A stretch of 28,300 bases of DNA from a virus: IMG/VR virus record IMGVR_UViG_3300032676_000829, positions 1 through 28,300 of that record; one strand, given 5' to 3'. Under the pieces are notes generated by a model, which ran no database searches, was not told the DNA's origin, and saw nothing but the letters and a program-made list of their open reading frames with translations. A program made the translations under genes and the position numbers. Numbering within the stretch: position 1 is the stretch's first letter; every line of letters starts with the position of its first letter. This document shows positions 1-28,300 of this stretch, in pieces.

Positions 1-134
1 TTTTGTACTGCCGGTTGTTCTATTTTATGCTCGGGTTCAACATACTTGTCCCAAACTATGTTACCATAGTTCCAACCAAATACTGTAAAGAATCCTGCGA
101 TCACTGCGCCAAAGGTAAGTTCTAAAATACCCAT
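1..134 (-). CDS. Small membrane protein, 3' end outside window
   Basis: An ATG at 132-134 opens a frame that runs off the left edge after 44 codons. The first 25 residues (MGILELTFGAVIAGFFTVFG and on) are hydrophobic and look like one transmembrane helix, followed by a polar segment rich in Glu, Lys and Pro. A GAAAGG ribosome-binding site lies just upstream. It sits 23 bases downstream of the glycosyltransferase stop and is probably in the same transcript. I do not recognise the family. Small single-helix proteins of this kind are common in marine T4-like phages. Confidence 0.6.
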   Translation of the reverse strand, partial: MGILELTFGAVIAGFFTVFGWNYGNIVWDKYVEPEHKIEQPAVQ

Positions 135-157
135 AGTAGCCCTTTCATTAAGTGCTA

Positions 158-1156
158 CTATTTAGCAGGAACTAAATGTCCTTCAAAAATCTTCCAGGCG
201 GCTTCCCAAGTCCAGCGTAGGCTTCCTCCATATATACTATTTCTATCTAACTGTAGACAAGCTGAAACTGCATCTTCTAAGTTGTCATTCATAAATCCAG
301 TGACCGCTTGATCAATAACATCTTCGGGTCCTTGGCAAGGATAAGCCGCGACCGGAGTTCCACAGGCCATTGCTTCAATCATAACTATACCAAATGTTTC
401 CCACTGACTAGGAAACACGAATACTTCTGCATTGGCATAATATTTGGCTAGATCTATGCCTGTCTTAAATCCTGTAAAATGTACATTGGGATATCGCTTC
501 TTATAAGTTTCTAACATAGGGCCATCGCCTACCATAATTTTTAAGTAACCTGGGTAATCTAACTCAAAGAATTTTTCTAAATTCTTTTCTTTACTAACAC
601 GGCTAACACATAAAAGATACTTAGCAGTTGTTTTTTCTCTAAGCTCAGGAGTGAATATCGCACGGTCAACACCGCGTGTCCATGGAATAACTTCACCGCT
701 GAATCCATGTGCCTTTAATTCAGCGACCATGCTGTCTGTAGTTGTTAGAACTTTGCCACTATGTTTATGAAACCAACGTACAAAACGCCAAGTAAGTGAC
801 TCAGGTATTCCAAATAACTTCTTGAGCCCTTCAGGAAACTTAGTGTGATAAGCGGTATTGTGAGGAATATCAGCCAATGAAAGATATGCTCTAGCCCACA
901 TACCAAGAGGACCTTCTGTGGCGATGTGGATATAATCCGGATTGACCGACGCAATCTTCTTGCCCATATTCCTGGGATAGCTAATCTTGACTTCGTTGTA
1001 GCCAGGGCAATCAATATAGCTGAACCACCCGGGATGAAGAAAAACAACGTTATAACCGTCCAGAATCGCACACGCTTCAATATTTTTGTACGTAGTGACA
1101 ACGCCATTTATTTGATCTGGAAGATTATCCGTTATTATTAGTATCGTCTTTGTCAT
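158..1156 (-). CDS. agt-like: GT4-family glycosyltransferase, Agt-like (glycolipid synthesis)
   Basis: A 332-residue GT-B fold glycosyltransferase of family GT4. The N-terminus (ILIITDNLPDQINGVVTTY) is the usual start of alpha-mannosyl/glucosyl transferases of the SqdX/PimB/Agt type. An ATEGPLG segment lies near residue 80, a VGDGP segment mid-way, and the nucleotide-sugar site ETFGIVMIE (E-x7-E) lies towards the C-terminus, followed by EAMACGTPV. Its start overlaps the end of the metallophosphoesterase by 32 bases, so the two are co-translated. In marine Alphaproteobacteria a GT of this kind (Agt) next to PlcP makes glycosyl-diacylglycerols that replace phospholipids under phosphate starvation. 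Activity on diacylglycerol here is inferred from family and neighbour. Modification of surface sugars is the alternative. Confidence 0.8.
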   Translation of the reverse strand: MTKTILIITDNLPDQINGVVTTYKNIEACAILDGYNVVFLHPGWFSYIDCPGYNEVKISYPRNMGKKIASVNPDYIHIATEGPLGMWARAYLSLADIPHNTAYHTKFPEGLKKLFGIPESLTWRFVRWFHKHSGKVLTTTDSMVAELKAHGFSGEVIPWTRGVDRAIFTPELREKTTAKYLLCVSRVSKEKNLEKFFELDYPGYLKIMVGDGPMLETYKKRYPNVHFTGFKTGIDLAKYYANAEVFVFPSQWETFGIVMIEAMACGTPVAAYPCQGPEDVIDQAVTGFMNDNLEDAVSACLQLDRNSIYGGSLRWTWEAAWKIFEGHLVPAK

Positions 1157-1904
1157 TCTCTCGTGTCCATGTAATTATTTCCCATTGACCATCATGATGT
1201 TCAACTAGTGCTGTACAACTTTCTACCCAGTCGCCATCATTCATATAAATGACGCCATCTATTTCTTTGATTTCAGCGTGATGTATGTGTCCACATATCA
1301 CACCATCAAAACCACGTTTTTTACAATAACGTGCTATGTTGGTTTCAAATTGAAACATAAAGTCTGATGCTTTTTTAACTTTATGCTTGAGATATTTACT
1401 AAGACTCCAGTAGCCAAAGCCTAACTTATGGCGCACCCAGTTAAACTTACTATTCCATTCTAATACTAGGTCGTATAGTTTATCACCTAAGAATGCTAGC
1501 CATGGAGCAAGACGTGTAATACCATCAAACAAATCACCATGCGTGACAAGATAATGTTTACCATCGGCACCAATATGTTCTGTTTGATTATGTATTTCAA
1601 CAAATCCAAACGAGAATCCGTATGGTATCATTGGACGCAGGAATTCGTCATGATTTCCAGCCACGTATACAACACGAGTACCGCGTTTAGCATGACCGAG
1701 AACTCGACGAACAACATTGGTATGGCTTTGTTTCCATCGCCACTTGTTTTGTTGGATCTTCCATGCATCGATAATATCTCCTACAAGATATAATGTTTCG
1801 CAAGTGTTGTGTTTGAGAAAATTGTTGAGCTTGGCCGCCTGTGAATCACGTGTGCCCAAGTGAATGTCGGAAATAAAAATACTGCGATAAGTTTTTGGTG
1901 TCAT
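1125..1904 (-). CDS. plcP-like: Metallophosphoesterase, PlcP / LpxH-like
   Basis: A 259-residue calcineurin-type phosphoesterase with all metal-binding blocks: D13 and H15 (SDIHLG), D43 (GDIID), N84-H85-D86 (GNHDE), H122 (THGD) and H206/H208 (GHIHHA). The DGDWVESCTALVEH block near the C-terminus is typical of the proteobacterial group usually named UDP-2,3-diacylglucosamine diphosphatase. That group includes PlcP, the phospholipase C used for lipid renovation in SAR11 and roseobacters. It has no signal peptide and should act at the inner face of the membrane. The adjacent overlapping glycosyltransferase favours PlcP over LpxH (inference). A GATAAATA box lies only five bases before the ATG, leaving little room for a leader. 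Confidence 0.82.
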   Translation of the reverse strand: MTPKTYRSIFISDIHLGTRDSQAAKLNNFLKHNTCETLYLVGDIIDAWKIQQNKWRWKQSHTNVVRRVLGHAKRGTRVVYVAGNHDEFLRPMIPYGFSFGFVEIHNQTEHIGADGKHYLVTHGDLFDGITRLAPWLAFLGDKLYDLVLEWNSKFNWVRHKLGFGYWSLSKYLKHKVKKASDFMFQFETNIARYCKKRGFDGVICGHIHHAEIKEIDGVIYMNDGDWVESCTALVEHHDGQWEIITWTRENDKDDTNNNG

Positions 1905-1909
1905 ACCAA

Positions 1910-1917
1910 TATTTATC
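1910..1917 (-). promoter_or_regulatory. T4-type late promoter box GATAAATA before plcP-like gene
   Basis: The minus strand reads GATAAATA, matching the NATAAATA late box of T4-like marine phages. Its end is five bases from the ATG at 1904, so a normal late transcript would be leaderless or nearly so. Chance is possible in AT-rich DNA, but similar boxes precede several other genes here. Confidence 0.45.
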
Positions 1918-1942
1918 TAGATTTTTTTACCTATTGTTACAA

Positions 1943-2074
1943 TTATTTTACAGCTTCGGTGTGCTTACCTTTAAGGCTTTTTTTCAACAATTTAAGCCAA
2001 AACTTTTTGGCTTTTTCCATGTTGTGTTGGAGTTCGGCCTTGTTCAACTTCATTATTAATTTTTTAACTTTCAT
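1943..2074 (-). CDS. Small basic protein, 43 residues
   Basis: ATG at 2072-2074 to TAA at 1943-1945 encodes 43 residues, over a quarter of them Lys, with a pattern suggesting one or two amphipathic helices. A strong Shine-Dalgarno (AAAGGAGAT) lies seven bases upstream, which is the best evidence that the frame is real. It fills most of the gap between the metallophosphoesterase and the next gene. No family is recognised. The charge suggests nucleic-acid or membrane binding, but this is only inference. Confidence 0.65.
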   Translation of the reverse strand: MKVKKLIMKLNKAELQHNMEKAKKFWLKLLKKSLKGKHTEAVK

Positions 2075-2081
2075 GTTAATC

Positions 2082-2113
2082 TCCTTTGAGGTAAAAAAGG
2101 ACCACTAGGGTCC
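2082..2113 (-). promoter_or_regulatory. Terminator hairpin overlapping a Shine-Dalgarno-masking stem
   Basis: On the minus strand GGACC-CTAGT-GGTCC (2113-2099) is followed by six T residues (2098-2093), a short intrinsic terminator. The TCC of its 3' arm plus the T-run can instead pair with AAAGGA (2087-2082), the Shine-Dalgarno of the 43-residue gene, through a six-base perfect stem with an eight-base loop. The two folds are mutually exclusive, so this could be an attenuator. The fold is read by eye and not computed. Confidence 0.5.
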
Positions 2114-2160
2114 ACTGTGGATTACGGATTCCCACGACACCTTATCTTGTGCCCGCATTG

Positions 2161-2168
2161 TATTTATC
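2161..2168 (-). promoter_or_regulatory. T4-type late promoter box GATAAATA
   Basis: GATAAATA on the minus strand at the very end of the upstream gene. It would give a leader of about 80 bases for the 43-residue gene, containing the terminator/anti-Shine-Dalgarno element. The rest of the leader (2114-2160) has no tRNA-like fold that I can see. Confidence 0.45.
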
Positions 2169-3333
2169 GTACTGAGGTATTTGTGGCAGATATTTTTTTG
2201 TTACGTTTAACTAGGTTGTCTTCGTGTTCAGCATCGTGTACAGCATTATCTGTATCTTTATAAGTTTGTGTGCCTAAATTTTGTTTTGTATTTTTGTGAC
2301 TTGTAACCTTTTTTGTATTTTTTGTTACAGATGATACAGGTTTTTGAGAAGTTTGTTGATTAGGAAGTTCAGATTGTTTTTGTTGTAATAAATCATCTAA
2401 TGGTTTCCAGCTACGGCCTTTATCTGCTTGAACTGATATTCGAGCACCGCTGATACCTTCGTTGGATCGGTCGCCTTTATACGATATATTAAAGACCGGG
2501 TCGTATTCCCCAGAAGGAGTAACACCGTTAAGCCATGTCATATCCGATCCGACAAGCACATTATTGCGTAAAGTAGGATGTCCTGCCATTACTGCATCAA
2601 CATTGCTAGGACCACGTGCTGGCTTACCAAATTCTTTACCAAATACTATTTGATTTTTTAATGTTTGATCTTCTATTCTTCTTCCAAAAGAGGATTTGTT
2701 TGGTATTTGATTGCCGAATGCTATTTTAGCATCGTTAATAAATTTTACTACTTCTGGATGTTGTCTTACAGGAGGATGTGTGATTCCTCCCCATCCTGCA
2801 ATAGCTCTAGGACCAGGAGCACTTTTTAAACTGATCCATGCTTGATGATTATTCTGTGAATCAACAATAATTGCATCAGCTTTAATTCCGCCTGGTGCTT
2901 TGATTGCGGCCGATGCCGGTACTTTTCTACCGCCCTTGCCTATTTGTATTTTTATATCGCTTGTACCTGCGGCCTGGCATGCTTTTTGTATTTGTTCATT
3001 GATATCAGCGACTTGACTCTTTTCATAAGATTCATTATCTTTGCCGCCGCCAAAACCATTGTCTTTTACAATACTAGTAAACAAGATATCTTTACCGTCT
3101 GTTGTTCGAATTGTTTTTGGTTTTATACCTTGTCGAAATAAATCAGAAACTCGGCCAGCCTCAGTCGGGTCCAGGTGTACTTGGGTTTGTTTACCACTTG
3201 CATCTAATACGGTAAATGCTTCACCGGCAACAAGACGTTTTATAAATTTTATCACACGATCGCGTGGGTCGTCTTTATATTTGAAAAGACCTGGGCTCAA
3301 AGGAGCTTCTGAAATAATATCAATTATACGCAT
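2164..3333 (-). CDS. Possible packaged nuclease-like protein with T4-type capsid-targeting N-terminus
   Basis: I start this at the ATG at 3331-3333 (MRIIDIISE) rather than at an upstream in-frame codon, because a CATAAATA box lies seven bases before it. The product has 389 residues. The N-terminus resembles T4 capsid-targeting peptides, which are cleaved by the gp21 protease after a Glu in a short hydrophobic-x-Glu context; here IISE is followed by APLSPG. Near the middle, KADAIIVD followed about nine residues later by WISLKS recalls a PD-(D/E)XK core with Ser in place of the second acidic residue. The last 80 residues are Lys/Thr/Gln-rich and disordered. Nuclease function and packaging are inferences. 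It could also be an unrelated virion protein. Confidence 0.55.
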   Translation of the reverse strand: MRIIDIISEAPLSPGLFKYKDDPRDRVIKFIKRLVAGEAFTVLDASGKQTQVHLDPTEAGRVSDLFRQGIKPKTIRTTDGKDILFTSIVKDNGFGGGKDNESYEKSQVADINEQIQKACQAAGTSDIKIQIGKGGRKVPASAAIKAPGGIKADAIIVDSQNNHQAWISLKSAPGPRAIAGWGGITHPPVRQHPEVVKFINDAKIAFGNQIPNKSSFGRRIEDQTLKNQIVFGKEFGKPARGPSNVDAVMAGHPTLRNNVLVGSDMTWLNGVTPSGEYDPVFNISYKGDRSNEGISGARISVQADKGRSWKPLDDLLQQKQSELPNQQTSQKPVSSVTKNTKKVTSHKNTKQNLGTQTYKDTDNAVHDAEHEDNLVKRNKKISATNTSVR

Positions 3334-3340
3334 AATGTAA

Positions 3341-3348
3341 TATTTATG
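3341..3348 (-). promoter_or_regulatory. T4-type late promoter box CATAAATA
   Basis: CATAAATA on the minus strand, seven bases before the ATG of the nuclease-like gene and directly after the stop of the bilin reductase. Its position suggests a nearly leaderless late transcript. Confidence 0.4.
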
Positions 3349-4039
3349 CGATATTAGGGAACAAACAATCCTGTATGAAAACACGTACATCCTCTTCGTC
3401 TAGCCCTAAACTAGCCATGACTTTGGGTGTATGTGGATTTTGCTTTTGATTATCGCAATAGTAGTTCTGATAACTGGTCGTGTCTAGCACACGGTTATTA
3501 GTTTCTCCCACTGTTTCTAAGTAATGATTTACAAGGATGTTGGCTAGACTGCTGATTTGTGCTAGTTCGCTATCATCACTAACATTACCTGCGGCTACCA
3601 TATGTTGGCTAAAAATACGTTTGGCCCAATCCGGTAATTCACGCTTTTTAAACCATTCGTAACGTGATACTTCTTCGCCAAAATAGTCTAGCATAGGATG
3701 GAATTTGTCTTCTGTAGGGCTGTAGTCAATGAAACAACCAGTCATCTTGTTTTTACCAGCAATTACATCAAAACCAAAAATAGGAGCAGGATTATGAGTG
3801 TGTGGAAAGATGCAACAATGCATCATCCAGAGCCCTCGTGAATCTCGTGCATCAACCACATCAATATGAGCACGGCGATAAAGAACAGAGCTCCATACAC
3901 GATTAATCCACCCAGGTTGGTTAAATCGATCCATTCCAGGCTCAAAGATTTCAGTGCCAGTCCGGCCAAATTCAGTCTCCAATAAGTGCTGAATATTTAT
4001 TAAAGTATCCCAAACTTTACTCGTCGGTATATTCGACAT
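3344..4039 (-). CDS. pcyX: Ferredoxin-dependent bilin reductase, PcyX-like
   Basis: A 231-residue member of the HY2/PcyA/PebS family, close to the length of phage PebS and PcyX. Landmarks are HIDVVDARDS (58-67), WMMHCCIFPH (71-80) and PIFGFDVI (86-93), whose D91 aligns with the catalytic Asp region of the family, then a C-terminal DTTSYQNYYC segment. Known oceanic-phage PcyX reduces biliverdin IXalpha to phycoerythrobilin using reduced ferredoxin. The gene overlaps heme oxygenase by 23 bases, so substrate supply and use are coupled. No ferredoxin, lyase or phycobiliprotein gene is in the window, so the electron donor must come from elsewhere and the role of the pigment is unknown. The PcyX subgroup is my inference; family membership is clear. 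Confidence 0.85.
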   Translation of the reverse strand: MSNIPTSKVWDTLINIQHLLETEFGRTGTEIFEPGMDRFNQPGWINRVWSSVLYRRAHIDVVDARDSRGLWMMHCCIFPHTHNPAPIFGFDVIAGKNKMTGCFIDYSPTEDKFHPMLDYFGEEVSRYEWFKKRELPDWAKRIFSQHMVAAGNVSDDSELAQISSLANILVNHYLETVGETNNRVLDTTSYQNYYCDNQKQNPHTPKVMASLGLDEEDVRVFIQDCLFPNIA

Positions 4040-4568
4040 GTGTCATCATTTCTTTAAAAAATTCTGTAGCGTATTCAAAACATATTTTTGCTTCATCTGC
4101 CATGCTGTCGTCGATTTTTGCACGAATAGCATCTTTTAGTTCTTCGGGTTTTTCAAACTTATAAAACTTACCGCTACCAGGAACTTTTTTAGCAATCATT
4201 TGTCCGCCTGCTAGGTCGCCCATATGACGTACATAGATATGTGCCATTAACTTTTTAGGATCATCTTTGATACTTAAGATATATTTGATATATTTTTGTG
4301 TAATAGGAAGAATTTCTACTTCACCATCTTCATCGGACCAAAGTTCTTGAAAATCACTAAGGATATTAGGAGCACGACGAACATCTGGTAAACCATTTAA
4401 TAGTCCTAATGGCATAGCACATACTTCTAAAATTTCATACATTGGATGCTGATTTTTTAGATAGGTAGCATAGAGTTTAGGATTGATTTTACCACTAAAA
4501 AGAATTTTTACAAATTCTTGACGTTCTGCGTTTGTATGTGCATCTTTGGTTAATTCACGTAGACTCAT
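4017..4568 (-). CDS. hemO: Heme oxygenase
   Basis: A 183-residue heme oxygenase, somewhat shorter than cyanobacterial HO1. The proximal heme ligand is probably H11 in LTKDAHTNAE, and the distal-helix signature YVRHMGDLAGGQ is at 112-123. It cleaves heme to biliverdin, CO and iron, giving the substrate for the bilin reductase immediately downstream. Its ATG overlaps the clpS stop by four bases (ATGA), so clpS, hemO and pcyX form one translational unit. Besides pigment synthesis, the released iron could feed the IscU/IscA and NrdB proteins encoded further along (inference). Confidence 0.9.
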   Translation of the reverse strand: MSLRELTKDAHTNAERQEFVKILFSGKINPKLYATYLKNQHPMYEILEVCAMPLGLLNGLPDVRRAPNILSDFQELWSDEDGEVEILPITQKYIKYILSIKDDPKKLMAHIYVRHMGDLAGGQMIAKKVPGSGKFYKFEKPEELKDAIRAKIDDSMADEAKICFEYATEFFKEMMTHVEYTDE

Positions 4569-4867
4569 TCTTCTTCCAATTTAATTTGTAGCTGGTGATT
4601 TGCAGTTCTGGCAATATTTGTAGCTTCGACTGCTTTTGCTTCAGCAATTTCAAAACTATATACTCCGGCAATACCACTACCAGTTTCGTGTACTTGTAGC
4701 ATGATGTCGTGAGCAGAGTTTTCAGTATGTTTGAAAACTTCCATTAACAAACTAATAACAAACTCCATCGGAGTGGTGTCATCATTCAATAAAATAACTT
4801 TCCAGCGTTTAGGCTCGGAGATAGTTACTTTAACTTTTTCGTCGATTACTACGTCTGTATTTGACAT
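4565..4867 (-). CDS. clpS: ClpS adaptor protein
   Basis: A 100-residue ClpS, the adaptor that delivers N-degron substrates to ClpAP. The ligand pocket is intact: N28-D29-D30 followed by TTPMEFV, and H60 in VHETG, with the same 32-residue spacing as Asn34 and His66 of E. coli ClpS. GSGIAGVY follows as in the family. An unstructured 20-residue N-terminus precedes the core. No ClpA or ClpP is in the window, so it must act on host protease. The Shine-Dalgarno AAAGAGAT is moderate, and a GC-rich hairpin lies just upstream. The placement directly ahead of heme oxygenase is unusual. Confidence 0.9.
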   Translation of the reverse strand: MSNTDVVIDEKVKVTISEPKRWKVILLNDDTTPMEFVISLLMEVFKHTENSAHDIMLQVHETGSGIAGVYSFEIAEAKAVEATNIARTANHQLQIKLEEE

Positions 4868-4887
4868 CTTATCTCTTTCTAGTAAGT

Positions 4888-4905
4888 GGGGGAGTTGCCT
4901 CCCCC
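4888..4905 (-). terminator. GC-rich hairpin with GCAA tetraloop between hsp20 and clpS
   Basis: On the minus strand GGGGGAG-GCAA-CTCCCCC forms a seven-base perfect stem capped by a GNRA tetraloop. No T-run follows on either strand, so it is more likely an mRNA processing or stabilising element than a classical terminator. Confidence 0.6.
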
Positions 4906-4911
4906 GGTTGA

Positions 4912-5331
4912 TTATTTAACTGTAATTAATCTTGGTTTCAAAGATTCTGGAACAATACGTTCGATACTAATGATCAACATACCATCCTTGACTTCTGCAT
5001 CTTTTACTTCCATGTATTCAGCAAGTGTATAACTTTGCTCAAAATCACGACTAGCAAGACCACGATGCAAATACTCTTTGGTAGAGTCTTCTTTAGTTGT
5101 CTGTACTCCACGTACAACCAACTGATCCTGATCTACTTCTACTGTGATTTCATCTTTGCTGAAACCTGCTACTGCTACTTCAATAGCATATTCACTATCA
5201 CTATACTTCACAATATTGTGTGGAGGATAGTTTCCTTGTTGTTGTAGTTGTTGATTGAAAATTGTATCAAATCCTACAAGTGCTCTACTTAGATGTGCCA
5301 AGTGAGCTGGGTCTATTGCTCTTAATTGCAT
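4912..5331 (-). CDS. hsp20: Small heat-shock protein Hsp20 / IbpA-like
   Basis: I place the start at the ATG at 5329-5331 (MQLRAIDPAHL), seven bases after a strong AAGGAG, giving 139 residues. The alpha-crystallin domain covers roughly residues 35-125 (YAIEVAVAGFSKDEITVEV, LVVRGVQ, EYLHRGLASRDFEQSYTLAE). A C-terminal KPRLI tail supplies the I-x-I-like anchor. The N-terminal FDTIFNQQLQQQ segment is like IbpA. It is an ATP-independent holdase. Hsp20 is common in marine T4-like phages. Here it lies directly downstream of dnaK, to which it would hand clients. It has its own sigma70-like promoter and a leader resembling that of dnaK. Confidence 0.92.
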   Translation of the reverse strand: MQLRAIDPAHLAHLSRALVGFDTIFNQQLQQQGNYPPHNIVKYSDSEYAIEVAVAGFSKDEITVEVDQDQLVVRGVQTTKEDSTKEYLHRGLASRDFEQSYTLAEYMEVKDAEVKDGMLIISIERIVPESLKPRLITVK

Positions 5332-5338
5332 TTTATAT

Positions 5339-5359
5339 CTCCTTATGTTAAGCAAGAAA
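5339..5359 (-). promoter_or_regulatory. Putative RNA thermometer in hsp20 leader
   Basis: On the minus strand TTTCTT (5359-5354) can pair over six bases with AAGGAG (5344-5339), the Shine-Dalgarno, including two G-U pairs, across a nine-base loop GCTTAACAT. The block TTTCTTGCTTAA followed by AAGGAGAT recurs in the dnaK leader. This is read by eye; stability and temperature response are not computed. Confidence 0.5.
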
Positions 5360-5361
5360 GT

Positions 5362-5386
5362 TGCGGAGCCCATTAGGCACTCCGCA
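5362..5386 (-). promoter_or_regulatory. Leader hairpin upstream of hsp20
   Basis: A perfect seven-base stem TGCGGAG/CTCCGCA with an 11-base loop, inside the hsp20 leader downstream of the proposed promoter. There is no T-run behind it. A weaker hairpin holds the same place in the dnaK leader. Confidence 0.55.
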
Positions 5387-5391
5387 TTTTT

Positions 5392-5420
5392 ATTTTATTA
5401 CTCTTTCGAGTCTTTGTCAA
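5392..5420 (-). promoter_or_regulatory. Sigma70-like promoter for hsp20
   Basis: TTGACA (5420-5415), a 17-base spacer, then TAAAAT (5397-5392): a full -35 match and five of six at -10. It overlaps the 3' end of dnaK and would allow hsp20 to be transcribed by host polymerase separately from dnaK. Confidence 0.55.
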
Positions 5421-7302
5421 CTTCTGTGAATGCCGCATCAACAGTTTGTTCAGCTGGTTGAGCTGGTGTTTCAGCCGTTGTAGATTCAGCGGCCTGTTTC
5501 TTGGCCATTACTACTCCAGCGGCATCAAAGAAGCTTTGTACTGACTTATCAATGGCTTCCTTATCTTCTCCGGCGCAAGCTGTTTCAACAGCCTTGACTG
5601 CGTCTTCGAATTTAGTACGCTCATCTTCAGTCAATTGATCTTTGTACGTTTCATAATCTTTCTTGACACTATGAGTAGTGCCTTCTGCATTATTACGTGC
5701 ATTGATCAATTCTGCCTGCTTCTTATCATCTTCAGCATTGGCTTCGGCTTCTTTGATCATACGCTCAATGTCATCTTTGCTCAATCCTGAATCAGATTTG
5801 ATAGTAATCTTGTTTTCTTTGCCAGTCTTTTTATCTTTGGCACTTACATTCAAGATACCGTTAGCATCTATATCTAGGGTAACTTCAACTTGTGGCATAC
5901 CGCGTGGAGCAGGATCAATACCTTCCAAATTAAATTCACCCAAATGTTTGTTATACTTGTACAACTCACGCTCACCTTGTGCAACTTTAATAGTTACAGC
6001 TGGTTGATTGTCTTCTGCTGTTGAGAATGTTTGTGAGTGCTTGGTTGGGATAGTTGTGTTCTTAGCGATCAACTTGGTAAACACACCGCCCATTGTTTCG
6101 ATACCCAATGTTAATGGAGTTACGTCCAATAACAATACGTCTGTCTTATCGCCTGCTAGAACAGCGCCTTGTACTGCGGCACCTGCGGCTACAGCTTCGT
6201 CTGGGTTAACGTCTTTACGTGGGGCCTTACCAAACAGTTTCTCAACTGCTTCTTGTACTTTAGGCATACGTGTTTGGCCACCAACTAGGATAACTTCGTC
6301 GATGTCTGCGGCTGTTACCTTAGCATCAGTCATACAGGTTTTGCATGGCTCAATTGAACGTTGAATCAATCCTTCAACCATTGCTTCAAACTTGGCACGG
6401 CTGATTGTAACGTTCATGTGCTTAGGACCTGTTGCATCTGCTGTAACGTATGGCAAGTTAACTGAAGTTGATTGTGCTGACGACAATTCAATTTTGGCTT
6501 TTTCTGCGGCTTCTTTCAAACGTTGCAATGCTAGTACATCTGACTTAAGATCGATACCTGAATCTTTCTTAAACTCATCAACTAGATAGTCCATTATAAC
6601 TTGGTCAAAGTCTTCACCGCCTAGGAATGTATCACCGTTAGTTGCAAGAACTTCAATTTGCTTGTCGCCATCGATGTTGGCAATTTCAATAATTGAAATA
6701 TCAAATGTACCACCACCCAAGTCATATACAGCAATCTTGCGATCCTTCTTGTCTGTCTTATCAACACCATAGGCTAAGGCAGCCGCTGTTGGCTCGTTGA
6801 TAATACGTAGAACTTCTAGACCTGCAATTTGTCCTGCATCTTTGGTTGCTTGACGTTGACTATCGTTAAAGTAAGCTGGTACAGTAATAACTGCTTGTGT
6901 TACTTCATGTCCTAGATAGTCTTCAGCAGTCTTTTTCATTTTGCGTAGTACTTCAGCTGACACCTGCGGTGGAGCCAATTTTTGATCATTAACTTGAATC
7001 CATGCATCGCCATTATCAGCTTTGATAATAGTATATGGCATCAAGTCGATGTCTTTTTGTACTGCTTGTTCTTCAAACTTACGTCCGATTAGACGCTTGC
7101 TTGCGTAAATTGTATTCTTTGGATTTGTGACTGCTTGTCGTTTTGCTGTTGCACCTACTAGAATTTCTTTATCTGTATATGCAATGATTGATGGTGTTGT
7201 TCTAGCACCTTCGCTGTTTTCAATTACTTTAGCAACTCCGTTTTCTAGAATCGCCACACAGCTATTTGTTGTACCTAAATCGATACCGATGATTTTGCTC
7301 AT
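5398..7302 (-). CDS. dnaK: Molecular chaperone DnaK (Hsp70), full length
   Basis: A 634-residue Hsp70 of normal bacterial length. The ATPase domain has [10 protein letters not shown] at the start, [21 protein letters not shown] and VGGQTRMP. The linker [15 protein letters not shown] is intact, followed by the substrate-binding domain and a helical lid ending in a Gln/Ala/Thr-rich tail. The extreme C-terminus ([10 protein letters not shown]) differs from the usual EEVKD-type end. No DnaJ or GrpE is in the window, so host co-chaperones would be needed. A complete dnaK is rare in phages; acquisition from a bacterial host is the simplest origin. The leader carries promoter elements, a hairpin and a possible Shine-Dalgarno-masking stem shared with hsp20. 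Confidence 0.97.
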
Positions 7303-7308
7303 AATAAT

Positions 7309-7330
7309 CTCCTTTTAATTAAGCAAGAAA
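7309..7330 (-). promoter_or_regulatory. Putative RNA thermometer in dnaK leader
   Basis: TTTCTT (7330-7325) can pair with AAGGAG (7314-7309) across a ten-base loop, hiding the Shine-Dalgarno eight bases before the ATG. TTTCTTGCTTAA followed by AAGGAGAT is shared with the hsp20 leader, while the loop differs, which is what a conserved anti-Shine-Dalgarno element would look like. Confidence 0.5.
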
Positions 7331-7356
7331 AATGTAAAACCCTTACGGCGTTCTAC
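7328..7356 (-). terminator. Hairpin with short T-run between mazG and dnaK
   Basis: GTAGAAC (7356-7350) pairs with GTTTTAC (7340-7334), seven bases with one G-U, around a nine-base loop, and is followed by ATTTTT. It may end transcripts from mazG or act as a dnaK leader element. The proposed dnaK -10 box overlaps its 5' arm. Confidence 0.4.
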
Positions 7357-7378
7357 AAATTTATTTATCTCTCGTCAA
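7350..7378 (-). promoter_or_regulatory. Sigma70-like promoter for dnaK
   Basis: TTGACG (7378-7373), a 17-base spacer, then TAGAAC (7355-7350): five of six and four of six matches. It lies at the end of mazG and would give a leader of about 40 bases. Confidence 0.35.
7362..7369 (-). promoter_or_regulatory. T4-type late promoter box GATAAATA before dnaK
   Basis: GATAAATA on the minus strand overlaps the mazG stop and sits 59 bases before the dnaK ATG. Together with the overlapping sigma70-like elements it suggests both early and late expression, though either could be chance. Confidence 0.4.
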
Positions 7379-7655
7379 TATTTTCTGCAAAAATATTTGA
7401 CCATTTTTTAAGTTTTTCACGTTTAGCAATAGCGGCTTGTTCGATATTAGTCCAGCTGATTACATCTAATTCCTGTAGAATTTCGATCATAGCATATAAA
7501 TCGCCTAGCTCTTCTTCCAAGTGTTCCCTATTAGTTTTAGGCTTTCCTGGTTTATAATTATCAATACCAAATCTATGGCATTTACTGATTGCTTGAATTA
7601 CTTCTGCACACTCTTCTGAAAGAATGTTCATTACTTCACGTTCTTGACTATTCAT
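7365..7655 (-). CDS. mazG: MazG-like nucleotide pyrophosphohydrolase
   Basis: Starting at the ATG at 7653-7655 (MNSQEREVM), one base after the exonuclease stop and behind AAAGG, the product has 96 residues. The metal-binding pattern of the all-alpha NTP-PPase family is clear: E14-E15-x2-E18 in SEECAEV, then EEELGDLYAMIE. It should hydrolyse (d)NTPs, or possibly (p)ppGpp-type or damaged nucleotides. MazG homologues are frequent in marine phages, where they are thought to adjust nucleotide pools. It is shorter than host MazG and has a single domain. Confidence 0.85.
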   Translation of the reverse strand: MNSQEREVMNILSEECAEVIQAISKCHRFGIDNYKPGKPKTNREHLEEELGDLYAMIEILQELDVISWTNIEQAAIAKREKLKKWSNIFAENIDER

Positions 7656-7656
7656 A

Positions 7657-8241
7657 TTACCTTTCGTTTGCAAATGGTGTTATCATTCCGCCATCATACT
7701 TAGTACTAGTGCGTAGTGTATTATAGACATTCTGAATGCCTACTGCCTGGTTCCACGCATCCTCTAATGCGTGATGTGCTGTCACTGGCGGACGTTTAGG
7801 ATTGATACCTAAATCAAATGCTGTACGCACATCTCGTATCTCCCAAAATTTCCAAGGAACTGCTTTACCAATTTTTTTAAATACATGCTCGCATATCATA
7901 ATATCAAATATAGAACCGTTTGACCATACACGCTTGGCTCCCCAGCAAAATTTATAAAGCTGTGCAAATGCATCTTCAATATCGATACGTCCCGTAGGAT
8001 CAAATGCCGCATCCTGGGCTTCTTTACTTTGACTAGCCCACCAAGCAATGGTGTCATCATTGGTTACTAATCCAATTCGATCACAACTGTCTAAATCCAC
8101 TTTGACATAAAAACTGTCCATATCCGGTTCTTTAATTTCAGAACCAAACGGATCAAATTTAACAGCGCCAATCGTAAGAATGGCGGCATCGGTTGATGTC
8201 GCCAGTGTTTCCAAATCAATCATTATATCTGTTTTTGCCAT
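7657..8241 (-). CDS. dexA: DEDDh 3'-5' exonuclease, T4 DexA / Rv2179c-like
   Basis: The ATG at 8239-8241 (MAKTDIMIDLET) gives 194 residues. D9 and E11 form the first Exo motif, SNGSIFDIMI carries the second acidic block, and AHHALEDAWNQA provides the His and Asp of a DEDDh site. Two further segments, TNDDTIAWWASQSKEAQDA and WEIRDVRTAFDL, match the order seen in T4 DexA. In T4 this enzyme degrades DNA or RNA from the 3' end during host takeover. A good sigma70 promoter lies immediately upstream, which fits early expression together with mazG. Confidence 0.85.
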   Translation of the reverse strand: MAKTDIMIDLETLATSTDAAILTIGAVKFDPFGSEIKEPDMDSFYVKVDLDSCDRIGLVTNDDTIAWWASQSKEAQDAAFDPTGRIDIEDAFAQLYKFCWGAKRVWSNGSIFDIMICEHVFKKIGKAVPWKFWEIRDVRTAFDLGINPKRPPVTAHHALEDAWNQAVGIQNVYNTLRTSTKYDGGMITPFANER

Positions 8242-8269
8242 CAAGTACTTTCTGTTATCAGTAACTTGT

Positions 8270-8298
8270 ATTGTAACAGATATTAGTTAATTTGTCAA
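8270..8298 (-). promoter_or_regulatory. Sigma70-like promoter for exonuclease-mazG
   Basis: TTGACA (8298-8293), a 17-base spacer, then TACAAT (8275-8270): a perfect -35 and five of six at -10. It lies in the 53-base gap between rpsU and the exonuclease gene, with a predicted start about 20 bases before the ATG. Confidence 0.7.
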
Positions 8299-8528
8299 TA
8301 TAATTTTGGTGGAAGTTGTTGGTCGCGTAGTTTCTTCTTCCAACGTGCTTTTGCCGCACCCTTGGCACGTTTTCGAGCAGTTGTTGGTTTTTCGTAAAAT
8401 TCTTTTTCACGTAGGATATCTAAAAGTTTACTATCATCAATCTTACGCTTAAATCGGCGAAGAGCTTGATTTATATTCTCGCCTTCTTTTACGGTAACTC
8501 CAGTACCTTTATTCTTCTTGTGCATCAT
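8295..8528 (-). CDS. rpsU: Ribosomal protein bS21
   Basis: A 77-residue bS21. The core is typical: VTVKEGENINQALRRFKRKI, then a basic tail (KPTTARKRAKGAAKARWKKK). bS21 sits near the anti-Shine-Dalgarno on the 30S subunit and helps initiation. It is exchangeable, so a phage version could replace the host one and favour viral mRNAs. Phage bS21 genes are known from marine phages including pelagiphages. There are two adjacent ATG codons (8526-8528 and 8523-8525); either may be used. The start overlaps the upstream gene by 20 bases. Confidence 0.93.
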   Translation of the reverse strand: MMHKKNKGTGVTVKEGENINQALRRFKRKIDDSKLLDILREKEFYEKPTTARKRAKGAAKARWKKKLRDQQLPPKLY

Positions 8529-8919
8529 TATCGTTATCTTCTTCTTTTATTTTTGCTACAATCCAATCTAAATCATAAATTCGATTTTTGCTAATTAGAT
8601 TATAAGGAGTTAATTCATCCTTAGTAATATAAAACACATTTGGTTCAGCTAACAAAAATGATATAAATTTATGTGTCATTGGATCACAATTATCTACATC
8701 AATAATTATTACATGTGCTTGCTGTGATACGCTTAACAACCAATTCAAATCTTGATCATCGTTATCATAGATAAAAACATTTAAATCATCTATGCTTTGA
8801 CTTAAGATAGTTTGAAATTGCGATTTGATAAAATTACTAGGTTTAATTAGTAAGTAACTCAACGTATTATTGAATAGCTTATCAGGCGGGGTTATTAGAG
8901 TTATTTTTCCTAAGTTCAT
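8509..8919 (-). CDS. Uncharacterised acidic protein
   Basis: I use the ATG at 8917-8919 (MNLGKITLITPPDKLF), giving 136 residues; an upstream TTG is possible. The product alternates hydrophobic strands with polar loops (LNVFIYDNDDQDLNWL, AHVIIIDVDNCDPMTH, NVFYITKDELTPYNLI) and ends in an acidic tail. The pattern recalls a Rossmann- or receiver-like alpha/beta fold but I cannot name a family. It overlaps rpsU downstream and, upstream, the end of the start-less frame of the membrane protein by 38 bases. Confidence 0.7.
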   Translation of the reverse strand: MNLGKITLITPPDKLFNNTLSYLLIKPSNFIKSQFQTILSQSIDDLNVFIYDNDDQDLNWLLSVSQQAHVIIIDVDNCDPMTHKFISFLLAEPNVFYITKDELTPYNLISKNRIYDLDWIVAKIKEEDNDNDAQEE

Positions 8920-9211
8920 ATATTTGTTCTTCAAAATGATTTATGTCTTGTTCTGCAAAATCAACAAAATTGGGTCCGTTCTTTTTAATATATTCCACAA
9001 AATTGTGTAGTTTTGGATCTAAATTTTTATCTATTACAAAATTTTGAAATTTATGTTCATTGTACTCGTTATATAGTCTATCTATTGGTCTACCGGCTCT
9101 AGCATTGACTAATGTCCAAAGCGAGGAAGGAGACTGTTCTGAGTTTTGAATGTAACCTACTCTTTGGTCTTGGTTATCATTGTCCCCTGTTCGTCCTTGA
9201 TCATGTAAGTC
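8882..9211 (-). CDS. Start-less extension frame of the membrane coiled-coil protein (-1 frame)
   Basis: From the A9 run to the TGA at 8882-8884 the -1 frame is open for 109 codons and contains no ATG or TTG; its only GTG is late. The frame is closed by a TAA not far upstream of the run. The sequence from GYIQNSEQSPSSLWTLV onward looks like a real protein: mixed polar/aromatic, then helical (FVEYIKKNGPNFVDFAEQ). It fills a 240-base stretch that would otherwise be empty. The natural reading is that it is the C-terminus of the preceding 378-residue protein, reached by a -1 shift at A-AAA-AAG or a little later. A one-base sequencing error or a natural frameshift mutation would give the same picture. 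Confidence 0.6.
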   Translation of the reverse strand, partial: DLHDQGRTGDNDNQDQRVGYIQNSEQSPSSLWTLVNARAGRPIDRLYNEYNEHKFQNFVIDKNLDPKLHNFVEYIKKNGPNFVDFAEQDINHFEEQIYELRKNNSNNPA

Positions 9212-10293
9212 TTTTTTTTTGATTCTTCCTCGGGCAAGTCGGCTTCTAGTGTAATTTCGTTACCTTCGTTGTCGATATAACTTTCCCCTTTAGCTATACG
9301 TTCTTCTACAGTAGTTTCCTGAGCTTTGGCAACTTCACGTTCAGCTTCTTCAATCATTTTATTCCATTTGTCTAGTTCAGTTTCCTCGATCGTTTCACCA
9401 GGGCGGTCTTCGATCTCTGGAGTACCTGTAACAATCTCTGCAGGAATTTCTGGTTCAGTTGTTAATTCTGGTTCAGTTGGTTTCTCACCTACATCTGCTA
9501 CATAAGGATCAGGAGTATTTTCATCTGTTTCTTTTTGTTCTCGTGCCCAGCCAAATGTCATTTGACTAGCCAGTAACATAATAACTGCAAGCGGATCAAA
9601 AACAACCACAATCATTATGATGATCCAAGTGACTGCTTGCTCTAGTAAAGATGCGTCTGGGTTGGCTCCGTAGATAAAGGCAGCGATATACTTAATAGGG
9701 CCAACTTCGGCTTCGACCTTACGTACTTCTGCACGTATTGGAGCCGCTTGGTCGTTAAGATCAGCAATAAGTTTCTGCTGGGTTTCAATATCTTTGGCAA
9801 GTGAAACCCTGTCCTTCTGCTGACTCTTACGTACAGCGTTGGCTTTATCGGCACCTTTTTCATCCGACGAACGACCCATGATCTGGTCCACTGCTTCATC
9901 CATCTGTTTAAGCTGTTTGCGGTCAGCTTCGACATTCTCTTTGGCAGTTTTGATCTTTTCATCAAAGATACTGATTTTATTTTGTACATCACCACTCACT
10001 AGATTTTGATCGTTGTGTGCTTTTGATAAGAATCCAAAGATACCCATTGAAGTAATAATCATGAGCACCACAACTGCTATACTCATATAGATTTTCATGA
10101 AGCGTGGAATTTTTTCCCAATTAGCTTTTAGCCAAGAGGCACAAACAAGTTTGCCAACTTCTAAAGCTGACCCCATGATAATAATTGGAATAACTGCGGC
10201 AGAAAAAATAGCGGTCAAACCTACTACAGAATAGTAAATTGCGACCGCCGAAATTGTTAAACCAGTTAGTAATAAAAGATACGCTAGTATCAT
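9157..10293 (-). CDS. Membrane protein with coiled coil, probable virion or envelope-associated
   Basis: A 378-residue protein with two N-terminal transmembrane helices (about 2-23 and 26-45), a third at 67-90 (IAVVVLMIITSMGIFGFL), a long charged coiled coil (about 95-205) and a fourth helix at about 218-243 (WIIIMIVVVFDPLAVIMLLA). A Pro/Glu-rich acidic tail follows. Related proteins of unknown function are widespread in T4-like cyanophages and pelagiphages; this comparison is from memory. The start is an ATG behind AAAGG, close to the upstream virion gene. The frame-0 product ends at TAG 9157-9159, 53 bases past an A9G slippery run, while a long start-less frame continues in -1. Confidence 0.8.
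   Translation of the reverse strand: MILAYLLLLTGLTISAVAIYYSVVGLTAIFSAAVIPIIIMGSALEVGKLVCASWLKANWEKIPRFMKIYMSIAVVVLMIITSMGIFGFLSKAHNDQNLVSGDVQNKISIFDEKIKTAKENVEADRKQLKQMDEAVDQIMGRSSDEKGADKANAVRKSQQKDRVSLAKDIETQQKLIADLNDQAAPIRAEVRKVEAEVGPIKYIAAFIYGANPDASLLEQAVTWIIIMIVVVFDPLAVIMLLASQMTFGWAREQKETDENTPDPYVADVGEKPTEPELTTEPEIPAEIVTGTPEIEDRPGETIEETELDKWNKMIEEAEREVAKAQETTVEERIAKGESYIDNEGNEITLEADLPEEESKKKTYMIKDEQGTMITKTKE
9211..9220 (-). promoter_or_regulatory. Candidate -1 slippery site (A9G)
   Basis: Frame 0 reads TCA AAA AAA AAG, which contains the heptamer A-AAA-AAG used by E. coli dnaX. A Shine-Dalgarno-like GAGG lies seven bases upstream of the heptamer, similar to the dnaX stimulator. I do not see a convincing stem downstream. 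Slippage here would join the 378-residue frame to the 109-codon frame. Confidence 0.4.
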
Positions 10294-10306
10294 CCTTGCC
10301 TTTCGA

Positions 10307-11077
10307 TTAGTATGCGATACCAGTAGTTGAAATTTGGGTAACTGTTAAAGCACCAAACACAACTGCAGGTGTTAAAGGTTGTTGAATAGAGATAAGTGCT
10401 TGACTATCTCCGTTTTGGCTTACACTGAATAAACGATATGTTCTTGACCAACCAGAAGTTCCACCAGCACAAATCGCAGATGTTACAATATCTTGGATTG
10501 CAGTTTGTGGAGAGTTAATAGTTGTTGCACCATCATTGCCAAGATAACCTTGGAAACCACGAACGTTATCAAGACTGAAACCTGCGGCTTGCATTGCGGC
10601 TAAAGTTGAGTAGGATGTGTAAGTTGGGCTACCGCCGGTGACTGCTGTTGGAGGAGTGATACTATAAAAGGTACCAGCTGTTGCACTTGCGGCCGCTTGG
10701 ATTTTACTATATTCTGGAAGAATCATTGTATCACGATCGTATGCAACTGTAAAGTTAACTGCGGTTGGCTGATAGTTAGCACTGGTTCCGCCTGTTGTAA
10801 CTACTACATCTAAAATTCTGCAATCACTAATTGATGCAAGAGCTTGCACAATGCGATCCCAACGCATATTTCCCTGAGATAAGGCTTGTGAGTATCCAGC
10901 ACTACTTGGCAATCCACCTGTGTAAATTGAACCTTCTGTCCAATCGTATGGGTTTACACCTCCTGCATTTGCGGCGATTGCACCTGAACCGTTATAAGAT
11001 GGAAAACCGCTAGAGTTAATAGAAACTCTATACAGTCCTGGTGTTATTTGATTGTTATCTAATTGAAATCCTGACAT
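10307..11077 (-). CDS. Probable virion structural protein (tail or fibre)
   Basis: A 256-residue protein rich in Ser, Thr, Gly and Ala with low charge, typical of phage fibre or decoration proteins. It opens MSGFQLDNNQITPGLYRVSI, a beginning I associate with marine phage virion proteins. The middle (TGGTSANYQPTAVNFTVAYD) suggests beta structure. A GATAAATA box 24 bases upstream and an AGGAG ribosome site support late expression, and a strong terminator precedes that. No catalytic motif is visible. The assignment is inferred from composition and promoter. Confidence 0.65.
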   Translation of the reverse strand: MSGFQLDNNQITPGLYRVSINSSGFPSYNGSGAIAANAGGVNPYDWTEGSIYTGGLPSSAGYSQALSQGNMRWDRIVQALASISDCRILDVVVTTGGTSANYQPTAVNFTVAYDRDTMILPEYSKIQAAASATAGTFYSITPPTAVTGGSPTYTSYSTLAAMQAAGFSLDNVRGFQGYLGNDGATTINSPQTAIQDIVTSAICAGGTSGWSRTYRLFSVSQNGDSQALISIQQPLTPAVVFGALTVTQISTTGIAY

Positions 11078-11101
11078 TATACCTACTCCTGGTTTATAAG
11101 A

Positions 11102-11109
11102 TATTTATC
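11102..11109 (-). promoter_or_regulatory. T4-type late promoter box GATAAATA before virion gene
   Basis: GATAAATA directly follows the 14-base-stem hairpin and precedes the 256-residue virion-like gene by 24 bases, with AGGAG in between. Terminator, late promoter and virion gene form a clean transcription boundary. Confidence 0.7.
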
Positions 11110-11110
11110 A

Positions 11111-11153
11111 GTAAAAGACCCTATTCACTGATTATACACATAGGGTCTTTTAC
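11111..11153 (-). terminator. Strong hairpin terminator, likely bidirectional
   Basis: GTAAAAGACCCTAT at 11111-11124 pairs perfectly with ATAGGGTCTTTTAC at 11140-11153, a 14-base stem with a 15-base loop. The CTTTTAC arm gives a T-rich 3' side on either strand. It separates the small membrane protein gene from the late virion gene. Confidence 0.85.
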
Positions 11154-11168
11154 TTGCAATCTTATTGG

Positions 11169-11516
11169 TTATTTAAAAATAATCATAGCCATGAGTCCTG
11201 CTTGTACAAAGAACCCAAATCCAATAGTTACAATGTTCAAAAAGTCCTTTTGTATTGCGGCTTTGATAAAAAAGCAGAATAATCCTGCCCATGCAAACAA
11301 TATCAAATCCACTGGCGGCATTTTCTCAGTCAATCCTGTTAAAACTGCCAAAAGTGTTGGAATAGTAGCTAGGTGCATTAAAATTACTGCTACCCAGCCC
11401 ATTGTTTCTGCACTTACATGAGGAGCATGTTCCTTGACACTTTTAACCCAATTATCTAAGTTCAAAAACCCAGTAAGGTTAGATTTAAAATTTTGAAAAA
11501 CTTCTTTTGATGTCAT
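11169..11516 (-). CDS. Small membrane protein with about three helices
   Basis: A 115-residue protein with a soluble N-terminus (about 40 residues) and three hydrophobic segments: MGWVAVILMHLATIPTLLAVL, VDLILFAWAGLFCFFI and IVTIGFGFFVQAGLMAMII. It lies nine bases downstream of the wall hydrolase, with GAGGACATC as ribosome site, and just before a strong terminator. The pairing with a wall hydrolase makes a role in lysis possible (holin-like), but helix number and neighbour are the only evidence. Confidence 0.7.
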   Translation of the reverse strand: MTSKEVFQNFKSNLTGFLNLDNWVKSVKEHAPHVSAETMGWVAVILMHLATIPTLLAVLTGLTEKMPPVDLILFAWAGLFCFFIKAAIQKDFLNIVTIGFGFFVQAGLMAMIIFK

Positions 11517-11525
11517 GATGTCCTC

Positions 11526-12056
11526 TTATTGATAAAAAATGTGATGTCCAATCTTGGCTATGGGTTTTTTACCCCATCCTGGATTGACGTAATCAGCATG
11601 ATAGTATAATGCTGATTTTAAATCGGGAAGTCTAAATCCTTCTAGTAGCACTTTTTTGGCTACTTCCATACTTTCTGTATATGCGGCTCCGTTCATTGGT
11701 TTCAATGCACTAGGGCTTTCGCAATACCAGCTGAACTGGCAAAGTACTTTTTGGTAAACTACATTTCTTTGATATACAACGCCGCAGATGTCGCTTGGAA
11801 ATTGTCCGCTTTCTGCACGGTTGATTGTTACTTGAGCTACAGCTACTTTACCTTCAAAAGGTTCGTAACCTGCTTCGTGATAGATGTTACGAGCTAGACA
11901 ATCTAATTGTGTTTGTCTCATTTGAGCTGTAACTGGACTCGCTATTTGACGAGCTTGTTTTAATTTATCGAATTTTGCCTCTACTGCCTGTTGTGCTACT
12001 ACTACAATGCTTAGTGCTACTACTACGTTAATTGTTGTTTTGATAATGCGTATCAT
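11526..12056 (-). CDS. Secreted cell-wall hydrolase, SleB / CwlJ family
   Basis: The start at ATG 12054-12056 follows AAGGAGAAAAAA and gives a 176-residue protein with a signal-like N-terminus (MIRIIKTTINVVVALSIVVV, then AQQAVEA). The Hydrolase_2 domain is clear: CLARNIYHEAGYEPFEGKVA with the catalytic Glu of YHEA, VAQVTINRAESGQFPSDICGVVYQ, CQFSWYC, and a final ALYYHADYVNPGW. It should cleave peptidoglycan glycan links in the periplasm. The frame extends a further 55 codons upstream to an ATG at 12221 just after the previous stop; that region (to 12224) is otherwise empty. A longer form is therefore possible. Confidence 0.85.
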   Translation of the reverse strand: MIRIIKTTINVVVALSIVVVAQQAVEAKFDKLKQARQIASPVTAQMRQTQLDCLARNIYHEAGYEPFEGKVAVAQVTINRAESGQFPSDICGVVYQRNVVYQKVLCQFSWYCESPSALKPMNGAAYTESMEVAKKVLLEGFRLPDLKSALYYHADYVNPGWGKKPIAKIGHHIFYQ

Positions 12057-12224
12057 TTTTTTCTCCTTTACGCTGGATGAGGTATCGCTAGTACCATCAT
12101 GGTTCATTTGGCTGTTGTTATTTCTCCTTAAAAATTGAGCCGTGTCTGCTAAACCCTTAGCGGACAATATATAATTATCATCTGAGTGACCAGGTAATAT
12201 ACTATTATTATGAGCGACCATGCT

Positions 12225-12620
12225 TTAACGCCTCATACGAGCGATATCGACTGCCTGCTCATCACTAAAAATCGGTACTGCATTGCTTTTATGCATGGTG
12301 GCAATGCCTTTTACCTTGTCACCAGTGTAAATTTTGGAAGGTGACAATGTTGCAACACCTAGTCCACTATTCAAACTTTTAATATGGTCTGTAGTGTTTC
12401 TACCGGATGGAATACTTAAACTGTAACCAGTAGAGCTCAAACTTTCAGATGTCAACGCACGACGACGTTTTTTTTCTTCTAGCTCAAGGCCTTGCCGTTT
12501 GAGCAATTCTTTCCAACTTTCTTCCAACTGTTCTGCCTTTCTTTTTGCCTCTGCTGAAGCGAATTTCTTTTTGCCTTTCTTTTTGCCGGTGGTACTGAGC
12601 CACGGACCTTCTAAATGCAT
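12225..12620 (-). CDS. Lys-rich protein of unknown function (LEGPW motif)
   Basis: I start at ATG 12618-12620 (MHLEGPWLSTTGKKKGKKK), giving 131 residues; a TTG further up is less likely. The LEGPWLSTTGKKKGK beginning resembles a hypothetical protein I associate with marine T4-like phages. Next comes a strongly basic coiled coil (EAKRKAEQLEESWKELLKRQ, LEEKKRRRA), then a Ser/Gly-rich tail containing NTTDHIKSLNSG. An eight-A run here keeps the frame. Function is unknown; a structural or DNA-binding role is conceivable. A perfect sigma70 promoter lies upstream. Confidence 0.75.
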   Translation of the reverse strand: MHLEGPWLSTTGKKKGKKKFASAEAKRKAEQLEESWKELLKRQGLELEEKKRRRALTSESLSSTGYSLSIPSGRNTTDHIKSLNSGLGVATLSPSKIYTGDKVKGIATMHKSNAVPIFSDEQAVDIARMRR

Positions 12621-12657
12621 ACTCAAATTATTCTCCAAAAGTTATAACAATATTAAT

Positions 12658-12686
12658 ATTATACTGTCAATTTTGGTAAATGTCAA
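12658..12686 (-). promoter_or_regulatory. Consensus sigma70 promoter
   Basis: TTGACA (12686-12681), exactly 17 bases, then TATAAT (12663-12658), a perfect match to the bacterial consensus. A second overlapping pair (TTGACA 12670-12665, 18 bases, TATAAC 12646-12641) follows. It overlaps the iscA stop and drives the LEGPW gene and probably the wall hydrolase, with host polymerase. Confidence 0.85.
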
Positions 12687-13009
12687 ACACGAAAACTTTC
12701 ACCGCAACCGCAACGGTCACGCTCATTTGGATTGACAAAATCAAATCCTTCATTGAGTCCATTGCGGACCCAATCCATTGTAAGCCCATTCAAGTACGGA
12801 TCATCTTTTAGACTTACCAGTACACAAAAGTCATTTTGGGCATAATTTATAACACCTTCTTCGCCGTCATACTTATCCACATATTCTAGCACGTAGGCCA
12901 GGCCCGAGCAACCGGTAGTTCTTACGCCTATGCGAATGCCAACGCCTTTACCGCGTTTGGCAAGATTTTGTTTAATTTTAGCCTTGGCTGTGTCTGTTAC
13001 GATAATCAT
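12683..13009 (-). CDS. iscA: Iron-sulfur carrier IscA / ErpA type
   Basis: A 108-residue A-type carrier of full length. The three conserved cysteines are present: C34 in TTGCSGLAYV and C100/C102 in the terminal CGCGESF. The middle LVSLKDDPYLNGLTMDWV and FDFVNPNE match the family. A-type carriers receive Fe-S clusters from IscU and pass them to client proteins. The gene overlaps iscU by 32 bases. No IscS, HscA, HscB or ferredoxin follows, so host desulfurase would supply sulfur, although the phage DnaK could in principle stand in for HscA (speculation). Confidence 0.95.
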   Translation of the reverse strand: MIIVTDTAKAKIKQNLAKRGKGVGIRIGVRTTGCSGLAYVLEYVDKYDGEEGVINYAQNDFCVLVSLKDDPYLNGLTMDWVRNGLNEGFDFVNPNERDRCGCGESFRV

Positions 13010-13364
13010 TAATAGCCGCTTTGATAGCGTCCTCTGCTAGAATTGAACAATGTATCTTTACTGGGGGTAATGCTAGTTCTTCGGCAATTTGGGAATTTTT
13101 AAGGTTAACAGCATCATCAATATGCATACCCTTAACCCACTCTGTAACCAACGACGAACTGGCGATTGCTGAACCGCATCCATATGTCTTGAAACGAGCA
13201 TCTCTAATAATACCATCTTCATCTACCTTTATTTGTAATTTCATGACATCACCACAGGCCGGTGCTCCAACCATGCCTGTACCAACAGTAGGATCATTCT
13301 TATCAAACGATCCTACATTGCGTGGATTTTCATAATGATCAATAACTTTGTCCGAATATGCCAT
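12978..13364 (-). CDS. iscU: Iron-sulfur scaffold IscU
   Basis: A 128-residue IscU with every functional residue: C37 (GAPACGD) with D39, C63 (YGCGSAIASSS), the chaperone-binding LPPVK at 99-103 and C106 (IHCSILAEDAI). The N-terminus YSDKVIDHYENPRNVGSF is canonical. It assembles 2Fe-2S clusters with a desulfurase. Its ribosome site AAGGAAAG overlaps the end of the PP-loop gene. A complete IscU-IscA pair in a phage suggests a need for Fe-S maturation during infection. The LPPVK motif means it could still be handled by an Hsp70-type chaperone. Confidence 0.96.
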   Translation of the reverse strand: MAYSDKVIDHYENPRNVGSFDKNDPTVGTGMVGAPACGDVMKLQIKVDEDGIIRDARFKTYGCGSAIASSSLVTEWVKGMHIDDAVNLKNSQIAEELALPPVKIHCSILAEDAIKAAINDYRNRHSQG

Positions 13365-13373
13365 ATACTTTCC

Positions 13374-14417
13374 TTAGGGTAAGGTTTTTAAATAAGTGTT
13401 ATGATAGTTTTCCAACATGAACATCCAGTATGGATCTATCGCACTAAAACTACTTATTTGTTTTTGCTTGTGTTTAGCATAATGAGTTTCACCGAAAACA
13501 TCAGACAATATACTACGCATCTGCCAACGATGTGTGTTTGGATCGCCTTTAACTAGGGTAAAAGGTTCATTTGTACTAACTGCCCAAGTTTGAAAATCAT
13601 CTGTGCTGAAAAATCCTAGTATATTTTCAGCAACTTCTTTTGTCAACTGTGTACGATGTTCGTACAAAGCTGTGTACCAATCCAAATTAAAAATACAAAG
13701 CCATCGTAAATCTGCTACAGTTTCTATTGGACGTGGGCTAGATTTAATAACAGGATCTAAAAATTCTAATAATTCTGGATTGATATTGGTCTTGTAATCT
13801 TCGTAGATAGTTTCCGCAGTCCCCAATGTATGATGGAACATGGCAGTATTGCCATTGGCAAAGAAATCATCAGTGGGTCCAAATAATTGATTACCGCACA
13901 TGCCGCTGACATACACACCGTCGAATTCTTTAAAATTATATTCGTTTCGTGCGGCTACTTTGATATTATATTTAAATTCTTTACTAATCCTACGATCAAA
14001 CAAATCGCCTGATTCTATAACGCTATTGTATGTTCCGTAGACTCTAACTTGATCTGCATCTTTGGCATATTTTTGTAACATGAATAATATAAATGTACTG
14101 TCAATGCCGCCACTCCACATGACATTGATTGGTACATCTAAATCTATTAATTCTTTAGCACGTTGTTCTGCTACTTCAAAAAAACTACGATTGTAATTGG
14201 GCTGTCTTGGTGGGATAGGATGAAGCCCTTTACTCATTTTTAAATAATGAGGAAGAGCTCCAGTTCTGTCATAGATTACGTTGTGTCTATTTAAACCAAA
14301 TCGTTCGTAGTTATCGATTAGTTCATCAGTTTTGTCGTAGGAAAAGAAAATTTCTAAATCGCTAGGACACTTTTTTAAGATAGTAGAGACGGCATGTACA
14401 TTATAATACAGTATCAT
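13374..14417 (-). CDS. PP-loop ATP pyrophosphatase, asparagine-synthase-like
   Basis: A 347-residue protein with the PP-loop SGGIDST at 102-108 preceded by hydrophobic VPINVMW. The C-terminal KHKQKQISSF and DPYWMFML are reminiscent of the synthase domain of asparagine synthetase. There is no N-terminal glutaminase domain with Cys2, so ammonia or another amine donor must be used, or the protein adenylates something else. Stand-alone proteins of this kind occur in T4-like cyanophages with unknown substrate. It lies eight bases after the DctP-like gene and nine before iscU. Amide-forming or sulfur-transfer chemistry both remain possible. Confidence 0.75.
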   Translation of the reverse strand: MILYYNVHAVSTILKKCPSDLEIFFSYDKTDELIDNYERFGLNRHNVIYDRTGALPHYLKMSKGLHPIPPRQPNYNRSFFEVAEQRAKELIDLDVPINVMWSGGIDSTFILFMLQKYAKDADQVRVYGTYNSVIESGDLFDRRISKEFKYNIKVAARNEYNFKEFDGVYVSGMCGNQLFGPTDDFFANGNTAMFHHTLGTAETIYEDYKTNINPELLEFLDPVIKSSPRPIETVADLRWLCIFNLDWYTALYEHRTQLTKEVAENILGFFSTDDFQTWAVSTNEPFTLVKGDPNTHRWQMRSILSDVFGETHYAKHKQKQISSFSAIDPYWMFMLENYHNTYLKTLP

Positions 14418-14425
14418 CTATATCC

Positions 14426-15370
14426 TTATTGTGTTTTAATTTGATCTACTAATCCAGAAGTAAAATAGTCAGCAAACTTTGTATAAACAATTTGTGTAGC
14501 ATCTGCGAAACGTTGTTGTTCTTCAGACGACATACGAATAACTTCGATACCATCTGCTTCGGCACGGAGTTGTGTTTGAATTACATCATCGATACTGATA
14601 GTACGTTCGTAACGTGCGGCAACTTGTGCTGATTCACTTACGATTGTTTGTAATTCTGGGGTTAGTGTATTCCAGAAGTCAGTACCAACTAGAATGCTTG
14701 TTAGAAACAAACTGTGTTCTGTATGATTAATATAGTTGCTTACTTTAGCTTGATTCAATGCATAGATACGTGGATAAGTACTTTCCCCGATGGTAACGTT
14801 AGCCTTACCTAAATTTTCAGTAAGTTCTTCCAATTCCATTGGAACTACATCAGCACCTAATGTCTTGAATGTTTCGATAGCAACTGGACTGAAACTTGTA
14901 CGTAGCTTAACACCACGTAAGTCTTCAATTCGACTAACTGCTTCGTTTCCTGGGATAATACGGAAACCACCTGAATATGTAAATGCTAGACCTTTAATCT
15001 TTTTAGATTCTTGCAAACTGTCTAACAACTGTTTACCAACTGCACCTTCGAACACACGACTAGCATGGTCGTGGTCTTTAAATAAGAATGGCAAATCTAA
15101 TGCAAAGAAATCTTTGTTGATTTTACCTAGTGTAATTGTGTATGTCTGACTCATTTCGATAGCACCGCTATCTAATAAATCTACTAGACTATGTTTATCA
15201 ACTACTACACCGTTATTATATTTCTCTGAGTATTCGCTCATAGTCATAACTTCGATGTCTAGTTGCTCAGGAGCACGAGCATTTACTTCTGCGGCAAATA
15301 CTTTAGCGGCACGAAGAAACAATTCAATTGGTTCATGTGCTAATACCCATTTTACGTGCTTTTTATTCAT
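14426..15370 (-). CDS. dctP-like: TRAP-transporter solute-binding protein, DctP family, without signal peptide
   Basis: I start at ATG 15368-15370 (MNKKHVKWVLAHEP), since the codons above it overlap the previous gene. The 314 residues cover the whole DctP fold: YSEKYNNG, FALDLPFLFKDHDHASRVF, the ligand-gating Arg region SRIEDLRGVKLRT, VPMELEEL, and VGTDFWNTLTPELQ. DctP proteins normally carry an N-terminal signal peptide and work in the periplasm. Here the first beta-strand begins at about residue 6 and no hydrophobic leader exists, so the protein should stay in the cytoplasm or the virion. Its role is unknown: a ligand sink, sensor, or structural reuse. No TRAP membrane subunits are in the window. 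Confidence 0.88.
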   Translation of the reverse strand: MNKKHVKWVLAHEPIELFLRAAKVFAAEVNARAPEQLDIEVMTMSEYSEKYNNGVVVDKHSLVDLLDSGAIEMSQTYTITLGKINKDFFALDLPFLFKDHDHASRVFEGAVGKQLLDSLQESKKIKGLAFTYSGGFRIIPGNEAVSRIEDLRGVKLRTSFSPVAIETFKTLGADVVPMELEELTENLGKANVTIGESTYPRIYALNQAKVSNYINHTEHSLFLTSILVGTDFWNTLTPELQTIVSESAQVAARYERTISIDDVIQTQLRAEADGIEVIRMSSEEQQRFADATQIVYTKFADYFTSGLVDQIKTQ

Positions 15371-15647
15371 ATTTAAAACTCCAAGTTTCCGATTGTGTTC
15401 TAGCGTCAACTACACGCTTTATTACATGTGCTTTTTTAGCTATGAGTTCTCTAATAACTTCTTCGCTAGGTAGCTTATCATTATTTATCAACTTAGAAAC
15501 TGGTATTAGCAAACTTCTATGCCCGTATTCTTTTACATTTGAATTATAAAAGAAATAGTCTTTTATTGAAAATAAGTTGTTCAACGGGCCTTTAACTGGA
15601 AATTCGTTTATTTCAAGTATGTATTCATTGAGAAAGGCTTGGGTCAT
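15363..15647 (-). CDS. Uncharacterised small protein
   Basis: A 94-residue protein overlapping the DctP-like start by eight bases and the preceding membrane-protein gene by 23. The sequence contains IKDYFFYNSNVKEYGHRSLLIPVSKLI and then a basic helix (EEVIRELIAKKAHVIKRVVDAR). I recognise no family. Translational overlap on both sides is the main support. Confidence 0.65.
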   Translation of the reverse strand: MTQAFLNEYILEINEFPVKGPLNNLFSIKDYFFYNSNVKEYGHRSLLIPVSKLINNDKLPSEEVIRELIAKKAHVIKRVVDARTQSETWSFKYE

Positions 15648-15858
15648 TTACTTGTCTCCCTGTATCTATAAGATTCCACGCTCTTTCGTGGAAATAATAC
15701 AATACACTATTAACTACTAGAGCAAAACTAACAACGCCCAGTCCGACCCAAGGATTTCCACTGGCAAGCCATCCGCCAAAGAAATTAGTAATTGTTACTA
15801 GAATTCTCCAGGTAACCACTTTGCCCAAACTACGCATGGCTTTTTCATAAAACTTCAT
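15625..15858 (-). CDS. DUF2061-family membrane protein
   Basis: Starting at the ATG that forms TAATG with the preceding stop (MKFYEKAMRSLGKVVTWRIL), the product has 77 residues. The RSLGKVVTWRILVTITNFFGGW opening, a second hydrophobic helix (VGLGVVSFALVVNSVLYYF) and the HERAWN ending match the DUF2061 pattern. Two transmembrane helices are expected. The function of the family is unknown. Similar proteins occur in marine phages and bacteria. Confidence 0.8.
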   Translation of the reverse strand: MKFYEKAMRSLGKVVTWRILVTITNFFGGWLASGNPWVGLGVVSFALVVNSVLYYFHERAWNLIDTGRQVNDPSLSQ

Positions 15859-16163
15859 TAGTTGGGTACCAATACTGTTCTGTAACAATTACAACTGGCA
15901 TCTAAAATAGCTTCCCAATGATAACCTGCTGGCTGTGGATATGTTGGAGCGGCTGGAGGAGGATAAACAGGCTGTGGTTGAACTATAACTACATCAGGCT
16001 GTCTAGGACGAGCTAGTTCATATCCAATAACGCCTCCTATAACACTAGGTACTACCCATCCATATCCTGGACGATAAACATAATGTCCTCCGCCGTGATG
16101 CCACTGAGCATTTGCTGTTCCTACAACTGCAAATAAAAATAACGCTATGATAATTTTTTTCAT
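15858..16163 (-). CDS. Small secreted, Pro/Gly/Tyr-rich protein
   Basis: The ATG at 16161-16163 follows AAGGACA and opens a clear signal peptide (MKKIIIALFLFAVVGTANA, cleavage before QWHHGGG). The 101-residue precursor then has a His/Gly/Tyr-rich segment, a short hydrophobic stretch (VVPSVIGGVIGYELA), a Pro-rich linker (VQPQPVYPPPAAPTYPQP) and ends near two cysteines (ASCNCYRTVLVP). It should enter the periplasm. It resembles small bacterial periplasmic proteins of unknown function and may have come from a host. Confidence 0.78.
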   Translation of the reverse strand: MKKIIIALFLFAVVGTANAQWHHGGGHYVYRPGYGWVVPSVIGGVIGYELARPRQPDVVIVQPQPVYPPPAAPTYPQPAGYHWEAILDASCNCYRTVLVPN

Positions 16164-16164
16164 T

Positions 16165-17226
16165 TTATTGTCCTTCATTGATAGTTGCACAAACTGAGTA
16201 ACTTATTCTAAGCACAGGAATTGCAAGGCTTAATCCAAATAAACTAAGAATAGCATCGATTGCTTTTATAAATTCTGCTAAAATTCCTGCTAAAAAATTA
16301 GCAATGAATAATTTCATATCAGCTAATAGCTGGTTAATATCTTTCCAAGGAAAATCTACATGTGGATTCAACGGAAACAGCCAATCAAATGGTTTTCCTA
16401 TTATAGGCAATCTAAAATTTTTAACATAGTTAATAAGATCCTCTGCGGTTACAACTGTTTTATTTAAAGCCGCTTTACATGCCGCAATTAGGGCATCCAA
16501 TATTTCCTGGACTGTTGGACCACCAGTTTCAAACAAAAACAATACTTCTTCTAATATTGCGTTGACAGCAGAATTCCAAATAGTAGACCAAGTAAATGGA
16601 GGACTAGGTTGTTCTGTAATATAATCATACGCTGTCAGGCCTAGTTTGATTGCATCCAGAATACTTTTTATTTTTTGAATTAAAGAACCCCACAGACTCA
16701 CTAGAATATTTTTACAAATAGTAGGAATATCAACAGGAGGAGAATCAACTCCACTAAATGGTTGAAATGGTATGCCCAATAAATTTAAAAGATGTTTTAG
16801 ATCGTCTATAGCTGTGTTATATAAATTTGTAACAGATACTATTAACTTTTCATATAAATCATCACTAAACAAATCACTCACTGTTAAATTTAAAACTGGC
16901 AATGATAAATCAACATTTAATAAACTGCCAACAACTGCTTCTAATGCTTTGAGCAATGCATTTAATAATTTCCAAATAGGTTCTAAATAACTTTTCATGC
17001 AGTAGTTATAAAGACGAGAAATTGCTTCTTTGATATCAGCGTATGTATCAAACACCCCTGACGATTTACAACTCATACCTAAAAACTCAAAACTGATACC
17101 TGTTACAGTATATTTTGGATCGTTAGGCAAACTACCATAGACTGTGTCAAACATGCCTTGCATTGTGAAGGCTTTGTTTAAGTCTATAGTAGTAGTTGCA
17201 GGAAGTGATACAACGTTAAGCGTCAT
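16165..17226 (-). CDS. Hydrophobic, helix-rich protein, probable virion component
   Basis: A 353-residue protein of unknown family. The first 60 residues are beta-like (TVTGISFEFLGMSC). The rest is a chain of amphipathic and hydrophobic helices separated by Pro-rich turns (LLNALLKALEAVVGSLLNV, SLIQKIKSILDAI, FIANFLAGILAEFIKAIDAILSLFG). It is too evenly amphipathic for a plain transporter, and it has no signal peptide. It lies between the secreted protein and the histone-like gene. A virion role is plausible from length and composition only. Confidence 0.65.
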   Translation of the reverse strand: MTLNVVSLPATTTIDLNKAFTMQGMFDTVYGSLPNDPKYTVTGISFEFLGMSCKSSGVFDTYADIKEAISRLYNYCMKSYLEPIWKLLNALLKALEAVVGSLLNVDLSLPVLNLTVSDLFSDDLYEKLIVSVTNLYNTAIDDLKHLLNLLGIPFQPFSGVDSPPVDIPTICKNILVSLWGSLIQKIKSILDAIKLGLTAYDYITEQPSPPFTWSTIWNSAVNAILEEVLFLFETGGPTVQEILDALIAACKAALNKTVVTAEDLINYVKNFRLPIIGKPFDWLFPLNPHVDFPWKDINQLLADMKLFIANFLAGILAEFIKAIDAILSLFGLSLAIPVLRISYSVCATINEGQ

Positions 17227-17229
17227 TTA

Positions 17230-17418
17230 TTATTTGGCTTCTTTACGAGCATTCTTAACTGCTGTTACATCGTTACGTGTATCTTTACATAGTTTGGCTA
17301 ACTCTTGCAAGTGCTTACGAACACGAGTGCCTGCGGCGTTTACACCTTTGTCGTAGAACTTTTCAAAGTCGCCTTCCATTGCTTCTACTAATGCTGTGAA
17401 TTCTTGATATTTTGACAT
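17230..17418 (-). CDS. Histone H1-like DNA-binding protein (Hc1 family)
   Basis: A 62-residue protein resembling the Hc1/histone H1-like family: MSKYQEFTALVEAMEGDFEKFYDKG, then AAGTRVRKHLQELAKLCKD, and a basic end. The motif KAAGTRxRK is the recognisable core, here with V-N-A-AGTRVRK. Members are known in Chlamydia, other bacteria and marine phages. It probably coats or compacts DNA. The Shine-Dalgarno AAGGAG lies six bases upstream. Confidence 0.8.
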   Translation of the reverse strand: MSKYQEFTALVEAMEGDFEKFYDKGVNAAGTRVRKHLQELAKLCKDTRNDVTAVKNARKEAK

Positions 17419-17427
17419 GTATTCTCC

Positions 17428-17718
17428 TTAAGCTAATTTAATGCCGGTTGTTTGTTCTGTATAACGATCTGCGGCGTCCTTGATTGTTGGAGCTAATACC
17501 ATTATACTATTTTTATTGATGGTGATTTCTGCATCTGGATCTGTAGTGAATAAAAATGGTACTAGACCAATTCCATCTTTAGTTGCTGTCAAGCACAAAG
17601 GCTTGCTAACTTTAACACCTAACGGACCGTCTTCTATTAGTTTGGCAACAATCTCTTCACCTGCTGTGGTTTTGATTGTTACAACTTCTCCTTGTGCGAT
17701 ACCTTTATTGATTAACAT
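17428..17718 (-). CDS. Small beta-rich protein, Sm/Hfq-like
   Basis: A 96-residue protein. GEVVTIKTTAGEEIVAKLIE at 11-30 matches an Sm1-like strand-turn-strand pattern (VTIKxxxGxEIxxKL), and ITINKNSIMVLAPT near residue 70 could be the Sm2 strand. Related small proteins are, as I recall, common in T4-like marine phages as hypotheticals. RNA binding is possible but no experimental family is identified. Confidence 0.65.
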   Translation of the reverse strand: MLINKGIAQGEVVTIKTTAGEEIVAKLIEDGPLGVKVSKPLCLTATKDGIGLVPFLFTTDPDAEITINKNSIMVLAPTIKDAADRYTEQTTGIKLA

Positions 17719-17719
17719 A

Positions 17720-17950
17720 TTAGACCTTTTCGAAATGTTTCTTGAGTTCTGTGAACCCGCCTATTAATTTATCGTCTAAAAATATTTGTGGAACAGTTCT
17801 GGCATTGGGTACTGCTTCTAGTAACTGTTCACGTGTATAATCTTTGTTGATATTTCTTTCTTCAAATTCTATGCCTTTCATTTTGAGCAAGTTTTTAGCT
17901 TGATCACAAAATGGGCAGGCGTTTTTGCTCCATACTATCGCTTTTGACAT
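17720..17950 (-). CDS. grx: Glutaredoxin
   Basis: The start at ATG 17948-17950 follows AAAAAGGAAAG and gives 76 residues. The active site is C12-P-F-C15, the cis-Pro loop is ARTVPQIF and the glutathione site ends in GGFTEL. It reduces ribonucleotide reductase or protein-glutathione mixed disulfides, as the T4 NrdC protein does. It lies 19 bases after nrdB, completing an nrdA-aldolase-nrdB-grx run. A longer reading frame upstream only overlaps nrdB and lacks a ribosome site. Confidence 0.95.
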   Translation of the reverse strand: MSKAIVWSKNACPFCDQAKNLLKMKGIEFEERNINKDYTREQLLEAVPNARTVPQIFLDDKLIGGFTELKKHFEKV

Positions 17951-17969
17951 ATTTCTTTCCTTTTTACTA

Positions 17970-19070
17970 TTATAATGCAGGCAAGGCATCATAGTCAATG
18001 CCTTCTGACATGACTCCAATTACATAATTGGTTGATTCTGATTCTTGTAATGCAGTTTGTTTACTGCTTGTGTTGACATGTTTATTGAACCAAGGAATTG
18101 GTGTAGTTCTTGGTGCGGCTTGTTGATATTTGATACCAATATCTTTCAATGCTGAAACTGCTGTGTAATCCACAAAGTCTTTTAGAATGTTTGCGTTAAG
18201 TCCAATCACTGGGCCTTTACTAAACAAATAGTCTGCCCATTGTTTTTCTTCACGTATAACGTCCAGGTATAAGTTATAAACTTCAGCTTCACATTCCAGT
18301 TTAGCTTCAGCAAATCTTGAATCTTCTTTGACCACTTGATTGATCAAATAGGCTGTCCAACCTTTGTGTAGCAATTCGTCCTGTAGAATCAAACTGATAA
18401 TGTTGCCGTTACCAATAAATATCTTGTTTTCTACCATAGCGAGAGAAGTAGCAAATGACACCATGAATCGGAAGGCTTCGAGGGCGTAACTAGCATTAAG
18501 AGCCAACCAAATGGCCTTGATATGTGTTTGTTCATTGATCTTTTCTCCGGATTCTTTACGGCAGTTGATAACGTGTAGAGCATCATAGTAGTTGCCTACA
18601 CTGGATGCCATGCTTACAATCTCTTCTGTATCATGGATAGTGTTGAACACATCTTTGGGCACATTATAGATGTTACGGATTATGTGACTGTAGCTCTTGC
18701 TGTGGATGTTGGTTTCAAAGAAACCCCAGTTGTACATGAGAGCTTCAACTTCGGGCAAGGAACACACTGGAGTAAAAACTTGTGTGGGCCCTCGACCTTG
18801 AAGACTATCAAGTGCTGTTTGGCGTAATAGATTTGAGGTAAAGATATGTTTAACTGCATCGCTTGCGTCCTTAAAGTCATTTGCGTCTTTGGTAAGACTA
18901 ATCTCTTCAGGTTGCCAGAAGAAGCCTCGGGCTGTCGCTTCAAAGTCTGCAATCTTCTTGTATTTAACTTCTTCGAATCGTTGAATAGTAACTGGGCCTG
19001 CTGGATCCAGAAACATTTTACGACTCAAATAGTCTGTTTTTGTTTTTAAATTATATTGTTCTTTGCTCAT
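17970..19070 (-). CDS. nrdB: Ribonucleotide reductase class I small subunit
   Basis: The ATG at 19068-19070 overlaps the aldolase stop (ATGA) and gives 366 residues. Iron ligands align with E. coli R2: D88 in ALDSLQGR, E119 in FFETNIH, H123, then the later Glu of EAFRF and the DELLH pair. The radical Tyr is Y127 in HSKSY. Between E119 and H123 there are three residues rather than the two in E. coli (ETNIH against ETIH). The C-terminal tail ends DYDALPAL, used to dock to NrdA. It generates the tyrosyl radical for dNTP synthesis. Confidence 0.96.
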   Translation of the reverse strand: MSKEQYNLKTKTDYLSRKMFLDPAGPVTIQRFEEVKYKKIADFEATARGFFWQPEEISLTKDANDFKDASDAVKHIFTSNLLRQTALDSLQGRGPTQVFTPVCSLPEVEALMYNWGFFETNIHSKSYSHIIRNIYNVPKDVFNTIHDTEEIVSMASSVGNYYDALHVINCRKESGEKINEQTHIKAIWLALNASYALEAFRFMVSFATSLAMVENKIFIGNGNIISLILQDELLHKGWTAYLINQVVKEDSRFAEAKLECEAEVYNLYLDVIREEKQWADYLFSKGPVIGLNANILKDFVDYTAVSALKDIGIKYQQAAPRTTPIPWFNKHVNTSSKQTALQESESTNYVIGVMSEGIDYDALPAL

Positions 19071-19717
19071 TGATATTTCCCTGATGCAAGCACTATCTTG
19101 CAAATATGTTCTAATCGTTCAATATGCTCGTAGGCACGCCATGGGCTAGTATCAATAGCAACTACTCCATGACCTTTAATCCCTACGATATCATATTTTA
19201 TATTGCCTTGTCCATCTAACCCTAATTTGTCAAAACATTGATCAGCAAGTTCTTGACTGATAGGAGGAACATCAGGTACATTAGGTGCTACCTTAGTATA
19301 ACGACTAAGTTCTGGAAATGCATCGCTAATAGTACTAAGATCGATCCCGGCGTGCATTGCGGCAATACAGTAGGTAGGATGCACATGAACAATAACTCTA
19401 ACATTATTACTATGTTGTCCCATTTCTTTTTGTAGACCAAAGTGTAGAGGAATTTCTCCACTAGGTTTGAGAGCCGAGCTGATATCAGTGTATTCAATCT
19501 CTTGCCAATTGTAGCTGTTTGAACCAAAGCCGTTATCCCACTTGCCAATTTGTATTTTCTTAAATTGGTCTGGTTGTAGTGTTTGCTTACGCACACCACT
19601 TGGGGTGATATAAAAATGGTCACGACCGTGATGTCGTATGCTTACATTACCATCGCGACTGGTGATCCAATTTCGTTTATAGGCTTCTTGCAATACGTTA
19701 CAGATAGTTTCTAACAT
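19067..19717 (-). CDS. Class II aldolase / adducin-family protein
   Basis: A 216-residue zinc-dependent class II aldolase of the FucA/AraD/MtnB type. GNVSIR at 23-28 binds phosphate, E88 (SGEIPLH) is the likely catalytic acid/base, and H111/H113 (HVHP) with the later His of KGHGVVAI would hold zinc. Family members cleave L-fuculose phosphate, epimerise ribulose phosphate or dehydrate methylthioribulose phosphate; the sequence does not decide. It overlaps nrdA by one base and nrdB by four, so it is translated as part of the reductase operon. A link to pentose or nucleoside salvage is inferred from position. Confidence 0.88.
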   Translation of the reverse strand: MLETICNVLQEAYKRNWITSRDGNVSIRHHGRDHFYITPSGVRKQTLQPDQFKKIQIGKWDNGFGSNSYNWQEIEYTDISSALKPSGEIPLHFGLQKEMGQHSNNVRVIVHVHPTYCIAAMHAGIDLSTISDAFPELSRYTKVAPNVPDVPPISQELADQCFDKLGLDGQGNIKYDIVGIKGHGVVAIDTSPWRAYEHIERLEHICKIVLASGKYQ

Positions 19718-22038
19718 TATAGTTTACATGCCTCGCAATCATCTTCTAGTTCTTGTTCAACATAAGTTTGTGCAACTGCAACTACTTCGTCTACAGCTTT
19801 GCTACCTGCTTTGTTGATCAAACTATAGTAGAAAGTTTTCAATCCCCACGCTTGAGCTTGCATTAGATTCTTAGCAATTAATGTAGTAGGAACTTTACGA
19901 TCCGCAAAGTGTGCAGGATTGTAGAAAGTGTTTGTGCTAATTGATTGATCTACATAGGCCGCTAGTACAGCCGCTGTCTTCAAATAGCCATCACAATCTT
20001 TTTGTTCCCACATCATTTGATACTTGTTTTTAAGTTTATGATATTCAGGAACCACTTGTGTAAACGATCCTGCTTTTGATTCTTTAGTACTGATCAAACT
20101 CATGGGTAACTCAATTCCATTAGTGCTGTTTATAACAACACTACTGCTTTCGACTGGGGCAATGGCCATTAAGGTTGCATTGCGAACACCATACTGTTTC
20201 ATATTAACTCGTAGGGTTTCCCAATCAAGTTCTGGAGTAAAATTTGCTAGTTCATTAGCACCCTCTGCTCGTAATTCCCAAGGGAATATGCCTTGACCAT
20301 AACGTGTTTTATCACTGTGTGTACAAGCACCACGTTCTTTAGCCAACTCAACAGTGGCTTCTGTCAAGTAATAGGCTTGATGCTCCATCCAACTTTTAAC
20401 ATCTTGTAGAGCATCTTTCTCTCCATACTTCAATCCACGTTTGGCATGCCAGTAGGCAAGGTTAGTAACACCAATTCCCAATGGCTGTATCTCATCGTTA
20501 CTTAATTTACTCTGAATTGATAAAAAGTCTTGATAGTCTAAAATGTTACATAGACTGCGTTGTAGAATACGACAAGCACGACGCATGTCTTCTGGATTAC
20601 GGAAAGCTCCCCAGTTGATACTACCAAGAGTACACAAAGCAATTCGACCATCCACGTCATCAAGACGTTTAAAAGATTTAGTAGGTAATAGGATTTCACA
20701 ACATAAATTACTTTGATAGATGGTATGATACTCAGGATCAAACGGACCCTGGTTCTGCACGTTATCAATAAACACCAAGTAGATCCGTCCTGTATCAGTA
20801 CGTTCTTTTAATATACCACTCTTGAATACCTCTTCAGCACTCATTGTTTTTTTACGCAAGTCTTTACGTTTCTCATACTTAATATATAGTTCTTCAAACA
20901 AGGCAGTATTCTTGTAGAAAGCCTCGTACAAGTCTGGAACTTCATTGGGATCGAAGAATGTAATCATTTCCTTATTCTTAAAGCGGCGCCAAAAGAATTT
21001 AGAAAGTACAACTCCATAGTCCATATGGCGGACACGAGTTTCTTCCGTTCCTTGATTATTTTTAAGCACAATAAGATCATCAAACTGATGATGCCAAATG
21101 GGATAAAAGACTGTAGCACTTGCATTTCGAATGCCTCCTTGTGAACAACTACGTAAATCACCAAACCACTTTTTGAGGAATGGTATCATACCAGTATGCA
21201 TGATTTCGCCACCGCGAATTGGGGAGCCCAATGGGCGTAGTCGACCGATTTCCAATCCAATCCCCGCACGTTTACTGGCATACTTGGCCATCATTTCGCC
21301 TGAAGCAAAAATTGAGTCAAGATCGTCGTCTGAGCGGATAAGCACACAACTGCTAAACTGTTTAGTGGGAGTGCCGAGACCAGCGAGCACAGGAGTAGCC
21401 AAAGTAAACAAACCATCACTAGCCGCATTGTAGTATTCCTTTATGTAACGCATTCTTGCATTGTTTGGCTCTTCTTTGTGAAAGACAGTAGCCGCCGCGA
21501 TAATATATCTAATTTGTGGTGTTTCATAAATTTCTTTTGTTGCACGATTACGTACTAGATATTTTTCAATCAACTGTTCGATAGCGGCATATCCATACTG
21601 CTCGTCTTTTTCATGGTCGAGCATATCGTTCATACGATTCCAATCGTCTTCGGTATACCACTCTAATAATTCCGGAGTGTACAAACCGATTTCAACGTTT
21701 CGCTTTACGATAGAATATAAATGTGGAACTTCATAATTACCATAGACATCTTTACGCAACATTGATAAACGTTGTTTACCTGCTACGTACTGATAATTCG
21801 TATGTCCTACATCTGGATTATTTTCTACGTCAATCAAATCTACGATTGCTCGTAAGGTGATGTTGTCAATTTCATTAGTAGTAATGCCGTCGTAGAAGTG
21901 TGGCTGACTTTTAATTTCAATCATTGACTGACTGACATCAGCAATACCTTTACAGACTTTCGCTACTTGAGCTTGCCACTTTTCAATCATTAGTGGCTCT
22001 TTACTTCCGTCTCTTTTTGTTACTATTATTTTGCTCAT
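19717..22038 (-). CDS. nrdA: Ribonucleotide reductase class I large subunit
   Basis: A 773-residue NrdA. An N-terminal ATP cone (IVTKRDGSKEPLMIEKW) gives allosteric on/off control. The catalytic domain has the first redox Cys in FSSCVLIRSDD, N-L-C-C-E in SNLCCEILLPT for the thiyl radical, the partner Cys in IALCTLGSINWG, the radical-transfer pair in KTFYYSLIN, and PVESSSVVINSTNGIE. The tail ends CEACKL, the mobile Cys pair reduced by thioredoxin or glutaredoxin. It reduces all four NDPs. An AATAAATA box precedes it. Confidence 0.97.
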   Translation of the reverse strand: MSKIIVTKRDGSKEPLMIEKWQAQVAKVCKGIADVSQSMIEIKSQPHFYDGITTNEIDNITLRAIVDLIDVENNPDVGHTNYQYVAGKQRLSMLRKDVYGNYEVPHLYSIVKRNVEIGLYTPELLEWYTEDDWNRMNDMLDHEKDEQYGYAAIEQLIEKYLVRNRATKEIYETPQIRYIIAAATVFHKEEPNNARMRYIKEYYNAASDGLFTLATPVLAGLGTPTKQFSSCVLIRSDDDLDSIFASGEMMAKYASKRAGIGLEIGRLRPLGSPIRGGEIMHTGMIPFLKKWFGDLRSCSQGGIRNASATVFYPIWHHQFDDLIVLKNNQGTEETRVRHMDYGVVLSKFFWRRFKNKEMITFFDPNEVPDLYEAFYKNTALFEELYIKYEKRKDLRKKTMSAEEVFKSGILKERTDTGRIYLVFIDNVQNQGPFDPEYHTIYQSNLCCEILLPTKSFKRLDDVDGRIALCTLGSINWGAFRNPEDMRRACRILQRSLCNILDYQDFLSIQSKLSNDEIQPLGIGVTNLAYWHAKRGLKYGEKDALQDVKSWMEHQAYYLTEATVELAKERGACTHSDKTRYGQGIFPWELRAEGANELANFTPELDWETLRVNMKQYGVRNATLMAIAPVESSSVVINSTNGIELPMSLISTKESKAGSFTQVVPEYHKLKNKYQMMWEQKDCDGYLKTAAVLAAYVDQSISTNTFYNPAHFADRKVPTTLIAKNLMQAQAWGLKTFYYSLINKAGSKAVDEVVAVAQTYVEQELEDDCEACKL

Positions 22039-22063
22039 TGTCCGTTACTTTTCTCTTAGGCAG

Positions 22064-22071
22064 TATTTATT
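22064..22071 (-). promoter_or_regulatory. NATAAATA box before nrdA
   Basis: AATAAATA on the minus strand, 25 bases before the nrdA ATG. It matches the late-box pattern, but nucleotide metabolism is normally expressed earlier, so this may be chance or a mixed promoter. Confidence 0.3.
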
Positions 22072-22177
22072 ATGGAGACGATCCGCCCAAAAGATATTGT
22101 AAGTCAATAGGTTGCGGAGGTGTAAATGCTGTTATCTCGATAACAAATGTAATTATATACGCATTTATTAGAAAGAT
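22070..22177 (-). other. Open remnant between tail spike and nrdA
   Basis: After the spike stop (TAA) and an in-frame TAG, the same frame is open for 35 codons and ends TPPQPIDLQYLLGGSSP. There is no start codon. The composition is protein-like, so it may be a leftover of a longer C-terminus or of a lost small gene. The rest of this 151-base gap holds only the NATAAATA box and a ribosome site. Confidence 0.3.
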
Positions 22178-22189
22178 CTATCTATTTGA

Positions 22190-24109
22190 TTAGCTTACAG
22201 AAGTGTATGAAAAAATCAAATTACCTGAATCAAAAGTATTTTGATAACTCAATACCAGTGTCCAAGGAGTATTGGTAGTGGTTGCACCAGAATAGTCTAC
22301 GAAGCCAACAGCAAAGTCTAATGTAGTTGAATTACTACTACCTGTCACAGTGAAATCATATTCATCAGTCATGGTCACTGTTTTGTTTACAGCATCGGCA
22401 GTGATATTAATAGTACCACGTCTTGTATAATTTGATGTCAAACTATTATAGATATAGTCGATAGCATAACCAATACTACCAGTTGGTCCAGTAGATGTAC
22501 CATTTAATGCTCCACTGGTATAGTTGTATGTAGGTGTTGCTAGAAATGCAAATGGTAATTTAATTATAGAAATATAAGCACTGGTAGTTTGTGCTAGATA
22601 TAACTTGTTGACACCAAATGATGTGTATCGAACATGTCCACTAAATTCAGGAACATATGGTACAAGTGCGTATGGTGCTGTTCCTTGATTAGGATTGCCC
22701 AAGTCATTAAAACGATCAGACTGGTCATTAAATGAACTATTACCATATGAAGCATAATATACTTGTGGATATTGTGCAAGAGCATTTCCACCTCCATTAC
22801 AGCCTACATTTTGAAAAATACAACCACTAGTCATATTTCCAGATCCTGCACCAATGTATACACCCTGCTGACGAATATTATAAAATCTACTGTTGATTAT
22901 TTCTGTTTGGCAAGGACCGTTAGGAGTATTCGCAGTTTGAGTCCAACTGGCTCCTAGAGATATACCTTGGAAGGAATTTGTAAAATGACAATTAGAAAAT
23001 ATATTATTAGAAATATCATAAGAACTGTCGTAGACACAATAATTGTGTCCAGTAAACACAATATTTCTAAAAATATTATGTGTACAGGTAACTAGATTAG
23101 TTACTCCGGTCATGTTGATACCAATGCTGGTTGTATTACCAGTCCATCCACCGATTAGTTTAATATTTTCAAACACGCTGTCCTTAACGCTGTTCATCTG
23201 CATCAGTGTGTTGTTACCTGTTGCTGTTTGAATCGTTAATTCTTTCATAATAACTTGTCGGCACTGTGTAATGCTTTGTGAAACTTGTGGATCATAGGAA
23301 CCAATACTGCTACTATCATTAACAAATTGAACTGCTGGTCCGGGATATGTTAGTATATATGATGCGTTTGTTTCTGCGGCAGTTGACTGATTGCTTAAAG
23401 TAAAACTTGTACCAGCTGTAGCACCAGTAATGGTTGTACCATTAGGAATGCCAGGGCCAGTTATAAAATATCCATTGTATGCAGAGTTGGCTGAAGTCGT
23501 AGTCAACGAAGCCCCGCCAAATGCAATACTACCTGTTATAGTAATCTGTGGAGGATGATAGTCAATTATAGTTTTATCCATGCCTGCACCAATGATAGTT
23601 GCATAGCTAGGAATGTATATTGTACTAGTAGTATAAAAAGTGCCTGCTGGGATATTAAGTACTACGCGATTAGAACTGGTAGATGAAGCAGGACCTGCGG
23701 CATTTAAAAATAATTGAAGTATAGCTCTTTGTAATGCCGCAGTATCATCTGTTGCATCGTCACCGGCAGTACCAAAATCTTTTGTAGATACTATAGAATC
23801 TAATTTACTACTTAATGTTTGTAATGTTGGAGCGGTGGCTGTTATTCCAGTACTAATACCAGAATTTGTGTATTTGTAGATATATTGGATCGTACTTAGA
23901 ATGTTACCAGTGAGAGATAAATCTGTCTGGGTGATAACCTTAATGTTATTTACTGCGGGAGCACCTTCGCTAACGGCTCCGCTACCAATGTAAAGTTCTT
24001 GAGTGTCTACGGCCCAAGCCATTTCACCACTAGCTAATTGTGGTAATCCGGTTCCTGAATTTGCTTGACCGCGACGTATCTGTATGCGGCTAATTTGATA
24101 AACGGCCAT
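22190..24109 (-). CDS. Tail spike / fibre with pectate-lyase-type beta-helix
   Basis: A 639-residue protein. The N-terminus (YQISRIQIRRGQANSGTGLP, then LASGEMAWAVDTQELYIG) is the attachment domain seen in many marine phage fibres. From about residue 115, DATDDTAALQRAI and IPAGTFYTTSTIYIPSYATI mark a pectate-lyase-3 right-handed beta-helix, with many short Asn/Ser/Thr-rich rungs to about residue 480. The last 150 residues are a beta-sandwich-like end. It probably binds or degrades host surface polysaccharide. A GATAAATA box upstream fits late expression. No catalytic residues can be assigned. Confidence 0.85.
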   Translation of the reverse strand: MAVYQISRIQIRRGQANSGTGLPQLASGEMAWAVDTQELYIGSGAVSEGAPAVNNIKVITQTDLSLTGNILSTIQYIYKYTNSGISTGITATAPTLQTLSSKLDSIVSTKDFGTAGDDATDDTAALQRAILQLFLNAAGPASSTSSNRVVLNIPAGTFYTTSTIYIPSYATIIGAGMDKTIIDYHPPQITITGSIAFGGASLTTTSANSAYNGYFITGPGIPNGTTITGATAGTSFTLSNQSTAAETNASYILTYPGPAVQFVNDSSSIGSYDPQVSQSITQCRQVIMKELTIQTATGNNTLMQMNSVKDSVFENIKLIGGWTGNTTSIGINMTGVTNLVTCTHNIFRNIVFTGHNYCVYDSSYDISNNIFSNCHFTNSFQGISLGASWTQTANTPNGPCQTEIINSRFYNIRQQGVYIGAGSGNMTSGCIFQNVGCNGGGNALAQYPQVYYASYGNSSFNDQSDRFNDLGNPNQGTAPYALVPYVPEFSGHVRYTSFGVNKLYLAQTTSAYISIIKLPFAFLATPTYNYTSGALNGTSTGPTGSIGYAIDYIYNSLTSNYTRRGTINITADAVNKTVTMTDEYDFTVTGSSNSTTLDFAVGFVDYSGATTTNTPWTLVLSYQNTFDSGNLIFSYTSVS

Positions 24110-24111
24110 CT

Positions 24112-24135
24112 AAATATCCTCTATATAGGATATTT
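24112..24135 (-). promoter_or_regulatory. Leader hairpin enclosing the ribosome site of the tail spike gene
   Basis: AAATATCC (24135-24128 on the minus strand) pairs with GGATATTT (24119-24112) around the loop TATATAGA. The Shine-Dalgarno AGAGGA is split between loop and stem, so the fold would limit initiation on the spike mRNA. Confidence 0.45.
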
Positions 24136-24138
24136 ATC
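24131..24138 (-). promoter_or_regulatory. T4-type late promoter box GATAAATA before tail spike
   Basis: GATAAATA ends 21 bases before the spike ATG and overlaps the stop of the preceding nuclease gene. The distance fits a short late leader. Confidence 0.65.
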
Positions 24139-24856
24139 AGTTCTGTTTGTAGTACAGTTCTACTCTATCCCACCACTTTTTCTCCCAAAAACTGAAGTCT
24201 TCGGGCTTTAATATAAACTCCTGATAAACAGGAACATCTATCATTTCTAATTGTTCATTAACTTTAGGGCTAACACACATTAAAACAACACCTTTACGTA
24301 TATTAGTTCCATGGACTTCATTATGTGCTAATGCGTAGGCTGTTAGCTGTAAGTAATAGTCTTCAATCCACTCTTCTTTTTTAGGCTTGTTAGTTTGTTT
24401 GTAATCTAAAATGCTTTCGTCATCTAAATGCAACCCGCATCCGTCTGTTGTACCTGCATACAAGCCTGGATAATATAAGGGTACTTCTACTCCCCATATT
24501 TCATTTACATTGCACAATCCTTGTCGAATAACAACTTCGGCCATTGCGTGGCTTTGTTTACTGTATGGGTTAGACCCTGGAGCACTAATAACACCTTGTT
24601 TAACATAGTCCTCTAGGAACTTGTGCATGCGAGTACCGCGTCCACTTGCTTCGGTTACAATTTCCTGAGCTTTTTTTTCGCCTACTCTCTTTTTCCAATT
24701 ATTAAGAGCGTCGATCTTATCTTGCGATTTAGTCTTGTCTAATATAGTAGTAACCGATGGAACCTTAGTTCCATCTGGGAGAGCATATAAACGTTTGCCT
24801 TCTACACTTTGTCTATTGATAGGTGTGTAGTTAAACCTTTCTTTGAGTAAAGTCAT
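24137..24856 (-). CDS. PD-(D/E)XK family exonuclease
   Basis: I use ATG 24854-24856 (MTLLKERFNYTP), giving 239 residues; a GTG five codons up is possible, and neither has a clear ribosome site. The RecB/Cas4-type core is visible: GRGTRMHKFLEDYV with the conserved His, VPLYYPGLYAGTTDGCG with the Asp, SILDYKQTNK carrying the D-x-K, and YYLQLTAYALA, the Gln motif. Cas4-type Fe-S cysteines are lacking. Similar exonucleases occur in T4-like cyanophages, probably for recombination or DNA processing. Lying among virion genes, it may be expressed with them. Confidence 0.82.
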   Translation of the reverse strand: MTLLKERFNYTPINRQSVEGKRLYALPDGTKVPSVTTILDKTKSQDKIDALNNWKKRVGEKKAQEIVTEASGRGTRMHKFLEDYVKQGVISAPGSNPYSKQSHAMAEVVIRQGLCNVNEIWGVEVPLYYPGLYAGTTDGCGLHLDDESILDYKQTNKPKKEEWIEDYYLQLTAYALAHNEVHGTNIRKGVVLMCVSPKVNEQLEMIDVPVYQEFILKPEDFSFWEKKWWDRVELYYKQN

Positions 24857-24875
24857 GTAGCTAGTATACACTAAC

Positions 24876-25238
24876 TTACATATTTTTCATAGCTTTTTGA
24901 GTAGCTCGGTTTGCCATTTTACTCACTTCGCTTTCGCCTTCACCGCCTTCATGACCTTTTGGATCCATAGTGGCTGTGTTAAGTGTAATCCCATCAGGAC
25001 CGTAACGATGTACTAGAGTGTGGAGTGTTTGACTATCCTGTTGTGCTACTGGATCTTGTTGATTAGTAGGTTCAAAACGAGCTTTGAATCTAGCATAGTC
25101 TAGTTGGGGAGCACCGTATTTTCGACCAATTTCGTTAACGGCGTCCCAACTAATTGTTTCTGTATTGCCTTGGCGATCTGCGTTGGCTTTTAGATCCGAT
25201 AGCGTTTGATGTAACGGATCTAACGTTTCACTAATTAT
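24876..25238 (-). CDS. Start-less extension frame of the repeat-bearing virion protein (-1 frame)
   Basis: From the A10 run to TAA 24876-24878 the -1 frame is open for 120 codons. It has no ATG, GTG or TTG near its beginning; the first ATG is in TATMDPKG, some 30 codons from the end. Upstream of the run the frame is closed by TGA. The product (SETLDPLHQTLSDLKANADR, WDAVNEIGRKYGAPQLDYAR, ending VSKMANRATQKAMKNM) is clearly protein-like. A -1 slip on the A-run would fuse it to the 344-residue protein, to give about 464 residues. One missing A in the assembly would also explain it. Confidence 0.65.
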   Translation of the reverse strand: MISETLDPLHQTLSDLKANADRQGNTETISWDAVNEIGRKYGAPQLDYARFKARFEPTNQQDPVAQQDSQTLHTLVHRYGPDGITLNTATMDPKGHEGGEGESEVSKMANRATQKAMKNM

Positions 25239-25247
25239 TTTTTTTTT
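25190..25247 (-). promoter_or_regulatory. Candidate -1 frameshift signal: A10 run plus stem-loop
   Basis: Frame 0 reads TCA AAA AAA AAA TAA at 25250-25235. Fourteen bases after the run, TTAGATCCG (25223-25215) pairs perfectly with CGGATCTAA (25198-25190) across a 16-base loop. A slippery run, an adjacent stop and a downstream stem are the standard parts of a -1 frameshift site, although the spacer is longer than the usual five to nine bases. RNA polymerase slippage on A10 is an alternative. Confidence 0.45.
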
Positions 25248-26269
25248 GATGCGGCTAACAACTGACCTAAACGACGACTGTAATCGATGCTTTCACGTTT
25301 CATACGTCCTTCGTCACTGCCTGGCATTGGGCCTGCTTCTGGAGCACCTTCTTCGCCACCTGGCATTGGAGGCATATCGCCGCCCATGTCTGGAGCACCT
25401 TCCTCACCGCCTGGCATTGGAGGCATATCGCCACCTGCATCTGAACCCATTGTGTCTGCTTGTTTGCCTGATACTAGAGCAAAGCCTTGATTTAAACCAC
25501 GACGTGCCTGTTCTAAACTTTGACTTACACTTTCTAAAGCTGGTTTAACTGCTTGTTCATATTTTTGTGCGACATCGCTGCCAAAATTGTCTCCTATGGA
25601 GTCTAATAGTTCTAAAAGCTGTTCAGCTTTCATTTGAGCAACATCATCATACCAGCCAGTTATACGATCGATCATATCCTTGGTTGCCATAATGGCTTCG
25701 GCCTTGTCTTCTTCGCCTTCTAGCAATACATAGCTAGCTTGTGATTCACTTAGATCATAACGTGTTAATAATTCTGCCTTTAATTCATTAGCATCACTTT
25801 CACCTAGATCAATTCTGTTTAATGCGTTGTCAATCCAACTAGTTGGAACTGAAAGTGCCTGTGCTCTTTCGCGGAAAGTTGCATTAACATAGTTTTCTTC
25901 TACTGGCTTTTCTTTCTTCTTGAATGGATTATTTTTCATGCCTTTCTTTACAGTATCGGCTTTTTTATCTGACATTTTTTTATCGTATTCTTGAGTTTCA
26001 TCGGAGCCTTCGCTTACTTCACGCTCTAACATTGCCTGATTAACACAGTCTAACATTAGACGTGTTTTTTGATATTCTGGGCTTTCAGTCACGCTGTCGA
26101 AACTCTCGCCAAGTTCAAACTGACTCATTTTTGTGCGAAGTTTATTCTGCACATCACTTAACTGTTCCATAGTGAACTGTTCTAAGTTTAATTTATAGCC
26201 AAACTTCTTTGCTAGGCTTTCATTCAGCGTTTTAGCTGTGATTGGTTTCGATAGTTCTCTTAATTGCAT
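25235..26269 (-). CDS. Probable virion or head-assembly protein with Pro/Gly/Met repeats
   Basis: A 344-residue, acidic, mainly helical protein. It opens MQLRELSKPITAKTLNESLA, has a charged linker (KKMSDKKADTVKKGMKNNP), helices (MIDRITGWYDDVAQMKAEQL, SDVAQKYEQAVKPALESVSQ), then two copies of a 17-residue repeat with core MPPMPGGEEGAP and a basic end (MKRESIDYSRRLGQLLAASK). It resembles virion proteins of T4-like marine phages (from memory). A perfect TATAAATA box lies 28 bases upstream. The frame ends directly at an A10 run, from which a start-less frame continues. Confidence 0.7.
   Translation of the reverse strand: MQLRELSKPITAKTLNESLAKKFGYKLNLEQFTMEQLSDVQNKLRTKMSQFELGESFDSVTESPEYQKTRLMLDCVNQAMLEREVSEGSDETQEYDKKMSDKKADTVKKGMKNNPFKKKEKPVEENYVNATFRERAQALSVPTSWIDNALNRIDLGESDANELKAELLTRYDLSESQASYVLLEGEEDKAEAIMATKDMIDRITGWYDDVAQMKAEQLLELLDSIGDNFGSDVAQKYEQAVKPALESVSQSLEQARRGLNQGFALVSGKQADTMGSDAGGDMPPMPGGEEGAPDMGGDMPPMPGGEEGAPEAGPMPGSDEGRMKRESIDYSRRLGQLLAASKKK
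25338..25432 (-). repeat. Two tandem 51-base coding repeats
   Basis: Two copies spaced 51 bases apart share a core of about 44 bases (differing at only a few third positions) and encode MPPMPGGEEGAP within 17-residue units. A degenerate third unit (MPGSDEG) follows in the protein. The unit length is a multiple of three, so copy-number change would not break the frame. Confidence 0.85.
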
Positions 26270-26297
26270 GGTGGTATCCCTAAGCTGTTTCTTCTAG

Positions 26298-26305
26298 TAT
26301 TTATA
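26298..26305 (-). promoter_or_regulatory. Consensus T4 late promoter TATAAATA
   Basis: An exact TATAAATA on the minus strand, 28 bases before the ATG of the repeat-bearing virion gene. It lies just inside the 3' end of the preceding gene. It is the best late box in the window. Confidence 0.75.
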
Positions 26306-26759
26306 CAAAACTCCACGTAAACATCTTGGAAATTTCTTCCTTGTAATGTTCCGCTAGAAATTCTGTGTGCTCTAATTTATTTAAAAGGATTAAGTATCTG
26401 TCAAAATCCTTTGCTGTCTTAATGTTTTTACGGTAAATTTGTGTATCGCAGAAGTGAGCCCAGTAACGAGTATCCAACTGCTTAACTTCATGGAATTTAT
26501 CCAAATGGGCAATGTCATAATACTTGGCCGCCATTAGGGCACAAGTTTTTAGATAGTACTGGTTTACTTCATCGTGTGTATGACGATTATATAACCCCCA
26601 GTTACCCAGCTTGTTTTCTTTGATATAATAATCTTTGTACACTATGCCGCCGTTAGGTTGTACACTAATGGGCAGTGATTTTTTTAAGTCTTGTTCAAAG
26701 TGTTGTGCTAAGTCTTTGATTAACTTTTCTTTGGGTTTTTTAGTCTTGGTATTTTTCAT
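26301..26759 (-). CDS. Conserved phage protein of unknown function
   Basis: Starting at ATG 26757-26759 (MKNTKTKKPKEKLIKDLA), the product has 152 residues. A basic N-terminus is followed by a compact part rich in aromatic residues (GGIVYKDYYIKENKLGNWGL, CALMAAKYYDIAHLDKFHEV, FDRYLILLNKLEHTEFLAEH). Similar proteins occur near head genes of T4-like marine phages, as far as I recall. It overlaps the preceding gene by 20 bases. Confidence 0.7.
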   Translation of the reverse strand: MKNTKTKKPKEKLIKDLAQHFEQDLKKSLPISVQPNGGIVYKDYYIKENKLGNWGLYNRHTHDEVNQYYLKTCALMAAKYYDIAHLDKFHEVKQLDTRYWAHFCDTQIYRKNIKTAKDFDRYLILLNKLEHTEFLAEHYKEEISKMFTWSFV

Positions 26760-26949
26760 TTGCAACTACTGTAGGGTTTTCCATTCCAATCTTAGTTACA
26801 AGACTTTTACGAATCATATACTGAATCTTGAATTGATCGTGCTCGCTAAGACTAGCTAGTTTAACAGGTTTTTTTAACTTTTGCAAGATCTGTTCTTCTT
26901 CAATGGTCATGAAGATTTTGAAATCTGAAATCAATTCGTTTATTTTCAT
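26740..26949 (-). CDS. Small uncharacterised protein
   Basis: The ATG at 26947-26949 forms an ATGA overlap with the upstream stop. The 69-residue product (MKINELISDFKIFMTIEEEQ and on) is helical and charged, with the pattern KKPVKLASLSEHDQFKIQYMIRKSL in the middle. No family is recognised. The N-terminus resembles that of the upstream gene (MKIN-E/D), which may reflect a shared short targeting peptide. Confidence 0.7.
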   Translation of the reverse strand: MKINELISDFKIFMTIEEEQILQKLKKPVKLASLSEHDQFKIQYMIRKSLVTKIGMENPTVVANEKYQD

Positions 26950-27902
26950 TTGATGCCAGCGATCGTAAGCCATTTATATAGCTCATCGGTTTCTTTTAAT
27001 TTTTTATTCTGAGCAACAGGACTGCGTTGTCCTGAATCTGCACCGTTGCGATTGGCTTTTTCATAAGCTCTATCTTTAACTTGCTTGATAAAATTGTCAG
27101 TTGCATCGCCGCCCACATCACCGCCGCCTTGGGCGATTGTGTCTTTGTGTTTGCCTTCGTGGAAGCTAGGATTCTTTTGTTGGAATTTAGCAGGATCTGT
27201 TTCTGGACCCATTGGTTGTCCTTGTCCAGGTTGTGGAACACCTTGATCATTGTTGATTCGATTTAATAGATCGTCGATACGATGTTGTACTAGCTCTTGT
27301 TTGCCAGCCCAACGTGGGTCTGTTTTAAGTGCCGCTAGTTTTCTATAGTAGTCTCCAGCAGGACTCTTTTCTTTGGCAAGTTCTTCTTCAGTAGTACCAA
27401 AGAAACCTTCTTCCATAGGACCATACTGTCTCGATTGATTGCCGCCACTACTACCATCACTACTGCCACTAGCACTTACATTGTTGTTAGAACCGCCTGG
27501 TGCCTGACCGCCAACACTAATTTTACCTTGGTCTGCTAATGCTTTAATTTGTGATGCCGCATTTTGATCTACGGCTGTCATTACAGTCTGCCCTTGTTGG
27601 TTTGTAAGATTAGCTGTGGTGCCTTGTTTAATTTGTAATGGACCATCTTCTGCTAGGTCATGAGCCATGTTAGGATGTTGCATCATGACTTCATCTATTG
27701 TAAGTTTTTGATCGACATCGTGAGCAGGATAGATAGTCATGTATTCTGGATTATGCATGTGTTTGGCTTTGTGCAACCAAACTTTACATTCTTCTGCTGG
27801 CATAGGTTTAGAACGATGCATCTGACCGCTTTCGTCTACCATGGCAAAACGATACAGTTGTCCAGGATGTCCATGATTCTCTTTGATGTCATTAATTTTC
27901 AT
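26946..27902 (-). CDS. Probable virion-associated protein, Gln/Gly-rich
   Basis: A 318-residue protein. The N-terminal 90 residues form a compact domain (GQLYRFAMVDESGQMHRSKP, KVWLHKAKHMHNPEYMTIYP). A Gln/Gly/Ser-rich low-complexity linker follows (GGQAPGGSNNNVSASGSSDG), then a charged helical part and a C-terminus with RNGADSGQRSPVAQ. No enzymatic motif is visible. It lies among genes with late-type promoters, so a virion or assembly role is likely but unproven. It overlaps the next upstream gene by 11 bases. Confidence 0.68.
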   Translation of the reverse strand: MKINDIKENHGHPGQLYRFAMVDESGQMHRSKPMPAEECKVWLHKAKHMHNPEYMTIYPAHDVDQKLTIDEVMMQHPNMAHDLAEDGPLQIKQGTTANLTNQQGQTVMTAVDQNAASQIKALADQGKISVGGQAPGGSNNNVSASGSSDGSSGGNQSRQYGPMEEGFFGTTEEELAKEKSPAGDYYRKLAALKTDPRWAGKQELVQHRIDDLLNRINNDQGVPQPGQGQPMGPETDPAKFQQKNPSFHEGKHKDTIAQGGGDVGGDATDNFIKQVKDRAYEKANRNGADSGQRSPVAQNKKLKETDELYKWLTIAGIK

Positions 27903-28300
27903 TGTGTTCTCCGAGGCTTAATTCAGCACTCTCTAGTTTATGTATGTATTTACGCAATTTATCAATTTGTCCCCTAGCTCTGAGTAGTTTGAATGCTAAG
28001 TTTTCTACGCTTTGTTCGCCGTTAGCTTCTAATCCTGCTTTGCGCAGGCGTTTTAAATCATCAAGCACTGCTTCACATTGTTCTATATCTCCACTACGAA
28101 TAGCTGAGTTAATTTTGCCTGCGTAGCTACGTGCTTTACTTTTGATATCTTTAGGATCTACAGTAGGCTCTTCGTGTACAGGTTCGCTGATCCATTTATT
28201 ATCTAGCACACTATAGATACCAGCTGAATGATGTGTTTGACTAGCAGGCTGTACATATAGCTCAACAGGAATACCTTTAATAGATATATCGTGTGTGCTG
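27892..28300 (-). CDS. Uncharacterised helical protein, 5' end outside window
   Basis: The frame is open to the right edge (136 codons seen); an internal GTG at 28207-28209 is not needed as a start. The outer part reads SIKGIPVELYVQPASQTHHS, beta-like. The rest is charged and helical, with DIKSKARSYAGKINSAIRSG, LDDLKRLRKAGLEANGE and LRKYIHKLESAELSLGE. I recognise no family. Confidence 0.65.
   Translation of the reverse strand, partial: STHDISIKGIPVELYVQPASQTHHSAGIYSVLDNKWISEPVHEEPTVDPKDIKSKARSYAGKINSAIRSGDIEQCEAVLDDLKRLRKAGLEANGEQSVENLAFKLLRARGQIDKLRKYIHKLESAELSLGEHNEN

Follow-up and report, generated by a model that had tools for sequence, protein, structure and literature searches.

The minus-strand locus described here was interpreted as a phage-encoded membrane-lipid conversion cassette with a proposed two-step mechanism, a reading that we consider probable. 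What the analysis showed is the identity of the genes, their conserved pairing, the purifying selection on them and a gene order shared with the cellular pathway. The locus lies in a window of 28,300 bases, which is a whole IMG/VR virus record, and comprises:

1125 to 1904, minus strand: plcP-like metallophosphoesterase (MPE), predicted phospholipase C, 259 aa (Pfam, identity, tree)
158 to 1156, minus strand: agt-like GT4 glycosyltransferase (GT), predicted DAG glycosyltransferase, 332 aa (identity, tree, AlphaFold)
1125 to 1156, minus strand: overlap of the 3′ end of plcP with the 5′ end of the GT gene, exactly 32 bases (sequence)

Both reading frames were intact, with the MPE (1904 to 1125) upstream and the GT4 (1156 to 158) downstream, and the 32-base overlap claimed in the first-pass annotation was recovered exactly. 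The MPE matched Pfam Metallophos at 46.6 bits (cut-off 21.5) and the GT matched Pfam Glycos_transf_1 at 89.9 bits (cut-off 26.4).

Neighbouring genes in the window were phage-like (NrdA/NrdB, exonucleases and a virion structural protein). The T4 major capsid protein Gp23 was present in six large related records, all related records being uncultivated contigs, and the carriers of the cassette are large T4-type phages. The nearest phage isolate by NrdA was Xanthomonas phage X1 (59.6%). A single site for the T4 late promoter, TATAAATA, was located in the window at 26298, below the chance expectation. Metabolic genes were numerous in the window, including DnaK, IscU, heme oxygenase, bilin reductase and a TRAP solute-binding protein. 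The window IscU was ~80% identical to that of many genomes of the Methylopumilus class, a host signal that is not specific. Genes for heme oxygenase and ferredoxin-dependent bilin reductase were adjacent (3344 to 4568, minus strand); nothing evident marks this phage as a cyanophage. Genes for an IscU-like scaffold and an A-type Fe-S carrier were likewise adjacent (12683 to 13364, minus strand), and the gene for the TRAP-type DctP solute-binding protein (14426 to 15409, minus strand) adjoined an asparagine-synthase-like gene (13374 to 14417).

Over 243 aa, the MPE shared 54.7% identity with P. aeruginosa PlcP (E = 2e-90); its identity to S. meliloti PlcP was 46.9%, and its alignments to LpxH were partial, at 22-30% identity. 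The S. meliloti gene (locus L161) adjoins acyl-homoserine-lactone synthase and LuxR-type genes, and from these neighbours we take it to be SMc00171. The P. aeruginosa gene (locus L162) was identified by the PA3219-PA3218 gene order, with its function taken from the literature (PMC8528852). The curated LpxH models were missed widely by the MPE, at 39.1 bits for TIGR01854 (cut-off 190) and 48.7 bits for PRK05340 (cut-off 134). When TIGR01854 was applied to 14 cellular genomes, the scores fell into two separate groups, with 188-294 bits for true LpxH and 38-54 bits for PlcP-like proteins; the score of the MPE therefore groups it with the PlcP-like proteins and not with true LpxH. A maximum-likelihood tree split LpxH from PlcP at 100/100, with the MPE on the PlcP side. 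The phage MPEs were monophyletic in this tree at 100/99, and their sister at 89/85 was the PlcP of Pelagibacter phage Mosig. LpxH was accordingly rejected as an identity for the MPE on scores, identity and tree, and by its sequence the MPE is of PlcP type.

Metal ligands D13, H15, D43, N84, H122, H206 and H208 were all present in the MPE and invariant in the alignment, so that the dinuclear metal site expected of a calcineurin-like fold is complete. The metal-binding motifs are:

1860 to 1868, minus strand: D13-I-H15, with D and H invariant in the alignment
1647 to 1658, minus strand: GNHD (residues 83-86), with GNH invariant and D nearly so
1281 to 1292, minus strand: GHIH (residues 205-208), with G205, H206 and H208 invariant

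The predicted model of the MPE was of moderate quality (pLDDT 80.6) with a poor lid region. LpxH was ranked first in a fold search, as expected since LpxH proteins are its nearest solved relatives.

The GT was 39% identical to P. aeruginosa Agt1 and 42-45% identical to cellular GTs encoded downstream of plcP; identity to other GT4s, in alignments spanning most of the protein, was about 22-29%. In the tree it was placed in the Agt clade at 100/99 with the characterised Agt1, and other GT4s from the same genomes lay outside. Its nearest cellular neighbours were GTs of Ca. Methylopumilus (99/97) and SAR86/gammaproteobacterial GTs. The trees represented the Agt of SAR11, Agrobacterium and Phaeobacter by Citromicrobium (L217) and P. 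aeruginosa. Over-extension of ORF starts makes the label 'cell_GT_no_PlcP' in the GT tree unreliable, and adjacency to plcP was taken from a separate neighbour count. A total of 84,980 species genomes were scanned with the GT alignment alone and the 80 best loci were taken, mainly from Sphingomonadales/Erythrobacteraceae, Aurantimonadaceae, Oxalobacteraceae, SAR86 and Ca. Methylopumilus. A PlcP-like gene was located upstream on the same strand in 76 of these 80 loci (within about 300 nt in 75), matching the gene order of published plcP-agt operons (PMC4796936). The AlphaFold model of the GT had a confident GT-B fold (pLDDT 92.6); sequence searches of the PDB and fold searches returned generic GT4s only, and neither separates Agt from other GT4s. 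A surface-polysaccharide GT4 was rejected as an identity for this protein on the tree and the cellular plcP context.

The first-pass annotation had named the pair as a PlcP-group metallophosphoesterase with an Agt-type GT4 and had put forward phylogeny as the means of overturning this. Trees, identities and cellular context all agree with the assignment, the trees placing the MPE with PlcP and the GT with Agt1. If instead the MPE were an LpxH and the GT4 added sugars to LPS or surface polysaccharide, the locus would serve receptor masking or seroconversion. This is very improbable in view of the LpxH model scores, the grouping of both proteins with PlcP and Agt, the presence of a separate true LpxH in the same cellular genomes and the position of the closest cellular GTs after plcP. 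It draws on the LpxH folds returned for the MPE, on a weakly GtrB-like GT2 partner in other phages (below), and on public labels, since phage and plasmid relatives of the MPE are recorded as UDP-2,3-diacylglucosamine diphosphatase. These labels also bear out the earlier expectation that generic annotation would hide the pair.

The GT departs from characterised Agt at one motif:

389 to 415, minus strand: GT4 donor motif FPSQWETFG (residues 248-256), with Glu253 at the position of the catalytic Asp of characterised Agt

The Pelagibacter Agt (GTcp) requires His104, Asp256 and donor-/DAG-binding residues, and its D256E variant lost >90% of activity; Glu occupies this position in other active GT4s, e.g. 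MshA (PMC8231724). Residue equivalence between the window GT and GTcp was judged by motif. All mutation-tested catalytic, donor-site and DAG-site residues of GTcp were kept in the window GT except Asp256, with His104, Arg161 and Trp317 among those retained. Equivalents of GTcp Gly16, Gly82, Gly85, Thr162, Arg163, Arg190, Lys195, Thr257, Phe258, Gly259, Glu264 and Trp320 were also present. Of the Agt catalytic His-Asp dyad and the motif FPSxTDTFG, the window GT keeps His104 and has Glu253 for Asp and Trp252 for Thr; it was therefore filed as an Agt-clade variant and not as Agt proper. Among distinct sequences, FPSxWETFG was present in 85 of 89 phage GT4s and in 0 of 82 cellular GTs, and FPSxTDTFG or -TYG was present in all 82 cellular GTs, the counts being of related sequences and not of independent events. 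The four phage GT4s with other motifs sit on separate, deeper phage branches.

Since D256E removes >90% of the activity of the Pelagibacter Agt, the donor or the efficiency of the phage GT4 may differ, and the simplest inference from the sequences is that its donor specificity may be altered. A larger divergence, in which Glu253 and Trp252 would select another donor or acceptor and the enzyme would make a phage-specific glycolipid or no DAG glycolipid, is possible, although we lean against it. The split in motif between phage and cellular GTs, the near-complete loss of activity in D256E and the purifying selection still acting on the GT4 are in its favour, and are set against the retention of all other donor-/DAG-site residues, the natural occurrence of Glu in active GT4s such as MshA and the persisting linkage to plcP.

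Viral scans matched at least 599 and 293 relatives. From the matches listed, the loci examined held 115 distinct phage PlcPs, 106 of them with enough downstream sequence to be informative. Among the matches listed, plcP was followed by a GT4 in 84 of these 106 loci and by a GT2 (about 237 aa) in 21, so that 105 had one or the other; a single locus (L041) had neither and none had both. Among the matches listed, distinct phage pairs of plcP and GT4 numbered 85, and in 39 of these the two genes overlapped. In comparisons with close phage relatives, dN/dS was about 0.03-0.05 in the MPE gene and 0.08-0.10 in the GT gene, values that mark strong purifying selection on the pair. With the recurring MPE-GT order, this selection indicates that the pairing is not due to chance. 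The large records were chosen for carrying plcP, which was present in 25 of 25 and single-copy in 24. Transient host genes do occur in phages, and the pair could in principle be passenger DNA, acquired from a host and unused; this is scarcely credible against dN/dS values of 0.03-0.16, a monophyletic phage MPE clade (100/99) of >100 distinct members and the single-copy retention of plcP in the large records.

The glycosyl partner of plcP is exchangeable between GT4 and GT2. The GT2 is unrelated to the GT4, and its best phage-family match was to GtrB-like O-antigen conversion proteins at 32.7 bits. Examples of this exchange, and of genes inserted between plcP and GT4, are:

L019, 6858-7571; L045, 6870-7580; L055, 6743-7456; and others: GT2 replacing GT4 after plcP
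L005, 6728-7627; L042, 6895-7785; L094; L115: RimK-like ATP-grasp gene between plcP and GT4
L126, 5391-6032; L140, 1278-2141: GIY-YIG homing-endonuclease-like ORFs between plcP and GT4

The ORF in L126 was named by inspection and gave no Pfam match. In L099 (5104-5859) the plcP frame contained one in-frame stop, which represents either a disruption or a sequencing error.

Fatty-acid desaturase genes were found within a few kb of the cassette in 26 loci, and in 14 of 29 records, a lipid-related setting that speaks for the cassette reading. Examples are:

L083, 12188-12895, minus strand: desaturase near the cassette
L019, 7576-8277: desaturase near the cassette
L020, 2727-3431: desaturase near the cassette

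The desaturase directly followed the GT2 in L019 and L020. L083 is a near-twin of the window in plcP and GT (GT 99.7% identical), with its desaturase 5.2 kb past the GT. In L146, L148 and L152 a desaturase lay directly 5′ of the GT4, and plcP was not found in the locus.

A small gene was located upstream of plcP in the window, between plcP and a hairpin:

1943 to 2074, minus strand: 43-aa basic microprotein MKVKKLIMKLNKAELQHNMEKAKKFWLKLLKKSLKGKHTEAVK, upstream of plcP, with Shine-Dalgarno aaaggag
2099 to 2113, minus strand: terminator-like hairpin GGACCCTAGTGGTCC-TTTTTT, separating the microprotein from the gene upstream of it (consensus scan)

The microprotein (2074 to 1943) is lysine-rich and is preceded by a strong Shine-Dalgarno sequence. 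Among the matches listed, homologues of 43 or about 52 aa were present in 81 of 150 phage plcP loci, either 5′ of plcP or between plcP and the GT, with GT4 and GT2 alike; none was found in the cellular loci examined. A Shine-Dalgarno-like sequence preceded all 82 of 82 microprotein matches, and pN/pS was 0.24-0.30. The gene was present in 18 of 25 large records, always in single copy: of these 18 copies, 13 were no more than about 300 bases away from plcP, one was 2.2 kb away and four were more distant. The microprotein was therefore classed as an associated, and not an obligate, member of the cassette. The window and L083 carry different types (43 and 52 aa) at the same place beside near-identical plcP and GT genes, and a similar hairpin precedes the other type in L083. 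From its composition, one guess is that the microprotein acts at the membrane.

The link to phosphate limitation proposed in the first-pass annotation did not find support. The PhoB-box search that it had called for returned no Pho box upstream of plcP or the GT gene in the window, and elsewhere in the window there was one 3-mismatch match, at 14191, which is fewer than chance predicts. A family-wide scan of 300 bp upstream at 11 of 14 matches was weak in both groups (14/112 phage, 15/76 cells); the same scan scored only 10 of 14 on the P. aeruginosa control region with its published box. PstS was found in none of 27 related records, which counts against a conventional phosphorus-supply role, since such a role would predict phosphorus genes nearby. 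In Pelagibacter phage Mosig the PlcP gene is divergent from an annotated phosphate ABC transporter gene (L159, 3894-5729), a neighbourhood that counts in favour of the cassette reading.

The cellular plcP-agt pathway is established (PMC4796936, PMC8528852, PMC9239053). For the phage cassette we infer the enzyme activities, products and timing as follows. The PlcP-type MPE, which from its family is probably Mn-dependent, would cut the headgroup phosphate from phospholipids, e.g. PG, to give DAG. The Agt-type GT4 would then move a sugar from a nucleotide sugar onto DAG, giving a phosphorus-free glycolipid. The glycolipid would keep the bilayer intact, and the phosphorus would leave as the phospho-headgroup for host enzymes; as this product is not free phosphate, further host enzymes would be needed. 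The gene overlap would fit coupled expression, by which DAG from the MPE would be consumed by the GT4.

The benefit of the cassette is most likely lipid phosphorus for a large phage genome, a changed envelope during infection, or both; a supply of phosphorus is a plausible purpose, and a change to the envelope is just as possible. That the pair serves envelope change and not phosphorus supply, through charge, fluidity, peptide resistance or blocking of a second phage, has a substantial chance of being correct, though short of even. The missing Pho box in the window, the missing PstS in the 27 records and the nearby desaturases fit such a role; the exchangeable GT and changed catalytic motif suggest selection on lipid identity, and glycolipids make P. 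aeruginosa more resistant to polymyxin (PMC8528852). The cellular plcP-agt systems in the cited papers are, however, phosphorus-starvation systems, and the Mosig relative adjoins a phosphate-uptake gene. We put forward only tentatively, as rather unlikely when taken whole, that the phages have their own PlcP-Agt branch, independent of host PhoB, in which the GT4 with Asp-to-Glu and Thr-to-Trp changes would make a lipid unlike host MGDG/GADG, the glycosyl step would be modular (GT4/GT2) and an amphipathic microprotein would bring the enzymes to the membrane.

The carrier, the changed active site and the gene association are new here; the enzymes themselves are known. The Asp-to-Glu change in the GT4, the GT4/GT2 exchange and the plcP-linked microprotein go beyond the first-pass annotation. 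In the open-access literature no paper was found on PlcP or Agt in phages, and individual phage PlcPs are present in public records without being recognised as such. Manipulation of host lipids by phage desaturases has already been proposed (PMC7678222). Among the viral metabolic genes listed in a Lake Baikal viral metatranscriptome study are lpxH and a desaturase gene (PMC9611531), and this viral lpxH may represent the same genes under a generic name.

If the cassette is active, viruses would encode the whole route from phospholipid to glycolipid, in some hundred distinct phage loci where the LpxH name conceals it, and phage mining of host membrane phosphorus would become directly testable. 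By a rough estimate, the roughly 2x10^7 phospholipids in a cell the size of E. coli match the phosphorus content of about 50 genomes of 200 kb. Given activity, surveys that count viral lpxH as lipopolysaccharide genes would misread a lipid-remodelling gene, and phosphorus-stress lipid biomarkers in natural waters may partly report infection.

The window pair was compared with known systems. P. aeruginosa PA3219-PA3218 and the Erythrobacter and SAR11 operons (PMC4796936, PMC8528852) share with it the plcP-then-agt order on one strand, the protein families, the metal ligands and most donor-/DAG-binding residues. Unlike those operons, the window pair is viral, has no Pho box in the window and carries Glu for the catalytic Asp; the phage pair also has a linked microprotein and a GT4 that is exchangeable with a GT2. 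Pelagibacter HTCC7211 Agt/GTcp (PMC8231724) falls in the same clade by proxy, through Citromicrobium relatives in both sets. Equivalents of GTcp His104, Arg163, Trp320, Arg190, Lys195, Thr257 and Glu264 are kept in the window GT, whereas D256 is replaced by Glu253 and the preceding Thr by Trp252 in the window GT and most phage homologues. Pelagibacter phage Mosig EXVC030M, a phage isolate, has a PlcP (QOI69083.1, annotated as UDP-2,3-diacylglucosamine hydrolase) about 50% identical to the MPE; this PlcP, unlike that of the window, has no adjoining Agt partner. LpxH shares the calcineurin-like phosphoesterase fold and metal motifs with the MPE but differs in its 22-30% partial identity, its separate clade (100/100) and the LpxH cut-offs, far below which the MPE scores. 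Phage fatty-acid/acyl-CoA desaturases, known from Lake Baikal viruses (PMC7678222) and present in relatives of the window, likewise act on host membrane lipids; those enzymes alter acyl chains, whereas the cassette would alter headgroups.

Follow-up and report, generated by a model that had tools for sequence, protein, structure and literature searches.

The 28.3-kb stretch of DNA analysed here (the window), which is the whole of IMG/VR record IMGVR_UViG_3300032676_000829 and a fragment of a lake-water virus genome, carries on its minus strand a series of dnaK, hsp20, clpS, heme oxygenase (HO) and bilin reductase genes. By sequence, the reductase is a ferredoxin-dependent bilin reductase (FDBR) of the PcyX type, and the arrangement is common to many related phages in which photosynthesis genes were not found, so that the likely purpose of the pathway is to handle heme, iron or stress and not to harvest light. 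With relatives encoded in 401 IMG/VR stretches from more than one lineage and a conserved operon context, PcyX appears to be a widespread feature rather than a marine curiosity. The original prediction had placed it in uncultured oceanic phages, a restriction that does not hold in view of these stretches, of the cultured pelagiphage Mosig and of published HO-FDBR cassettes from freshwater phages (PMC11480375).

The clpS-heme oxygenase-pcyX unit

The three ORFs at 3344-4867 that had been read as one unit are intact and lie on the minus strand as described: pcyX (3344..4039, 231 aa), the HO gene (4017..4568, 183 aa) and clpS (4565..4867, 100 aa), the last encoding a predicted ClpA/N-degron adaptor. 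Their products match Fe_bilin_red (PF05996, E = 1.5e-14), Heme_oxygenase (PF01126, E = 7.4e-23) and ClpS (E = 8.5e-29), all above the curated Pfam cut-offs; HO and pcyX overlap by 23 nt, bearing out the predicted overlap, and clpS and HO by 4 nt (ATGA). Close pairs among related loci yield dN/dS values of ~0.02-0.2 for clpS, HO and pcyX, well below 1, and the three genes are under purifying selection. The unrelated ORF downstream of pcyX (2164..3333, minus strand), for which an internal ATG at 3333 is a likelier start than the called one at 3390, overlapping pcyX, is not conserved behind pcyX in related loci.

Family and fold, tree placement and active-site residues concur in assigning the reductase to PcyX. 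Its best match among solved structures is 5OWG (PcyX_EBK42635; E = 6.3e-67), with PcyA at 3e-15, and 5OWG is also the top Foldseek match of its AlphaFold model (pLDDT 91.7), at 1.0 Å rmsd over the aligned core. By alignment, the predicted active-site residues Asp60, His74 and Asp91 correspond to Asp55, His69 and Asp86 of PcyX and to Glu76, His88 and Asp105 of PcyA. Asp55 is specific to PcyX (PMC11480375). The PcyX aspartate and its longer spacing are shared by 81 of 81 window-like and 79 of 80 Mosig-like proteins; in proteins of the PcyA type the residue is Glu. Tree placement, the check proposed for the original prediction, puts the window reductase inside a viral PcyX clade (support 100/99) that is distinct, in a tree with some long branches, from PebA, PebB and PebS and from the PcyA proteins of cyanobacteria, cyanophages and alphaproteobacteria. 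The protein thus departs from PcyA both in carrying Asp where PcyA has Glu76 and in its separate clade, and it does not group with PebA or PebS; its predicted product is most likely phycoerythrobilin (PEB). In a few natural PcyX proteins the catalytic Asp is replaced, by Asn at L507 and L524, by Ser at L528 and by Glu at L519; the first three of these loci retain the hsp20-clpS-HO context. A cyanophage-type pcyA, which aligns closely with the P-TIM40 gene, was also seen on a contig of Nonlabens xiamenensis (L180, a Bacteroidota assembly), possibly as a contamination.

The neighbouring HO is classed as HO-1 type by its family match, a conserved His11 that is the likely proximal histidine, and a conserved GDLAGGQ distal helix (GDLxGGQ pattern). 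Across the same freshwater loci (the window and the A2 loci), HO identity is 38-62% and that of the adjacent PcyX 74-80%, and this much faster divergence of HO suggests either HO replacement or the existence of two HO types. At L058, L060 and L063 (8711-9997), an ORF judged by eye to resemble S-adenosylhomocysteine hydrolase lies between HO and PcyX.

ClpS shows the expected domain match and conserves the N-degron pocket residues N28, D29, D30, T32, M34 and H60; the cut-offs of the curated NCBIfam equivalogs are not reached. The clpS, HO and reductase genes occur together in 78 of the 83 loci examined, so their association is no accident. The proposed translational coupling with clpS, which the original prediction had singled out as an oddity, has its counterpart in the ATGA overlap, which is retained in 55 of 77 loci (16 have an extra ORF of ~86 aa between clpS and HO). 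The link with clpS is no one-off: where a clpS-seeded locus extends 1.5 kb or more downstream, HO and PcyX accompany clpS in every case (70 of 70). Among the broader PcyX loci with 2 kb upstream, HO adjoins PcyX in 66 of 67; clpS is present in ~30 of these, nearly always together with its hsp20 neighbour, and in 36 the HO-PcyX pair stands without either gene. None of the 56 Mosig-type loci with 1.5 kb upstream has clpS. The same gene island is present on L129-L131, which are therefore read as misbinned phage contigs, their MAG labels (Halobacteroidaceae, Neomarinimicrobiota and Rickettsiales) being rejected. A literature search for phage clpS together with heme oxygenase returned no relevant paper.

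Heat-shock genes and their leaders

Upstream of clpS lie hsp20 (IbpA-like; 4912..5331, minus strand), preceded by a sigma70-like TTGACA-17-TAAAAT sequence (5392..5420, minus strand) that is a candidate operon promoter, and dnaK (HSP70, 634 aa; 5398..7302, minus strand). The ORF caller starts hsp20 at 5373; a conserved leader and Shine-Dalgarno (SD) sequence favour the ATG at 5331-5329. A hairpin with a GNRA-type loop (GGGGGAG-GCAA-CTCCCCC; 4887..4906, minus strand), lacking a T tail on the sense strand, separates hsp20 from clpS, and a GNRA-type hairpin is conserved at this position in most freshwater loci. The cultured jumbo phages PA5oct, Phosso and Atu_ph07 have hsp20-clpS without HO or an FDBR, and the simplest reading is therefore that the HO-PcyX cassette probably joined an older hsp20-clpS proteostasis pair. 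The gene right after clpS encodes an Fe/Mn superoxide dismutase in PA5oct and a VWA protein in Atu_ph07 and is of unknown kind in Phosso; all three were tested as remote HO and are not HO. In Phosso and Atu_ph07 a thymidine kinase gene intervenes between hsp20 and clpS, and Erwinia phage SNUABM_47 carries clpS in a different setting. Matches of ClpS and FdxA to "Acinetobacter phage MD-2021a" were set aside, its clpS contig having bacterial chromosomal neighbours. A ribosomal protein bS21 homologue is encoded at 8295-8528 (minus strand) of the window, and S21 is also found near hsp20-clpS of PA5oct.

The leaders of hsp20 (5329..5400, minus strand) and dnaK (7300..7370, minus strand) share one element, a hairpin followed by UUCUUGCUUA and an SD sequence (AAGGAG before hsp20). 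Compensatory changes affect all 10 pairs of the hairpin and 93% of cells are paired; none of 500 shuffles scored as high, and slid versions of the hairpin scored far lower. Over 1.24 Mb, matches of the covariance model with E below 0.01 fall before hsp20 or dnaK genes, and they include dnaK leaders (E = 2.2e-11 in the window) and the Atu_ph07 hsp20 leader, none of which was used in building the model; the Phosso hsp20 leader reaches E = 0.055. A stable, covarying hairpin I of the ROSE-like kind is present before a small heat-shock gene, and the U(U/C)GCU motif is found as UUGCU in the alignment; it could pair with the SD, although this pairing is short and weak in silico (-2 to -3 kcal/mol). 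The leader matches no Rfam family, and its layout resembles that of the short two-hairpin ROSE-like thermometers that precede ibpA in Pseudomonas (PMC3669281). We regard it as a candidate ROSE-like RNA thermometer. Thermometers of this class are known from heat-shock genes of bacteria, and the leader, which may represent the class in phages, may as a passing result matter more than the bilin cassette itself. Outside the window the element was located at L208 (7349-7417), L212 (2633-2708) and L209 (6745-6817); among cultured jumbo phages it was seen in PA5oct and Atu_ph07 and, with a weaker match, in Phosso.

Phage lineage and role of the pathway

The window IscU (12978..13364, minus strand), which neighbours an IscA-like Fe-S assembly protein (12683..13009, minus strand), is 71-84% identical to sampled Pseudomonadota homologues and at most 55% identical to those of cyanobacteria, with one exception at 69%, an affinity that points to a Pseudomonadota host at phylum-level resolution. 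In the lineage, TerL is nearest to that of jumbo phages of Pseudomonas, Sinorhizobium, Xanthomonas and Erwinia, and in a 356-kb relative (G002) it is 53% identical to TerL of PA5oct. We place the window in a lineage of jumbo myoviruses whose hosts are probably Pseudomonadota; other PcyX contigs belong to other phage lineages. The window also encodes a DctP-type TRAP transporter solute-binding protein (14426-15409, minus strand).

Because the window is a fragment, the predicted lack of photosynthesis genes was assessed on 30 related records, two of them of ~360 kb. Profile searches found Photo_RC and PHY in none of the 30, and there was no credible phycobilisome or BBAG match among them, the lone Phycobilisome match (G005, E = 3e-5, below the cut-off) being rejected for lying inside a tail fibre ORF; the description of a phage without photosynthesis genes therefore stands for this group. 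Of the two partners for which linked contigs were to be surveyed, a bilin-binding protein gave no convincing match in these records, but a ferredoxin was found: a 7Fe protein of the FdxA type is encoded in G001 (188748-189071), G002 (181771-182094), G038 and G044. Phage-encoded ferredoxins of this type occur in 273 IMG/VR stretches. The link between FdxA and PcyX is loose, since FdxA was not found in five of the nine PcyX contigs above 200 kb (G039, G040, G055, G056 and G057, some possibly incomplete) and the 335-kb G043 has fdxA and no FDBR. A plant-type ferredoxin (PF00111) was found in Mosig only. Such potential sources of electrons, the wide occurrence and conserved operon context of PcyX, and the availability of Mosig in culture on Pelagibacter make the role of bilins in non-photosynthetic virocells testable.

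We consider it likely, though well short of certain, that the window encodes a heme-catabolic branch at the end of a stress operon in a jumbo myovirus, and that the benefit is heme turnover, yielding iron and a bilin, and not light harvesting. The operon would be cotranscribed from the candidate promoter through the ROSE-like leader, hsp20 and clpS to HO and pcyX as the last cistrons, with dnaK just upstream under its own leader. HO would open host heme to biliverdin IX-alpha, Fe2+ and CO, and the reductase would then use four ferredoxin electrons to make, most likely, the pink bile pigment phycoerythrobilin from biliverdin, by way of 15,16-DHBV as expected of a PcyX; the released iron could serve phage di-iron and Fe-S proteins, and biliverdin would be drained into a reduced bilin. 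The window also encodes a class I RNR alongside IscU and IscA. Iron release alone does not account for so strongly constrained a PcyX, which counts against a purely iron-centred form of this proposal; the constraint suggests that the phage also gains from having the reduced bilin or from being rid of biliverdin.

Among possible benefits, antioxidant protection ranks next after heme turnover with iron release, followed by a bilin ligand and then by light harvesting. A module in which HO-PcyX, as a part of the proteostasis island, shields infected cells against reactive oxygen and free heme, with iron as a by-product, is a tentative possibility suggested by the position of HO-pcyX behind dnaK and hsp20-clpS, by the ROSE-like leaders of both heat-shock genes and by the superoxide dismutase gene that takes the place after clpS in PA5oct; yet where a gene lies in a single relative says little about function, and the broader and Mosig-type loci without clpS indicate that a stress context is not required. 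Constraint on the catalytic residues of PcyX would suit a reduced bilin that serves a photoreceptor or a bilin-binding globin of the host as its chromophore, through which the phage would alter light or redox signalling. BBAG partners have been proposed, and PcyA of the freshwater phage CB_2 can supply a functional phytochrome chromophore (PMC11480375, PMC10151467), but a search of the 30 related records that covered PHY and phycobilisome or BBAG domains found no PHY and no credible match to the others, which leaves this second alternative more doubtful.

For cyanophages with PebS or PcyA, a role in light harvesting has been proposed, and the same role in cyanobacteria or algae as hosts could be entertained here given that PEB is a phycobilisome pigment and that related FDBRs occur in cyanophages; it is highly improbable, however, for a reductase that stands apart from cyanophage PcyA and PebS, in a window that encodes an Isc-type IscU of Pseudomonadota affinity, and in a group whose 30 searched records showed no photosystem genes and whose cultured relative Mosig infects Pelagibacter. 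The regular company of clpS, HO and PcyX and the retained ATGA overlap might be taken to tie ClpS to heme itself, with ClpS/ClpAP removing heme-pathway proteins or hemoproteins and thereby feeding or tuning HO, and there are plant papers that treat ClpS with GluTR/HemA. Neither partner needs the other, though: PA5oct, Phosso and Atu_ph07 have hsp20-clpS without HO, and the Mosig-type and other loci have HO-PcyX without clpS, so that such a tie seems quite unlikely. Somewhat less so, if still unlikely, is an operon led by a thermosensor in which chaperone, ClpS, HO and PEB synthase act together in jumbo phages of non-phototrophs. ClpS/ClpAP would there degrade damaged or targeted hemoproteins during infection and HO would open their heme; the iron would pass to phage RNR and Fe-S proteins (through the phage's own IscU and IscA, and FdxA in some), and PcyX would drain biliverdin into a redox-active bilin.

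Comparison with known systems

The cultured jumbo phages PA5oct, Phosso and Atu_ph07 resemble the window in having hsp20 upstream of clpS, are related in TerL (53% identity for PA5oct, ~50% for Phosso), and differ from the window in having no HO or FDBR. The vhemO-vpcyA/X pair of CB_2 is, like the window cassette, an HO with an FDBR in a freshwater phage, but the CB_2 enzyme lacks the Asp55 that the window protein has, is a true PcyA and makes PCB, not PEB (PMC11480375), a product that counts against assuming PEB for the window cassette. L465 and L510 resemble the CB_2 type, as judged by their Glu and by a branch outside PcyX. Pelagibacter phage Mosig EXVC030M shares the HO-PcyX pair with the window (48% identity for HO, 47% for PcyX), and it too encodes hsp20, though elsewhere in the genome, as well as a [2Fe-2S] ferredoxin; unlike the window, it is a 141-kb Kyanoviridae record with no clpS detected by homology, in which 2OG-Fe oxygenase genes precede HO and a putative ferrochelatase is encoded. 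A marine hemO-pcyX phage cassette has been published (PMC11480375), and marine PcyX_EBK42635 (5OWG) has the same fold, the same Asp55, His and Asp residues and the same tree clade as the window reductase. The window PcyX belongs to a freshwater subgroup that has ~46-48% identity with marine PcyX; its phage lineage is another one, and clpS and hsp20 lie upstream. The window unit is a new context for an already known phage HO-PcyX cassette.
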